A stretch of 64,000 nt of DNA from Nitzschia sp. pyKryTriq1 (Eukaryota; Bacillariophyta; Bacillariophyceae; Bacillariales; Bacillariaceae). The stretch is taken from the NCBI GenBank assembly GCA_956465555.1, contig OY101117.1, positions 2,666,001-2,730,000 of the forward strand, written 5' to 3'. The notes below the pieces were generated by a model, which saw only the letters and a list, made by a program, of their open reading frames with translations, made no database searches and was not told the origin of the DNA. Shown here one piece after another: positions 1 to 64,000 of the stretch. The first letter of the stretch is position 1. The number at the start of each line of letters is the position of its first letter. Both the position numbers and the translations under genes were made by a program.

Positions 1-863
1 CGTTCGAGAGGTTGTGTAGTGCACAGCATGATGAAGAAGAATTTGGGAGGAGACGAGATTGCTGATGATGCGATGAGTTCAGCAGCAAGACGGTTTGGTC
101 GATGGAAGTGGTGGTGGGAACTATGAAGCCTTGTCCTCATTGCTTTTGTTGCGGGTGCGGGGTGCGGGCACGATAGTCGGTCGTTCCGAGTTTTCACGTG
201 AAAATACCAAGCCTACCGGTAGGTGCGGTACAGTACAACAAGTTCAGAGGCAGAGATCCCTGCTGGTTGGCCGCGTGCTGGACCACGGAAACTTCTCGGC
301 GGCAAAATTGGCGCGGCACGCGGCACCTATGGAAATCAGACAAATCGACCACTTCGACCGAGGAACTACAAGTACATCAGTCCTTCGTAGAATACTCCGA
401 TACCGTACCGGTACGTACCGGTACCTCCGAAGCCCGAGACAGGAGGGTCGTAATCATTCTGTAGCTCTTCATTCCTCTCTACTCTCTAGAGAGGGCCTAC
501 TAGTAGAGAGTAGTTGTAGCGAAGAGTGAGGTGAGTAGTGATGGAGGGGATATCTAAGAAATGAAAAAGAGCGGAATCAGAAATAGCGAGGTTGAAATCG
601 CAACACGTGGAAGCACTTGGGCAAACTGTCCGCCCGTCCGTCGCTAGTAGTATCACCGTCAGAGCTCAGAGCCATCGAAAATATTGCAACGCATCGCAAA
701 CGGAAGTGATGTTTCTTCTCTATTTTATTTCGAACTCATCATTACAGTCGGCAAGAGGGAGTGATTTGACGTGCGATAGATGACACTACCCCGCCCTTTG
801 AATTGAATTCAACTTTTTATACTCGCATTGATACTAAAGTGAAGAAAAAATTATCCAGACGAG
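1..863. other. Intergenic, no gene recognised
   Basis: I see no convincing gene here. Open frames on the plus strand at 95-529 and 592-783 show no domain, no compositional signal of coding and no plausible start context. The stretch carries short palindromic strings of the TACCGGTA and CTAGTAG type (for example around 400-420 and 480-510) that recur in most intergenic regions of this window. The last 80 bases are presumably promoter and 5' leader of the Obg gene starting at 864. Confidence 0.6.
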
Positions 864-2807
864 ATGATTATGACGACTACGACGAGAAGAATGGCACATA
901 ATTCTCCTAGTGCGGCGTGTTCTTCTTCGGCCGTTGGACTAAGATTATGGATCGGAATCCTTTTCCTCTGTGGTGTAACATCCCGTCTTTCCCTTCCATG
1001 CTGTGAAGCATTTACCACAATATCATCTTCATATATTTATCGGCAACAGCCGCAGTCGCCATCGCATGTTCTCTTTGTGGGAACGAGCGACGCTCCAAGC
1101 ACAGCAGCGGCAGCAGCGGATCCCGCCGATTTACAAGTTTTTGATGCCGACGTCGAAGCCGCTATTCAAGCCAAGAAAGAATTGACCAAGAAACGACAAA
1201 AGGAGCAACGAGAGACTGGTCAACAAGTAAAAGACGATCAAGAATGGAAGTTCTTTGATACAGCACGGGTGCACGTGAGCGGAGGCGATGGAGGCAATGG
1301 GTGTGTCGCGTTTCGTCGAGAAAAGGGTGCACCCTTGGGAGGACCCAGTGGAGGTCGGGGTGGCCACGGTGGATCTATCTATTTGGTATGCGAGGAGGGA
1401 TTGAATACGCTGGCGCCGTTGCGGAATCGTGTGCATGTGCGTGCTACCAAGGGACGAAATGGACTTGGCAAAAATAAGGATGGACAACATGGAAACTCAA
1501 TTGAAATTCCAGTTCCGCCTGGGACAGTTATTCGAGAATTGCGAACGCAGAAATTGGCGGGAGAACTGCGAGAGCATGGAGAACGGCTACTAGTGGCCCG
1601 TGGAGGTCGTGGTGGTCGGGGTAACGCCGCGTTCATGACGGAACGCAACACTGCACCCAAACTGGCCGAACGAGGAGAGCCCGGCGCCATGCGATGGTTG
1701 TCGGTTGAATTGCGATTGGTGGCTGATGTAGGCTTTTTGGGAAAGCCCAATGCCGGCAAGTCGACTCTTTTGGCTGCTGCCTCGGCTGCTCGGCCAAAGA
1801 TTGCCAACTATCCCTTTACGACCATTGTGCCCAATCTCGGAGTATGTGATTTGGGGGATGAAGGGGCGGGATTGATTCTTTGCGACATTCCCGGTCTTAT
1901 CGGAGGTGCTGCCAAAGGAGCCGGTCTTGGTCCTGCTTTCTTGAGGCATGTCCAACGTTGCAAAGTGCTTTTACATATGGTGGATGGTACATCTGAAGAT
2001 CCCATTGGAGATTTTCATACCATCAACAAGGAGCTCAAGGAGTACGATCCTTTCTTGGCCGAAAAGCCTCAAGTGGTGGTTTTGAATAAATTGGATGTTC
2101 CCGAAGTCCAAGAAATGGAAGAAGAATTAATGGAACAGTTGCGACAAGCCGCTGGTCATTCGCGTGTCCTCTCTATTTCGGCAGCCACCACGTCGAATGT
2201 GAAGGAACTCATGGGTCGATTGAAGAAGTTTGTCGAGTCTCAGCCCGAAAGTGATTTGCCCCCCATTCCTGAAATCAATCTGGCTCGGGCGGGTCTTGAT
2301 TTTGACAGTGACGACTATGAAATCATTAATGATCCCTCGTATCCCGGCCAGTGGCGCATTACGGGAGAGTACATTGAGAACATCGCCAAGATGACCCACT
2401 GGGAGTACCCTGAAGCAGTCTCTCGTTTCGGTCGGCAGCTGGATGCTCTTGGCATTGCCACTGAACTTCAATCTCGTGGTGCCAGGGACGGCGATTTGGT
2501 CATGGTGGGAGAGTTTGACTTTGAATTCAACCCTGGTTTGACCAATCCTTACATTCCTCAGGAATTGCTGGAGAAGGATGCTCGTATGGAGGCCAAGCGT
2601 AATGGCGAAAAGTCACCGGATGATGATGACGACGACGATGGCACGGCCGCCTGGCGACCATTCAATCAAGGCGGATTCTTGGATGTTGATGTCGGCGAAT
2701 TGGTTGGGTTTTCTGAATCGGATGATTGGGAGTTGCTGGATGAAAACTTTGATGATGCTGATTTTGAGTATGGAGAGGACGATGAAGTGTGGACATATTC
2801 CGAATAG
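864..2807 (+). CDS. obgC: Obg-family GTPase, predicted plastid-targeted
   Basis: The 647-residue protein is an Obg/CgtA GTPase, a family that binds the large ribosomal subunit and acts in its assembly; plastid versions (ObgC) serve chloroplast ribosomes. The first ~60 residues form a bipartite diatom plastid leader: a hydrophobic signal segment (WIGILFLCGV) and then CEAFTT, an A-F cleavage site like the diatom ASAFAP motif. The glycine-rich Obg fold follows at about residues 128-285 (SGGDGGNG, GGPSGGRGGHGG, ARGGRGGRGN). The G domain has G1 GKPNAGKST, G3 DIPG, G4 NKLD and a G5-like SAAT. An OCT-type domain covers roughly 475-560, and the tail is acidic. The start at 864 gives an intact signal peptide. 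No intron is needed. Function is known from the family; targeting is inferred from the leader. Confidence 0.93.
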   Translation: MIMTTTTRRMAHNSPSAACSSSAVGLRLWIGILFLCGVTSRLSLPCCEAFTTISSSYIYRQQPQSPSHVLFVGTSDAPSTAAAAADPADLQVFDADVEAAIQAKKELTKKRQKEQRETGQQVKDDQEWKFFDTARVHVSGGDGGNGCVAFRREKGAPLGGPSGGRGGHGGSIYLVCEEGLNTLAPLRNRVHVRATKGRNGLGKNKDGQHGNSIEIPVPPGTVIRELRTQKLAGELREHGERLLVARGGRGGRGNAAFMTERNTAPKLAERGEPGAMRWLSVELRLVADVGFLGKPNAGKSTLLAAASAARPKIANYPFTTIVPNLGVCDLGDEGAGLILCDIPGLIGGAAKGAGLGPAFLRHVQRCKVLLHMVDGTSEDPIGDFHTINKELKEYDPFLAEKPQVVVLNKLDVPEVQEMEEELMEQLRQAAGHSRVLSISAATTSNVKELMGRLKKFVESQPESDLPPIPEINLARAGLDFDSDDYEIINDPSYPGQWRITGEYIENIAKMTHWEYPEAVSRFGRQLDALGIATELQSRGARDGDLVMVGEFDFEFNPGLTNPYIPQELLEKDARMEAKRNGEKSPDDDDDDDGTAAWRPFNQGGFLDVDVGELVGFSESDDWELLDENFDDADFEYGEDDEVWTYSE

Positions 2808-2918
2808 ACTATTTCTGAGACTAGATATGTACTTGTATTGATTATATCGACAGGAATTTTTATTGAATTCGTCTGTACTCGTATTGTACTTGTTGTTACG
2901 CTACTGCACTACCGCTAC

Positions 2919-4322
2919 TCACTGCTGGCTAGAACTCTTTCGCTGTTGTTGTAAGGAGCGGTACAGGAGTGTGTCAAAACGTGATGGTTGGAGAGGACTT
3001 GTCCGTACGGGGAGATCCAAATCCTCCTCCTCGTCTCCATTCGTATCCTTGTTCGTGTTGGCCCGATTGCAAAGGATCTGCTTGGCCAAACAAAATCCCA
3101 TCAGCGGACCCCACGTGATACCCCAGGGTCCACCACCACTACAGATATAAACATTTTGGTACCCTGGAAGCTTTCCCACGACCGGCATTCCATCGGGTGT
3201 CGTTGGACGAATGCATGCTTGTACCACATCTGGAGATCGATTCTTGACCGAATGAGGTAGATGCTGGGCCAGAAGGGATTGCTGCCGCAGAGACTTTTGC
3301 GCTGCAGCTGCCCTTGATCGATTCGGTGGAGAGTCTTTTGTAGGATCGGGCGACGTTTCGGGAGATCGAAAGACGGCTGGACTCCAAACTTCCGATCCTC
3401 CACATCCCGAAACGTAGATGGACGACGACGACACTGTACTATTCTTAGTAGTGCCGTTCGTTGTCGTTGCGTGGACACGAGGAAAGATTTCTAAATGACA
3501 TCCCTGGTCATCGTCAGAACAAAACAGAGCCTTGGCGAAAAGGGATGCCGATGATAGTGATAATGGTGAAGCATATTCCTCTTCAATACCTCGCCAGACC
3601 AGTGAGGTGGAGACTACCCCATCCAATGGAAGTGGAACATCCAACCAATCTTCAATACGACTAGACCATGGCCCCATGGCAATAACGAGCTCTTCGTCGT
3701 CATCGAGCGATATAGTGGAAACATCTCGGAGAAGAATCGACGTGACGCGAGGACCGTCATCCTCGCTCATCAGGCCGGTTATTTCCAAGTCCTCCACAAA
3801 TCCTTGCCGAAAGGTGACGGCAATATTTTCAGTACGAGCAGAAGCAGATGCCTCACCATTTTCCATCGTTTTTTGAAAAAGTTTGGTGGTCAATTCGGCC
3901 GGATCCACCATGGCGGAATGACCCGCGAGGGGGTGAAGGAAAGGATCTTCATTGTCGACATCTCGATCACAGTCATAAGAATACGCCGAAACAGTCTGAA
4001 ACGATTCCAACTTTAATTCGTCCGCCAATCTTTGATGCAAGGCAAACGATTCTCGAAATAGTGCCTCTTGTTTTTTGTTCGTATTTCCGCCTCCACCACC
4101 TCCTCCTCTTTGTGAAGAGGACGATGAGAAGGATGCCCCCCAAGAAGACGTCACAAACGCTCCCGCCTTGCCCGATGCACACGCGGCAGGTCCCACGGCG
4201 GCGTCCACAAGGGTGATTGATGGAAGCCTAGTACTAGTAGGATTATCATCCAACAACGAGAGTGAAGACAGATAGTATGCGGTGGAGACACCGGCAATGC
4301 CCCCACCGATCACAACCACCAT
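2919..4322 (-). CDS. FAD-dependent oxidoreductase (DAO/TDA3-like)
   Basis: The 467-residue protein opens directly with a Rossmann dinucleotide-binding motif, VVVIGGGIAGVSTAYYL, and ends with a flavin-contact segment (SGGGPWGITWGPLMGFCLAKQI), the pattern of the D-amino-acid-oxidase/GlyDH fold. The overall arrangement recalls fungal and plant TDA3/FOXRED-like proteins of uncertain substrate. Low-complexity serine and glycine stretches interrupt the core around residues 65-80 and 300-330, as is common in diatom proteins. No targeting peptide precedes the FAD motif, so the product is probably cytosolic, unless an upstream exon was missed. It is convergent with the Obg gene, with 111 bases between the stops. 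The FAD fold is seen in the sequence; the substrate is unknown. Confidence 0.8.
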   Translation of the reverse strand: MVVVIGGGIAGVSTAYYLSSLSLLDDNPTSTRLPSITLVDAAVGPAACASGKAGAFVTSSWGASFSSSSSQRGGGGGGGNTNKKQEALFRESFALHQRLADELKLESFQTVSAYSYDCDRDVDNEDPFLHPLAGHSAMVDPAELTTKLFQKTMENGEASASARTENIAVTFRQGFVEDLEITGLMSEDDGPRVTSILLRDVSTISLDDDEELVIAMGPWSSRIEDWLDVPLPLDGVVSTSLVWRGIEEEYASPLSLSSASLFAKALFCSDDDQGCHLEIFPRVHATTTNGTTKNSTVSSSSIYVSGCGGSEVWSPAVFRSPETSPDPTKDSPPNRSRAAAAQKSLRQQSLLAQHLPHSVKNRSPDVVQACIRPTTPDGMPVVGKLPGYQNVYICSGGGPWGITWGPLMGFCLAKQILCNRANTNKDTNGDEEEDLDLPVRTSPLQPSRFDTLLYRSLQQQRKSSSQQ

Positions 4323-5019
4323 TGTGATGATGGATCATATATCATGTGACATGTACGATGAGTAAACACTTACTATTGTACGGTGCATTCAAAGATATAA
4401 TAGACAATATGGTGAGAAAAAATAATGATCCAATTCCATAAAAAGCGAAGATCTTATCGGTATCAAAGAAACGTATTTGAACGCGCTATTGGTGTATCTT
4501 TTGGTACTGGGGCCAGACGGTCTAATTTTTACTACGCAGAAACAATAAGAAACCTTCCTTGTTTGTGGGATCAGACGATATGGCGACGCACGATGAGATA
4601 TTACGCGATGATGAGAGAGAGCCGAGAGAGAGAGAGCCTTCGAAAAATATACATACCGATAGAATATAGAGAGATCAATGAGATGATGTCACTTCAGCCG
4701 GACGAAAGCTGATGATGCTTCATCCATCATCATCGCAGGCGCATCAGTCGGATATTCAATAGACTGACTAATCTCACAAAGCGGTATCATACGTGTACCG
4801 TACCGTATGGAAGATCTGGCGATACATGCTTGGGGTCGGGTGTGTGCGAGACAGAAAGATCGAGAGCTTATTCCAGATCAATATACGAGTATATTATATT
4901 CCAAAAATAATAACATCAAGCATGCCGTATTAAAAAGAGACAACTATACGAAACGCCACAACACAACTTATTGGAGAGTTCGTTCCTTTTGACGGCGGAC
5001 ATTCTCAGAAATCGCCACC
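4323..5019. other. Intergenic, divergent promoter region
   Basis: About 700 bases separate the divergently transcribed FAD oxidoreductase and the membrane glycosyltransferase. It holds AT-rich sequence, a run of GAGA repeats near 4615-4640 and small palindromes (CGTACCGTACCG near 4795). Open frames of 60-95 codons show no recognisable features. Both promoters presumably lie here. Confidence 0.5.
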
Positions 5020-6847
5020 ATGGTTGACGTGAGAAAGAGAACAAAGCCACGCCGGACCCGATTCTTAAAATGGGGGTTCCTCCTGGTCGCTGTTGTCGCT
5101 CTCTTCTCGGCTGGGTCGGTAATACTCTTCCTCTTCCAGGACGGTGCTTCTTATTATTCCTCATCATCCAGCATCCACAACAGTTATGGATTTCTATTCG
5201 CCGACAATACACGATACAACAACAACAACAACAACAACAACATCCACCCTTTGTCGGGCACGGCTTTTTCTTGTCAGCGACCGTGTCCCGCTCGAAGAAA
5301 CAAAATTGTGATTGATCATTTCGGATTGAATGGATTGGCGTAAGTTTGATTTTATTGTCATTGTCATTGTCACTGTCTTCCATCGCCTTGCGTTTTCTTT
5401 TCGGCAAGCGTCTGGAACTAAAATGATTTTTGTCTGTCACCTGCATCATAACAAATCAAAGAGATCGAGAGAGTATTTTTCATGTCATGTCGAGCTTGGC
5501 CGGGTATCTCTGTGCTACTTTGTATGTACCGCCACCGAGAACTATGGTGAGAACGAATGAATCATCAATCATCCAAAAGGTTTAGAAAGCTCAGGTACCG
5601 GTTGGAGTTGTGGAGTGTTGTCTTATAAGTCTCACCCTACTTTTTCAACGCCCCCCTTTTCTCTTGTGATCGTTCAGCTTTCAGTGTCCCACAATGGTAA
5701 TAAAGCCATTCCGTTGACTTTAATGTGGCGAGACTTTTATTCCTTTGTATTTCCTCCCCACAATACCACAGCCTTGCGACAATATCAAGCCAGTCTCACG
5801 GCTGGTAAGAATATTCCATGGGATCGGACGCCCTTCAACCTTAGTCAAGTAGTGTCTGCCGTTCGACAAGAAGTCTCCAGCGATTCCTGGTTGCGAATAT
5901 CGACCCAGCAACCAGAAGATTTTGTCTCTCATTTCGAGCAATTAGAAACCTTTGTGAATCGTCAGCAGCAGCAGCAGCAGCATGGTAGAATTTCATCATC
6001 TTCGTCAGCATCATCCGCAGCAATCGCCAAGACTGGATTTCTATGGGAAGTGTACACGCCACATTTTTATTGGTTGCAAAATCTTACCACGTGGTTCTCT
6101 CAAAAGAAGGATAGTCATGAGCGTCGATCACTACCCAGGTTATTGAGCGACGAGAGCCAAGAGCCAGAGTTTTGTGACTACATTTGGAACCTGCCATCAC
6201 CCGTATCTTTGGAGATTGTGGATCTAGTCTTTGATGCGATCCGTGAAAGGCATCCCAACACGGATAGTTTGGGCTTGTTTCATATTCGCCGAGGCGACAG
6301 CATGGATGCTTGTGATACTTCGCTGCCTCGTATCCACGAGTACTTGACGTGCTCCTTTCCAAAAGAACGATCGGAGATAGTAGACTCCCATTTTGGTCAA
6401 GTTACATTGCTGCTGGCAAGTGACGAAAGTGACGTGTGCTATCGTAAGGGCATTCAACAACTCGTAGAACAAGGCCTCGGTTATGGATTTGTGGATTTGG
6501 ACGATACCATTCAAACCGTACTGAAAGACTATGCTCGGAAGCAGACCAACGGCAATCGCCTTTTGAACAATATGTTTATCTACCACATTTCCAGACTGCT
6601 GGCCCGTGATGATTCTCGAATCCAATTAGTGCTGGAGCAACGTCGCCATATCCATTGCCCGAACTGTACGAATGTGGTCGAGCAATTTGCTCAACGTGGC
6701 AGCCGCCTTCAACGTGGGTCACGATCTACGGGCCGTCTACCCATCAAACCGTCGTTGCCGTCGCTGACTTGGGACTTGTCCCAAACCATTGAGGACTACA
6801 ACTTATGCATTCACGCACGCAGCCAAAAGCTAAAAGCTAATAACTGA
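5020..6847 (+). CDS. Type II membrane glycosyltransferase-like protein, intron frame unresolved
   Basis: The first exon (5020-5339) begins with a short basic cytoplasmic tail and one membrane span (about residues 18-40, FLLVAVVALFSAGSVILFLF), the signal-anchor layout of Golgi glycosyltransferases. A strong donor, GTAAGTTT, starts at 5340. The downstream exon carries FHIRRGDSMDACDT, like the HxRRxD motif that binds nucleotide sugar in fucosyltransferases, followed by VTLLLASDESDVC and a late NNMFIYHISRLL segment. The best acceptors (AG at 5677 and 5684, after a pyrimidine tract) do not restore the frame: exon 1 leaves two bases, while the 3' frame needs a single completing base. An acceptor at 5589 would fit the phase but has a poor context. 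A microexon or a one-base sequence error is possible. Fucosyltransferase-like activity is inferred from one motif. Confidence 0.6.
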
Positions 6848-6884
6848 CTCTTTTATTATTATTTTTGTATTTTCCCCCCAAAAA

Positions 6885-8882
6885 TTAATCGTTCAAACGT
6901 ATGCGATACATATTGGGCCAAAGTTTTCCAGTCACCCAAACTTCATTGGGAACACTGGTGACGGCAATTCCATTCAAAACATTGGCAGCGGGATTCATCG
7001 TGACCAGAGAAGAGAGATCATAGCGTCGTGTGACGAATCCTGTCGCGGGGTCGATGCGCACAATATAGGTAGATGTCCAAACATTCGACAAGACTGTCCC
7101 GGAATGGTAGTCCCATTCCAATTCATTGAGTTGATATAGCTCTTGGAGGCCGGCATCTGGATTTTCGCGCATAGTGACGGCAACCTTGTCAAGCAACTCG
7201 AGTGTCGAAACATCCCATTTGTGCAGATATTGTGTCCCATCGGTCACATAAAAGATGTTGTCCGATGCCACATGACAGATTCCCCATCCTTCACCATTCG
7301 TAGTGGAATCCACTGACCGCTCTTCCACCACTGCCAAAGAGTCGGCATCGTATCGAATAATCATGCCCGCCCTCCAAGTCAGTTGAATCAGTCGTCTATT
7401 GCCATTTTCATCCAAGTAAAAGGTCAGTCCTTCTCCAAAATAAGTACTGGGGAGAGGCTGCACTTGAATGAGTTGTCCCGTAGCAATGTCGACTCGTCGG
7501 ATGGTGCTCGTTCCATAGTTTCCGGTGGATTCATAGTATTCGATGGAGTTGCCTGGTACCAATTCGAGTCCCTGTGTAAAGGCGCCGCCATCATGTGGAA
7601 CCGTCTCCAACAAATCAAAGGAGCCCCAGGCACTATACGAGAGCGATTGTGCAGTCGTTGTGGGAGCGACCGTGGATGGAAATGTCATTGAAGCGAGTGC
7701 TGACGGAGTCATCGATGTGGTATCGACCGCTCCTGCTAGTGATGGAGTCATCGATGCGGTATCGACTGCTACTGCTGGCGTTGTGGGAGCGAGCGTTGAT
7801 AGAGTTGCTGTGGGCGCGAGGGTGGATGGACTTGCTATGGGGGCGAGTGTTACTGGTTTCGTCGTACTAGGGGCGACTGTCGATGGAGCTGCTGTGGTAG
7901 CAAGGGTAGGCGAGGCACTGGTCTTGTCCACAGGCGACTCGTCGTCGTCCACAAGTTCCACTAATACAATGCCTTGAATATCCTGAAAGGCATCACTTTC
8001 CGCTTGCAATATGGCAATATACTGGGCGACATCTGTAGTATTTTGCCAAGCCAGGGCCAGTTCCTCTTGCAACATTTCCAAGTCGTAGTACTCGGTCGCA
8101 TTACTACTCCCACCACCACCACTGCTACTACTGCTACCGCTGAAAGTGTCGTTGCCCCATGGTTGGCTCCAACAATCCCCGCCCACTTGAAATTCAATCT
8201 TCAAGGATTGTTCACTCATTCTTCTTCTTCTTTTCCTGTTTCGTAGGACTGTCGCTGGTACAAACGATTGTCCGGATGGAACCAGTTCCATGGTGCAATT
8301 ATTCACAAGCAATGATAACATGGACTGCTGCTCTTCGAGGTACTGACGAGTCACTTCCTCCCAAATTGCGAGATCCGTGTCATTCAAGAGTTCACTTTCC
8401 AGGTAGGGTGATAGAATCATTGTAAAGGGAGGCGACAGCACTACTCCTGGTGGCGAAAGGTCTGATGCCGGAGCAACAGTAATGGGCGATGATGATGTTG
8501 GTGATGCCGTCGTGCTAAGACTCTCATCGGAAGGAGAAGCCGATGGAAAACTACTAGTAGTGTCCGTGGGTGGTGTTTGCAAATCACCATCGAGTGCTGC
8601 TGACGACGATGAAGACGACTGCAACGACGACTGTTGTTCCTTCTTCTTGTCCGGTAAGGTGACACCAAGGCTCACTGCCACAATCAAGAGAACGAGGACT
8701 AGTAGGGCGATGATGGACACTTTTCGCCAGCTGGTTGGTCTTTGGTTTTTGTTGTTGTTGTTGTTGTTGTCGTCAACGTCGTCGTCAACGTCGTCCGATC
8801 TTTCCCAGCTCACATCGAGGACGCTGCTCGATGGTTTCTCGTCGAATTCCACTTCGTGGCTTTCATTATAACTGATGTCCAT
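6885..8882 (-). CDS. Membrane-anchored glutaminyl-peptide cyclotransferase (plant type)
   Basis: The C-terminal ~240 residues match the five-bladed-propeller glutamine cyclotransferases (plant/bacterial QC, Glu_cyclase_2), which convert N-terminal Gln or Glu of peptides to pyroglutamate. Visible family hallmarks are AFTQGLEL, YFGEGLTF, GEGWGICH, LNELEW and VLNGIAV. Before it come an acidic, Asn-rich cytoplasmic tail, one membrane span at about residues 55-75 (VSIIALLVLVLLIVAVSLGV) and a long Ser/Thr/Pro-rich stalk with repeated AP(S/T)T motifs, likely O-glycosylated. The stop lies 37 bases from the stop of the convergent glycosyltransferase-like gene. At 665 residues it is over twice the usual length, because of the stalk. 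An additional conserved stretch (residues ~150-300) between anchor and enzyme is not recognised. Confidence 0.85.
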   Translation of the reverse strand: MDISYNESHEVEFDEKPSSSVLDVSWERSDDVDDDVDDNNNNNNKNQRPTSWRKVSIIALLVLVLLIVAVSLGVTLPDKKKEQQSSLQSSSSSSAALDGDLQTPPTDTTSSFPSASPSDESLSTTASPTSSSPITVAPASDLSPPGVVLSPPFTMILSPYLESELLNDTDLAIWEEVTRQYLEEQQSMLSLLVNNCTMELVPSGQSFVPATVLRNRKRRRRMSEQSLKIEFQVGGDCWSQPWGNDTFSGSSSSSGGGGSSNATEYYDLEMLQEELALAWQNTTDVAQYIAILQAESDAFQDIQGIVLVELVDDDESPVDKTSASPTLATTAAPSTVAPSTTKPVTLAPIASPSTLAPTATLSTLAPTTPAVAVDTASMTPSLAGAVDTTSMTPSALASMTFPSTVAPTTTAQSLSYSAWGSFDLLETVPHDGGAFTQGLELVPGNSIEYYESTGNYGTSTIRRVDIATGQLIQVQPLPSTYFGEGLTFYLDENGNRRLIQLTWRAGMIIRYDADSLAVVEERSVDSTTNGEGWGICHVASDNIFYVTDGTQYLHKWDVSTLELLDKVAVTMRENPDAGLQELYQLNELEWDYHSGTVLSNVWTSTYIVRIDPATGFVTRRYDLSSLVTMNPAANVLNGIAVTSVPNEVWVTGKLWPNMYRIRLND

Positions 8883-9420
8883 TTCTTGCTTACTCTGCCG
8901 GCAGAGTAGCTTGCTTATACTATATTGTATTGTATTGTATTGCTTGCTGACTTATTTCTCCAATAATACCGTAGGTGTACCGGTAGACTATGGTTGCGTC
9001 ACCCTTCTATCCAATAATACTCAAGAAGGTGTCTGTACTTATTAGGATTACCTGAGTACAAGTGGTGGTGAAGCCAAGCTCTTACTCATCACTCGTACAG
9101 TATGGTCTACTACTACCGGTATTGCGCGAAGGAGCTCTCTCATCTCTATCGTCGTCCTGGCCTTTTCGCCCTTTCTTTTCTCCATCTCATATCGCAGCAC
9201 AGCACAGCATACAGTACGGTACAGTACTGCATCTACAGCGAGCATCGCGCATGGTATGTCGTCGAAGGTCACGCACAGGCAGGTCGGAGTCGCCGTGCGT
9301 CGTCATTTTTGGCGCGAGTTCGTTTTGCGAACGGATCTTGCCAATTAGTTTTTGGCACCAGACCGCTCGCTCGCGCGCCTGATCCCTATTTGACTAATAT
9401 GACCATTCTGACTGTCTGTG
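8883..9420. other. Intergenic, promoter side of the cyclotransferase
   Basis: No gene is recognised. A short TGTAT/TGTATTG microsatellite sits at about 8925-8940, and several TACCGGTA/ACTACCGG palindromes at 8975-9120. Open frames at 9062-9437 lack any protein-like features. Confidence 0.5.
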
Positions 9421-9870
9421 GCGCAGGCGCCAACTAACCCTCAACGCTCTCGGACACTGTAGACCGATGATATAGTAGGTGGTAGGATAATTCGCTGGCC
9501 TACTGTATGTCCCTACAGTAGTCGATTTCGATTTCGTCGGCCAAGTCCAGAGATTCCCTCATTTGACGGATGTATGTTGGAGGTGGAAGTGGCGGGACGG
9601 GGTCCCTTGGAGCCCTTTGCGGAACACTGGTTCGATGGCAGGGGTTGGAGGGAACGAGGTTTACCACCAAGAAGATCCTGGGCGGCGCGCTTCATCTTGG
9701 CGGCAAATTGTGCAAGTTGGACAACATGGCGGGCCATGAAGCAGGAGTCTTTGAGAGCCGGGCAATTCTTGCGGCGATTGCCAGCATTACAGATGAGACA
9801 CTGAGATACAGTGCCGTCAAGCTTAGTTTGATGAATGAGAGCCTTGAGTTCCTCCTCCTTCGCATGTCAC
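9421..9870 (-). mobile_element. Retroelement-like fragment with conserved 3' terminal segment
   Basis: The first ~120 bases (9421-9542) are clearly related to two segments at 59215-59324 and 59574-59681: all begin with the palindrome GGCGCAGGCGCC and share a block around CTCGGACACTGTAGACCGATG. On the minus strand this segment follows a short coding remnant (9513-9737, continuing upstream to about 9870) that includes a Cys-containing motif, CLICNAGN, then PALKDSCF, resembling a small zinc-binding domain. The reading frame ends in RRNRNRLL, comparable to NRNRSGA at the 59.6-kb copy. I infer the 3' end of a mobile element attached to a different truncated body. No target duplication was identified. 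Confidence 0.55.
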
Positions 9871-11136
9871 CAGTACGGACCCTCCACCCTCCATGAGGAC
9901 GTCCTCCTGTACCTGCCATTGCAGAGAGTATGATAATATGGTACTGTAGAGAGCAAGTACTGGAAATAGTTGATGATACTGAATTGTGATTTGGAATAAC
10001 AATGCGTTGGAATAGCACAGCGATAAAAGAATAAGAGCGTCGGAATTCGACACATAAGGGTCCGGGTTGTATATCAAAAGGACCCGGATGTACAGCGCGT
10101 TCCTCCTCGCTTCGCTCGTCGAGTTATTTTTGGCCAAAAGGTCAACCAGCATGGCATAGGTGCCCATAATTATTGGCTACTAGCACTACCTGCATTTTAG
10201 GCCCAAACACTGCTTGTTCTTCGAGAGCCAAAAATGTGGCTACTAGTAGTTAACTAGTAGTGTATTATAAAATACGTACAGTATTATTTCGGAACAGACC
10301 TTCTACAACAAGCAAGCCCACAAAGGCATGCAGGACTTACTGGTGGTGTAGTAAATGCGAAGCCGACCTTCTTTAGTCTTTGGGCCGATGATTGCAAATA
10401 TGCCCACCACTGGCGGGGTCTTGGATAAAGAACAAGACTACCGACGATGCGAGATCCTCAGTCATCATCATCTACAGTATCGAGCCATAAATAATGCGTG
10501 GCCACACTATAATTTCGGAAATGGCCTTAATTAAAATGAACTACAAGCCTAATTAAAATGAACTACAAGCCCTCTAATAGTAATAATACTAACAAAAGGC
10601 AAGACTGCTTCGTTCTTTTTCCCGTCGCTACCAGCAGCAGTAGAGAGATGAGTAGAGATATGAGTAGAGAGAGAGGAGAGAGAGAGATTCTTTGGGCCGA
10701 CGATTAGGGTCGCCTCTCTCTCCCGGTCCAAACAAAAATAATAAAAACGCGAACGCAACCCGACCTTCTCAAATCTGTGTTGGGCCGACGACGATAATTG
10801 CAAAGAAACAAGATCCATAATGACCGATCATGATGATGACTGCAAATAAAGTTGTGATAACAAGATCTTCTAAGAACAACATCACCGTAGGTCTTCGTGG
10901 TGTGGCTCGCCAAATGTCCAACTAAGAGAGAATGACCGATGGTGCTAGTACCTGAAAAGAACGTCCTCCCATTTCCGAATAGTATTTCTTCTTCCCCGGG
11001 CGATTTGCTGCTCTCATAATACCTTGCAATCGCTTTTCTGCACCGCACACCAAAAGGCAACACAACAGCACCAACAAGAAGGAAGAACAAGGAATCCTTA
11101 TCACGGGTCATCACCACGACCATCATCCCCATCATC
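9871..11136. other. Intergenic, no gene recognised
   Basis: No coding region is convincing here. A perfect 22-23 bp tandem duplication (units starting TAATTAAAATGAACTACAAG) lies at about 10531-10573, and a GAGA-rich tract at 10645-10690. The last few hundred bases are presumably the promoter of the silaffin-like gene. Confidence 0.5.
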
Positions 11137-11526
11137 ATGAAACTTTTCTCTCTTACTCTTGCCGCAGCGTTGGTTTTTATGGTTTCATCTTCGTCTGTTG
11201 ACCACCACGACGACGAGCAAGTCCAAGCAACCATCAGGAACTCTCGCATGTTCCGTGCTCGTGGTCAAAGTCCAGCAACCGAGGGGCGTGCGCTGAAGGC
11301 CAAGGACAAGCCCAAGAGCATCAAGCCAGCTAGCATCAAGACCACCAAGGCTCCGTCGCCTGCTAGCATCAAGACCACCAAGGCTCCGTCGCCAGCTAGC
11401 GTTAAGAGCACCAAGGCCCCGTCGCCAGCTAGCGTTAAGAGCACCAAGGCTCCGTCGCCAGCTAGCGTTAAGAGCACCAAGGCCCCGTCGCCAGCTAGCG
11501 TTAAGAGCACCAAGGTGCCCGTCTAA
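11137..11526 (+). CDS. Small secreted Lys/Ser/Pro repeat protein, silaffin-like
   Basis: The 129-residue product starts with a clean signal peptide (MKLFSLTLAAALVFMVSSSS). A short spacer holds RNSRMFRARG and EGRALKAKD; RAL fits the R-x-L processing motif known from diatom silica proteins. The rest is a repeat: two units SIKTTKAPSPA, three units SVKSTKAPSPA and a truncated last unit, preceded by a degenerate SIKPA. Each unit carries a K-x-x-K pair flanked by Ser/Thr, the lysine spacing of silaffins, where lysines are modified with polyamines and serines are phosphorylated. Composition, signal peptide, KxxK spacing and a possible RXL site suggest a silica-associated or extracellular matrix protein. 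There is no sequence homology to a named silaffin that I can assert; a cell-wall structural protein is the alternative. Confidence 0.75.
   Translation: MKLFSLTLAAALVFMVSSSSVDHHDDEQVQATIRNSRMFRARGQSPATEGRALKAKDKPKSIKPASIKTTKAPSPASIKTTKAPSPASVKSTKAPSPASVKSTKAPSPASVKSTKAPSPASVKSTKVPV
11335..11526 (+). repeat. 33-bp coding tandem repeats of the silaffin-like gene
   Basis: Five full 33-bp units and one partial unit code the 11-residue Ala/Ser/Lys/Pro repeats. The last three units differ from each other by only one or two bases, mainly GGCTCC versus GGCCCC, which indicates recent unit duplication and likely length variation between alleles. Confidence 0.85.
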
Positions 11527-12521
11527 GAAAATCAAAGAAGTTCCTCCCCTGCTCCTGCTGCTGCTGAACGAATTATCCCCCACCGCTGCTTGCTTCACCT
11601 CTACAAAAGTAGTGTTGCTCCTTCTCCTTGTTATGACGATGTACTAACTAGTACTAGTTCTAGTACTACTAGTAGTATATGTAGCAGCAGTAATATTAAG
11701 TAATATGATTGTAGTAACAACACGTTGTACTGATAGTGATAGTGATATCAGGTTGCATCTACAGAAATATATCAGTACCCGCCTTATTGTCGAGGACGAC
11801 GGAAGCATCGCGCCAGTCTCGTTCTTTGCCCCCCCCCCCCCCTCTCATGCAGTACCGTAGTGGTGGTGGAGTGCTACAGTACTACTAGCTAGAGTAGCTA
11901 GAGTAGGCTTTTGCCAGACGAAGATTCTTGCATCAACTACTCTAGTAGTAGTACTACGCCGCGGCCTTGGATGCAGCATGCTGGGCTAGTTTAGATCTTT
12001 ATCGTACGTCTGCGAACAACTCAAGAAAGGCTATCGAAAGCCTACAAAAGACGAGTTACGAAGTGACCAGCTCTAGTACTAGTACGACTTTTACTATGTC
12101 AAACTTCGAACGCCGNNNNNNNNNNNNNNNNNNNNNNNNNNNNNNNNNNNNNNNNNNNNNNNNNNNNNNNNNNNNNNNNNNNNNNNNNNNNNNNNNNNNN
12201 NNNNNNNNNNNNNNNNNNNNNNNNNNNNNNNNNNNNNNNNNNNNNNNNNNNNNNNNNNNNNNNNNNNNNNNNNNNNNNNNNNNNNNNNNNNNNNNNNNNN
12301 NNNNNNNNNNNNNNNCAGTAGTTTAGACTAGTACTACCAGATGAATACGAGAGTACATGTGCGATAATTTTAGCTGTTTTTAACCTAGTAGGAGAATTGG
12401 ATCGCTGATATTGTGTTGTTGGAGTTTGCTGCAATTTGCGATGTACAAGTACGCATTTACTATCAACATTATTCCTCTACTACTAGTAGTCGAAGAAAGA
12501 TCAATCAAAGAGAAGAAGAAG
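11527..12521. other. Intergenic region containing the assembly gap
   Basis: No gene is seen. It contains CTAGTACTAG-type palindromes (about 11650-11690, 11880-11960 and 12070-12090), a 14-C homopolymer near 11830, and the run of Ns at 12116-12315. The palindrome-rich sequence on the gap's left flank may explain why assembly stopped. Confidence 0.5.
12116..12315. other. Assembly gap (200 Ns)
   Basis: The run is exactly 200 undetermined bases, probably a placeholder for a gap of unknown length. Distances across it should not be trusted. Confidence 0.97.
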
Positions 12522-13406
12522 ATGATGACAGCAGCAGTAAAACCATTGAGCAATTCCTACGAAACACTGGGAAATACTCTTCATTCGGTCATTCTTTGCG
12601 CCGGGCTTTTGTATGCAGCATGCGTGGTGTTTTACACGCAACCGGGTCAACACGGCGTGGTCGACGACGGGTGGAAGGAAGATGGTTTTTGCATTCACAA
12701 AAAGGATGTCCCGTACTGGTCCTCCTTTGATACTTGTCTCTATGTAGATGTCTTCTTTTCGGCAATCTTGGGCCTTTTGTACATGTGTTGGCGAAAGAAC
12801 ATTCGTCTTCCCGAGCATTGCAGCGAAATCGTCCCCATGGTGATTGCCAGTACGTTGGGTCATGGGCTCGCCCATGGTGCCATGGCGCAACACCTTCGCG
12901 ATGCTGCGGATGGTGGTACGAATAATAGCAGCAGCCCACAAGGTTTGGAAGATGTCCCATTGTGGCAATCCTTGGCCTTCTGTTTCTTTTTCTGGTTCCC
13001 ACTCCTCAAAGCCTCCTTGGCCAAAGTCTCGTACTCCAAGGTGGCAGTTTTGGCGGTGGTGGTTACTTATGGCCCGATGCTTATGGGTGGATTGCCCAAG
13101 GAGCATGCATTTGCGTATGTTCAGACAGTCGTGACAATATCCTTTCATACGAGTCAACTGATGTTGGATTCCAAAGAAAAGGAACGACGGGAATATTGGA
13201 CGCTTCCCTTGATTGCAGCCTTGCCACCGATTATCACTTCCTGGAATGAAGCCCTGGGATGCAACGCGTACTTTCGAAATCTGGGGGGTCATGTATTGTA
13301 CGATGCCAGTATCATCATTGGATTTTTGGTTTACTATATGGATTGCTATCGCTATCATGTCTTACAGGACGGGGCGGCGCCGACGAAGAAAGAAAAGGCT
13401 CAGTAG
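12522..13406 (+). CDS. Polytopic membrane protein of unknown function
   Basis: The product is about 294 residues if translation begins at the MMTAAVKPL start at 12522; an in-frame ATG at 12441 would add 27 residues. I chose 12522 because the upstream extension is of low complexity. Seven or so hydrophobic segments are visible, including HSVILCAGLLYAACVVFY near the N-terminus, VDVFFSAILGLLYMCW, SLAFCFFFWFPLLK and ASIIIGFLVYYMDCY near the C-terminus. Conserved-looking charged or polar motifs in the membrane part are STLGHGLAHGAMAQH and TSWNEALGC. I do not recognise the family. The steady hydrophobic pattern over one long frame supports a real gene. It starts 206 bases after the assembly gap. 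Confidence 0.65.
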   Translation: MMTAAVKPLSNSYETLGNTLHSVILCAGLLYAACVVFYTQPGQHGVVDDGWKEDGFCIHKKDVPYWSSFDTCLYVDVFFSAILGLLYMCWRKNIRLPEHCSEIVPMVIASTLGHGLAHGAMAQHLRDAADGGTNNSSSPQGLEDVPLWQSLAFCFFFWFPLLKASLAKVSYSKVAVLAVVVTYGPMLMGGLPKEHAFAYVQTVVTISFHTSQLMLDSKEKERREYWTLPLIAALPPIITSWNEALGCNAYFRNLGGHVLYDASIIIGFLVYYMDCYRYHVLQDGAAPTKKEKAQ

Positions 13407-13692
13407 AGAAATAGAGAAAAAGACAAGCGTCCAGAGCGAGCAAAGGTAGTAAGAGTCGAATATAGATAGAATGAGAGCAGCATAGATCTCTTTTTAATCA
13501 AACATATGAGCGGAGTGCGAGTAAAGAGTTTCAAAGAGAAGTACTGGGAGTAGTTGCGCATGATGGTCTAGAGTACGGGAGACAAGTCTGCTTTCCGTAC
13601 TTCTTGTATCATACCGTTGTACAAAGATGTTCGACGAACCCGAACATTGGTCCGCCTCTCCAACGAGGCAGATGCTCGCTTTTGTAAGAATC
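13407..13692. other. Short intergenic region
   Basis: This lies between the convergent membrane protein gene and the pseudogene. No separate feature is seen. Confidence 0.4.
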
Positions 13693-14949
13693 TCAGATCC
13701 GTGGTCTTTTTGTAAGCGGTTGCCGGGGTGCGGGGTCCTCATTATTTGAATCGTCATCGTTCCCAGCATTGGAATTTGGGCCTTCGGTAGAATGATGTTC
13801 GTTCCGACCTATGGTTCCACTTAAAAACAGCCCTTGAACCATATAATAAATACCGTCAATGGGCTTGTGCTCATCCTCATACAGCCTCGAGTTAATTTCA
13901 CCTGCTTCTGCCAGAACGTTGGCCCACAAGCCCAAAGGCACTTTCTTTATTTGCGAAGGAGGCAGAAGTGACCGCCCTACCATGTTACGTTCCGCCCAAA
14001 GTCTCATCTCAACGTATGGCCATAAATTCTCACTTTTCTCTTTTGCGTGGATGTACTCTTGAAATTTGGAACGAAGGAACGCATTTGCGAAATCGCCAAA
14101 GCCTGGGAAGTCGATGTTGAAGAAGATATAGCAAAGCACTAGTGTTGCTCGCCCCATTCCCCCCACCAAAGAATCCGTCATCGATTTTCATGTGGAATTC
14201 CTGCACTTTGAATCCGAGACAAAACTCAGAAAATGCCTCTCTATCGAACTCGAAATCCTGGATACCATTTTCTTTATCGATGTCTTCGATAAGTTTGGAC
14301 AAGTCTTCCACTTTTAATCCCAAATGGACTCCATTTGAACGAAACTCAAACGTGTGGATTTTGTTTCGTGGAGACAGCGCCAAAGAAAAGGCTTGCCTCA
14401 CATCGTCGATATCATAACATCCATCCATGGTTGATATCTCCAGATATTCAACTCGCGAGGCTTCAGTGCTTACAGCCTCCATTATGGAATCAAATTTCGG
14501 GCTGGCCGTTGTCGAGTTGCCTCTAAAACCGGCGTAGATGGCGAGCATGTCCCAGTGGTCGTGGGAGGTTGTCTTATTCAGGCGCAAGTCATTGTAATGA
14601 CTGATTGTCTCGAGTATATCTTGGGTTAATTCCTTCGACACGGGAGCGTTCCAGGTGACTTCGGCTGGGCTACCCAACAAATTCGCCTCGCGCAGCGTCT
14701 TCAGATCCTGCCTGATTGATGAGTACCTCTACTAGATACTCAGGATCAGGATCCATTGCATTGATGATAATTTTGTGATCTATGGGAAAGCTACCGCCCG
14801 CTGTCATCATGTCATTCGGTGGTAGGATTACCACCCCCGAATCGATCACGTTGTGTGTCGCATTGACCGGCAAATCGGCAGGCCTCGTCCCCATACTCCT
14901 TCACAAAGGGCAGCAGTTTCCGTACCAGCTCTGGATCAACATCAAACAT
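13693..14949 (-). pseudogene. Frameshifted gene of an unrecognised diatom family
   Basis: Protein-like sequence runs through four successive frames on the minus strand. It begins MFDVDPELVRKLLPFVKEYG at 14949 and is stopped near 14840. It continues as GGSFPIDHKIIINAMDPDPEYLVEVLI (ending ~14670), then as DLKTLREANLLGSPAEVTWN through a conserved-looking middle (14710-14150), and ends in a fourth frame with KSENLWPYVEMRLWAERNMVG and DGIYYMVQGL (to 13693). No GT-AG introns separate the pieces, so at least three indels have broken the frame. The C-terminal YYMV block weakly recalls DAIYYLVRNKPE in the LRR genes at 20-22.5 kb. Either this is a decayed gene or the assembly holds several indel errors. 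The copia element inserted about 100 bases upstream of its start. Confidence 0.6.
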
Positions 14950-15042
14950 GTTCTTCTGATAATAATGCAGGGATTATTGTATGCTGGCAAGAAGCTTCGA
15001 AGTAGAAGATATGTATGATGTATGATGACGGCATATTCTCTT

Positions 15043-15047
15043 CTCAC
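15043..15047 (+). repeat. Left copy of 5-bp target-site duplication (CTCAC)
   Basis: CTCAC directly precedes the TG of the 5' LTR and recurs at 19657-19661 right after the CA end of the 3' LTR. A 5-bp duplication is the standard Ty1/copia integration product, and it fixes the element ends. Confidence 0.9.
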
Positions 15048-15377
15048 TGTTGGAGAACATTATTTTATGGTGAGATTCCATTGAAATACCATTGAGAACA
15101 TTATTTTACACATTCAGATCCGATGAATCGAATATACAAACTACATGTGAAATTATACGCGGTATACTTACCTGAATATGAATATGAAATGAACGTTGTG
15201 AACAACGAGAGAAGACTACGTGAAAGAGAAATATTGTGTACGAAGAGATAAGTCTTATTATTTTTAATAAAGTTTTAGGAACAGTTACATTGGTATTGTT
15301 AGCCTATACGCACTCTTGACGTATCCCTAGAGGAATACAGAGGGTAAAGTAAGAACCCCGAGTGAGGTAAATCAACA
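15048..15377 (+). repeat. 5' LTR of copia element
   Basis: The 330-bp long terminal repeat starts TG and ends CA. It contains an AATATT box at about 15229-15234, some 25 bases before the segment 15257-15272 that pairs with the primer-binding site. By analogy with self-priming elements, transcription would begin near 15257, giving an R-U5 part of about 120 bases. The start site is inferred. Confidence 0.92.
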
Positions 15378-15393
15378 CTTTATTAAAAATAAT
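15378..15393 (+). promoter_or_regulatory. Putative self-complementary primer-binding site
   Basis: The 16 bases CTTTATTAAAAATAAT begin at the first position after the 5' LTR and are the exact reverse complement of 15257-15272 inside that LTR. A tRNA-primed site would normally start TGG and match a tRNA 3' end or an internal half-molecule; this one does not look like either. The arrangement resembles that of fission-yeast Tf1, where the mRNA 5' end folds back as primer. The complementarity is seen; self-priming is inferred. Confidence 0.7.
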
Positions 15394-15442
15394 CACAAGA
15401 GTATCCAAACTAATCGTTTGAAGAAGTCGCTAGAAGAGCGCA

Positions 15443-18400
15443 ATGTCAGGCAGAGGTAGAGGAGGTCGTGGTGCCGGAAGAGGAAGATTCTTCCGGGGAG
15501 CAGGTAAGCCTTCAGGCAGCTCCAACAATAAAAATAACAATAACACGACAAAGTCAGAAGGGAAGAAGACCCTGACTGACTACAACTACTACGTCGGATC
15601 GGCCAAGCAGGCGTCCGACTATGAAACCGCCACCGAATTTATCATCAATCATATCAAGAAGACATACGAATATGGCAACGATATCGGTACAGCACTAAAG
15701 AATCTAGAGGAATTCGATGCCTCGACTCAGAAGCCATCAATGCAAGTGTCAATTGCAATCGACACAGACATACGAGAAGCCGAATCCCGACAGTACGAAA
15801 TCGAATTCAAGGCAGAATACGACATCTTCCGAAAGCGCCAACTTGCCTACCAAAACAATCGCACAAAGGCCTACGCCTTACTGTGGGAGCGCTGTACACG
15901 CGGAATGAAGAATAAGATCGAAGCGAGAACGGACTTCGAGTCCGATATAGAAGATAATCCTATCGCTCTCCTACAGGCGATAAAAGAGCATGCGCTCAAT
16001 TATCAAGAACATCGATTCAAACGATACAATGGACTATATGTCCATAAACCATTGGAAAACAAAATGGAGATCAAGGCACAATTCGTGAGCACGGTAGAAG
16101 AAAACAAAACGTTCTACACAGAAGCACAGATTCGGAGTGCCAGGCGTGCGCGAGATTTATATCATGCGATCGGTACTCCATCCATCGGAGATTTCAAAGC
16201 AATTGTAAAGATGAACATGATCCGAGATTGTCCCATAACTACGAAAGACATTAATATGGCGGAAAAGATATTCGGCCAGGACATCGGAGCGATCAAGGGA
16301 AAGACTACTCGTCGCAGACCGACTCCGGTAGTCGAGGATTATATTGAAATCCCGCAGGAACTGATTGCGGCGCAACACGACGTGACACTATGCTTCGACG
16401 TAATGTATGTCAACGGACTGGCGTTCTTGACTACGATCTCAAAGAATTTGTATTACAGGACCGCTGCTCATGTACGCAACAAGAATCAAGATGACTACCT
16501 TGAAAATCTAACAACAGTTCTTCGAGTCTACGAACGAGCGAGCATGAAAGTAACTGAAGCAAGATGCGACAATGAATTCCGACCCTTGGTACAGACATTA
16601 CAAGACTCGCATCAAATCAACATGAACTTCGCCAACGCAGGCGAGCACGTTCCAGAAGCGGAGCGGAACAACCGCGTTATCAAAGAACGGACTCGGGCAA
16701 CCTACCATCGATTGCCATACAAACAATTACCGCGCCTGATGCTCAAAGTACTGGTTATGGATGCAGCCAAGAAATTGAATTTCTTCCCAGCAAAGAACGG
16801 CGTGTCCAAGTATTACAGCCCACGAGCGATCCTCCATCAAAAACAATTGGATTACAACAAGCATTGTAAATACGCATTGGGAACCTACGTTCAAGGACAC
16901 GACGATCCGAACCCAACAAATACGAACGCGCCTCGCACCCTCGACTGCATTTATTTGCGTTACAACGACAGTCATCAAGGCGGACACGAATTATTGCATC
17001 TCCCAACGAACGCGAAGATCACCAGACGATACGTCACTCCAATTCCAATTACCCCAGCCGTGATTCGCGAAGTGGAAGCCCTCGCCGAGCGCGAAGGGAT
17101 GCCGCGTGGTCTCAAGATCGCAAACCGCACCGGAAATATACTATACGATTCCACTTGGATCGCCGGAGTGGACTATGATCAAGAAATGTTCGACGATGAT
17201 GATTATGAAGAAGAAAATGAGGATGAGGACGAACGCGAAGAAGAAGAAGACGTAGACGACGAAGATCATTACGATCAAATGGATCCAGACGAGATAGTTG
17301 GATTAGCAGACGTGGACGAGCTGGAAGATGAAAATGAAGATGATGATCAACAAAACAACGAACAAGATGACAATGGTAATGATGAGCAACCAGAGGACGA
17401 CGAACATCAACAAGAAGAAGACGATCAACAAGATGGAATCGATCCAGAACAGCCCGAAGAAGAAGAAGAACATGACAATGATGATGAGTACGTAACTACA
17501 AGATCTGGCAGAACAGTAAGACCACCTGCAAGGACGAATATGAATCAAGTAAACGTCCCCATGGTAGAGGAAGAGTACACGCCGGAAAACGCGCGTGTTA
17601 TTGCAAAAATCATGCATACGATGAATTTCGGAGTGATATTGGAAGAAGAAAAGAAAGGGAACACGTTCGTGCAGACGTTCAGCCTAGCAAAAGGTCTAAA
17701 GAAGTTCGGTGACAAGGGAAAACAAGCGGCCATGGAGGAAATGAAACAACTCCACGACCGAGTTGTCTTCAAACCCATCAAGGTAGAAGACCTCGAAGCC
17801 CTTGAAAGGAGGCGCGCCATGGAAAGTCTAATATTCCTGACGGAGAAACGAGACGGTCGAGTCAAAGCAAGAAAATGCGCGAACGGGAGTACCCAACGAG
17901 GATACGTGGATCGTGACGAAGCAGCAAGCCCGACCGCTACGACCGAGTCTCATCTTATCACAGCAGCAATCGATGCCAAGGAAGGCCGAGATGTTATGAC
18001 TGCCGACATTCCGAATGCTTTCGTACAAACGGATGTTGAAGAAGCCAAAAGAGGCGAACGGATCATCATGAAGATTCGAGGTGCACTGGTGGACATGCTA
18101 ATTCAGCTGGACCCCGACACCTACCAAGAATATGTGATCTACGAAAGAGGACAAAAAGTATTATATGTTCTCATGCTGAAAGCATTATACGGAATGCTAC
18201 AGTCGTCGCTCTTGTATTATAAAAAGTTTCGAAAGGACATTGAATCCATCGGTTTCAAAGTGAACCCCTACGATCCGTGCGTGGCGAACCGCGTTGTTGC
18301 GGGGAAACAACAAACTATCACTTGGCACGTTGACGACCTGAAGTCAAGCCATGTCGACAAGAAAATCAATGATAAATTCAAAGAATGGCTGACCGATAAA

Positions 18401-19300
18401 TATGCCTCCGATAATATCGGAGAGGTGAAAGCTATCAGAGGCAACAAGCATGACTATCTGGCCATGGTACTAGATTTTTCGGAGCCAGGAGTGCTCCGAC
18501 TCGATATGACAGACTATGTCAAAGCAATGGTGCACGACTTCCCCGAAGAACTCAATGGGAAATCGAAATGCCCTTGGAACGAAAACCTATTTAAAATCGA
18601 CAAATCATCAAAGAAACTCGATCCGGAGAGAGCGAAGATATTGCACACCTTTGCCATGAAGGCTATGTTCCTCTGCAAGAGAGCACGGCAAGACATTCTA
18701 CCAGCAGTGGCATTCCTAGCCACGAGAGTCAAGGAACCGAACGAGTCCGATTGGAACAAGCTAGTGCGAATGATGAACTTCCTCAAGGCAACTCAAGATG
18801 AGGTTGCAAGAATCAGCTGTGACAGTACAGGTACCATCAAATGGCATGTGGACGTTGCATTCGCTGTGCATCATGACATGCGCAGTCACACTGGAGGGAC
18901 AATGACGCTAGGTAAAGGAAGCCTCACGTCCGATTCGCTGAAACAAAAAGTAAATTCACGAAGCTCTACCGAAGCAGAGCTGATCGGAGTGGATGACGAG
19001 CTGTCCAAAATACTATGGACGAAGCGTTTTATGGAAGCACAAGGTTACCACATTGAGTCGAACACGATCTATCGTGACAACACCAGTTCAATGAAGCTGG
19101 AGACGAACGGGAAAGCCAGTTCTGGTAAGAGAACCAGACATTTCGACATCAAGTACTTCTACATTACTGACCTGATCCAGAGAGGTGAAGTATCAATCGA
19201 ATACTGTCCAACCGATAGCATGATCGCGGATTACATGACCAAGCCGTTGACTGGCGCGAAGTTTATCATGTTCCGAAATGAAATTATGGGATACACTTGA
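15443..19300 (+). CDS. Copia Gag-Pol polyprotein lacking zinc knuckle and protease
   Basis: The 1285-residue frame opens with an RG-rich nucleic-acid-binding tail (MSGRGRGGRGAGRGRFF) and a Gag-like helical region to about residue 212. At VSTVEENK the sequence passes straight into the pre-integrase segment. No CCHC knuckle and no D(S/T)G protease motif are seen between them, so the frame looks internally shortened. The integrase core has acidic residues D319 (CFDVMYVNG), D376 (RCDNEF) and E407 (PEAERNNR). A long acidic linker spans about 580-690. Reverse transcriptase contains HVDD at 962-965. RNase H shows VAFAVHHD, SSTEAEL and DNTSSMKL. The frame is otherwise intact. Without a protease it probably depends on proteins supplied by a related element, unless proteolysis is by a host enzyme. 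Confidence 0.92.
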   Translation: MSGRGRGGRGAGRGRFFRGAGKPSGSSNNKNNNNTTKSEGKKTLTDYNYYVGSAKQASDYETATEFIINHIKKTYEYGNDIGTALKNLEEFDASTQKPSMQVSIAIDTDIREAESRQYEIEFKAEYDIFRKRQLAYQNNRTKAYALLWERCTRGMKNKIEARTDFESDIEDNPIALLQAIKEHALNYQEHRFKRYNGLYVHKPLENKMEIKAQFVSTVEENKTFYTEAQIRSARRARDLYHAIGTPSIGDFKAIVKMNMIRDCPITTKDINMAEKIFGQDIGAIKGKTTRRRPTPVVEDYIEIPQELIAAQHDVTLCFDVMYVNGLAFLTTISKNLYYRTAAHVRNKNQDDYLENLTTVLRVYERASMKVTEARCDNEFRPLVQTLQDSHQINMNFANAGEHVPEAERNNRVIKERTRATYHRLPYKQLPRLMLKVLVMDAAKKLNFFPAKNGVSKYYSPRAILHQKQLDYNKHCKYALGTYVQGHDDPNPTNTNAPRTLDCIYLRYNDSHQGGHELLHLPTNAKITRRYVTPIPITPAVIREVEALAEREGMPRGLKIANRTGNILYDSTWIAGVDYDQEMFDDDDYEEENEDEDEREEEEDVDDEDHYDQMDPDEIVGLADVDELEDENEDDDQQNNEQDDNGNDEQPEDDEHQQEEDDQQDGIDPEQPEEEEEHDNDDEYVTTRSGRTVRPPARTNMNQVNVPMVEEEYTPENARVIAKIMHTMNFGVILEEEKKGNTFVQTFSLAKGLKKFGDKGKQAAMEEMKQLHDRVVFKPIKVEDLEALERRRAMESLIFLTEKRDGRVKARKCANGSTQRGYVDRDEAASPTATTESHLITAAIDAKEGRDVMTADIPNAFVQTDVEEAKRGERIIMKIRGALVDMLIQLDPDTYQEYVIYERGQKVLYVLMLKALYGMLQSSLLYYKKFRKDIESIGFKVNPYDPCVANRVVAGKQQTITWHVDDLKSSHVDKKINDKFKEWLTDKYASDNIGEVKAIRGNKHDYLAMVLDFSEPGVLRLDMTDYVKAMVHDFPEELNGKSKCPWNENLFKIDKSSKKLDPERAKILHTFAMKAMFLCKRARQDILPAVAFLATRVKEPNESDWNKLVRMMNFLKATQDEVARISCDSTGTIKWHVDVAFAVHHDMRSHTGGTMTLGKGSLTSDSLKQKVNSRSSTEAELIGVDDELSKILWTKRFMEAQGYHIESNTIYRDNTSSMKLETNGKASSGKRTRHFDIKYFYITDLIQRGEVSIEYCPTDSMIADYMTKPLTGAKFIMFRNEIMGYT

Positions 19301-19326
19301 GAGCTATCGGTGGGCCAGTAGGAGTG

Positions 19327-19656
19327 TGTTGGAGAACATTATTTTATGGTGAGATTCCATTGAGATACCATTGAGAACATTATTTTACACATTCAGATCC
19401 GATGAATCGAATATACAAACTACATGTGAAATTATACGCGGTATACTTACCTGAATATGAATATGAAATGAACGTTGTGAACAACGAGAGAAGACTACGT
19501 GAAAGAGAAATATTGTGTACGAAGAGATAAGTCTTATTATTTTTAATAAAGTTTTAGGAACAGTTACATTGGTATTGTTAGCCTATACGCACTCTTGACG
19601 TATCCCTAGAGGAATACAGAGGGTAAAGTAAGAACCCCGAGTGAGGTAAATCAACA
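19327..19656 (+). repeat. 3' LTR of copia element
   Basis: The 330-bp repeat is nearly identical to 15048-15377. It follows the polyprotein stop by 26 bases; that gap (AGAGCTATCGGTGGGCCAGT...) holds only a weak purine-rich tract (TAGGAGTG) as polypurine primer. Confidence 0.92.
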
Positions 19657-19981
19657 CTCACTCTCCTATTCTCTCGCGCCTCTGCTCTCGGCAGATCTCC
19701 GCAAATAGACTTTCGTCCCATGGAAGTTGGCAGTCAATTGAATCGAATTTACCAATCGATAAAGTCAAAGATTCGGTTCTGAATGATTCTTACTGAGTCT
19801 ACGTAAAAGCTACGACGTTGCAAAAATGGCGCGATTGTCGTCACTTTTTATCGCGCGGGCGAGAGGCGTCGGAGGGAGAGGACAGAGGACAGAGGACACA
19901 AAAAAGCGCCACTTTTCGCAGTACAACGCAACTTATTTGGCAAGGACGACTTACGTTGCTGCCATTATATTAGATTGCACC
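19657..19981. other. Copia target duplication and LRR gene promoter
   Basis: It begins with the right CTCAC duplication (19657-19661). The rest is upstream sequence of the first LRR gene. An in-frame open stretch from 19826 precedes the chosen ATG at 19982, but it is arginine-rich and has no counterpart in the tandem paralogue, so I treat it as non-coding. Confidence 0.55.
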
Positions 19982-21037
19982 ATGGCCCCAACGATGAATA
20001 ACATGCGTAACAATGGTCGAACAAGAGCAAACAAAGAGTCCGTTCTTCACATGGGCTTCAAGGGACTCGATCACAATGACTTGAAATACATTTTGACCAA
20101 GCTTCACACCCCGAAGGAGGAACGTACACGACCCTCCAAACTCCCTCGACTCGATGAGAATGCTTTGGATGCTCAAGTGGCTCGATTGTCGTCCTCCAGC
20201 AAAATCTGGAAACTGAACTTTGTCGGAAACAAGGGGATTGGGGATGAAGGAATGAAGCATTTGCATCTGATTCCGGATTCGGTCCGTGATTTGGATTTGA
20301 GCGATTGTAATTTGTCCCCCAAAGGCGTGAAAACGCTGTGTCAGTTTCTCGAGCGGAACAAGACGATTACTCGCATGGCTCTGTGGGGCAATCGAATCAA
20401 CAACGATGCGGCACGCGCCATAGGAACAATGCTGGCGACGAATGACACGCTCCAGGAGTTGCATGCCCAGCCAGATTCCAGGTGGAGCCGCGATGATGAT
20501 GGCAGCGTTCTCCCCACCAGGGATGAGGAGGACGACATGACTGATATAGCCGTGACGTGGATTTGCCGGGGCTTGAGTGCCAATCGTACCCTTCGTCACT
20601 TCTCCTTTGGTCATCAAATTTCATCGGATGAGGTCGAGTGTCGTTGGGCTTCCCTTTTCGCGTTATTTATGCCGACTGACTCGCCTATCGAGGTGCTCGA
20701 AATTGGTCTTTGTCTTCGTGAATTTCCATCACCAGGTACGCAGATGAAAGATGACATGGACATGACACATATTCTGTGGGTGGATTATTTGAAGCAAAAT
20801 GAAAATCTTCGGATGATTGGCGGAGACGTGGCCCGAACTTCCAGGGATGTCCGGTACTTTCTAGAGCTCAACAGTGTTCATGCCCGTCGTATTGCGGCAG
20901 AGCCCAACAGTCCGTGCGAAGATTGGCTCGAGGCTGTAGCTACGTGTACTGCCAACAATATTAGTAGGCAGTATGAGGATGATTCGGTTGATGCCATCTA
21001 TTATCTTGTGAGAAACAAGCCAGAAATGTGTGCTTAG
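19982..21037 (+). CDS. Leucine-rich-repeat protein (RI-like), tandem copy 1
   Basis: The protein is 351 residues from the ATG at 19982 (MAPTMNNMRNNG). Ribonuclease-inhibitor-type LRRs are visible: IWKLNFVGNKGIGDEGMKHL, VRDLDLSDCNLSPKGVKTL, ITRMALWGNRINNDAARAI. They are followed by more divergent repeats and a C-terminal block ending DAIYYLVRNKPEMCA. The next gene (21472) shares this layout from end to end, so the pair arose by tandem duplication. The start aligns with that of the paralogue just ahead of the shared FKGLDHNDLKYILTKL block. Such LRR proteins usually bind other proteins; no partner or pathway can be read from the sequence. There is no signal peptide or membrane span, so it is probably cytosolic or nuclear. 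Confidence 0.82.
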   Translation: MAPTMNNMRNNGRTRANKESVLHMGFKGLDHNDLKYILTKLHTPKEERTRPSKLPRLDENALDAQVARLSSSSKIWKLNFVGNKGIGDEGMKHLHLIPDSVRDLDLSDCNLSPKGVKTLCQFLERNKTITRMALWGNRINNDAARAIGTMLATNDTLQELHAQPDSRWSRDDDGSVLPTRDEEDDMTDIAVTWICRGLSANRTLRHFSFGHQISSDEVECRWASLFALFMPTDSPIEVLEIGLCLREFPSPGTQMKDDMDMTHILWVDYLKQNENLRMIGGDVARTSRDVRYFLELNSVHARRIAAEPNSPCEDWLEAVATCTANNISRQYEDDSVDAIYYLVRNKPEMCA

Positions 21038-21471
21038 CTACAGTGCAGCAACAATGGGCAGCAGTCACAAGTATAGTCTCAACCTACTATGGCTATATGT
21101 ACTATTTCACCCATACCGGTAGGCGAGCCGTCATCGTTCCAAAACGACTGTGGTGGTGCAGTAGTAGAATAGTCACGCTGAATGATTTCGATTTGTTTGG
21201 AAAAAAGTCACGCTGACAACACCACGGCCAGAAACTGAACAACACGCTCGACGATATCGAAAACAGTATTGTCCACGATGCGCAGACAAAAATACGCACG
21301 ACAGCCACGTTTCTTCATGGTTTTCGACAGATACATTGCATTTGTCGAAACAACAACAAAAAATACAATGGAAGCATTGCGACATCATGGAACATGATAC
21401 TTTCATAATTTCATCACTATCAAAAAGGTTACTATCCTCGCATTAGTACAGGTCCGCAATTACACGATGAG
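21038..21471. other. Intergenic between tandem LRR genes
   Basis: These 434 bases hold no gene that I can support. A small TACCGGTAG palindrome lies at 21114-21122. Confidence 0.5.
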
Positions 21472-22542
21472 ATGGATGCAACAAACAACGACAAGCCTAC
21501 AGCGGACGATGCTCCCACCACCACCAACAACAACAACACTGGCGTTTTGGATCTAAGTTTCAAGAATCTCAATCATAAAGACCTGAAACGCATCTTGACG
21601 AAACTCGGAGCTTCCGGTCGAGATGACAGGCCTCGAAAATGTCGCCGACTCAACGAATTGCAGTTGCAGATTGCCCAATTCTCCTCTTCTTCCTCGACAA
21701 CGACAAAGCTCTGGAAACTCTGTTTCGCTGGTAACACGGCGATCGGCGATGAGGGCATGAAACATTTGCATCTGATCCCAAGTTCAGTCTGCGATCTCGA
21801 CTTTACGGATTGCAATCTCACGTGTGAAGGAATCAAGACTCTGTGCGAGTTTCTGGAGAGAAATAAGAGTATCACTCGAATGGTCCTTGGCGGCAATGGA
21901 ATGAACGACGAGGCTGCCAAAGCTGTCGGTAAGATGCTTTCTGAGAATGACACCTTGCAAGATCTTTGCATCAATCCACGTCCATGCGTCGTCGAAGATG
22001 GTACTACTGCTGCCAGTAGCAGTGGTAGTAGTAACAGTCCGCCGGACGTCACCTGGATTGCCGCCATCAAGGTGTGCATGGGACTGTACAGAAATCGCAC
22101 GCTTCGTCACTTGCGTTTTGCCGTCCCCAACTTTTCCATGACCGATGAGGGCATTTGGTATCTCATGTTTGCCAAGATGTTGCACGAAGATTCACCGATC
22201 GAGACACTGGAGTGCGGCAATCCTTCCACCACTGCTGCTGCTGCTGCTGCCAATGTTCCCACCTTTCTTCGCCCATTGCTGGAAACTGTGTGCGACAAGT
22301 GGCTCGAAAAGCTCGAGAAGAATAAGAATATTCATACGATCGGTGGTAGCCTTCTCAAGTTGTTGAAAGGGGAGAACATCCAGTATTATTTGGATCTCAA
22401 CAAGTGCCAGGCCCGTCAAATTATCCTCGATCCCAACGTATCCAGTGAGGAATGGCTTCGATCGATCACTTGTGCGAGCGAGGAGCACAAGCTGGACGCC
22501 ATCTACTATCTCATTCGCAACAAGCCCGAAGTTTGCAAATAA
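21472..22542 (+). CDS. Leucine-rich-repeat protein (RI-like), tandem copy 2
   Basis: The 356-residue protein is a paralogue of the preceding gene. Shared blocks include FKNLNHKDLKRILTKL, LWKLCFAGNTAIGDEGMKHL, VCDLDFTDCNLTCEGIKTL, ITRMVLGGNGMNDEAAKAV and the C-terminus DAIYYLIRNKPEVCK. Its N-terminal 25 residues are Thr/Asn-rich and differ from copy 1. An Ala-rich insertion (residues ~258-263) and Ser-rich spacers also differ. No targeting signal is seen. The two genes lie in the same orientation, 434 bases apart. Confidence 0.83.
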   Translation: MDATNNDKPTADDAPTTTNNNNTGVLDLSFKNLNHKDLKRILTKLGASGRDDRPRKCRRLNELQLQIAQFSSSSSTTTKLWKLCFAGNTAIGDEGMKHLHLIPSSVCDLDFTDCNLTCEGIKTLCEFLERNKSITRMVLGGNGMNDEAAKAVGKMLSENDTLQDLCINPRPCVVEDGTTAASSSGSSNSPPDVTWIAAIKVCMGLYRNRTLRHLRFAVPNFSMTDEGIWYLMFAKMLHEDSPIETLECGNPSTTAAAAAANVPTFLRPLLETVCDKWLEKLEKNKNIHTIGGSLLKLLKGENIQYYLDLNKCQARQIILDPNVSSEEWLRSITCASEEHKLDAIYYLIRNKPEVCK

Positions 22543-23236
22543 TAATAATGAAATAATCGTGCGTGTAGACGGCGCCAATTCCATCATCACTACAAACCGC
22601 ATGAATGACTGGCATTGAAGTGTTTCTGTACCTGCGGTCGGTACAGAACAAGTACAAGTACTGTCAGAATTCTGCAGGATTCTGTTCTACGCGGGTGATT
22701 TGGTAGAACCGATCCCTATGTATGTACTTTCTCTCGACTTTTAGTAGCAGGGATTACGAGTACTGTAGTAAATTCGCACTCCTCCTCCCTCTACTCTACT
22801 AGTAGTAGTACGACGACTACAGGTACCGGTATTATCTACGAGCTGAGTAAATATTTATGTCGACCAGCGAGCGTTTGCACAAGTAAGATCCCTTGGGAAT
22901 AACGCTTTATTTCATGATTTCATTTTCTTCCTGTGTTATTTTTATTGCAAAGTTGGGCCAAACACTTGGTTTAAACCAGGTTTTTGACTCGTCGTGCAGT
23001 ACCCAAGCAAAGGAAGGTACATTCTCCCCAATAAAGATGGACCCGTTCGCTTTTTTGTTGCTCGCGTGTTGAAGATGCGAAAAGAAATCTGTGTCACGAC
23101 TCGTACGTTGAAGTTTCCGCACGACTACCTGGGAATTCTACTATCAGCTACATACAGCAGTATCGACAATATTGCTCAAGGGGGCATGTATCCTCGGGGC
23201 GGAAGAGAAGGGTTAAACACCGACTTGATTAGAGTA
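22543..23236. other. Intergenic, left flank of the DNA transposon
   Basis: The stretch carries GTAC/CTAG palindromes (22620-22830) and no convincing gene. An 89-codon frame at 22994 runs into the transposon end and shows no protein features. Confidence 0.5.
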
Positions 23237-23276
23237 CCTCACAGCGGGAAGGTTACGGAATAAGGGCGGGACAAGG
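23237..23276 (+). repeat. Left terminal inverted repeat (40 bp)
   Basis: It begins CCTCACAGCGGGAAGGTTAC and is the exact reverse complement of 30163-30202. The inner end runs into the first GGGCGGGACAA motif. Confidence 0.93.
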
Positions 23277-23545
23277 CAGCGTTGTCCCGCCCCCCGTCCC
23301 GCCCTTGTCCCGCCGGCGGGACAGTGCTGACGTTTTGATATTTTTCCATGTCGTACATGACGTGTCACCCGTTGTCCCGCCCTTGTCCCGCCCTCGTCCC
23401 GCCCCTATTCCGCCCTTCTTTTTTGAGATCTATTTCAGTACCTTTTTTGGAAACAAAAGGCCTCCCGCTTCCCGGGGCGGAAATTGGGCGGTACAAACAA
23501 CCTGTTGTCCCGCCCTTATTCCGCCCATTCCCGCAAATTACCGTT
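23264..23545. repeat. Left subterminal repeat array (GGGCGGGACAA / TTGTCCCGCCC)
   Basis: About ten copies or near-copies of TTGTCCCGCCC or its complement are packed here, mostly as TTGTCCCGCCC. Related forms are TATTCCGCCC and CGTCCCGCCC. The density contrasts sharply with the AT-rich surroundings. By analogy with En/Spm these are probably transposase or accessory-protein binding sites. Confidence 0.85.
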
Positions 23546-23702
23546 ATCCAAAATTTTGTTCCTCAGGGCTTATCAAATATAACCCTATTTTTAACTGTAA
23601 GTGATGATGTCTCTTAGAGGACAGAACAATGTACAATCCTACTGTATTCCCGTACGGGAACGCAGCGCGCTCTCAATCTTTGGCGCCCCCGGTCGCATAT
23701 AA

Positions 23703-23778
23703 TAGGATTCAACACAATTCCCAACGTAGGGTAAATTCTGCAAAATTTACCCTACGTTGGGAATTGTGTTGAATCCTA
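23703..23778. repeat. Perfect 35-bp hairpin with 6-base loop
   Basis: 23703-23737 and 23744-23778 are exact reverse complements, separated by CTGCAA. The arms begin TAGGATTCAACACAATTCCC. A perfect foldback this long inside the transposon, 130 bases before the transposase gene, is too long for chance. It could be a nested small palindromic element, a source of small RNA, or an extra recognition structure. Confidence 0.9.
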
Positions 23779-23911
23779 CAGCGCTCCTGGATATTATATT
23801 TTCACAACCAACAACAATAACAAACTATACTAATACAATCAACCTATTTCCTGACCGAAAACATATCCCACCGCACGTGCGTATTACGATCAGTATTGTC
23901 ATTCCATCATC

Positions 23912-26900
23912 ATGATGGACGACGATCACCTGATATCCCTGGTCCCACCCGATACTCTTTTTTGTTTCTGCTGCCCCAATCGGGTACCACTACGAAAATT
24001 CGATAAACAAACTGATCCCGATATCCTTCAGATATCATCGTTGGACCAAATCAACGAACCACCCAATTCTCTTATACAGAATTTTGTAGTTGCGATCTGC
24101 ACTCATTGCAGCAAAAGCTTACCCATCCTTATCTGCACTCTTTGTCATCGTCGGTCCAAACGGGGCAATTTTATGACTAATAAACACCTGCAAGTTTTTA
24201 CATGGCTCAAGAAACATGTCACGGAGGACGTGCATGTCAGGAGGCGTAACGCCCCAGACGCAGAAGACGACACTAACTTCAATGATGATTCCGAGGACGA
24301 AGGACTACCCTTTATCCGCTCCTCCTTTCCTGAAACTTTTGGTATGACTGCGCCAATGGCCAATTTCTTCGAACGAGAAAGGTATTCCCCCAATTCGGGG
24401 ATACGGTTCCTTGTTGCCAAAGCCTTTGACCTTGACGATCTCTCCCCGGCCATCCTTCAGGACAGGCTGCAACGCCCCGAGATCCACCACCACCTGCAAA
24501 CTACACTATTCTGCATATCCCTAACGCGATCCATGCAGAATACCTTTGGAGAAATTCTGTCAGCGATTCCCCCTCATTATTCTGAGACGATGGAGACTCG
24601 TCGTCAATATTTGAACTCTGTCCTCGATCTTATCCTGGCTGATGCCTCTGCATCTCTGACGTCCTCCGAGTCAGTTAGGATTGGCTCTATCCTCCGAAGA
24701 TCCTCCAATAATGTCTTTCATGGTTCGCTCCCGGTACCCCAGCAATCCTCAGAGTCACACCCGTCCATTTTCCAGATCACCAATCCCGCTATTTCAGTTG
24801 CCCAAGTCCAGACTTATTATCTTCGATCCACGAAGTCCATATATGGGAACATTCCCGCACCTTCCGTGCACATGACTGCCGACCGCAGCCATGCTTATGT
24901 CCACGCCAAAGAGATTTGTTCTTTCTTTTTTGCCTGCAGGTTCGAGTCGCTCATTGCCCCCTCTTACGATATAGTCACCGAATCCATCCAGTCTAAGAAG
25001 ATCCCTTCCTTTCATCAGAGTCCCAAGGCCTACGAGATCCTTCAAGGCCTTGGGACTGATACACGTTCATCTACCCTTACTATTTTTATCAAGGAGTGGT
25101 CGGATGACGCCCAAAAGAATCATGGGCAGCGCAGCAACAACTTGCTTTCATTTAATTTGAGGACGATAACCTTCCTAACACCGGGAAAGAACGGCGATCC
25201 ACGACTTTACACTTTCGTGCTCTCCTTGAGCCTAAAAGGTCAGGATCATTCGGAAGTCGAGAAGATCCTCCACGATGAACTACGCGAACTACGCCAACCA
25301 CACGTCTACTTCTCAGGCCACCACCAGCGTTGGTTTCGTGGCACCGTCCACCTCGTTGCTGGCGTCCGAGATCGGCCCGCCACTGGGGAAGCTACTGGAC
25401 TAGGTGCCCAAAATTCCACTTTCGGCAAGAGGATGCGATTCGCAGCATTGCTTGACTCGCATACAGATGGTTTCCTATCCTGCAAGTACTGCTATCTTGC
25501 CCGGCGCAAGTACCTCAACCGACATCCTAGCCTTGGTCGGGACAAGTGGTCTCTGTCTCTTCTCAAGTTCAACGCGTTTTGTTCACGCTGCATGGATCTG
25601 GAATATGTCCGCGAACATGACGCCTCTCAAATTCTCATGTTGGACGGTGCTGTGGTTGCTTCTGATGAGGAGAATGCTATTGATGGAACAACTGTATTTG
25701 TCCCCCTCGACTTCTCGGATGATAAGTCACCGGTCGCGTCTCTCGTGTATCGCGCATACTCTCCTTCTCTCGCTGTGCCCATTCATTATAACGAAAAGTG
25801 GCAGTACCCAACGCGCCTCGCGGTTGGGTCGCCCCCAACCCCTGCTCACAGGCCAGTAGGACCGATGGTCTCCATGATTGAACCCATGGAGCTGCGTTAT
25901 GATCTCCTGAAACAAGCATTCCGTGTCGCTGTATACAACTACCACAGTAGGTCTTGGAATAAGACCGAAACTCGAACGTATCTTAAAACAATGGCTGTCA
26001 ACAACGCTGTTACCGAGTCTTTGTTTGAGCTCTCACGCTCTATGTCTGGTAGGCCTGCCTCGGAGGTTGCCGATTCGTCTTCCAGCATCATGCCCACGCT
26101 GTGGCATCGCACCGACATTGGCCATGATCTCCCGATGGAACTTGAAGCGGTCTTTCATTGTGTACACCACGGGGTGACAATGAACACTAAAGATGTGCTT
26201 GAATTGGTGTTTCGTGAAATGGGAATCAGAAGCGAAGTGTCTTCCCTGTGGAACGACTTGCTTCTTGGTGTCAAAGATTTACAGCAGGATTACCTCCAAG
26301 TCCTCCAGTTCGGCATGAGAACAGAAGACTCTGAATATTTCAAAACGACAGGGTGGATCGGCACCCACAAGGTCGGATTGCTACGCGTGCTACCGTACTT
26401 GATGGCTGCCGTCCCGGGTACTAGCGAGCTGTTCGATCTTGCATGCGAAACTGTTATCTCACTCTTTTGTTTTGTTAGCAGATTTCTAACTTTGGAAGTA
26501 TGCGAGCAGGTTGTGTTTGAATGCAATGAATACGCGAAGCACTTCATTTGCAATTTGACGAACCTAGAAATGCGATGCGGTACCCCTCCTTCCTATTTAG
26601 CAACAGGAAATGTCACCAGTCTCTTGAACATCCCGGGCATTCTCGAGAGATACGGGTCCATGAGATTCTTCTGGGACCTGATCGACGAAAAGGCTGTGCA
26701 GAAAATCAAAGGCCAACTTTCAAATCTGAACATGACATCTGACAGCTGGCTCTCAGCCATACTAGAACAAGTCACAAAAAGACAAGCGCTACAGATGGTA
26801 TCCGTCGACTTTTCACTGACTGATGATGACTACGATAATCCCGAAGAGAAACGACGCTTCCGATTGTTTCGTCTTCCGTTACTACCGGCAGATCTAGATC

Positions 26901-27013
26901 AATTTGGAAATAGACCGTTCAATGTCCTACATCATTGCGGAAGGCAGAATGTCAAGATCGGATATATGTATTATATCCACCCACGAAAAATAATAATAGA
27001 AGAGACAACCTAA
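23912..27013 (+). CDS. Putative DDE-type transposase of CACTA/Plavaka-like type
   Basis: The 1033-residue protein starts with an N-terminal Cys cluster (C18, C20, C21, then C63/C66 and C75/C78), a likely zinc-binding module, and an acidic linker near 118-130. Its core has WSDDAQKNHGQRSNN (D398/D399), which resembles the WSD or YSD-DTQ segment holding the first catalytic Asp in CACTA and Plavaka transposases. About 115 residues on comes FAALLDSHTDGFLSCKYC (D515, D519, C524/C527), like the family's second Asp followed by a CxxC. DLPMELEAVFHCVHHG (739-754) matches the position and pattern of their conserved D-x-MH...G block. The family placement is an inference from motif order; I cannot name a close relative. 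It stands first in the element, followed by the accessory gene 240 bases downstream. Confidence 0.7.
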   Translation: MMDDDHLISLVPPDTLFCFCCPNRVPLRKFDKQTDPDILQISSLDQINEPPNSLIQNFVVAICTHCSKSLPILICTLCHRRSKRGNFMTNKHLQVFTWLKKHVTEDVHVRRRNAPDAEDDTNFNDDSEDEGLPFIRSSFPETFGMTAPMANFFERERYSPNSGIRFLVAKAFDLDDLSPAILQDRLQRPEIHHHLQTTLFCISLTRSMQNTFGEILSAIPPHYSETMETRRQYLNSVLDLILADASASLTSSESVRIGSILRRSSNNVFHGSLPVPQQSSESHPSIFQITNPAISVAQVQTYYLRSTKSIYGNIPAPSVHMTADRSHAYVHAKEICSFFFACRFESLIAPSYDIVTESIQSKKIPSFHQSPKAYEILQGLGTDTRSSTLTIFIKEWSDDAQKNHGQRSNNLLSFNLRTITFLTPGKNGDPRLYTFVLSLSLKGQDHSEVEKILHDELRELRQPHVYFSGHHQRWFRGTVHLVAGVRDRPATGEATGLGAQNSTFGKRMRFAALLDSHTDGFLSCKYCYLARRKYLNRHPSLGRDKWSLSLLKFNAFCSRCMDLEYVREHDASQILMLDGAVVASDEENAIDGTTVFVPLDFSDDKSPVASLVYRAYSPSLAVPIHYNEKWQYPTRLAVGSPPTPAHRPVGPMVSMIEPMELRYDLLKQAFRVAVYNYHSRSWNKTETRTYLKTMAVNNAVTESLFELSRSMSGRPASEVADSSSSIMPTLWHRTDIGHDLPMELEAVFHCVHHGVTMNTKDVLELVFREMGIRSEVSSLWNDLLLGVKDLQQDYLQVLQFGMRTEDSEYFKTTGWIGTHKVGLLRVLPYLMAAVPGTSELFDLACETVISLFCFVSRFLTLEVCEQVVFECNEYAKHFICNLTNLEMRCGTPPSYLATGNVTSLLNIPGILERYGSMRFFWDLIDEKAVQKIKGQLSNLNMTSDSWLSAILEQVTKRQALQMVSVDFSLTDDDYDNPEEKRRFRLFRLPLLPADLDQFGNRPFNVLHHCGRQNVKIGYMYYIHPRKIIIEETT

Positions 27014-27095
27014 TTGCGTTTGTGTTGTCCCGCCCCTGTCCCGCCCAAGCCTATCTAAACGCTCACTGTCCCGCCCATCTCCCGCCCCAACCATG
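27014..27095. repeat. Internal GTCCCGCCC cluster between the transposon genes
   Basis: Four to five copies of (T)GTCCCGCCC/TCCCGCCCC lie in the spacer between the two transposon genes, in the same orientation as most left-end copies. They may let the element's own binding protein regulate the second gene. The regulatory role is inferred. Confidence 0.7.
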
Positions 27096-27251
27096 TGCAT
27101 ATTACCGCACACCGCCCTCCATTCAAAAAACAAAGCTCCCCAGCATCCCGCACTCTCCGCATCCGCATTCATTATCAGAATAATAGCTGCGCAGAGCTTA
27201 CACCGTCATTTTGTTGCCATTTTGTTGCCTCATCATTATATTTGCATTATC

Positions 27252-29699
27252 ATGGATCTCCGTCCAACCTACGATTGGACGGATGCCTTCTACGGCGGGA
27301 CAGGAAGATTGCAGACTGTTCTTTGTCCTGAGAATGAAATGCACGAGGTGTGTGACGATTCCACTCTTACGCAGAGTATGTTACCACCGCCCTGTGCCGC
27401 ACCACCGCATCCCGCAACCCATAGTAATAGTCTTGCGCAAGACACATCTCTAACACCAAGTGCTAATGGCGAAAAGAGTATTGTACTAACCCAGTACATG
27501 ACTCAGGGGGAGCCAACAGGGTTGCCTGTGTGCAAGTACGCCCCGTATGAGTTGTTCTCCCTTCTACCACAAAAAGCCTGCCAATACGTCAACAACGTCG
27601 TCACCGCTGCCGGTAACACGAAGTTTGCATATCTGGAACCAATGGTGAATGCTACCGGTACCAGTGCTCCAGCCCGTACCTTATTGAAGCCGATGCCCGC
27701 CAATCTATTCTCGGTGGGGTCGACAAAGGGTGTATCCCTCATTGACAAATCACTGGTCAAGGAGGCATGGCCATACGTAAAGCATCTCTTCAATGATGAG
27801 CGATACTCTGAGTGGTCCGACACAAGGGAGATTGAGGTGATAGCAAAGATACACAAAATCAGAGACGCTATGAGGGTGGACTATGACTCTCTTCTAAAAG
27901 AGTCTATCCGACTCTTTGTTGAACAGTATTGGCTGATCAGTCCTGGGACTATTAACTATGTCCCAAGGAACCAAAATGGTTTGGTTTCATTCGAGGATGC
28001 GCTGTTGCGGATCGCAGACACGTCCCCAAAAGACCCCTCGGACATCTGTGTAACCATGTTGTACATGTTGGGGTACCAACATGACGACCCTCAATTCAAG
28101 AACTCCCCCCTCGATGTGGAGAGATTTAGCGAGATGTATCTCAACTCGTATGGATTGACTCTAGTCTGGTCGGAGGACCAAAATCATGGCGACATCGCCA
28201 CGATGAACAAGGCACTGAGGACATGGTACTCGAACAACACTAGAAATTTAAAAAGCATGTTGAGCCATGTTCGCTCCAAGAGCGTTGCAAGGCCCATAAA
28301 TGTGGCCCTGTCAGGAAGGGGCTACCATTTGAAGGTACGAAGGGGCAAACGGGGAACCTCCAGCACGTGGCTGGAGGTTACCGTGGGCTCGTCTTCAAAA
28401 TCTAAATATTGGGTCATTGCAGGGCCCGACCCAGAGACGAAGTCCCGATCCCATAAAAGGAAACCCCACCAGGACCAGGACGGAGGCCAAGAGGGGGAGC
28501 GGGTACAGCGGGTTGGGACGGCACCATCCCTATTCGACAAGGCAGAAAGAATGCTGGCACTTGTACCCATGTCAAGTAGGGAGGAGGTGCAGGAGGTGGC
28601 TGCACTCCTCCTTCGTGCATGGGACGACGCCAGAAATATTAATAGTAACAGAAGTACAGGGGAAGGAAGAGATGATTGTACTGCCGGCGCCGGCGCCAGC
28701 AATACCAGCAGTACACCGGAAGGTACAACTATTATTACTACCAGTACCGCGGGTACACGGGAACGACATGGACGAGATGCGACTGCTACTACTACCACTA
28801 TCGACACGACACTTGGAGGACAAGATGCAACGAACAACACGACACGTGGGCAACAAGATGCAACTGCTGCCACCAACGACTCGACACACGAACGAGATGC
28901 AACTGCTAGTACTGAAAGTAGTACCACTGTCGCCAGTGCGAGTGGCGACAACAACAACATCACACTATTAATTGAAAGAGAGAGAAAAAGATTGGAGGAG
29001 TTGAAAGACAAGGAAGAGGAAGAGAAGAGAACGAGGGCGGAGCAGGAGCAGAGAGAGTTGAAAGCAAAAGAGGAGGCGGAAAAACGGGAGGCAGAGCGGG
29101 AGCGGAGAGACAAGGAAGAGAAAAAGCGGGAGCAGGAGAGGGGGAAGGCAGAGAAAGAAAGAAAGAAAGCAGTAAAGGAAAGAAAGAAAGCAGAAAAAGA
29201 TCTGGAAAAACGGAAGGCGGAGCGGGAGCGGAGAGACAAGGAAGAGGAAAAGCGGGAGCAGGAGAGAAGAGACAAGGAAGAGAAGGAGCGGGAGAAGAAT
29301 AAGAAGACAGCGGAGCAGAGGCAGAGGGATAAGGAAGAGAATGAGCGGGAGAAGGAGAGGAAGGAGAAGGCAGAGCAAGATAAGAAGAAGAAGGAATCTA
29401 GTAAAGCTCTCAAGGGGGGAGGCAAACGGAAGATGAATTTGGATTTGCCCATCACTCGAAAAAGTGGGAGAGAAAAAAGATCCAAAGTTATTATCGACGG
29501 CTGCAATTGCAATTCGGATTGGATCTTGGTGAACGAACCATCGAGAAGGGATTTAGTCAAGAGAGGTATGTCCGAGAACGAATACAAGACTTGTTGTATT
29601 TGTGGGATCAAAAAAAGACCCACAAAGGAGACGCCATTCCACTATTGTGGTGGTTGTCTTCTGGTAAAGTGGTGTGCAGCCTGCTGGGCGGGCAAGTAA
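27252..29699 (+). CDS. Transposon accessory protein: coiled coil plus C-terminal zinc motif
   Basis: The 815-residue protein starts at MDLRPTYDWTDAFYGG (27252). The N-terminal ~430 residues look globular. A Thr/Ser/Asn-rich low-complexity linker follows (about 465-570), then a long charged Glu/Lys/Arg segment built of ERERRDKEE-type repeats (about 575-715) that must be helical. The tail has a basic stretch (GGGKRKMNLDLPITRKSGREKRSK) and a Cys-rich end: CNCNSDW, CCICGIKK, HYCGGC, WCAACW, probably binding two zinc ions. In CACTA elements the second gene product (TNPA-like) binds subterminal repeats and may dimerise; the basic/zinc tail and coiled coil fit such a role. No homology to TNPA is visible, so the function is inferred from position and layout. 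Confidence 0.68.
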   Translation: MDLRPTYDWTDAFYGGTGRLQTVLCPENEMHEVCDDSTLTQSMLPPPCAAPPHPATHSNSLAQDTSLTPSANGEKSIVLTQYMTQGEPTGLPVCKYAPYELFSLLPQKACQYVNNVVTAAGNTKFAYLEPMVNATGTSAPARTLLKPMPANLFSVGSTKGVSLIDKSLVKEAWPYVKHLFNDERYSEWSDTREIEVIAKIHKIRDAMRVDYDSLLKESIRLFVEQYWLISPGTINYVPRNQNGLVSFEDALLRIADTSPKDPSDICVTMLYMLGYQHDDPQFKNSPLDVERFSEMYLNSYGLTLVWSEDQNHGDIATMNKALRTWYSNNTRNLKSMLSHVRSKSVARPINVALSGRGYHLKVRRGKRGTSSTWLEVTVGSSSKSKYWVIAGPDPETKSRSHKRKPHQDQDGGQEGERVQRVGTAPSLFDKAERMLALVPMSSREEVQEVAALLLRAWDDARNINSNRSTGEGRDDCTAGAGASNTSSTPEGTTIITTSTAGTRERHGRDATATTTTIDTTLGGQDATNNTTRGQQDATAATNDSTHERDATASTESSTTVASASGDNNNITLLIERERKRLEELKDKEEEEKRTRAEQEQRELKAKEEAEKREAERERRDKEEKKREQERGKAEKERKKAVKERKKAEKDLEKRKAERERRDKEEEKREQERRDKEEKEREKNKKTAEQRQRDKEENEREKERKEKAEQDKKKKESSKALKGGGKRKMNLDLPITRKSGREKRSKVIIDGCNCNSDWILVNEPSRRDLVKRGMSENEYKTCCICGIKKRPTKETPFHYCGGCLLVKWCAACWAGK

Positions 29700-29827
29700 T
29701 ATATTAGGCCGGGGGATGAGAGCGGGGAAGGGTTGTAGTAGAAATCTATACTAGTATACGAATGAATGTTGCTATATTACTGGTACCACTAATAATAGTT
29801 CGTCGTTGTAGGACTCGTTCGACCCAA

Positions 29828-30162
29828 GAGGGGCGGGACAAGGGCGGGACGGGGGGCGGGACGGGGGGCGGGACAAGGGCGGGACGGGGGGCGGGACAGG
29901 GGCGGGATAACAGTACAGAACCGTTATATAAAAGGGGAAAGAAGGGCGGGACAGCGGCGGGACAAGGGGCGGGACAAGGGAAAATGTACGGCCTATAGAG
30001 GCTATTTGGGCGGAAGAAGGGCGGGACAACAGGAACTGTGGGGTCAAGGGCGGGACAAGGGTCCGCAAAAGGCCGTGTTGACGTGTCAAATGGCCTCTCA
30101 AAAAATCGCGAGGGGCGGGACAACGCCGGGACAAGGCATATATAAGAACTGTTTTTAGCGAT
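29828..30162. repeat. Right subterminal repeat array (GGGCGGGACAA)
   Basis: A dozen or more GGGCGGGACAA or GGGCGGGAC(G/A)GG units, now mostly in the opposite orientation to the left array, cover this end up to the terminal repeat. The two arrays are therefore inverted relative to each other, as expected for functional subterminal binding regions. A TATATAA string at about 30138-30144 is also present. Confidence 0.87.
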
Positions 30163-30202
30163 CCTTGTCCCGCCCTTATTCCGTAACCTTCCCGCTGTGA
30201 GG
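30163..30202 (-). repeat. Right terminal inverted repeat (40 bp)
   Basis: It is the exact reverse complement of 23237-23276. It ends 107 bases before the proposed MsrA start codon. Confidence 0.93.
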
Positions 30203-30309
30203 ATTGGATCGTGCCAATCGAAGATCCACGAACAAAAAATGTGGTTTCGTCAAAGGAGATACTATCCATCTCATTTAAAATAGGACTGTCAAAGATACAA
30301 CAAGCAAAG

Positions 30310-30871
30310 ATGAACCGCGAAGACAAAGAGTGCCCACAGTTGCCAATCGTCCCTGAAAAGAAGGGAAACGAGATTGCCATTTTCGCCTGTGGATGATTTT
30401 GGGGGGTAAGTACTGGAGATCGAGACATTTCAAGTACTTGCCTTTCGACATTCTAATTTTCCCATGGCATCGCCACTCAACTTTTTTGTAAAGCCGCAAC
30501 TCCGATTCGATAGGATGAATGGGGTTGATAGGTGCGTCGTTGGATATTCTGGTGGCAAGCAAAAAGATCCAACCTATCGCAATATTCAGGACCACACAGA
30601 AGCTCTTTTGGTGGAGTACGATCCTTCCAAATTATCGTACGAGGATTTGGTTTTGTCGTGGACCCAAATGCACCATCCGAACTATCGGGGCAAGACACAG
30701 TACCGATCGGTGGTTTGGTACACCAACAAAGAGCAACAGGAAATAGCTGAAGAGGTCGTCAAAGGTTGGGAAGGGTCCTCCAGGGAGCCGTTGCATACGA
30801 ATGTTGAACCTGCTCTAACATTCTACAGAGCGGAAGAATATCATCAGTTCTTTATGAGAAAGCGTATGTAG
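30310..30871 (+). CDS. msrA: Selenocysteine-containing peptide methionine sulfoxide reductase MsrA
   Basis: MsrA reduces methionine-S-sulfoxide in proteins and as free amino acid. Exon 1 is 30310-30405 and exon 2 is 30494-30871, with an 88-bp intron (GTAAGT...AAAG); phases match at zero. Exon 1 reads AIFACG, then TGA (30394-30396), then FWG. The family motif is GCFWG, with Cys as the catalytic residue, so the TGA sits exactly at the catalytic position and is best read as selenocysteine (residue 29). Exon 2 continues PQLRFDRM...VVGYSGG, HTEALLVEYDPS and TQYRS, all standard MsrA blocks. The product is about 157 residues with no targeting leader. The upstream frame is closed by a stop at 30184-30186, inside the transposon end, so ATG 30310 is the first start. 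Algal MsrA selenoproteins are known. Confidence 0.85.
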
Positions 30872-31828
30872 ATCGAAGAAGAGCTTGGATAGTTGTAGAC
30901 TGGGTCGCGATTTTGAGCCGTTGGTTGCATTTGTTTCCTTGTGAATGATGATTCTGGTACGGATTCTATCCTTCTGGATTTTGAACAACAAGGAGATGGA
31001 ACATCGAGGTATGAATATGGAATTGCAAGTGGCACGCGGCAATCAATCATACTATAGCAGCTAGAGAAATAATCGTACCAATGACTGCGTCCCCAATAGA
31101 TTGTAGTCAACATCCTCAAGCCTAATTCTTGTTGGATTTCACATTTGAAGCACAAACTCCAGACAAGGATTCGCTCGGTCTCCTTGTTAGAAGTAGATTG
31201 CTGCAGTGTATGAACAATTATTTTGGGTGCACTCTCTAGACAATAGATAGGCTACTATTACTAGAGAGAGAAAGTCCTTAGCAAACTACAGTATGACTTT
31301 CGTCTCGTGTTACTGTACATACAGTAGCTACTACTACATACGTATCGGCACCAATTTCGACCCACTCGACCAAAAAATTCCGAAAACAGCGCTACTGTCT
31401 GATGTCTGTCCTTCTCCGACCGTTCGCTACGTCTGTCTGCCCATCGCCCATCGACGTCGTCATTTCTTTTGCACGCGTACAGTATGTACCGGTAGATTTT
31501 ATTGTGAGGCCAAGATCCGAGAGCCGAGAGAGGCAGGCAGGGTGCATGCAACGATGATGATGATGATGATGATCGTGCTGGATGAGAGGAGGGACGCGTG
31601 CCGACCTGTTGTAGCGGAATTGACACTGGCATCTACAACAGCAATAGCAGGATTGTTAGTATCGTAAGAGTAGACAATAAAAAAGCCACAACCACCCTGC
31701 TCTTCCGAAAAAAGAGCTCTATCAGCAGTGTTGGAGCGATCGGAAGGTTGTAAATTCACATTTTTTTAATTAATTCGGGTGAAATAACGCAGTGCATTGC
31801 CAAGATCCAGCGTATTGAGTGACACCCC
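30872..31828. other. Intergenic, msrA 3' UTR to dynein promoter
   Basis: Apart from the SECIS candidate no feature is clear. A six-unit GAT microsatellite lies at about 31554-31571. Open frames at 31261-31759 on both strands have no protein-like pattern. Confidence 0.5.
30934..30996 (+). promoter_or_regulatory. Candidate SECIS element in the msrA 3' UTR
   Basis: About 65 bases after the stop, TTTCCTTGT (30934-30942) can pair with ACAAGGAGA (30988-30996). Just inside lie ATGA (30945-30948) and TGAA (30982-30985), in the places of the SECIS non-Watson-Crick quartet. The next helix is weak (several G-U pairs and two mismatches), and I see no AA in the apical loop, only CC. It is a candidate by position and core motif, not a firm call. 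Confidence 0.35.
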
Positions 31829-33997
31829 ATGGACGAGGAAGCAAGAACCCAGCGCCAAAAGGCACTGGCAGATAAAAAGAAACGTCTAGATGAACTGAAA
31901 GCTCGAAGGGCACAGCGAGGGACTCAAACCGTCAGTGCCGCCGAGACAGCAAGGGCCAAAATTGACGCGTCAGCCAACCTCGACGATTATATTGATGGTT
32001 TGCTCAAGGTACCCGCCAGCAGTCAACCGCAGCCCTCCGACGACGACGACGAAGCACCAGCGGCTGCTTCTCATGCACAAGCTCCTGAGAAAACAGAGAC
32101 CGAGGTTGGCGCTTCGGGGGACACCACCAAGGTGGCAGCGCCGGCGCCAGCACCGATGCCTGCTGCTTCTGAAGTAAGGGCGGAAGTGTTTGAAATGGGT
32201 ACACAAACCGCCGATGAGGACTTTCCCCCGCCGTCCGACTACGACGAGGAAGAGCAGCAACAAGTAGAGCAAATGGTGGACCAAGGCATGGATAAGACGT
32301 CTGGCGAGACAGCTACTGGCGCAGTCGAAGCAAAGATGGTGGAAGAAGCCAAGGTCCTCACAGCCGAAGAAGTGGAGAAAGAGCTGGCATCGGAAACTTT
32401 CTCCTCTTTCTTAAATGCGGCGTCGAAGAAAGTGGAGCGTGTGCTAGGGAGTGCCGTGCTAGCTGACTTGTTGGCGGATTACGATGGGGATACGGATGGG
32501 ACAGAACGGGCGGCCTCCAAGGCGTCGGATGGAAGTAAGTTCATCTCCTCGCGCCAGGTATATGAATGTCCCCATTGGACTCCTACCAGAGACGTCACGG
32601 ATTTGGATTGGTCCCCGCTTCATCGAGAGCTCATGTTATGTAGCTACCACATGCCTTCGTCAACGACAAAGCTTGGAGAGCCAAAAGGTTCCACTGCTGT
32701 CAAGGTCATTTCGCCTGACGACACGCCATCTGACTCATTGACTCCTCGGAGCTTGGAACTGCAATCGGACGGATTAGCTTTAATTTGGAACTTGGCCATG
32801 CCCAATCGACCAGAACATGTCTTTACATGTGGGAGCCCAGTCACGTCGACAAGATTTCACCCCACCGAGTCTCCCCTTATAGTTGGTGGATGTCAGAGCG
32901 GTCAAGTGGTCGTTTGGGATGTTCGCGCAGGACGGATGCCCGTTCAAAAGTCCAGCTTGACGACAACTTCGAGTGGAAATAGCAAGGGACACACGTATCC
33001 CATCTGTGCCATGGAGATCATCGAAGGAGGCGTAAGTAGAGTCTGAAGTGAACGGTCAGGGCGAGATTTTTAATAGGGTCGTTTGGCTCACTGTCTCACT
33101 TATTATTCGTTTTTTGTTGCGGCAGTCTGGGCTGGTGACGGGTGCTACGGATGGCCGCGTAAACTTTTGGTCTTTAGCCAATCTTCGGGATCCTGCTGAG
33201 TCGATGCAGCTCGGTGATAGCGTATCCTGTATGGCAGTAGCCCCCGAATCGGAAACTCTTGTCTGTGGAGACGAGATGGGAAATTTGTACACAATTCAGT
33301 CCAATCAATCAACATTAGGTGGTGGAGGCGGACAACGATCGAAGCGAAAAGTCTCCAAACTGGAACCAGGAGAGACCGATGGTCACTTTGGAATGATCAC
33401 GGCATTGTCAACGAAAACACTCAAGGCGTCGGCTCGGGCAGGGCTCACAAAGGGTTTCCTTCGAGGATCGGGTGGTCTCTTCCTCTCGGCAGGTGTGGAC
33501 TGGACTGTCAAAATGTGGGGCCCGGCGTACACAGATAAGCCACTTTTGAGTGTGGTCAGCCATTCTTATGACTACATGAGCGATGTTCAATGGTAAGTAT
33601 GGATTACGGGTCCCGCGATCGAACCACGAATTCTGTATATTTTGCATGTACCCGATTGCTGCTGACTTTTGTGATTCCTATCGTTTATAGGTCGCCATCC
33701 CACCCGACGCTCATGGCTACAGCGTCTAGCAATGGAACACTCGGGCTCTGGAACTTTGCGCAAACGCTAGAAGAGCCCATTACAGGCTCAGATGGAATCG
33801 TGGTAGAACCAGATGGAGGATCTGGTCGGGGTTTGAACAAAATAAAATGGTCCTCGGATGGAAGGAGAATGTTGGTTGCCTCTGCGGATCGTGTGCATGT
33901 GCTGGTCTTGGCAGAAGATGTAGTACGACAAAAAGGAGACGAAGACGCTCGAATGATGAACCATATCAGTTCGCGAGGGTTGCTAGACAAAGAATAA
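31829..33997 (+). CDS. Cytoplasmic dynein intermediate chain (WD40)
   Basis: Three exons, 31829-33031, 33126-33592 and 33691-33997, join in phase to a 658-residue protein. The introns are 94 and 98 bp, with GTAAGT donors. The N-terminus (EEARTQRQKALADKKKRLDELKARRAQRG) is the helical p150/dynactin-binding type seen in dynein intermediate chains. Two GTQT motifs (at ~30-35 and ~125-130) resemble the TQT anchors for light chains LC8 and Tctex. An acidic disordered region follows. A WD40 propeller starts near residue 245 (VYECPHWTPTRDVTDLDWSP) and runs to the C-terminus with blades ending in VVVWD, VNFWS, VKMWG and LGLWN. The protein would anchor cargo and light chains in the dynein motor. Raphid diatoms lack flagella, so the cytoplasmic form is expected; I cannot formally exclude an IFT/axonemal origin. 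Confidence 0.88.
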
Positions 33998-34068
33998 GCA
34001 GACAATTTAACCTAACCGAGCAATCAATTCCCAACCAGTTGCACTAGTAGGTCAGGTCTACGAGTACC

Positions 34069-34515
34069 TTAGAATCTATCCATATCCTCCTCGTATTCAC
34101 GCGCCAGTTCAGCCGCTCTTGCTTCGTACTTTGACAAAACTTCGACTGGATCCCCCTGAATGACTAGTGCATCTTGCTGTTCCTGGGGTTGTTTGGATTT
34201 CTTCTTGGAGGACGCTCGTGCATCATCTGCACTTGCTGCATCCAACCGCGTCGACAGAAAGAATGGTATATCCTGGGCGTTGGCTGTGCTCTGCCTCGGT
34301 AGATAAACAAAATGCTCCATCACATCTTCGATGCTCTTGTCCATGTTTGTGGCTTGATTGTAGGCTGCATTCAATCTCCCCAGCATTCGAGGCCAATCCT
34401 CTCCGCGTGGATTTCTCAAGACCAAGTCCCATTCTCCCAGATTCTTTCTCAGGATCGTGGCTTGCCGCGTATACAATGACTGCTGCTCTGTATTTCTTCT
34501 TCCTCCAGTATTCAT
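34069..34515 (-). CDS. Mediator complex subunit 8-like protein
   Basis: The 148-residue protein is a short helical polypeptide with blocks LGEWDLVLRNPRGEDWPRMLGRLNAAYNQ, SIEDVMEHFVYLP and NAQDIPFFLSTRLD. The last parts resemble the region of Med8 in which a helix is followed by a V.P..L/DIPFFLSTR segment. Med8 is part of the head module of Mediator, the coactivator of RNA polymerase II. The C-terminus is charged (KKKSK, EYEEDMDRF). It is tail-to-tail with the dynein gene, with 71 bases between stops. Identification rests on motif memory rather than an alignment, so another small helical nuclear protein remains possible. Confidence 0.55.
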   Translation of the reverse strand: MNTGGRRNTEQQSLYTRQATILRKNLGEWDLVLRNPRGEDWPRMLGRLNAAYNQATNMDKSIEDVMEHFVYLPRQSTANAQDIPFFLSTRLDAASADDARASSKKKSKQPQEQQDALVIQGDPVEVLSKYEARAAELAREYEEDMDRF

Positions 34516-34957
34516 GATGTGGTGTGTGATGTTAAGTATCGTATATAATAGTGTCGCCGTTCAAGTAGACAGGCATGTGATGTTACGTATCTTCAATAGA
34601 TCATCATCGTCGTCGCGATCAACGCGTTATTCATCGTCGCGTCGTTTCGGCGTGTCGCGAAAAGGGGGACCGAATAGATCAACAATTGGGATTCCCCATA
34701 GTGTTTTCTGAGTTCCCCCTTTTGAGCTGCATTCGACCATGGCGACGAGATCCTGTCTGTACAGTACCATCTACCGCGGTAGACCAGATGGACCGCATCC
34801 CGCATGCCATGAGACGGCGCCGTCGCGCCGTGTTGCGTGCTGCATTCTCCCATTCCTTCCCATACTTGTACCTTTTTGAAGCGCTCATTGTGGTAGTAGC
34901 GGAGAACCCAATCCACTCCATTTACAGACAACCCCCTATGTTCCAACAGCACTGAAA
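34516..34957. other. Intergenic, divergent promoters of Med8-like and PIG-U
   Basis: No gene is supported; overlapping frames of 70-119 codons on both strands lack protein features. A CGTCGC-rich patch lies at 34608-34660. Confidence 0.5.
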
Positions 34958-36460
34958 ATGGTACCGAACTACAGCCAGAATTCTTTCTGGAAGAGCCCGT
35001 CTACTTGGTTGGTGACGCTCATCCGCTTGGCTGCCATCATCATCTCGCACACTTCCTCGGTGAAGACAAGCATCCCCGGCAGCTGGCTGTACAGCCCCTC
35101 TTTGACTTCTCTAGTGATCAAACCGTCCCTGACGTTATCCCATGTACGGGAGGCGTTGGCGATCCAACGCCTGGTCTCGGGCAAATTTTCCGATGCCTAT
35201 GCCGCCCATCCGAGGATCCAACTTCCTCCACTCTTGCTGGCCTCTTTGACGCCATTGGTGCAATCAAAGTATGCAGAGCTGTACTTTGCGTTACTATGTC
35301 TTCTTCTCGACTTTTTGCTAGCGGCCATGATCGAGGCAATTGCTCGCTTCGCTCTCTTTACCAACCGGGTCGAGTCAGTAGATCAAGAAGCGAAAGAGCA
35401 AGCGCAGTTGCCCGAAGCGATTCAACCACAAAACAGCCACATCTTTGCAATCTACGAAGAAGAGTCTTACAAAGAAGCAAAAGAGAGTCCACTGATACCC
35501 ATGGAATCTTTGCCGCTGGTGGCAGCTCAGCTGTACTTTTGGAGTCCCATAACTTTTCTTTCTGGGTCGGTATATTCATGTTTCCAAGCTTTCCCAGGAT
35601 TCTTCTTGGTGGCCAGTCTGTTTGAAGGAGTTCGATGCGGAGGATCCTCATTACTATCTACTTTTTTCTTGGCAGTAGCAGCATACCTGGAGCTTCATCA
35701 TGTCGTCTTCTTGTTGCCTCTAGCGGCGTTGCCATTGGGGAAAGGCAAAAGTCGACCACTCTGGATGGTACTTTCTTTTGGATTCTGGTTTGCTTGCTTG
35801 CAAGGTCTTTCCTATCAGCTGGTGGGGCCCAAAATGTTGGAGAAAGTAATACAGGCTACGTATGGGCTTGGATGGAGCACGATACAGCCGAATCTATCAG
35901 TCCAATGGTACTTTGCGATGCAACTATTCTCTAGATTCCGGGATTACTTTGGAGCCATGTGCGTGGGACTCCCTTACATGCTCGTGGTACCCATAACTAT
36001 GCGACTCTACAAGTATCCCATGGAGTTGGTAAGTCCTACGATGAAGGAGATGATTATGTAGTATATACTGCACGGCGGGCACAAAAGTAAGTCTCACCAG
36101 AGTCTACCAATCAACGCACAGGTGGCTGCGTTCTCCATGATATTTACCATCTTTCGACCAGTGGAGACTCTATTCGATGCAAACTTGTCCTTTTGTTTTC
36201 TCTTGCTTTGTCCCCGCTCCCTGTCACGCATGGGCACTGTCGTATTCCTTTCTCTATGTAGCATGGGCGTCCCGGTCATCCTCAATGTGGTGGACCATTG
36301 GATGTGGCTAGGACCGCACACGGGAAATGCCAACTACATGTTTTTCCAATGTTTGGCCTACAATATATTTCTGGGGATCATTCTGGGGCAGTTTTGTAAA
36401 GCAAGTTTGGAACGAGACAAGGCGCTACGGCTGGCCGCCAAAGAAGCAAGTGCAACCTGA
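34958..36460 (+). CDS. PIGU: GPI transamidase subunit PIG-U
   Basis: Exons 34958-36028 and 36122-36460 (intron 93 bp, phase 0) give a 469-residue polytopic ER membrane protein. The family signature NLSVQWYFAMQLFSRFRDYFGAMC corresponds to the conserved 'PNxGxxWYFFxExFxxFRxFF' block of PIG-U/Cdc91. The second exon supplies IFRPVETLFDANLSF and the late VDHWMWLGPHTGNANYMFF block (family HLWIYxGSANxNFFYA). A hydrophilic loop at about residues 130-180 is Glu-rich. PIG-U is one of five subunits of the complex that swaps the C-terminal signal of precursor proteins for a GPI anchor. The start at 34958 gives a short N-terminus ahead of the first membrane span. Confidence 0.9.
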
Positions 36461-37233
36461 AGAACAACTCTCTTGGTCAACTATCGGCTGGTCGCGGCGA
36501 ACGACAGGGTGGTGTAACCTCAGCTCTCGCGTCGTTGGCAGGCGTGACCTGAGTAATACAATGGCATGGATCGCTTCGTCAAGTATGGTTGTCGACAAAT
36601 AAAGTGTCTACTGTCGTTACTATCATTTCTTTTAGATTTACTCACAGAGCAAGTGCTTTATGTATTTTTCCTTGTCCCGAACCGCTATTCTACTGACTGC
36701 ACTAGACTCCACTGGAATAGACCAGTAATAGGAGCGAGATACTCTAAAGTAGTAGGTGTGAGAAACTATTATGGATTATAATGAGTTCATAGTAATAGAA
36801 ATACCTTCTACTAATAGTCGTCAACTCTCAACTTCACGAGTGATGAGTAGACTTGAAGATACCTTTCGTACTACAGTACTTTTCGAAGGTATGATGCGGA
36901 TCGAGCAACGAGAACTCCGTGCCAAAACCATGAAACAGAACACTCCTCCAAGAAAATCTCCCGTGTAGAGCTCAGTACTGAATTTAACGTAGAATGCTTC
37001 GTCGCGCGCAAACCGATGACACAATAAAGATCGTCAACATCATCATGCATCATCCCTTCATCATCCCGTCAGTGTGGCCATTCTTCGTTGTCACTGTAAG
37101 CGTACAACAACGCCATTTTGATAGCAATCTTGATCTCGCTCACAAAAACCTGGCAAGCAAAGACTGACACAACAATACTGATCGAACTAATTTCAACCCA
37201 AGGGGAAACCCAACCTTCAGAGCTACACCGTCC
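36461..37233. other. Intergenic, no gene recognised
   Basis: The stretch lies between the PIG-U stop and the THP3-like start. AT-rich sequence and several ACTA/TAGT runs are present. A hidden 5' exon of the THP3-like gene is possible, since an acceptor-like CTTCAG occurs at 37214-37219. Confidence 0.45.
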
Positions 37234-38724
37234 ATGATAATGAATTTGGAGCTGCCCAGCAATACATTTGACCAATATTCACCGCCTGCAAACACATACA
37301 AGTATTCGCACTCTTGTGTGACGGGAAGCTTTTCCGACAAGCCATCCAAAACATCGAAATCCTCTGTGATGCCTACGAAGAAGAAAAAGGACAAGGGCAA
37401 ACTGAAGCGCAAGCTTGAAAAAGCCGCGCCGCTCTACACGGAAGATCTTGGCACTCAAGGAATCAAGAAAAGCTCCCTTCTTAGTGCGGCTTGCCATCAG
37501 GGGTCGATAGCCAAAAACCCCTTGGCAATTGATGAATATGCACGACGACAAAAACGCATGGTAAGTTTGTGATTTGCAATTTGGAAGTGCTTGTATGTAG
37601 AAGTCTTTGGTTTGAAGTTGAGTTCCCTTACTAATTGCATCATGACTTAGCAACGCTTTGGTGTCGCCCAGAACGACGAACCCGGTGGTGTAACTTCGGC
37701 CTTATCTGCACCTCGTGTCTCTGACGGCATGAAAAATGGGAAGAAAAGGAAAGTCTCCCAAAGTGAAACCACATTTGTGGGTACGAGTACAACTTTGGAG
37801 AAACCCTATCTGAGGTTGACAGACTTTCCCAAGGCCGAAAATGTCAGGCCGCTTCCCATTCTCATCAAATCATTGGCACATATCAAGGGCCACTATATCC
37901 AGCACGAGGACTTTGAATGGGCGAATGGACAGTTAAAAAGCGTTCGCCAGGATCTTACTGTTCAGCACATCCGTAACAAGTTTGCGTTGGATGTCTACGA
38001 GACTCATGCTCGGCTACTTCTGGAGCACGGTGATCTAAACGAATTCCATCAATGCCAGACCATGCTTCAGTCATTGACCTCACCGACTAGCAAACTCGAT
38101 CCTTCCGTTGACAACTGTGATGAGATTGGAGGGCACTTTCGTTCTGCCATGGTTGAAGGAGGCGAGGAGGAATGTTTGAAGCAATCAGAGGACGCAGCAG
38201 ATGAGTTTTATGCCTATGGGCTACTCTACAATCTTGTGCAAAGCTCTTGGGGGGAAATGACTCGTCTTTTGTCTACTAGTCAAAGGAAAGAGAGTGATAG
38301 GACCCCATCAGATGCATCATCTGTCACTTCTTCTGATTACGGTGATATCCCAGCTTGCTTTCGAGGAACATCTGTCCGCCACGCGCTCAAGGTTGTTAAG
38401 GCCGTCATGCACGAGGACTATCAAGCTTTCTTCCGCTTGTACGAGTCGGCGCCCCACTTGTCCGCCTATCTGATGGACTTTCTCGTGCGAAGAGTGCGAA
38501 AAAATGCCTACCAACGAATCATTGCCGCGTACCGCCCCACGCTATCAGTGGAACATTTCAGAACGGCCCTGGCCTTTCAAGACCTGGAGGAGACGCGGCG
38601 ATTTCTGAAAGAGCATGGGGCCATCTTCATTCATGAACTGGGTGCTCCCCCATTCTGGGTCGATTGCAAGGCTACATTCCTAGCCACCCCACAATCTTTC
38701 GGTGCCGCGGAGTTGTCAACATGA
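37234..38724 (+). CDS. THP3/LENG8-like SAC3/GANP-domain protein
   Basis: Exons 37234-37560 and 37651-38724 (90-bp intron, phase 0) join ARRQKRM to QRFGVAQND and give about 466 residues. The N-terminus is basic (PTKKKKDKGKLKRKLEKA), and the exon junction rebuilds the RRxKRxxRF block that precedes the core in LENG8/THP3. The SAC3/GANP/eIF3-p25 domain covers the second half: YLRLTDFPKAENVRPLPIL, QDLTVQHIRNKFALDVYETHARLLLEHGDLNEFHQCQTML, and a winged-helix-like C-terminus. Yeast Thp3 pairs with Csn12 in mRNA splicing/processing and transcription elongation. The N-terminal start is uncertain: ATG 37372 (MPTKKKK) is an alternative, or an upstream exon may exist. No localisation signal other than the basic stretch is seen. 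Confidence 0.82.
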
Positions 38725-39365
38725 CAATGTACAATGTACAGTGAATTGGGATTTGGATTTCAGTAACTAGTTTTTGAGCGTCATTCATATGGGGACTCCT
38801 CACCCGCTCAAATCAGCACGGTCTATTGTAAAGTTTATAGCGACGGTATTATAGATTACTACAAGTAGTTGTAGCAATACTCGAACATTTCTTGAACTCT
38901 GTCACTCGTAGAAAGCAGAGAGACTAGTTGTCTTTCTACGAGCATTCCCTCCCCCCCCCCTCCCTCTCTACTCTACGCTGCTTCGTACTCTACTACTACT
39001 ACTACTACTAGCTAGTAGTACGAGTAGTAGTAGAGAGAGAGCTACTTCGTAGTAGAGTGGTAGACTTATGGTCGCTTTAGTCGAAATTTCCAGAAAGTAT
39101 TATGGGGCGGCGCGGCGGGTGAGGGCAAGGCAGCAGGACGAAAAGAGCCATCACAACGAAGACAGCGCGGCGCGGCGTTTTGAAACCTACGCGGGGTTCC
39201 ACGTATTCGTAGACCTCTCATCCAAGCCAAATACGTTTTCGTGGCCCAAAAGAAACTCAACGTCGGCGGTTGCGGCGAGCACGAGATTCCTCTCTCTTAC
39301 ATTAAACCCAATCAATGCAATAGAGAATCATCTCAATGCCTCGATTGACTGGAGCACAAGTGACC
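38725..39365. other. Intergenic with ACT/AGT microsatellite
   Basis: A (ACT)n tract at about 38991-39010 is followed by its near-complement TAGTAGTACGAGTAGTAGTAG, so it can fold back. A C-rich run lies at 38950-38964. No gene is recognised; the promoter of sec62 is presumably at the right end. Confidence 0.55.
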
Positions 39366-40536
39366 ATGGCGACCACCAAGACGGAAGACAAGGGGACAGG
39401 AAATGCCACCCCTTCATTTTATGAGGAGGAAGAGAATCTACAGAAGCTTTGCAACTTTCTTCGAAGCAATGAGGGCCCCCCAGTCCGAGAAGCTTTGTTG
39501 ATGGACAAGCGTGTTCACTACTTGAAGGGTAAGTAAATACAACAGGATAGGGGTTGGAAGTCTGATTGGTCGGGTTTTATCTAACCAATGCTGTTTGTTC
39601 TAAAAGGCGAAAAACTGGTGAACTTCTTGGTGGAACCGAAAAAGGGCACCAAGTGGCCCAAGCCGCTTCCCAAGTTCAAGGACCGAGCTGATGCCACCGC
39701 CGTGTGCAAGGAGCTTTGTAACCTGCAATACCTTTTGCGATGTGAAAAGCTAGGAAAAGGAGAACTTGGAGTAAGTACAGCCCTTACTGATTGATTAGAA
39801 TGTCTGATGATTCAATTCAGTCCGTCGTCTCACATGGAATATTTTGAAGATGATGCGAAATCGTGATTTCGACGAGGCGGGGTACTTCACTTGGATCTAC
39901 GAGGGAGACAAGACAATGAGTCACCTGATGACTGCTGGGCTTGTTGTTGGTTTCCTCTTTTGCGTTTGCTTCCCCATTTGGCCGACTTTCTTGAGGGTCT
40001 TCGTGTGGTACATGTCGGTCAGTCTGCTTCTGTTCATTTTCTTCCTGATCACTTCGCGGGCTCTTCTATTCCTATTTGTCTGGATGTTAGGTTGGGAGTT
40101 GTGGTTCCTTCCAAATCTATTTGATGAGAGCCTCGGATTTGTGGATTCTTTCAAACCAGTAATTTCGTGCGAGCCAACAAAGCCAGGACAGCTTCCCTAC
40201 CGGTTGGGTGTTGGTGTTGCTTTCTTTTCCTTCTGCTATTGGGCGGTGACTCAACCCTCGGAATTCGATGGATTCGTGTCTGCCCAAGGGGACTTCTTGA
40301 AGGATTTGTATGCTGGTACATTGTTGTCTGATATGTCACAAGAAGACAAGGAGAACATCGACAAGCCAAAGGGAAGGATGCAGTCCTTGGATGATCTCCT
40401 GAAGAGTCTGGACGAAGAAATTGAAGAAAACATTCAGCCCCACTCAGAAAGTGATTTGGATGATGAAGACAAGCTTGATTCCTTGCTGGACAATCTTATC
40501 GAAGACGAGGAAGAAGTTGACGAAGAAGAAGAATAA
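39366..40536 (+). CDS. SEC62: Sec62 protein-translocation subunit
   Basis: Three exons, 39366-39528, 39607-39770 and 39850-40536, keep phase and give 337 residues; introns are 78 and 79 bp. The cytosolic N-terminal domain shows RVHYLKGEKLVNFLVEP, rebuilt across the first junction, matching the Sec62 V-x-Y-(F/L)-(R/K)-G-K block. EAGYFTWIYEGDKTMSHLM is followed by two membrane spans (GLVVGFLFCVCFPIWPTFLRVFVWYMSVSLL and beyond), including the characteristic FPIWP. The C-terminus is acidic with a Glu/Asp-rich end. Sec62 works with Sec61/Sec63 at the ER channel for post-translational import. The third exon's acceptor (TTTTGAAG at 39842-39849) is fixed by phase. An in-frame ATG at 39336 would add ten residues; 39366 has the better start context (ACCATGG). 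Confidence 0.88.
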
Positions 40537-40629
40537 ATGTATACTACCTAGTAACAGGGCGCCATTGCACACATAACTACCAAACCGTTTCTTGAATTTC
40601 AAAGTTGAATCATCAATCATTGCTGAAGC

Positions 40630-42179
40630 TCATTTCTTTATCTCGCCAGTGTACACGTCCATTCCTTGTACAAGACTCGTCCTCCTATCCATTTCATTGA
40701 AATCGACGGCCGCCGGGCCTTCCTTTTGCCCGGAGAGCTTACCAGCTAGAATTGCTTTGGTCTCTTTCTCGTTATCAAGTTTGTAATCAATGCCAGCAAG
40801 ACGCAAGATCGCTTTAAGAATGTAGGTTGTCTCCTCCGGTGACGTAATCCAGATGCATGGGCAGATAGCTCGGGCTGCAAAGTCGTTGCCAGTATTGAGA
40901 AACTGGTCGCCAATGTGCAAAATCTCTTGAGGATTGACACCCAAGTAGGACGAGAGGACCTCTACAGCGACCCGCTTATTTCCAACGTCGACCCAAGCGT
41001 CCGAACCACCGTTGAACGCGCAGAAAGGCAGGTTTGGACCAGCACTGCCATTCATTGCCGAGAGCTTACTCTGGCAGCGCAGTACTGTCTCATCCAGGGC
41101 TTCGCGAGAAATGGCCGTCCCAGAAGTCGGCACCAATCCAACGGAACGTTTCTTCCGAATGATTCTGCCACGAATGCCCTGGTCTTCCATGCTTACCCTG
41201 ACAGCTTCTTCAGCCGTATTAAGCAGTGCCTTTAATTCTTCTTCGTTCCAATTGGCGGGCGAGTCTGGAAGATGTTTAGTAGCAGTCATCCAGCCTCCAC
41301 GGCCAGTTTCCCTCACGGGGTGGAGACGGAAGTCTTCACCAAGATGCAAAAGGTAATTGCATTCCCCACCAAACAGATAGAACCGCTCACACTCTTCTTG
41401 TGTCAGCTTCTTGGCCTTGAAATATTCCAAGAGTCCGGAGAGACGAAACTCGTACTTTTCGACATTGTATTCATACCCAGCGGCAGTGACCACTGCGACG
41501 GCAACTCCGTGGCGAAGCAAGAGGAGTAGATAATTGGCAAGTCTCGGATTGCTATCAAAGTTTGCCCCGTCGGTGTAGAGTGTCTGATCCCCATCAAAAG
41601 TGATCATTTTCGGCCCTTTGAGTTGGCCTGGTGCGATGGTTTCTTCTTTGATCTCTCCCTCGTCCTCAAGCTCAGAAGAAAACTTTTGGGACATTGGATT
41701 TTCTTCACCGGTTCCATCGGGGTATCGCATGGCTATGACTTGAGCAAGATTCAAAATGTGACGGATTTCATTGAAGGAGATCTGAATATGCTTTCGTTTG
41801 GTTAGAAAGTGCTTGTCGTTGTAGACTCCAAAGGCTTGGCGAAGCGGGAGCCTAGTATGGAAGGTTCCGACCGTCGGAACAAGCTGCTTCAATCGCGACG
41901 GACGAGAATTCCCTTCTTTTTCCAGCCGACGATGTTCATCGATCAGAACTTCGAAATGGGAAAAGGTATCGGGTCCCGTATCCTCAAGGCAATCTAGAAC
42001 AAAGCTATGCGACAGCATGCTTTTCATCCTGTTCATAGAACACAACAGTCGCGGTATTTTTAGATGGACGAGTCGTCGTCAATTCAAACCATCATCAAGG
42101 ACAAGTCTTACCATTCAATCAAGCCATCACGGCGATGCGGCGTCAGGAGATAATTCCGGCGCCTCGACGAAAACGACAT
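40630..42179 (-). CDS. ISN1: IMP-specific 5'-nucleotidase (ISN1 family)
   Basis: Exon 1 is 42112-42179 and exon 2 is 40630-42028, with an 83-bp intron (GTAAGA...ACAG); the joined frame has 488 residues. The join rebuilds HRRDGLIEWMKSMLSHSFVLD, matching the family's N-terminal block (HRRDxLIEWIK...FVLD), which strongly supports the splice. The HAD-type catalytic motif is MITFDGDQTLY. Later blocks are GVAVAVVTAAGY, FYLFGGECNYLLHL, FCAFNGGSDAWVDVGNKRVAVEVLSSYLG and ILHIGDQFLNTGND, the last holding the metal-binding Asp. The enzyme dephosphorylates IMP to inosine. Exon 1 is too short for simple ORF calling and would be missed without the splice. No targeting signal is visible. Confidence 0.92.
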
Positions 42180-42696
42180 GTCTCTTTCTCTCTTCTGCGT
42201 TGAGATGTACAATACTTTCCAGTCGCCGATCCAGTACTCGTACCATGCACTTCGATTGCAACCTTCCAAACAGTGACAGAAGAAGTACGAAGTTGAAAGT
42301 GTCTTCTTGAAGGTTGAAGGCGTGAGATGCTTGATGCTTGATCAACGTGAAGTTAAACAGAGGTGCGGCCAGCGCGGTGAGCTCGCTCGAGAAAAAATAA
42401 GAAAATAAGAATCTTTTCTTGTAACGTCATGAGTTAGACTACTGAATGTATGAATACCGGTACTAAGTACCGGTAGCGTATTCTAGGAGCTGGAGAGGCT
42501 ACTGCACATACTCTCGAAAGTACTACCGGTACTGTAGAAGAGAGCAACCGGCAGGATTGGTAAGAATTGGAAAACGATGCTCAAGATTTCTGGAGGGAGT
42601 AATAGAAACTGTTGTAGATCGAAAGTAGAAAACTATCAACGTGATTACTGACGGCGCTGCGGTAATCGCGACGGAACAGGGACAGGAGCTTTAAGC
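42180..42696. other. Intergenic, no gene recognised
   Basis: It contains a cluster of TACCGGTAC palindromes at 42455-42535. There is no coding signal. Confidence 0.5.
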
Positions 42697-43989
42697 TTAG
42701 TCATCAAGGGCAGAAGCTCCGGAAATAATTTCAATGAGCTCCGTGGTAATACGCGCTTGACGAGCACGATTGTATCGAAGCGTCAAAGAATCGATCATTT
42801 CGCTGGCATTCTTGGAAGCGTTCTCCATGGCCGTCATACGGGACGACTGTTCGGAAGCAGCGCCATCCATGAAACTGTGGTACACTTGAGAAGCAAGCAT
42901 GTATTCGAAGAGGTCTTCCATTGCTTGCTCCTTGTCCATATCAAAGTCATATCCAGGCATGAACGTGGCGTCCTCGGTGGCATCAGTGAAAGGAGTGAGT
43001 ACCTTGTACATTTGCTTGTAGACAGCAGCGTTGACGTAAGAGTTGTAGATGAGAACAATAGCATCATAATCAGAAGCAGCACCGACGGACATCAACTCAG
43101 TTGCAAGAGCAGAAGCCAACGGAAAAGATCCGGGGGAAGCTACTTCACTGGCTGATCGAATGATCGTTTCTCCGTGTGTTCGGCGAAGCTGAGCGCGTCC
43201 TTTATCTCCGATGACGACAACATCGCCGGACTTGCCAGCTGCTAGTTGAGCCTTCAAGACGAGCTTCACACTACGCGTGATGTAAGTGTTAATACCACCA
43301 CAAAGACCCTTGTCAGAACTGAATGGCACAATAAGAACCTTATCAGGCAACTCTTCGAAAGTGGCGCCTTCAACCTCCTTGGCTGGGGAGCTAAGTCCGG
43401 GCGCCCACGAGTTGAAAGCAAGAGCGGCAGCCAAACGGTTTTCGTCACCCTTCAACTTGGCCGCAGACACCATTTTCATCGAAGATGTAATCTTCTGAAT
43501 GTTCTTGGTGGACTGAATTTGATTCCAAACTAAACAAAAAATTAACCGATGAGATTCCGATCTCGTTTCAACCGATGTTAATACTTCCTTTCGCCTTTCA
43601 CTTACTCTGCTTTTCCGTTGCCATACCACGGACTTGTTGCGAGACGCTGAAGGGAAAACAAAGTAGTGAGAAGATTAGTTCATGAACATGATTACGCAGG
43701 GAAGGAGAAAGCAAGTTACAAGTTACTTTCTCCAAAAATAGGAAATCGGACGATTCCGTCACAGCATGAAAATTCTGCGCTGTTCACTAGTAGGAATCCT
43801 ACTGGACGGAATCTCGCTTTTTCGAACAACGGCGCTCGCAAATCGGCACAACCACCATGGCGGTATTTACCGGCAAAACAAAATTTAATCTCTCTTCAAA
43901 TTCTCATCAATGAATCAAATACACAATAAAACTCACATTCCCGCTACACGAGGAACCGCCCGCTGGGCGATGGTTCGAAGAGGCGCCAT
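42697..43989 (-). CDS. ATP5C1: Mitochondrial ATP synthase F1 gamma subunit
   Basis: Three exons on the minus strand, 43937-43989, 43606-43646 and 42697-43529, give 308 residues with all phases matching. The tiny second exon (41 bases) and the first exon (53 bases) are invisible to ORF calling. Together they encode a basic mitochondrial presequence (MAPLRTIAQRAVPRVAG) and QQVRGMATEKQ, leading into IWNQIQSTKNIQKITSSMKMVSAAK, the N-terminal coiled-coil helix of the rotor. SDKGLCGGIN and the C-terminal ASKNASEMIDSLTLRYNRARQARITTELIEIISGA helix are textbook gamma motifs. The protein is the central shaft of F1 and turns inside the alpha3-beta3 ring. The donor of intron 1 is GTGAGT, and that of intron 2 is GTAAGT. 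Confidence 0.95.
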
Positions 43990-44609
43990 GGTGAAAATTG
44001 TACGAACACGTATTGGATCAACAAATCTGCGATGCCGATGCAAGCACAACGTTTCTCGCTCCCGATCTCTCGTCGCTCGTCCGATGGTCCTTCGCCCAAC
44101 AAGACGCAACTGACGCTATTTCAGTCCCTCCTCCATGGCATTATGGCTGCTTGACGGCCGTAGCGTGCGATTGTCTTTACAGGTATCATACGTACATGTA
44201 GTACCAGAACCTAAGTACCAGAACCTACAGCCGGGATCCGTCGCCAACAACTGGCGGACCCTTCGACGCGCGCGCTCACGCGACGCCGGGACCATCTTAA
44301 TAATAATAATTATACCATACCAGGGCAGGGGACGGACGGGCGCGCGCAGTGGCCGACGACTCATTCGACCGTTTTAGCTCTTCAACTTCGCTCGATGATG
44401 ATGATGGGATGATGATTCTTCGGAAACGTGGCCGCTACCGGTACCTACTGGTACTGTACTTCTTGTACAAGTACCAGTTCGTACAGTACCAGTACTCTCG
44501 CCTATTTCAACATCTGGTAGGGACACTCTAGCGAGTGTCCATCAACGTACTATTATCCACTACAAGTACATGACATCCACGCTGATTTAGTATTAGTAGA
44601 TGTTCTTCG
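43990..44609. other. Intergenic, no gene recognised
   Basis: It contains an 11-12-bp tandem copy (AGTACCAGAACCTA, 44199-44226) and GTACC/GGTAC palindromes at 44437-44500. No coding region is supported. Confidence 0.5.
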
Positions 44610-45611
44610 TCATTTACACTCTTGGACGTCGATCGTTTCCTGGGGACAAGTTATTAGAAGTTCTGTAAGTGACTGTTGCTTGTCCTCACGACACAAATTC
44701 TTGGCCATTTGCAGGAGCTGCTTATAAATTTGGATCTCATGGCAGAGCGCCCGGCAAAGATTGTCTCTACCCCCTACGTCAAGAGTCAGATTCTTGGGTT
44801 TCTCGCTGGAAGTCATTCTTGGAATCGGGCAACTTCTCAAGTTTGCCAGTACCTCCCAACATTCTATCAATCCCGACCCAGTCGTCCCAAGTGTGCTCTG
44901 TACGAATCGCAAATATCTCTTTTTGAGTCCCTAACAGTGTCCCGTAGGTTCTATTGTAGTTCCAAAAGTTGTGCCAACAGTGGATTTTCCCCGTAGCTAT
45001 CCCCCACGCCCACGCCGTACATTCGTCGTGAGATGATGAATAACTGTTGGAAGTACCATTCAATCCTACTGATGCAAAAGACTGTAAGGTAGGCCAGCAT
45101 TGGAAAAATGCGAAATCGGCACAGCCCTTTTTGTGTAGTGGTAACTTCTCGGGAGGAAAGTCAGGGTGCAGGTAATAGTACCAGGATTTGATTCGTTCGA
45201 TCGGATTCAGGAGTGTTATCAAGAAGGAATGAAAGCGGAGAGTAGGTACTGGTTCCAGGTGCACCCGTTCGCTCACATGCCGTGCAATGGCTGTCGCAGG
45301 TGGCTCTTGTGTGATGGAACATCGCGAGTTTCCTTTACCAGACTGATGACGCTTCGATTCATCATGCATGTAATGGTCGACCCTGCCGTCTTTCCCAAGT
45401 GTACCAAACATAGCGAGGTGCGGTTTCTATTCTCGGTAGCATTTGAATATTCATGGCAGGAATCCAATATTTGTGATGTGACTACTTTCGTGACGGTGGT
45501 GCCAGTGGGAACGGAACCATCCGTTGGGTTCCAAGTGGGCGTGACAACAAAAAATACCACAAGAACCAAGAAGAACAACGGCATCGGCCGTCCTTGTACG
45601 AGTATCCTCAT
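44610..45611 (-). pseudogene. Sulfotransferase-like protein gene with two frameshifts
   Basis: An N-terminal membrane anchor (PLFFLVLVVFFVV) is followed by LCLVHLGKTAGSTITCMM, the 5'-phosphosulfate (PAPS) binding loop of carbohydrate sulfotransferase-type proteins. The frame then breaks near 45360. The next frame has TLRFHSFLITLLNPIERIKSWYYYLHPDFP, in which the LNPIERIKSWYY segment fits the 3'-phosphate-binding motif (RNPxxRxxS). A second break near 44800 passes to NLTLDVGGRDNLCRALCHEIQIYKQLL, a typical end for the diatom family. I found no splice sites that could absorb either shift. It is a recently inactivated gene or carries two single-base errors; the uninterrupted quality of all three parts suggests the latter is possible. 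Confidence 0.65.
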
Positions 45612-46199
45612 GACTCCTCCTCCTCCTCCTCCTCCTCCTCCTTGTGATTGCTGATCATCGTATTAAAACCACAGGTGCGTCGCGCAATAGTGATAGTGAC
45701 AAGACTTGTGTCATTGTCCGAGCTGTTGGAAAAAATTGCTGCTTTACCCCAGGGGCGTACTTGCGAGTAGAGAGGAGAGTCGTCATGGTGGTCGGCGAGT
45801 CGTCAATCGGAGGGATCGGATTCCGGGAAGCGCCGTCGTCTACCGGGACTCACTCGTAGTACATACTGTACCAGGTACCGGTACTGTACCACGCGTACCA
45901 GGTACTTTCATGCTGGTACTGCTTACAACGACAGCAAGGCACCCCTCGTGACGACTCGCCACTCCTCCTCCTCCTCGCCGGCGGTACAAGTATGACATAC
46001 AGCCGGTACTGTATGTAGATGTACAGGTACTTGTACGGTACCGGTAGAGAACAACAAGAACAACATCTGCCTCTATGCCAACTCATCATCGTTGGAAAAA
46101 CACACAAAACGAATGCAATGCCGAGACGACACCATCAACGAAAGCCGACAACAAAATAATACTTTTGTTTGTTGGTTCATGTTGCTGCTCTTGTCCGTT
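45612..46199. other. Intergenic, aminopeptidase promoter
   Basis: A (CTC)n tract lies at 45616-45642. GTACC/GGTAC palindromes are dense at 45868-46045. If translation of the downstream gene begins at 46113 rather than 46200, its last part is coding. Confidence 0.5.
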
Positions 46200-48571
46200 A
46201 TGCCTCGCCTGTCCACTGTTGCTACTCCGAAACCTTGCCTGCGTCAAGTAGCTGTCACCGCCTTGTTTGCAACATTGGCATCATCGTCAAGCTCGTCCGC
46301 CTTTTCAACTTCCTGGGCCTCCAGTACGAGGGCGAGTAGCACGAGAGCACCTACTAACTTTGGTCTTGTGTCCCGAGGCGGTGCATGCCCTTCGGCTCTT
46401 TCGGGCCAGAAAGAACTGTACGCGTCTTCCACGGCAGCGTTCAGCAGCAGTAGTACGCGTAGTAAGACTAGTACTAGCTTGAGCAGTACTACCTTGGATA
46501 CCACCGAGAAGACAGCGTCGTCGAGCATGACGCCGGCTTCCAAATTGGAGGCCTTGCGAGCTAAAATGAAAGAGCTGGACTTGGACGTGTATCTCGTTCC
46601 CAGTGATGATCCTCATCTCAGTGGTACGTACAGAAAGTATACTATAAATAGTGATTAAATGGACGAGTCATGCCCGTGGTTTTCGAAAGTCAGTCAGGAG
46701 GATTTTTTTCTAAATAGGTTTCCTTTGTCTTATTTCTTTCCAAAGAATACGTTCCAGCTGCCTACATGCGACGCAAGTTTCTGAGCGGCTTTGGAGGAAG
46801 TGCCGGAACTGCTGTAGTTTATCAAAAGGGTGAGGCTTTCTTGTGGACCGACTCTCGTTACTGGAATGAGGCTACTTTGCAACTGGACGCCGAGTGTTGG
46901 ACACTCATGAAACAGGGCCAGCCCAAGGTTCCTACTATTCAGCAGAAGTTGGCCGAAACTGCTGTGGAACACTTTAAAGAGGGTGGCAAGCCACTGCGTG
47001 TGGGAATCGATCCCTTTGTTCACCCTGCCAGTTTTGCCAAAGACTTTTCGACAGCCATGGAAGAGGCAGCCAAGACAGAATTGGATGCGACCGATGACGA
47101 TATTCCAGCAATTGCAGAACTAGACACCTCCCATCCTAATCTCGTTGATCCTATCTGGAGTGAAAAACCTCCCATTCCTACCAGTCCCTTTCGAGTGCAT
47201 CCTTTGGAATATGCTGGAGTAAGCGTCGCCGACAAGGTTGCGAAAATTCGAAAGGAAATGGAAACCAAAAAAGCAACATTGGCCGTTTTTCCGTCTTTGG
47301 ACGAGGTGGCATATTTGCTCAATATGAGAGCCATGGGTGATGTGGATACCTGCCCTGTCGGTATTGCATATGCGACGGTCAGTAAGGACGAAATTACGCT
47401 GTACTGTGATCCCAAAAAGTTGGTTTCTCCAGACGTCCAAGAACATCTGAAAGAAATCACCGTCAAGCCCTACGATGATATTGTCGGAGACATCGAAGCG
47501 CACTGTAAGGCGTCCGATAGCAACAAGGTCTGGATGGAAACTGCGCGAGCCAACTATGCTCTGTATAACGTGATTCCCAAAAAGGCACTCGTGGACAGTC
47601 AAAACGCTGTGACGCCAATGAAGGCTTGCAAGAACGCTGCCGAATTGGAAGGAATGCGTCGAGCTCATATTGTGGACGGTGCAGCCATGGCCAAAGGCAT
47701 GGCGATGCTGGAAGATCGGATTATCAACAAGGGAGAATCCATTAGCGAGGTGGAAGTGGATTTAGTTCTGACCGGTTGCCGGGCGGAACAACCTGGCTGG
47801 CTCGAGTGTAGCTTCCCAACCATTGCTGGGGTAGGGCCGAATGCCGCCATTATCCATTATCGCGCGAGCCAAGGCGAACTGATGAGATACTTGGATACGT
47901 CTGATCCCATCTTGATTGATTCGGGAGGCCAATATTTGTATGGAACAACAGACGTGACTAGAACGTGGCATTTTGGAAAACCAACTGATGAATTCCGAGA
48001 TGTGTACACCCGCGTTCTCAAGGGAAATATCGGGGTGGATAGCATGATCTTTCCAGAGAATACTCCTGGATTTGTTTTGGACGTTTTTGCCCGGAAGTCA
48101 TTGTGGGAAGCTGGTTTGGACTATGGCCACGGAACTGGTCATGGCGTTGGCGCAGCATTGAACGTACACGAGGGTCCGTTTGGAATAAGCCCACGTTTCA
48201 CCAACCTGGAAGGTCTGAAGAATGGCATGGTTGTAAGCAACGAACCGGGGTATTACGATGACGGCAAATTCGGAATACGAATTGAAAACCTTCTTGAGAT
48301 TAAATATGTCAATCCTGAGCACGCTAACGAAGACACCGAAGATGACGCCAAGGCTGGAGAGAAGAAGTATATCAAGTTTGCCAAGCTTACAATGATTCCT
48401 ATTCAAAAAAACCTCATTAAAGTAAGTTTGATGAATAACGAAGAGCTGGACTGGCTGGATGCGTACCACGAGGAGGTATTTTCCAAAGTCAGCCCTCTTC
48501 TGGAAAAGGACAGCCCGGCGATGAAGTGGCTTCAAAAGTCCTGCGAGAAAATTGATAGATCATCCAAATAA
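46200..48571 (+). CDS. Xaa-Pro aminopeptidase (aminopeptidase P), likely plastid-targeted
   Basis: Exons 46200-46623 and 46746-48571 (122-bp intron, donor GTACGT, phase 1) give about 749 residues. The junction rebuilds DDPHLSEYVPAAYMRRKFLSGFGGSAGTAVV, a hallmark of the first creatinase N-terminal domain. The C-terminal pita-bread metalloprotease carries the dimetal ligands in DSGGQYLYGTTDVTRTW (two Asp), GHGTGHGVGAAL (His), SNEPGYY (Glu) and GIRIENL (Glu). The enzyme removes an N-terminal residue before proline. From the ATG at 46200 the leader is MPRLSTVA...ALFATLASSSSSSAF, a signal peptide with an AF junction, followed by a Ser/Thr-rich transit-like stretch; this suggests plastid import. 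An upstream ATG at 46113 would instead place another hydrophobic segment (CWFMLLLLSV) first. The start is therefore uncertain. Confidence 0.88.
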
Positions 48572-48621
48572 GTAAAGTAGGAAGGAACAAGAGCATCGGA
48601 AAACTGGTGTCTCTTTATTAG

Positions 48622-51600
48622 TCAGTCATGCGTAGAGATGCTGCAGTCTACCAGTTCCAATTTGATGGGCGGTAGCGAATAGCTGGATTCTTCACTCCAT
48701 GACTTTAACTTCCTCCCACCTGCCGATGACACAAAGGATTCGATTGTCGTATGGTTCAAATGGGTTACATTATCAGATAGTGGCTTGCACCTTACGAAAT
48801 AGTCGAGCTTTCGACTAGGTTGCTTTGACGTTCGGCAGTGCTGATACAGCAGGTACTCGGCCCTCGCGGCTGGTGGCAGGAATTCAAGCGCACATGGTCC
48901 TCCTTTCCGAACCCTTGATAAAGCATATTTGACTTGCTCTTGAAGTTGATTGGTCGGTGGGATTGACTTGGTGTAACGTATTGTACCACTTTGGGATTTC
49001 CACATTGCCTGTTCTATTATGTCGATGGTTTCCTTGGGGAAGCCTAGAAGCGTTATTGCCACTTCTCTCTCTGCGTACAGCTTCACTTGGCCAGTTCCGT
49101 CGTCTAGGAACCCACTGCATTCCCAATTTACAGTATAATGTTCTAAGTCGCATTTGTTCGGACAGCGGAGAGATGAATTCTTGATGTGGGGAAGGCAGCG
49201 GCTGGATTGGTCATGTTCATTATCCTTGTTGGGCAGTACTGGGCCTCCGGGTGCAGGAAGATGCCAGAAACTCTTCTCACGTGGACCAGAATCAACGAGT
49301 AGCTGAAAACAGCTACTGCACTTGCATTCCGCACAGCAAAAAGCGACTCCCAAAAAGTTTGCTCTGGTTATCCGACGTACCATCGACGGCGCCAGCACAT
49401 GTGGGTCTCCCCTTCGAATAGATTCACAGGCCAAGATAAAAATATCGGACAGACTGCATGGGGTGACATCACAGGAAGGATTATCCAGCAACACGCCTAC
49501 ACACCTCGTTCCTTCTAGCGAATGAATCGACTTTCGTGTGGGTCTACTGCACAGCATCCCATCAAAGAATTTCCCCCTGCCGATGAAGTCAAATGCTGAA
49601 TTGGTAGAGGCCGATAGATTTCTTTTATCGGCATTTGCAGTTTGCGCAAAAGTAGCATCAAGAGCATCAAGTCTGCACGACCATCGTACATATCCTCTAT
49701 GTGATGTGTCAAGCGAATCCGATGGCAATGAAATAAGCACAGTACAGCGACTGTTCCATGAGGATTCATCCCCTTTCCAATCGTCCCAGCCACCAGACAC
49801 GATTGGAGAAGTTTCGCAGCTTTCTGCAACTACCCACCAAGAAACGCCAAGTGTACACTCATCTTCCAGGACCTGCATGTCTTCAGATATTATTTCGGTC
49901 AGCACCCTCTTGAAAGCGATTGTCTTGGAAGTATTGTGCGGGATGGCCACTTTCAGGTTAATTGTCTGAAGAAAAGACGGTGAAAGAATTCCATCGTCTC
50001 TCACTGCAATATCAGATAAAGTCAAAGTCAGGCAACTTGATAGACCGTTCGAGTTGACTTTGGCGTGTTTGAATCGCGATCGTAAGACGAATCCCTTCAA
50101 GATCGACGACGAGCATTTCCATTCTCTCGGCTTTGTCAAGCACGCTTCAATTGTACATTCGCTAATTCCATGAGGATGCAATGGTCTCGCACACTCACTG
50201 TTGACCCCGCGCGCGAAAACTCTCCCTTCGGAGCATCGTAGCTGGACTGATGCAACCAAAACATAGTTTCCAAGGCGAACCAGCGCTCCGCCACCCATCA
50301 CATTGCCGTAGAGCATGTTGGCCAATGGAGGCAAAGATTGTACATTGATTGAGCAACCTTCGGACGAAGATACCCTATTTGCATCTGGAACCAGGATACA
50401 GAAGCATGATACCACAGCACTCAACACCTTTGCGCTGACAAAGTCACCTGTCGATACGGAGGTTTCATCAGAGAACCGGAGTGAAAGTTGACATATCTTG
50501 TCGGTCACGGACGCAATGTCCTTATTCTGAGTCGTTGCACAGACATATCCCCCAACGAAGATGCCATTTGCATGACGATTATTTAGCTCAAGAGCAATCT
50601 CCTCGGCTGGCAAATGAATCGATCCAGACCAACCTTTCGATATTGGACTCCCACTAGTAACTTTCGCAAAACGCCTGCCAAGCGTTCGGAGGCCGGCCAT
50701 GCGCACGTCATTTAATCCAACAAGAGATGGCATATCCTGGGGATCCGATTCTTCTCGCGTCATGTTGCATCCACAAGCAATCGTATTCTGCTGTTGATAA
50801 AAGGAACTCACATCAAAAGCGTGATCAAAGAATTCAGCGTATGGATTTCTCGTGTATCCACCTTTCTTTGGGAGCTTCATCCCAGTCCCTTCTCTTCGTG
50901 AAAGCCCCAGAATATCGCCAGCAGAAGGCATCGAGTCCACTCTGTCCACATCCAAGTCAGCAAAACAGTCGTCTAGCCATTTCTCGGCGTGTCGCTTGAA
51001 GATCATGTCGCGATACGATAACTTGATCTTTCCTACTCGGTACGGGACAAGTCCTTCTAACGATCTTTCGTCAGTTGAACTGCAGAAACATGGCCGCCCC
51101 TGTTGCGTGTAAAAAAGTTGGCCGTCCATCGACCCAAATGAGTTCTGGCTTTCACCAACGATCCTTTCCTTTCCTTCACTTGAAGTACAGACTAAGGTAA
51201 CAGTAGAGCGCAGACAGGCACCATACGCTTGTAACCCACTTTCGTGCTGCGCAGTACCCTCAATAGGGTGTACGTTGACCGCTCGGATCCTGGTACCAGA
51301 TTGAAGACTCAGCTGGAAGTCCATCGACATGGGGAAATGCGTCAAGAAAAGAAGATGTGTGGAAGGATTTTCTTTTTCATCTGACTCACCGTTACATTCA
51401 ATAACTAGTCTGTGAATTGCTTGTACTGTTATTGCTCCCCGTTTGAAGGTCTTTCGCTCTGTGCTCAATATCATTCCTTCCATGGAGATCAAAGGAACAG
51501 GTATAGGCGGTATGGGCGAAGCATAGGTTTCGCTGTTACTCGTGTGGTCAGAATCGGAAGGCCAGAATATCTTCGAATACATCGAAAAAACGAAGACAAA

Positions 51601-52359
51601 TGACGGTATACGCCCGACCAATTGTTGAGAGGTGGGCTTGGCAGCCAAAGCGTCTGGAACCTGCCAAGGCTTGCGTTGTAGACCTTCCAACTGAAGCGTT
51701 TCGCCTGGTTGAATGGCCGACTGCCATACCAGCGCATCGTGCCCATTCAAAACCAAGACGCACGTGTTTTCTTCATGATTCTTGTCATATAATTCAACAA
51801 GACAGAACGGGTCTTCTGGATCCAAAGGTATTATAGGCGAAATGGCGTCGACGGTGGCAATGATGTTGTAGAGATCTTTTCGTCGCGACGTCTTCATTTC
51901 CATTTTCTCCGCAATCTCCCGGCGTCGGAAATGACTCAGTGCCCAGTAATTGTTCATTTCGAATGATGGTGTTGCAGCTTGTCCCATAAGACGAAATCCA
52001 TCACTCCATACTTCTAATAATGCTGTCTGCATCTGGTCCTTCAGCGCTATGACAGCATACCGAGTAATGGAAACTGTCAAGTTGTAAACCGCAGCCTCAG
52101 ATGCCCGCCTCAAAAATTGATGGGGTACTGAGAGCAGATAGCAGGTGAATTGAGGATTAACATGCATGAACTCATGGGCAGGAAAGAAGAGGAAGCCCGA
52201 TAACTTGGTCGCTTCGTTTTTATTTACAGACTGCTGCTGCTGCTGCGTCGCTTCTGGTCGTTTCCGCTTTCGGGAAGCAGCAATCTCGATCGACGATTCA
52301 TCGAGAACAAGCCGGAAGACGACTGTCCCCTGTACCGGTATTGCAGGTATTGTAGACAT
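48622..52359 (-). CDS. Large multi-OB-fold protein, possible CST subunit CTC1
   Basis: One uninterrupted frame of 1245 residues. An early segment, IIATVDAISPIIPLDPEDPFCLVELYD...CVLVLNGHDALVWQSAIQPGETLQLEGLQRKPW, has the shape of an OB fold (strand, variable loop, ligand strand). Several more beta-rich stretches follow. Near the C-terminus four Cys pairs (CCAECKCSSCF, then RCPNKCDLEHY) frame an inserted loop and lead into WECSGFLDDGTGQVKLYAE, the pattern of a zinc-containing OB fold as in the C-terminal domains of RPA1 and CTC1. CTC1 is the large subunit of the CST complex, which binds telomeric and other single-stranded DNA and directs fill-in synthesis. The size fits CTC1. CTC1 diverges fast, and I cannot exclude another OB-fold protein. 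It is convergent with aminopeptidase P, 50 bases apart. Confidence 0.5.
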   Translation of the reverse strand: MSTIPAIPVQGTVVFRLVLDESSIEIAASRKRKRPEATQQQQQSVNKNEATKLSGFLFFPAHEFMHVNPQFTCYLLSVPHQFLRRASEAAVYNLTVSITRYAVIALKDQMQTALLEVWSDGFRLMGQAATPSFEMNNYWALSHFRRREIAEKMEMKTSRRKDLYNIIATVDAISPIIPLDPEDPFCLVELYDKNHEENTCVLVLNGHDALVWQSAIQPGETLQLEGLQRKPWQVPDALAAKPTSQQLVGRIPSFVFVFSMYSKIFWPSDSDHTSNSETYASPIPPIPVPLISMEGMILSTERKTFKRGAITVQAIHRLVIECNGESDEKENPSTHLLFLTHFPMSMDFQLSLQSGTRIRAVNVHPIEGTAQHESGLQAYGACLRSTVTLVCTSSEGKERIVGESQNSFGSMDGQLFYTQQGRPCFCSSTDERSLEGLVPYRVGKIKLSYRDMIFKRHAEKWLDDCFADLDVDRVDSMPSAGDILGLSRREGTGMKLPKKGGYTRNPYAEFFDHAFDVSSFYQQQNTIACGCNMTREESDPQDMPSLVGLNDVRMAGLRTLGRRFAKVTSGSPISKGWSGSIHLPAEEIALELNNRHANGIFVGGYVCATTQNKDIASVTDKICQLSLRFSDETSVSTGDFVSAKVLSAVVSCFCILVPDANRVSSSEGCSINVQSLPPLANMLYGNVMGGGALVRLGNYVLVASVQLRCSEGRVFARGVNSECARPLHPHGISECTIEACLTKPREWKCSSSILKGFVLRSRFKHAKVNSNGLSSCLTLTLSDIAVRDDGILSPSFLQTINLKVAIPHNTSKTIAFKRVLTEIISEDMQVLEDECTLGVSWWVVAESCETSPIVSGGWDDWKGDESSWNSRCTVLISLPSDSLDTSHRGYVRWSCRLDALDATFAQTANADKRNLSASTNSAFDFIGRGKFFDGMLCSRPTRKSIHSLEGTRCVGVLLDNPSCDVTPCSLSDIFILACESIRRGDPHVLAPSMVRRITRANFLGVAFCCAECKCSSCFQLLVDSGPREKSFWHLPAPGGPVLPNKDNEHDQSSRCLPHIKNSSLRCPNKCDLEHYTVNWECSGFLDDGTGQVKLYAEREVAITLLGFPKETIDIIEQAMWKSQSGTIRYTKSIPPTNQLQEQVKYALSRVRKGGPCALEFLPPAARAEYLLYQHCRTSKQPSRKLDYFVRCKPLSDNVTHLNHTTIESFVSSAGGRKLKSWSEESSYSLPPIKLELVDCSISTHD

Positions 52360-52972
52360 GTAAAGACTCTATACCGAGGGTGGGTGCGATGACACTAATA
52401 TATTCTTGCTACCTTTATCGGGAGGTCCTCCAAAATTGTCATGGTCATGGTGTGGAATGAAATAATTACGATTTACGATACAGGATACAGATCATACTTG
52501 ACTGCTGTACCTGGTACCGGAAACGGTACGTACCTGGTACTGGTAGTGCACAATAATACGGTATGATACCGGTAACAGATTCAGATTTGAAATCTGAAAT
52601 CTGAAATGGATCGAAAAAGTCGAAGGGGTCGAAAAAAATTGAGTTGCGCAGGCGCGCGCCCCCCAGAGTGTCCGAAAATGAATGTTACTGTACTGTATGT
52701 CCGGGTTGGTCCGATCGACAGGGGAGGACGGATAGACGGACTGCAGGGTTGACATGCAATGCTGCTGGTACGCAGACGAGAAATTTAGATAGAGTATTTT
52801 ACGCAGACGACTTTATTAGACATACAATTAATCAGACTCGTTGCGCAGACGAGATTTTTAGCTGCATGCGAAATTTCCCTCCAATGCTTCGGCCATCACG
52901 GATTCCCACCATGACGACCACCCATTACTGTTATTATCATCATCAAACTCGTACCTACCCTATTGCCATACA
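52360..52972. other. Intergenic, transition to mobile-element region
   Basis: It contains a run of GTACC/GGTAC palindromes (52500-52575). A short GCGCAGGCGCGCG string at 52646-52658 superficially resembles the terminal palindrome of the repeats at 9.4 and 59 kb. GCAGACGA recurs four times at 52770-52855 (for example ACGCAGACGAG, TACGCAGACGAC, TGCGCAGACGAG), a small dispersed direct repeat. Confidence 0.45.
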
Positions 52973-54097
52973 ATGAAGAAGAATCATGGCGGAAAGCGCA
53001 ATGGCTCAGGTCGTCCGACCAAAGCAGCAACTCACGGGACACGCCCAGCAAGGGGGCTGCAGCCCATTCATAATTTCTTCGTAGCTCCCGCCTCAAGTAC
53101 AAGTAATAACACAACAAGTATTGCTACGAACACTATGGGCAATGCACCATCTGATGAACAAGTAGAGCCTTTCACCGAGGCGGAGGAGGAGAGAGGCGAG
53201 CGGCTTGCCGGGTCTCTCTCAGAAGACGAGGATGACGGTGAAGATGAAGTGATCCAAGACTTCAACGACCCCTCAACGAAGCTCTCCGGTCTACTGCGGG
53301 AAGCCATGGACAAAGTGAATAGCGCAAACAAGAGTACCAAGAAAATCAACAGTAAATTGCAACAAAAGGGTCTTTTGTGGTCCTATGCAGTCCAGGATTT
53401 TGTGCCACCCAACACAATCCCGCAAGAAAGTCTACAAAGTAGCTGGAAGCGATTCTATGGATATGATGTGTTTACGTGGCGGCCGGATCTGTTGATTGGC
53501 GGCTGGAAACCAGCCTGTATTGAATGTGGAAAGAAAGATCAGGTTGGCCCACATGTGTACGAACGGGACCCTCGATTGGTCTATGGCATCAAGCGAAACT
53601 ATATCTTGAATAGCCCTATACAATGGGGTGCTCGATGTTGCGGCAAGTATTTTAATAGTCATGATCCTTTGGTTCTGGATCAGCTACAGATGGAGTATCC
53701 GGGGGTGCGCAGCCTATTTCCATGTGAGATGGGTTGGAGGTCGGCCATCGACAACGACCTGCTGGAGCTGTTGTTTGCAGCTGCGGACTCAGGCATGGGT
53801 CCCACCTCCGTCCAAGGTTTTGTCATGAATCAGCACTATCATTTCTTCGAACACCTTGCACGGATTGGGCACCACCACCGCCCACAAGCCAGCAGACCTT
53901 CCGCTATCTCCAGTAATGATGCCGACACCTCCACCCCCACCAGTAATGATGCCTCCGCCTCCGCCCCCCCCGCCGCCTCCTCTTCTGCCCCCACCAGTAA
54001 TGATGATGCGGATGATGCCACCTCCCAAGCGACGGAAAATGGTTTGCCAGAAATGTTTGAATGGGGCCTGCAAGCGGCCATTCAACAAATCTGGTAA
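52973..54097 (+). CDS. Mobile-element protein N-terminal part (DUF6729-like zinc domain)
   Basis: The 374-residue frame starts MKKNHGGKRNGSGRP, a basic head typical of large transposon proteins. The middle contains a Cys-rich module: PACIECGKKDQVGPHVYERDPRLVYGIKRNYILNSPIQWGARCCGKYFNSHDPLVLDQL, the CxxC...YxIxxxxYxCxxC layout that I associate with DUF6729 of transposon-like proteins. Downstream the reading becomes low-complexity. In another frame (53856-54107) a proline-rich stretch ends VCQKCLNGACKRPFNKSGKC, a CxxC motif expected later in such proteins, so a frameshift or an intron separates the two; a donor-like GTAAGTG lies at 54094. No catalytic domain follows. I take it as the truncated start of a transposon gene. 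Confidence 0.6.
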   Translation: MKKNHGGKRNGSGRPTKAATHGTRPARGLQPIHNFFVAPASSTSNNTTSIATNTMGNAPSDEQVEPFTEAEEERGERLAGSLSEDEDDGEDEVIQDFNDPSTKLSGLLREAMDKVNSANKSTKKINSKLQQKGLLWSYAVQDFVPPNTIPQESLQSSWKRFYGYDVFTWRPDLLIGGWKPACIECGKKDQVGPHVYERDPRLVYGIKRNYILNSPIQWGARCCGKYFNSHDPLVLDQLQMEYPGVRSLFPCEMGWRSAIDNDLLELLFAAADSGMGPTSVQGFVMNQHYHFFEHLARIGHHHRPQASRPSAISSNDADTSTPTSNDASASAPPAASSSAPTSNDDADDATSQATENGLPEMFEWGLQAAIQQIW

Positions 54098-54114
54098 GTG
54101 CGTGTGATATTGTA

Positions 54115-54435
54115 AGAAATAATGTCTATTACTAGCGCTATCGCGTGATATTGTCTGAAACAAATGTCTATTACTAGCGCTATCGCGTGATATTGTATGG
54201 AGGGTCCGCCCCAACGGCGCTATGGGTTTGGCCTATGGCTGCACGGTGGGGACGGACCGTATCCTCTTGATGCTGTTGTTGTTGTTGTTGTTGTCAATAT
54301 GTACGTACGGGCATCGAGAGGAGGGTCCGCCCCAACGGCGCTATGGGTTTGGCCTATGGCTGCACGGTGGGGACCGACCGTATCCTCTTGATGCTGTTGT
54401 TGTTGTTGTTGTTGTTGTTGTTCTCAATATGTACG
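54115..54435 (+). repeat. Two pairs of direct repeats in decayed mobile element
   Basis: The first pair is two copies of a ~37-base unit (TGTCTATTACTAGCGCTATC...) at 54121-54196. The second is a ~120-base direct duplication (units starting GGAGGGTCCGCCCCAACGGC at 54199 and 54321), each ending in a (GTT)n tract. The (GTT)n lengths differ, and one base differs in the shared GGGGAC(G/C)GACCG. Confidence 0.8.
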
Positions 54436-54953
54436 TACGTGTACCACCGCGCAAAGAAATAAAATAAAAGAAAAAAGTATTTGTCGAGAATGTGTCGCTT
54501 CGCCGCCGTAGAAAAATGTACCATGTCCTACGATGCAACCACATCGCGGCGATGAGGATGATGATCATTTTCTTCGTAGAATTTCCGCGCGTGCTATCGC
54601 GTGAAAGATTTCTTTTTCGAGTGGTGCTATCGCGAGAAATGGGCGTCGCCGGCAAGAATTTCAATAGGTTATGAAGCCTACAGAATTTTTTTCCCGCGCT
54701 CACGCGCGGAAATCAAGTTGCCGTCCAGCAGCACGGAATTTTCGCCGACTGCAGAGTGCTGAGCTGCATGACATTGACAACTCTTGAAACTCTTCTCCTA
54801 AATACTGTACCTTAAAACAGCTAATTTAACGGATAACTACGGGGGAATTAGTAGAGGAGAACATTTCTCCAATTCCTTAGTCCACGATAAGCGATAGCTC
54901 TAGCCGCAGAGTAGTAGTAATCTAATAATAATAATAATAATAAAATAATAATA

Positions 54954-55266
54954 ATACGCGTTAGCGCTAGTAGAGTAGTAATGAAAATAACACGTGTTTC
55001 TACCGTAGTGGTCAGAGAAATAATAACAACAATAATACGCGATAGCGATAGTAGAGTAGTAATGGAATTAACGCGTGTTTCTACCGTAGTGGTCAGAGAA
55101 ATAATAACAACAATAATACGCGATAGCGCGCTAGTAAAGGAATAATGAAAACAACGCGTGTTTCTACCGTAGTGGTCAGAGAAATAATAACTACAATAAT
55201 CAACAACAATACGCGATAGCGCTAGTAGAGTAGTAATGGAAATAACGCGTGTTTCTACCGTAGTGT
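54954..55266 (+). repeat. Four-copy tandem array with CGCGATAGCG motif
   Basis: Four units of 81, 81, 93 and ~55 bases each begin ACGCG(A/T)TAGCG, contain GTAGTAATG and end in CGTGTTTCTACCGTAGTGG. The motif CGCGATAGCG is the complement of CGCTATCGCG, which occurs several times at 54130-54640. The two orientations around a partial transposon gene suggest subterminal repeats of a decayed element. Confidence 0.8.
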
Positions 55267-55369
55267 TTCACATTCAAGCCTTGATTAAACAAGATCTTCC
55301 TAGTAAAACCACGCCATATTAAATATCGCGTGGTTTTACTACGGAGTTCTAGTAATAATAGCCTTACTC

Positions 55370-55618
55370 CTACTTCTTTAGTTGGGGGTACCTGCCTCCC
55401 GGTAGTTTCTTGTCAGTTTGCATTTTCTTCAGAATGTATGTCACGGATTGGCTTTCACCATAGGCCTTGTAGACCAGCAGGTCTACTGCCGCCTCCGCAA
55501 GCAGTCCAGAACGAACCAGGTCCCCTACAACGTCCCAGAAAATCTTGCGCTTGGAGAAGAAAAATAGTACTGGTTGTAACGAGTGCTTTTCCCGTCCAAT
55601 TTTGCCATGGTGAATCAA
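55370..55618 (-). pseudogene. C-terminal fragment of a transposon protein
   Basis: An 82-residue open stretch on the minus strand reads FFSKRKIFWDVVGDLVRSGL and on through AAVDLLVYKAYGESQSVTYI to KKMQTDKKLPGGRYPQL. Its regular helical pattern (W...V..LVR.G, ...VYKAYGES.SV..IL.KM..D) looks like the C-terminal end of a larger transposon protein rather than a random frame. It is flanked on both sides by repeat arrays and has opposite orientation to the gene at 52973. I infer a rearranged relic; the family is not identified. Confidence 0.5.
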
Positions 55619-55664
55619 TCATCTCGCAACTATGGCGTCCTTTTACAAGGGAGGGCTGAGACAT

Positions 55665-55935
55665 AATAACGCGTGCTTTTCTCGTGCTTCATAAGATGTG
55701 ATAAAAATGAGATAACAACGCGTGCTTTTCTCGTGCTTCATAGTATGATAAATGATAATGATTGACATAATAAGGCGTCCTTTTCTCGTGCTTCATTATA
55801 TGATAATAATGACATAATAGCGTGTGCTTTTCTCGTGCTTCAAAATATGATAAGAACGCCATAATAACGCGTGCTTTTCTCGTGCTTCATAATGACATCA
55901 TAAATAATAACATAATAACGCGTGCTTTCACAGAT
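55665..55935 (+). repeat. Array of GCGTGCTTTTCTCGTGCTTCA units
   Basis: Five full or near-full copies of a 20-base motif (GCGTGCTTTTCTCGTGCTTC) plus a partial last copy are spaced by 30-50 bases of AT-rich sequence (ATGATAAT-like). A degenerate copy lies at 55581. The motif has internal duplication (CGTGCTT twice). Together with the arrays to the left it marks an element end. Confidence 0.8.
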
Positions 55936-56510
55936 TGGGCAGCTCACGAATGCTATCGCATCCGTTTCGGTAGTACTGGTACTGGTATGGTACTGGTACT
56001 GGTACTGGTACTGGTACCTTCGTACCTTTTGTCTCTCTACACACAAATAGTCTCTTAGAGTAGCTAGTAGTCCTACTAGTAGTAGTTAGAGTAGCTGGGC
56101 TCTACTAGATCTACTAGTAGAGAGAGGGAGGGAGACTGCAGAGGGACTGAGAGAATAGACGTCTCTCTCCTCTAGTCTCAATCCAATTTATCATTGGGCT
56201 GTCTCCACTACTAATAGCGTAGCAACTGTCGCTCCGGCGCAAGAGAGATTGATTCCTCCCTCTCGACCATCGACCGTCAAGGTAATTGTCAACATTATAA
56301 GACAGAGCGCTTCTTAGCTGATTTAGGAGTGGAAAGCGTACGAATAGATATGTCTCTAGTATTCTAGCTATAGACATACATCTGAGGCACCCGATAAACA
56401 ATGCAATATGTGAGGACTATGAAGAAATCATCAATAGGAAATCACTAAATAATACTGTATAGGGCATGCGGTCAATGAAGTCTCCTAATAGAAATAATTT
56501 GGAGTAATCA
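55936..56510. other. Intergenic, with (ACTGGT)n and AGAGAG tracts
   Basis: A GGTACTGGTACTGG microsatellite at 55975-56020 and CTAGTAGT palindromes at 56055-56125 are visible. A segment at about 56240-56320 (AGAGAGATTGATT...CCGTCAAGGTA...AAGACAGAGCGC) is similar to 63530-63595. No gene is recognised. Confidence 0.5.
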
Positions 56511-58820
56511 TCAAGTGAAGGCGAAGTTGGTAATTTCTCCCGTTCTCTTTCCACTTCTACTATCGACAAGGGCGAAGAAATCCCTCTGGTCGACAATTTT
56601 CAGATTTGATTTGTTTGCTGGTCCTCCAATTATTTCCGAAGCCTTCTTGTATTTGTTGCCTTCAGTGACTTCACGGCCGTCTTCTAATTCTTCACCAATG
56701 ACCAGAAAATTTGTCTTGCCACTCACTGCACTTCGGACTGCGCCCCCGCAAGACTTCACCAGGTTTTCGGCCGCGGCCCTCGAGCAACTCTTGAATTCAC
56801 CCGTAAACACGAACAGGAGGCCGGCTAAGCAACCAGGAATCGGCTTGGGTATTTCAAGCGGGCTGTCATCCTCATCCAGTGACTTCTGGATTTGTGCTTC
56901 GTTCCATAAGCGGAATTCGCCATCTGGGTTTGCATAAAAATCGAGAGCTCTCCGATCGGAGCGAACAAGTCTACGTTCAAAATTATGCAGCTCCAAGCCA
57001 TTTTCGTCGGAGGCTCGACTCAGCGCCACATATGCTTGGGCTTCCGTGAAGACCCCTTTCAAGTCGACCTTGACGTAGTCCAGGGTCATCCCTTGCGACT
57101 TGTGCACCGTCATTGCCCAGGCAAGTTTGAGTGGAATGGCCGTGCGAATACACTCCCCGATGCCCGCTAATCGACAAGTGAAGTCAACTGGTTGAATGAC
57201 CTTGCGTACGCCATTGACGAATTCCACGATCGGGTATTTAGTGGCTTCCTTCGTTCCAGATTCTCCCGACGGCAAAGTATCCATAATATTGTCGTCGTCA
57301 TCTGATGAGACATCCGCAAAACCAACAATCTTGCCCCTTGAGCCATTGACCAACGGTTTCTTCGATTTGATCACATGATTTTTAATTAGCATTACCTGTG
57401 CCCCCTCTTTCAAAATGATCTCCTTTTCAGCGATACAATCCTTGAAAAAGGCATTCTTCCACAGCTTCGACTCCATTGATGCATGATCGAACCCTGAAGT
57501 GTATGCATTAACATCATCGATCGCTTTGAAATGATACTGCTCACCTGGTAACTTTGCCAGCTCCGCCCTATTCTCTTCTTCGACCTTCCTTCTCGTACAA
57601 TACAAGACCGTAGGTTTGATACCGTTTCTTGTAGGCGGAAGCGGCCGTTGGCATCGCCGTAGAAATGCCAATCCCTCGTCCGACACTGTTCCTGTGCGAA
57701 TCTCATGCAACACGTGGATGAACTGCTTGTTATTTTGCCGAAAAACCTCGTCCAGAACGACATTTTGAAATTTGGCGTCGCGCCAGACTTTGGACTGGAA
57801 GGCAAAACCTCTGTCTCGGTGAATCGTTTCCAAATCCACTCCATGCGCAAGCATCTCTTTGACATTCGGATCATTGTTCCTCTTGGGAATTGGAGGTAGT
57901 TGCAAAAAGTCGCCACAAAAGATTAACTGAATTCCCCCAAAAGGCTTGGTGCGTTCTTCTCGTATATCACAGACAACGTCGGATAGATGATCCAGAAATT
58001 CTCCGTTGACCATGGATATCTCATCGATTAGCAGTACTTGAACAGCTCGCCAGGCTTTTCGCGAATCTTCTTTCCAAGCCTTTTGAAAGTCGGTCACTTG
58101 CACTGGGACACCGCATCCAGCAAAGCTGTGGAGCGTCTGACCCCCCACTGCAACGGCGCTTGTGCCCGTAGAACCAAGGACGGCCCACGCAGTGCTGGAA
58201 TCGGAATAGCGCTGCTTCATGTACGCAATGATTTGACGGAGTACCACACTTTTCCCCGTTCCTGCTGGTCCTGTGATGAACACGTTCTCCTCTTGTTTGG
58301 CTAGTTCTAGCGCGTTCTTCTGCTTTTCGTTGAGCGATTCGGTCCCAAGTCCAACTCCCGAAGTATCCTTTGAAGACCTGCCACTAGCTACTTCAATCGG
58401 GGCTGAGGTGCCTTGAAGATCCTTTCCAAGGCCTTTTCCTTCGGTATAACCCATTTTTGCCATCATCGTTTGGACTTCAGTCGAGTATTGAGGTTCTAGT
58501 CCCGTAATCTTTGTGGTACTAGCAACTGGCGCTGCCTCTGAGGGAGTTTTGAAGCGAGATCCCGTCATATTTTCCTTGTTTCTGCGGTCCACGGAGACAT
58601 CTTCATTAGGAGCCATTATTGGACGACGACTCGCCGTTGCCACCGCCACCAACGAATGTTCTGATCCTTGTTTCATATATGCTTCGGCTTCGGCTAAGCT
58701 TGAAAATCCCTTGAATTGTGCATTGGTAAACTGATGCACTTTGGCTTTGCACTCATCCCACGCTCCAAAGATTCCCGTCTGACGACCTCGGAGAACGGCG
58801 TAATACTTTTTCTTGGCCAT
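56511..58820 (-). CDS. PIF1-family helicase with RNase H1-type, G-patch and BRCT domains
   Basis: The 769-residue protein combines four parts. Residues ~5-50 (KYYAVLRGRQTGIFGAWDECKAKVHQFTNAQFKGFSSLAEA) form an RNase H1 N-terminal hybrid-binding (Cauli_VI) domain. Residues ~117-160 (MGYTEGKGLGKDLQGTSAPI...GVGLG) form a G-patch. The PIF1 helicase core runs from ~163 to 650, with Walker A GPAGTGKS (184-191), Walker B LLIDEISM, CGDFLQLPP, and VHKSQGMTLDYV and ALSRA near the end. A BRCT domain (GLLFVFTGEFKSCSRAAAENLVKSCGGAV...TNFLVIGEE) covers ~675-765, of the RFC1/ligase type. PIF1 enzymes unwind G-quadruplexes and RNA-DNA hybrids 5' to 3'. The domain set suggests R-loop work with damage-linked recruitment. 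The single frame needs no intron. Confidence 0.9.
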   Translation of the reverse strand: MAKKKYYAVLRGRQTGIFGAWDECKAKVHQFTNAQFKGFSSLAEAEAYMKQGSEHSLVAVATASRRPIMAPNEDVSVDRRNKENMTGSRFKTPSEAAPVASTTKITGLEPQYSTEVQTMMAKMGYTEGKGLGKDLQGTSAPIEVASGRSSKDTSGVGLGTESLNEKQKNALELAKQEENVFITGPAGTGKSVVLRQIIAYMKQRYSDSSTAWAVLGSTGTSAVAVGGQTLHSFAGCGVPVQVTDFQKAWKEDSRKAWRAVQVLLIDEISMVNGEFLDHLSDVVCDIREERTKPFGGIQLIFCGDFLQLPPIPKRNNDPNVKEMLAHGVDLETIHRDRGFAFQSKVWRDAKFQNVVLDEVFRQNNKQFIHVLHEIRTGTVSDEGLAFLRRCQRPLPPTRNGIKPTVLYCTRRKVEEENRAELAKLPGEQYHFKAIDDVNAYTSGFDHASMESKLWKNAFFKDCIAEKEIILKEGAQVMLIKNHVIKSKKPLVNGSRGKIVGFADVSSDDDDNIMDTLPSGESGTKEATKYPIVEFVNGVRKVIQPVDFTCRLAGIGECIRTAIPLKLAWAMTVHKSQGMTLDYVKVDLKGVFTEAQAYVALSRASDENGLELHNFERRLVRSDRRALDFYANPDGEFRLWNEAQIQKSLDEDDSPLEIPKPIPGCLAGLLFVFTGEFKSCSRAAAENLVKSCGGAVRSAVSGKTNFLVIGEELEDGREVTEGNKYKKASEIIGGPANKSNLKIVDQRDFFALVDSRSGKRTGEITNFAFT

Positions 58821-59214
58821 GCTCTAACGATCACTCTTTTCCGGAATAGAATACAAAGGACGAGTACGAGTACAGTATTTTGTAGGCAGCCTGCTGGTGA
58901 AAGCTGGAACTAAACAAGATGTATTGGATGTTTTCAGGTTTTTGTGTCATGATGTGTCATTGCTTGCATGCTGCTGCCGCTTGCGTCTTGCTTCGTTCAA
59001 AACTCGGATTTTCCGCGATCGCCCCGGTTTCTTGGGAACGAAACGGTCGAATGAGTCGTCACTCGTGAGTGAGCGCGCGAGCCAGTCGTCGAGCGTCCGT
59101 CGTCAAGAAGTCGTCGTTCTTGTCCGGCGGTTTCGTTCGTTCCAAAGAGGTAACGGTACTGACTTAGTTTTAATCTGGAATCGACTACTCTGATCTTGCG
59201 ATCGCTGCGTATTG
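58821..59214. other. Intergenic, PIF1 promoter
   Basis: No gene is seen. CGTCG-rich sequence around 59060-59120 borders the repeated element that begins at 59215. Confidence 0.45.
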
Positions 59215-60259
59215 GCGCAGGCGCCAACAAACCCTCAACTCTCTCGGACACTGTAGACCGATGGTATAGTACTGTTAGTGAAATAATTTTCGTTGGCCTA
59301 TGCCCCTGATCGATTCCGATTTGCGTAGCAGGATCGTCCTCTCTCGGGGATACCCTTGGGTACATCTCCTTGCCTCGTCCTTGTCAAGGTGTGAAGGGAT
59401 GGCGGGCGGGTTTTTAAAGCTAATTAATCTAGAATTCTGAAGTTGGGATTTGCGATACCGAGGTTGACTCGATGATCTTATGAGGTTCATCGGTCGTCTC
59501 TCTTGGTATCGGTTTCGGGTTTGGGTGTTCGTTCGACTTCTTGTCTGTCCTTCGTTCGTTGGGGGTGGCCATGGCGCAGGCGCCAACAAACCCTCAACTC
59601 TCTCGGACACTGTAGACCGATGGTATAGTACTGTTAGTGAAATAATTCGTTGGCCTATGCCCCTGATCGATTCCGATTTGCTCCAGTGGGCTGGATCACT
59701 GCCCCCGGGATCTTCCTTATCGCGCTTGTCGGGATGGGCATGGCGAATCCGTGTTCGATATCCTTAGCTATCAACTTTTGGACCTCGTCCATGTTCTCAT
59801 CCGCTGACTTGTGGTTTCCGTATTCGAGTGCCAGCTGCAGGTCCTCGAGTCTTAAGGTAATGTTGTGGACGAATTTGACTTCTCCTTCGTTCAAGGCTAC
59901 CAACATTGTGGCGTCTCCACCTGAGGCTGCTACCTCGAGCTTCATCGTTTCGGTTGTTGTGTTGTTCGTCGGTTCGAGATTGTCGAGTGGCCCTTCCGAT
60001 TTCGCCTTCGCCCATGATCCTTCCTGTTGGATCCGCTCCTGGAGGAAATCCTTCCACTTCGGGTTACTAGGTTGCGCCATTGAATGGTTTGAAAGTGGCT
60101 TTTAAAGCTAATTAATCTAGAATTCCGAAGTTGGGATTTGCGATACCGAGGTTGACTCGATGATCTTATGAGGTTCATCGGTCGTCTCTCTTGGTATCGG
60201 TTTCGGGTTTGGGTGTTCGTTCGACTTCTTGTCTGTCCTTCGTTCGTTGGGGGTGGCCA
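59215..60259 (-). mobile_element. Two head-to-tail truncated copies of one mobile element
   Basis: On the minus strand each copy reads: a 160-bp 5' segment (59412-59571 and 60100-60259, nearly identical), a variable body, and a ~110-bp 3' segment (59215-59324 and 59574-59681, nearly identical) ending in the palindrome GGCGCCTGCGCC. The body is 87 bp in one copy and 418 bp in the other. The longer body contains an open frame; the shorter looks internally deleted. The 3' segment recurs at 9421-9542. I see no terminal inverted repeats or LTRs. Conserved ends with variable middles suggest a non-autonomous family; the class is undetermined. Confidence 0.7.
59655..60080 (-). pseudogene. Truncated retroelement ORF inside the repeated element
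   Basis: The 141-residue frame starts at MAQPSNPKWKDFLQERIQQEG, just downstream of the 160-bp 5' segment. It ends IAKDIEHGFAMPIPTSAIRKIPGAVIQPTGANRNRSGA. The DIEHGFAMPIP..AIRKIPGAVIQP piece resembles the stretch that lies just upstream of the reverse transcriptase in some retroelement polyproteins of marine protists, where a block reading like 'IEYGFxLPL...IPG' precedes the RT fingers. The catalytic part is missing, so this is a fragment. Start and end coincide with the repeated flanks. Confidence 0.5.
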
Positions 60260-60433
60260 GGACGGGCGGAACGAGAGACGACACCATGAAACATCTTTAT
60301 GACGAGAGACTACTGGTACTACTCGTACTCGTAGTCGACGCTGTAGCTGCTACTACTACTAGTAGTAGATAGAGAGACTGCTGTTGATGTTTGATGTTGT
60401 TGCTGCTTGAGATGGTCTTATTACTTTTGTTCT

Positions 60434-60456
60434 GTATTTATATATATATATATCAA
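60434..60456 (+). promoter_or_regulatory. TA-repeat, possible TATA region
   Basis: TATTTATATATATATATATC lies 52-75 bases before the ATG of the glycosyltransferase-like gene. It may serve as core promoter; it could equally be a simple TA microsatellite. Confidence 0.3.
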
Positions 60457-60507
60457 AACGGCAAATAAACTCCACACTCAAAAGTCTCACATCCAACTTT
60501 TCTTGTA

Positions 60508-63363
60508 ATGCTTCATCGCCATCGGTCGAGAAATCAACAGGTCGTGGCCCTGTCCATGCCACCCTTTGTTCGCTTGTGTTGTCTGCTGACATGGGTGGTC
60601 ATTTTCCCGTTGTGGTGGTACATTCGACGGTCAAACAGCAGTAGCAGTGACGCGGAATTGGGCCCTCTCGCAGGTTTGCAGAAACGAAACAGTGGGCTTT
60701 CTTCTGGGATTATCTCGAGCCGGTTTGGAGGGAAATCTCACAAGCAACACAGGCTTGCCATCGTCATTCCCTTTGTGGGAGAAGGCCCTGGCGCCATTCC
60801 GCCATACCTAGAACTGTTTTGCACTGCCGCGGCTGGTTCCGCTTCGTTGGTGGATTTCCTGCTCATTCACAGTGGGGTTCTCGATGGATATCACGGTGAC
60901 GCTTGTCCCGAGAATGTCATCTTTATTTCTCTGAATACCATTGAAAACTTTTCGAAATATTTGGTCCGTGTGATAGATCACAAGGCCGATGAAGATGTTG
61001 CCGTGGCAGGATCGAGAGAGGTGCTGGCAAAGATCTTGGCCAAGCACGTCATCAAATACCCCTATGTTTTAGTGGAATTCAAGCCTGCTCTTGGGCACAT
61101 TTTTGCTGAATTTCTGGAAGGCTACACTCACTGGGGGTACTCGGATTTGGATATTCTATTCGGGGATCTGGAGCGATGGATTACACCCGATGAATTGGAC
61201 GATTTCGATATTGTGACCTATGGTTTCGGGGATCAAGATCGGGTTTACTTGAGAGGTCAATTCACATTTCATAAGAATGCGAAAGGCGTCAATCAAATCT
61301 GGAGACTCTGCGACTATCTCTCGGATATGGACAAACGTTTCAGTCAAGTCATTTCAGGCGAGGCTAACTTGCACTTTGAATCTGCCGAAGGTTGCTATTC
61401 GGCCGCGGTACTTCAGCGCAATGATGTCAAAGTGAAGTACGCAGTCAAGGCTTTTACGGATATTAAGGAAGAGGATACCGCATATTCCCATGGACTCTTT
61501 GTCGGAACTGGAAAGAAGAAAACTACTACCGTCCTGTACAAGGCTGGTTCGAAGGAAGACGGAAAGGCACTGGAGCGGATACCTGATACATGGTTCGAGA
61601 ACAAGGATTGCTTGTACACAGATTTTAAGAAACCATTACAGTTTGCAGCCGGTGAAAAAATTCGACTCCCGACGGTTGAGAAGGCAGATGCTAAATGTAT
61701 GTTTTGGGCACAGAAAAAGTATCAGTCACGCTTGTGCCTTGATGGAGTCGAGTCATCCGACACTGTCTACTGGATTGAGGGACAGCTCTACAAACAAAAG
61801 TATCAAAACGCACAGCTGCCAGGGAGGGTTGTCTCAGCTCCGTTTTTCCACTTTCAGGAGTACAAACGATATTTCCGTACGACTCAATTGGCAGGGTTTC
61901 ATAGATCTGGCCCTGTTCGGACGTTTGTGCTGTGCAAGGAAGGAGTCCTTCCGATCTACCCCGATGAGTTCAAAGTTGATCGATCCTTCGTTTCTTCACC
62001 GCTCGACTTACGACTTCGCAAATGGAAGGCCGTCAAGGGGAACGATCGTCAGCAGCTACCTAACAGAAGCTACTGCCTTCGATCGGGCCCACGGAAGTTC
62101 CCGGCAAATCCACCTGCACCGCAATGTCAGTTTCCAAGCTCATGGCGTGATGGAAATACAATTCAAATCCTCTCTGGTGCACCTTCTTGGACTCAAGTCG
62201 ATGTCGAAACAGAGGTGACTATGGTCCTCACACTCCAACTACAACCATCGCAGGTTGCAAAGACGGAGTCATTGCATGGCTTCTTGCAACTGATCGGGAT
62301 GTATCTAGATCGATGGCAGGGACAGCCTTCTGTCATTGTGATACACGTTCCAAGCACGACACCAGAAGCAATGGATATGCTTCGAATAAAACTTGGTCCA
62401 GGATCAGACCTTTCCCTCTTTGGGCTTGAGACGTGTCTAGTGGGTGCTATCTTCACTGAAGCGAACGAATTTTTGAGCCGAAAGGCACTTTTGAACATGG
62501 CTATGGACGTGGTACCGACACGGTGGTTTATCAGTGGATTCGAGCTGGAGCGAGGTCTGGTAATTTCCCACGACGCTGCATTCTTTGCGCACCGGGTATC
62601 GATGATCCACAGGGAATTGAATGGATCTGTATTTGTCATCCCACAGTTTGGCCTGTCCAAGACGGAAAGTGATTTTACACTGCCTGCGCTTTGGAAGGCT
62701 AGAAATGACGACGAGTTCCAAGCACTTGCCAAACTCGACGAAGGTGGCTGCGAGACCAGCGAAGACAATGCCGCAAACGACGACGGCAGTGCCATGTTCG
62801 ATGCAATGCACGAGCATTGGTGGAAACTTTCAGAAGGCTACATTGTCGGTATTTCAATCGAGAAGATTGACGATAGGGTACATAATTTGAGAGCTGTCGC
62901 TCTTGACGACATTCAGATGGATATTATTGGACTGTTGACGGAAAAGAAGCAATATAGTCTGTTTGCTATGGACATTTCTCCGATAATTATGACTGACAAT
63001 TTGGGCCCCCGCAATGGCATGAAGACCTCTGAAATCGCAAGGGAAGTGGAAGAGTTTGGTGGGAAACAATGCTACAATGGATTGCGGTTGGCGCAGCTGG
63101 CAACATTTGGTTATAGCGTCAGCGTGCTCGCCGGGGCGTTCGCCCTCAGCACTCCAAGTACTCGAGCGATTGTATCGGCAGATTCTTCTTCTGGGGAAGC
63201 CAGTCCTGCTGGTGCTTCTCGCTGCGATGGTTGCTTCTTGTTTGACGAGGAGCATGAAGATATTTTGGAGGATATCTCAAAAGATGAACGCAAACGACCA
63301 GCGAAGGCGGCTCTTCTTTGGGAACACCCAACCAACTCGGATCCTCTGTTTGGGCACACTTAA
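60508..63363 (+). CDS. Two-domain type II membrane glycosyltransferase-like protein
   Basis: The 951-residue product has a signal anchor near residues 18-38 (FVRLCCLLTWVVIFPLWWYI), placing the bulk in the Golgi or ER lumen. The first domain, about 75-480, has HRLAIVIPFVGEG and LVEFKPALGHIFAEFLEGYTHWGYSDLDILFGDLERWI, the fingerprint of DUF6625-type glycosyltransferases with a WGYxDxD metal/sugar site. The C-terminal part, about 560-880, has ANEFLSRKALLNMAMDVVPTRWFISGFELERGLVISHDAAFF, like the GT49/LARGE-type acceptor block, but the usual DxD is replaced by FELE, so this domain may be inactive. DDDE-rich linkers and a Cys-containing tail (SRCDGCFLFDEEHEDI) follow. It may add sugars to secreted or wall glycoproteins. 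The acceptor is unknown. Confidence 0.8.
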   Translation: MLHRHRSRNQQVVALSMPPFVRLCCLLTWVVIFPLWWYIRRSNSSSSDAELGPLAGLQKRNSGLSSGIISSRFGGKSHKQHRLAIVIPFVGEGPGAIPPYLELFCTAAAGSASLVDFLLIHSGVLDGYHGDACPENVIFISLNTIENFSKYLVRVIDHKADEDVAVAGSREVLAKILAKHVIKYPYVLVEFKPALGHIFAEFLEGYTHWGYSDLDILFGDLERWITPDELDDFDIVTYGFGDQDRVYLRGQFTFHKNAKGVNQIWRLCDYLSDMDKRFSQVISGEANLHFESAEGCYSAAVLQRNDVKVKYAVKAFTDIKEEDTAYSHGLFVGTGKKKTTTVLYKAGSKEDGKALERIPDTWFENKDCLYTDFKKPLQFAAGEKIRLPTVEKADAKCMFWAQKKYQSRLCLDGVESSDTVYWIEGQLYKQKYQNAQLPGRVVSAPFFHFQEYKRYFRTTQLAGFHRSGPVRTFVLCKEGVLPIYPDEFKVDRSFVSSPLDLRLRKWKAVKGNDRQQLPNRSYCLRSGPRKFPANPPAPQCQFPSSWRDGNTIQILSGAPSWTQVDVETEVTMVLTLQLQPSQVAKTESLHGFLQLIGMYLDRWQGQPSVIVIHVPSTTPEAMDMLRIKLGPGSDLSLFGLETCLVGAIFTEANEFLSRKALLNMAMDVVPTRWFISGFELERGLVISHDAAFFAHRVSMIHRELNGSVFVIPQFGLSKTESDFTLPALWKARNDDEFQALAKLDEGGCETSEDNAANDDGSAMFDAMHEHWWKLSEGYIVGISIEKIDDRVHNLRAVALDDIQMDIIGLLTEKKQYSLFAMDISPIIMTDNLGPRNGMKTSEIAREVEEFGGKQCYNGLRLAQLATFGYSVSVLAGAFALSTPSTRAIVSADSSSGEASPAGASRCDGCFLFDEEHEDILEDISKDERKRPAKAALLWEHPTNSDPLFGHT

Positions 63364-64000
63364 CTTCCTCCAAACTAGACGCTAAAATATACGAGTCATT
63401 GTCTAAATACGTCATGGTTGCAAAAGGGACTGATTGATGACTCACTCACTCTACATAGTAGATTGTACCGGTACAGTAGGAATACCATAGAGGTCTGGTG
63501 TTCTAGTAGGTTCTCTCTCTACTGGCGGGAGAGAGATTAATTGCTCTCAACCGTCAAGGTAGCAACTAAATTAGACAGTGCACTTTTTCGCTGCTTTACG
63601 ATATAGTAGAGAGTTACAGAAGTTGTACCGGTCTACTGGGTCTGCCTGTACGTACCGGGGTATGTACCTGGTACTACCGGTATGATGTTGGATGCATGTT
63701 GTGCCGTCATTTGGATCGCCCAGCGCTGACGAATCATTATGAATATATGCATTCACTAATAAGTACAAATATAATCGTTAAGTAACTTCTTAGAAAGGCG
63801 TTACGGGCTTTATACAATGTGTCGCCAGCCGACCTCTCCTTCTTGCCCGTTTTTCGTTACGAATCATCATCATCCGGCACAGAGGTTCTCTGATCCGGCA
63901 CGCGGCAGCTGGGATTTTCTCGAGAAGACGGAACACGGAGCCAACAATGCGATCTCCCACATACGGTACATGTTGTGACCATTATTGCCATCCCCGAACA
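63364..64000. other. Intergenic to the window end
   Basis: TACCGGTA/GTACCGG palindromes are dense at 63466-63475 and 63625-63680. The block at about 63525-63595 resembles 56235-56320. No gene is recognised, and no partial gene is evident at the right edge. Confidence 0.5.

Follow-up and report, generated by a model that had tools for sequence, protein, structure and literature searches.

A young two-gene DNA transposon in the diatom Nitzschia sp. pyKryTriq1, probably a distant relative of maize En/Spm

Introduction

EnSpm-like transposases and RAG1/Transib have motifs in common, whereas the helper proteins of EnSpm-like elements are diverse and poorly understood. In En/Spm, the helper TNPA binds the subterminal repeats, and helpers of little similarity may fill the same role, as stated in the section of PMC2613891 cited here. 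According to the cited part of PMC12730594, CMCT elements mostly share CA..TG ends, target duplications of 2-5 bp and a C(2)C motif, whereas the duplications of hAT, Zisupton and Kyakuja measure 7-8 bp.

Here we describe, in a window of 64,000 nucleotides (the whole stretch of DNA that was analysed), an element that is probably a distant relative of the maize En/Spm (CACTA) transposons. Like the plant En/Spm (CACTA) elements (En-1/Spm, Tam1, Tgmt*), it has terminal inverted repeats (TIRs) whose first bases are CA, asymmetric inverted subterminal arrays, internal-deletion derivatives, a transposase-like gene accompanied by a second gene or product, and a weak match to PF02992. In contrast to them, its ends read CACAG rather than CACTA, its target duplication is of 2 bp rather than 3 bp, H(3-4)H is missing at the expected place, two separate open frames take the place of mosaic transcripts, and the helper belongs to no known family. 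The TIR is 37 bp long, compared to an imperfect one of 13 bp in Tgmt* as given in the same section of PMC2613891.

The fungal ESTA elements (EnSpm-like, with TA duplications) resemble it in having 2-bp duplications, with TA being present at the copy on contig C6 and perhaps at that on C12, but TT also occurs here, the window copy is flanked by CT/AG and no TET/JBP gene was recognised; this comparison is with the description in the cited part of PMC12730594. The element also resembles CNEST and CNIRT6 of Cryptococcus and Sly1-1 of Neurospora, divergent CMC elements recognised by their DDE core. Sly1-1 has C(2)C and a second gene of unknown function as well, but, unlike our element, H(3)H; in Chaetomium the two homologous genes are transcribed away from each other, whereas both genes point in the same direction here, and CNIRT6 ends in CACTG instead of CACAG (PMC12139950, PMC4592977, in the excerpts used). 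EnSpm-type elements have been reported in the diatom Cyclotella cryptica (PMC7466962) and the brown alga Ectocarpus (PMC12477816), in accounts whose cited portions give classification, counts and sizes and describe no element of the present structure.

Results

Positions 23237-23276 and 30163-30202 of the window form a 40-nt perfect inverted repeat. The outer edge of the element was set by the genome copies, four of which, outside the window, start exactly at 23240 (query position 41); the TIR is therefore 37 bp and the element 6,960 bp long (Table 1), and the outermost CCT/AGG is flanking DNA that pairs by chance outside the TIR. The perfect TIRs of an earlier note, made from the window alone, thus keep their perfection and lose their length of 40 bp. 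Allowing up to three mismatches, the TIR pattern occurs 13 times in the 40.65-Mb genome (twice in the window and 11 times outside it), compared to no occurrence of the reversed pattern used as a control. The termini CACAG...CTGTG are present in all four copies with both ends complete.

Table 1. Features of the element, in window positions
Feature	Position	Strand	Basis and remarks
Whole element	23240..30199	+	6,960 bp, termini CACAG...CTGTG; starts of the copies on other contigs (23240), TIR ends
Left TIR, 37 bp	23240..23276	+	Inverted-repeat search, copy ends
Left subterminal array of TGTCCCGCCC	23283..23526	mostly -	Motif scan; many 11-12 bp steps
Nested near-perfect palindrome, 76 bp, TA at both ends	23703..23778	.	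Inverted-repeat search, genome copies
Gene 1, transposase-like protein, 1033 aa, single open frame	23912..27013	+	ORF; C14 and C6 carry truncated copies
KEWSDD, candidate first catalytic Asp (D398 or D399)	25091..25108	+	Putative assignment
aa 453-543, weak PF02992 (En/Spm tnp2) match; candidate D487, C524-x2-C527	25268..25540	+	E 0.024-0.038
Second CxxC pair, C557-x2-C560	25580..25591	+	Translation
E926, tentative catalytic Glu	26687..26689	+	tnp2 pattern; weak pairwise test
Third repeat cluster, between genes	27026..27087	-	Motif scan; possible gene 2 operator
Gene 2, accessory protein, 815 aa	27252..29699	+	ORF; 868 aa if started from the upstream ATG at 27093
Predicted ER/K-type single alpha-helix, aa 574-720	28971..29411	+	Composition; ~22 nm if fully helical (147 x 0.15 nm)
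Cys/His tail, aa 751-815, CxC..CxxC..HxCxxC..CxxC	29502..29696	+	Translation
Right subterminal array of GGGCGGGACA	29831..30133	+	Motif scan; many 11-12 bp steps
Right TIR, 37 bp, perfect inverted copy	30163..30199	-	Inverted-repeat search, copy ends

The genome search for other copies, which the earlier note had proposed, returned a young family comprising an identical 5' half, deletion derivatives, a 335-bp MITE and single ends. The copy on C14 aligns over 3,695 bp and the MITE on C9 over 311 bp, both with 0 mismatches, while the 2,325-bp derivative on C6, in which part of gene 1 is fused to the tail of gene 2, has 3 mismatches, besides gaps, across its two aligned pieces. Further deletion derivatives are carried by C12, where gene-2 pieces lie between both ends, and by C1. 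Because the C6, C12 and C1 derivatives contain left- and right-end pieces of the window element, they derive from one ancestral element with both ends and both genes in order. The copies, deletion derivatives and MITE together back the description of the locus as a young mobile two-gene DNA transposon. Searches of viral contigs, genome contigs and phage records returned no relatives, these collections being without eukaryotes and silent on novelty.

Target duplications are TA/TA at C6, TT/TT at C9 and, provided that precisely CA is missing from the eroded left end there, TA/TA at C12; comparison of the flanks found none at the C1 copy and the window copy. A 2-bp duplication is therefore seen in two of the four copies with complete ends, or in three of five when counting the eroded C12 end, and the same formula gives a chance of 0.02 for at least two of four and 0.002 for at least three of five. 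C6 (CTA/TAG) and C9 (CTT/TTG) agree over 2 bp only and no copy agrees over 3 bp; overall, the copies weakly indicate 2-bp target duplications.

Next, we consider the repeat arrays. With both strands counted, the element contains GCGGGAC 26 times, whereas 300 dinucleotide shuffles average 0.81 and never exceed 5, and the remaining 57 kb of the window contain it 3 times and GGCGGGACA 0 times. Seven of nine occurrences in the left non-coding end are on the minus strand and 12 of 13 in the right end on the plus strand, in agreement with the inverted subterminal arrays first read there; the cluster between the genes, absent from that reading, adds three copies. Same-strand neighbours less than 80 bp apart are 11 or 12 bp apart in 18 of 26 steps, for which tandem duplication could be a partial source. 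The core GGCGGGA is found throughout the arrays and GCGGGAA inside the TIR. In the C6, C12, C1 and C9 derivatives the arrays adjoining the ends are retained, whereas most of both genes is lost.

Both genes are open as had been claimed, with frames of 1033 and 815 aa compared to a longest open stretch of 273 codons in 200 mononucleotide shuffles. For gene 1, PF02992 was the top match (E=0.024-0.038) in four of six overlapping segments covering aa 453-540, with a score of ~14 bits against a curated cut-off of 28.6 and with T5orf172 nearly equal in E-value on the same segments. Of the other two, the 331-aa segment matched PF02992 at E=0.11, behind T5orf172, and the 241-aa segment gave no PF02992 match. 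None of 18 segments from elsewhere in both proteins matched any family at E <0.05, and the whole gene 1 protein had no match in Pfam, NCBIfam, PHROGs or PDB sequences. The segment matches weakly suggest a relation of gene 1 to En/Spm tnp2. Inside the PF02992 match, C524-x2-C527 lies 37 residues after D487, and its reading as C(2)C assumes that D487 is the second Asp. Gene 1 shows no H(3-4)H where it would be expected; with E926 as the tentative catalytic Glu of the tnp2 pattern, the corresponding positions would be T902 and N906, in a C-terminal alignment with tnp2 that was not significant in the pairwise test. Another H-x3-H lies at 749/753, and the second CxxC (C557/C560) might substitute for H(3-4)H. 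An AlphaFold model of aa 370-960 from the single sequence had a pLDDT of 35 and was rejected as unusable.

The gene 2 protein had been described as a long coiled coil with a zinc tail. We found no heptad pattern in aa 574-720; the stretch is 78% charged with 4.8% VILMFWY and has 63 opposite against 27 like charges at i/i+4, a composition that points to an ER/K-type single alpha-helix, followed by the Cys/His tail. Residues C781, C784, H797, C799, C802, C808 and C811 of the tail are conserved in L028 and L029, while CxC and C782 are not conserved in the L029 tail. The first 382 aa match only the window copy in the genome, and neither whole-protein Pfam nor segment searches recognised a DNA-binding domain or known family in gene 2. 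The 13 matches of the tail among PDB sequences, to eL43 ribosomal proteins and CRIPT, were weak (best E 0.045); a resemblance to piggyBac-type Cys-rich tails was weighed and we make no claim of it. A structure prediction of the tail from three alignment rows reached a pLDDT of 43 and was rejected. NCBIfam matches to RNase E (E=0.003), lipase (0.018) and TrlF (0.43) were far below cut-offs and fell on the charged region and the low-complexity sequence just before it, and these identities were rejected.

Discussion

The CACTA/En-Spm logic that the earlier note saw in the locus stands in its layout (CA-starting TIRs, inverted subterminal arrays, a transposase-like gene plus a second gene) and weakly in sequence, with PF02992 below cut-off, but not in the canonical CACTA sense, the inverted subterminal arrays being present and the CACTA/TAGTG ends and 3-bp duplication absent. 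Genome searches with PF02992 and PF13960 for canonical CACTA elements were empty, a weak negative because PF02992 matched 0 of 14 control genomes and PF13960 one (Haloferax, below cut-off). The CA..TG ends, C(2)C, apparent lack of H(3-4)H and 2-bp duplications fit a divergent CMC/'CMCT' element.

We consider it likely that the locus is a recently active cut-and-paste EnSpm-like (CMC/CMCT) transposon in which gene 1 encodes a DDE transposase and gene 2 an array-binding helper. The gene 1 protein, presumably of RNase-H fold, would cut at the CACAG...CTGTG ends through its candidate catalytic residues and insert the element by a 2-bp staggered cut. The gene 2 protein is likely a repeat binder; it would bind the phased GGGCGGGACA arrays, those at the two ends as well as the cluster preceding gene 2, drawing the ends together in synapsis, as TNPA does for En/Spm, and tuning its own expression through the upstream cluster, with the 22-nm ER/K helix as a possible rigid spacer between the N-terminal domain and the Cys/His tail. 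More doubtfully, the element could represent a separate algal CMCT lineage, in which two CxxC pairs (C524/C527, C557/C560) replace the C2H2 zinc site of RAG1/Transib/CACTA type, the stagger is of 2 bp, and an unrelated helper measures out and bridges the DNA-helix-phased arrays with its 22-nm single alpha-helix. Young and low in copy number, with a single apparently complete member, clean derivatives and a short repeated motif, the family offers a compact system for studying how a helper pairs transposon ends.

Two other readings of the proteins seem unlikely to us. The GGCGGGA core resembles an E2F site, and the arrays might be bound mainly by a host factor that ties expression to S phase, with gene 2 having another role (e.g. 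silencing escape); the extent of this core across the arrays, GCGGGAA in the TIR itself and the lack of a recognised DNA-binding domain in gene 2 speak for it. We give this a small chance, since the arrays lie at both ends, often in 11-12 bp steps, and the derivatives keep them near their ends after losing most of both genes, as expected of sites for a transposase or helper. It is similarly improbable that gene 1 encodes a DDE transposase from a different or new superfamily (KDZ-, Kolobok-, hAT-like or unnamed), its En/Spm likeness being convergent or chance, as the sub-threshold PF02992 match with T5orf172 close by, the H(3-4)H missing at its expected place, the CACAG ends and the 2-bp duplication would allow. 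However, PF02992 is the family expected beforehand and its match falls where D2-C(2)C should lie, none of the 18 other segments has any match under 0.05, and CA..TG ends and a duplication this short agree with CMCT but not with hAT, Zisupton and Kyakuja, whose duplications measure 7-8 bp (PMC12730594, part cited above).

The genomic position of the window copy bears on its integrity. From 30200 on, its right flank follows C1 colinearly, starting at 3840265 of that contig; the stretch read shows 194 mismatches over 49,729 aligned bases, and identity is 98% at +400 kb and 100% near the contig ends. Both contigs end in the same sequence, C1 ~0.1 kb later, with no telomere repeats in the last 0.6 kb. 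At 3840265, C1 carries no element and the 1 kb to the left there is unique. Since the right flank is, from its first base, the start of a 0.9-Mb arm on C1 at allele-like identity, the window copy sits on a junction, its two flanks coming from different chromosomal contexts in the assembly, and this junction reflects a haplotig misjoin or else a rearrangement linked to the transposon. We lean towards an assembly chimera, in which the C3 left flank with one copy was fused to the right-hand portion of a different copy from the second C1-arm haplotype; the allele-like colinearity, the shared contig end, the empty site on C1 and the missing target duplication (flanks CT/AG) agree with this, but the frames of both genes stay open throughout the element, and a real translocation or break-induced copy from the transposon end would look identical. 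The differing flanks would also agree with two TIRs of separate small elements around ordinary genes, as the earlier note had itself considered, a reading that the derivatives on C6, C12 and C1 contradict and that we regard as extremely improbable. Calling the window copy complete carries the caveat that, lying on a junction, it may be a chimera of two copies. A real junction would record a transposon end lying at the edge of a duplicated 0.9-Mb arm; an assembly error would be a warning that the window copy may be such a chimera.

Finally, the 76-bp palindrome nested in the element is present in the C14 and C6 copies and partially in that on C12, and related palindromes occur elsewhere in the genome.

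Boundaries and copies of the element

We found that the window holds a single two-gene, probably EnSpm-like DNA transposon whose derivatives are scattered through the genome (table below). The inverted repeat of the earlier note was found again, and its length is corrected from 40 to 37 bp, because upon genome comparison 23240 proves to be the first base in four other copies; three bases at either extremity of the 40-bp repeat are therefore flank. Using the terminal inverted repeat (TIR) as a pattern with at most 3 mismatches, we obtained 13 matches in the 40.65-Mb, 20-contig genome, two of them inside the window, and the reversed pattern, used as a control under the same conditions, gave 0.

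The search for other copies that the earlier note had proposed returned ten further places, of which nine were compared with the element by partial inspection of their sequence and the one on contig C11 from the match table alone. They include internal-deletion derivatives and a MITE, and since sequence from the left and from the right part of this element is combined within single derivatives, the two ends belong to one transposon and not to two separate ones. Across the genome, residues 1-382 of the gene 2 protein match in the window copy alone, and its tail is present also in the derivatives on C6, C12 and C1. In the C14 copy the DNA past the break is unique in the genome; the open frame continues beyond the break, with 1132 codons open. 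Additionally, a near-perfect palindrome of 76 bp, without a loop and with TA at both ends, lies in the element and also at places L006, L007 and L008; it was nested in the transposon before the transposon spread. Related palindromes elsewhere in the genome share with that of the window the bases adjoining one side, so a longer repeat may include it.

Locations of the element, its copies and the neighbouring features
Feature	Location	Description	Flanks (left/right)
Element	window 23240-30199	6,960 bp; TIR 37 bp, first bases CACAG	CT/AG, no duplication
Gene 1 (transposase-like)	window 23912-27013 (+)	1033 aa	
Gene 2 (accessory)	window 27252-29699 (+)	815 aa	
Palindrome	window 23703-23778		
ORF	window 22994-23263	extends into left end of transposon	
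L026	C14:507912	left 3,695 bp, 0 mismatches, then break within gene 1	
L027	C6	internal-deletion derivative, 2,325 bp	TA/TA, 2-bp duplication
L028	C12	derivative, ~1.3 kb; left TIR eroded	TA/TA, provided eroded end lost exactly CA
L029	C1	diverged derivative, 1,326 bp	CC/GC, no duplication
L030	C9	MITE, 335 bp: right 311 bp (0 mismatches) and second TIR closing it	TT/TT, 2-bp duplication
L031	C3:1748769	single recognisable end	
L032	C15	single recognisable end	
L033	C13	single recognisable end	
L034	C10	decayed end, 79% over 109 columns	
L035	C11	50-bp match at 88%, nothing more	
Arm version	C3:2696200-3612244	916 kb; window part 30200-64000	
Arm version	C1:3840265-4741679	901 kb	
Arm-distinguishing insertions	window 52750-54747 and 59213-60259		
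Arm-distinguishing insertion	C1 about 3844896-3849642		

Subterminal repeats and encoded proteins

The motif GCGGGAC occurs 26 times in the element against 0.81 expected (maximum of 5 among 300 shuffles), with mostly opposite orientation at the two ends, as expected of the inverted subterminal arrays noticed earlier, and it forms one further cluster, the third, in the space separating gene 1 from gene 2. Neighbouring copies of the longer repeat GGGCGGGACA (at most 2 mismatches, same strand, less than 80 bp apart) are spaced by 11 or 12 bp, close to one DNA turn, in 18/26 steps as a raw count. We take the repeat core to resemble an E2F site.

The whole gene 1 protein had no Pfam match. When six segments covering residues 453-540 were searched, En/Spm tnp2 (PF02992) ranked first for four (E = 0.024, 0.024, 0.030 and 0.038), second for one (0.11) and was absent from one, with T5orf172 matching all six at nearly equal E (0.034-0.094). 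No family fell under 0.05 in 18 segments elsewhere in both proteins, drawn from outside gene 1 residues 351-384 and the gene 2 ER/K stretch. As the family had been named beforehand and the place fits, we weigh the match as moderate support, at the level of sequence, for a relationship of gene 1 to tnp2. The matching stretch contains D487 and C524-x2-C527, and we presume, from the tnp2 pattern, that D398/399 is a candidate first Asp and E926 a candidate Glu; when the residues of this pattern were compared pairwise with gene 1, the result was weak. If E926 is right, a second CxxC (557/560) could, speculatively, complete a zinc site, and the H(3-4)H positions, common to CMCT members (PMC12730594), read T902/N906.

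Instead of the long coiled coil that had been suggested for the gene 2 protein, residues 574-720 carry what by composition is an ER/K single alpha-helix signature, being 78% charged with 4.8% VILMFWY, with 63 opposite versus 27 like i,i+4 charge pairs and at most 9.5% hydrophobic a/d positions in any heptad register. Apart from weak NCBIfam matches over the charged and low-complexity part and an RPEL match in the tail (0.25), no family was found in gene 2. After the charged stretch come an NLS-like basic region and then a Cys/His tail, of which the diverged C1 copy keeps C781, C784, H797, C799, C802, C808 and C811, without C782 and the upstream CxC.

In En/Spm (PMC2613891), TNPD cuts, and TNPA binds the subterminal repeats; transposition requires TNPA, which is also able to control its own activity. 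By analogy, gene 1 would cut at the element ends, and we infer throughout the helper step that gene 2 would bind the arrays and pair the ends; it may also regulate its own promoter via the middle repeat cluster. EnSpm elements have been reported from the genome of a diatom (PMC7466962), and among the papers listed on CACTA/EnSpm in diatoms, Lanisha/EnSpm and diatom-genome DNA transposons, mostly outside subscription papers and Repbase, the parts available describe no such element.

Target duplication and the right-edge junction

Among the four copies with both ends (C6, C9, C1 and the window), two show 2-bp agreement (chance of at least 2/4 = 0.02), or 3/5 if the eroded end on C12 is counted (chance of at least 3/5 = 0.002); no copy with both ends agrees over 3 bp.

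Upon searching with the joined window flanks, the left flank was found in place only, and the right flank also on C1, in a match that begins exactly at the first base after the element; C1 lacks the element there, and the kilobase just left of that place has no second match in the genome. In the stretch read from this junction, C3, the contig of the window, and C1 differ at 194 of 49,729 aligned bases, with mismatches more closely spaced beside the junction (54 in 4.6 kb), and at sampled points they agree at 98% at +400 kb and at 100% near the contig ends. A few kilobase-size indels separate them, and the insertion near 53 kb is probably another mobile element, since parts of it occur also on C3, C5 and C9. 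Both contigs terminate within a shared sequence, C1 reaching about 0.1 kb further, with no telomere repeat in the last 0.6 kb of either. Judged by this alignment and the sampled points, C3 beyond the element and C1 from 3840265 onward appear to represent a single chromosome arm of ~0.9 Mb in two versions.

A junction at the right end of the element would explain why the window copy lacks a target duplication. Its cause could be a translocation or a break-induced copy starting at the transposon end, and alternative transposition of Ac/Ds is reportedly a precedent for rearrangement from transposon ends (PMC4270019, PMC3470690); likelier than such a rearrangement is that haplotigs were misjoined through the repeat. 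At the opposite edge, the ORF that extends into the left end of the transposon may represent a host gene that the insertion, or the junction, has interrupted.
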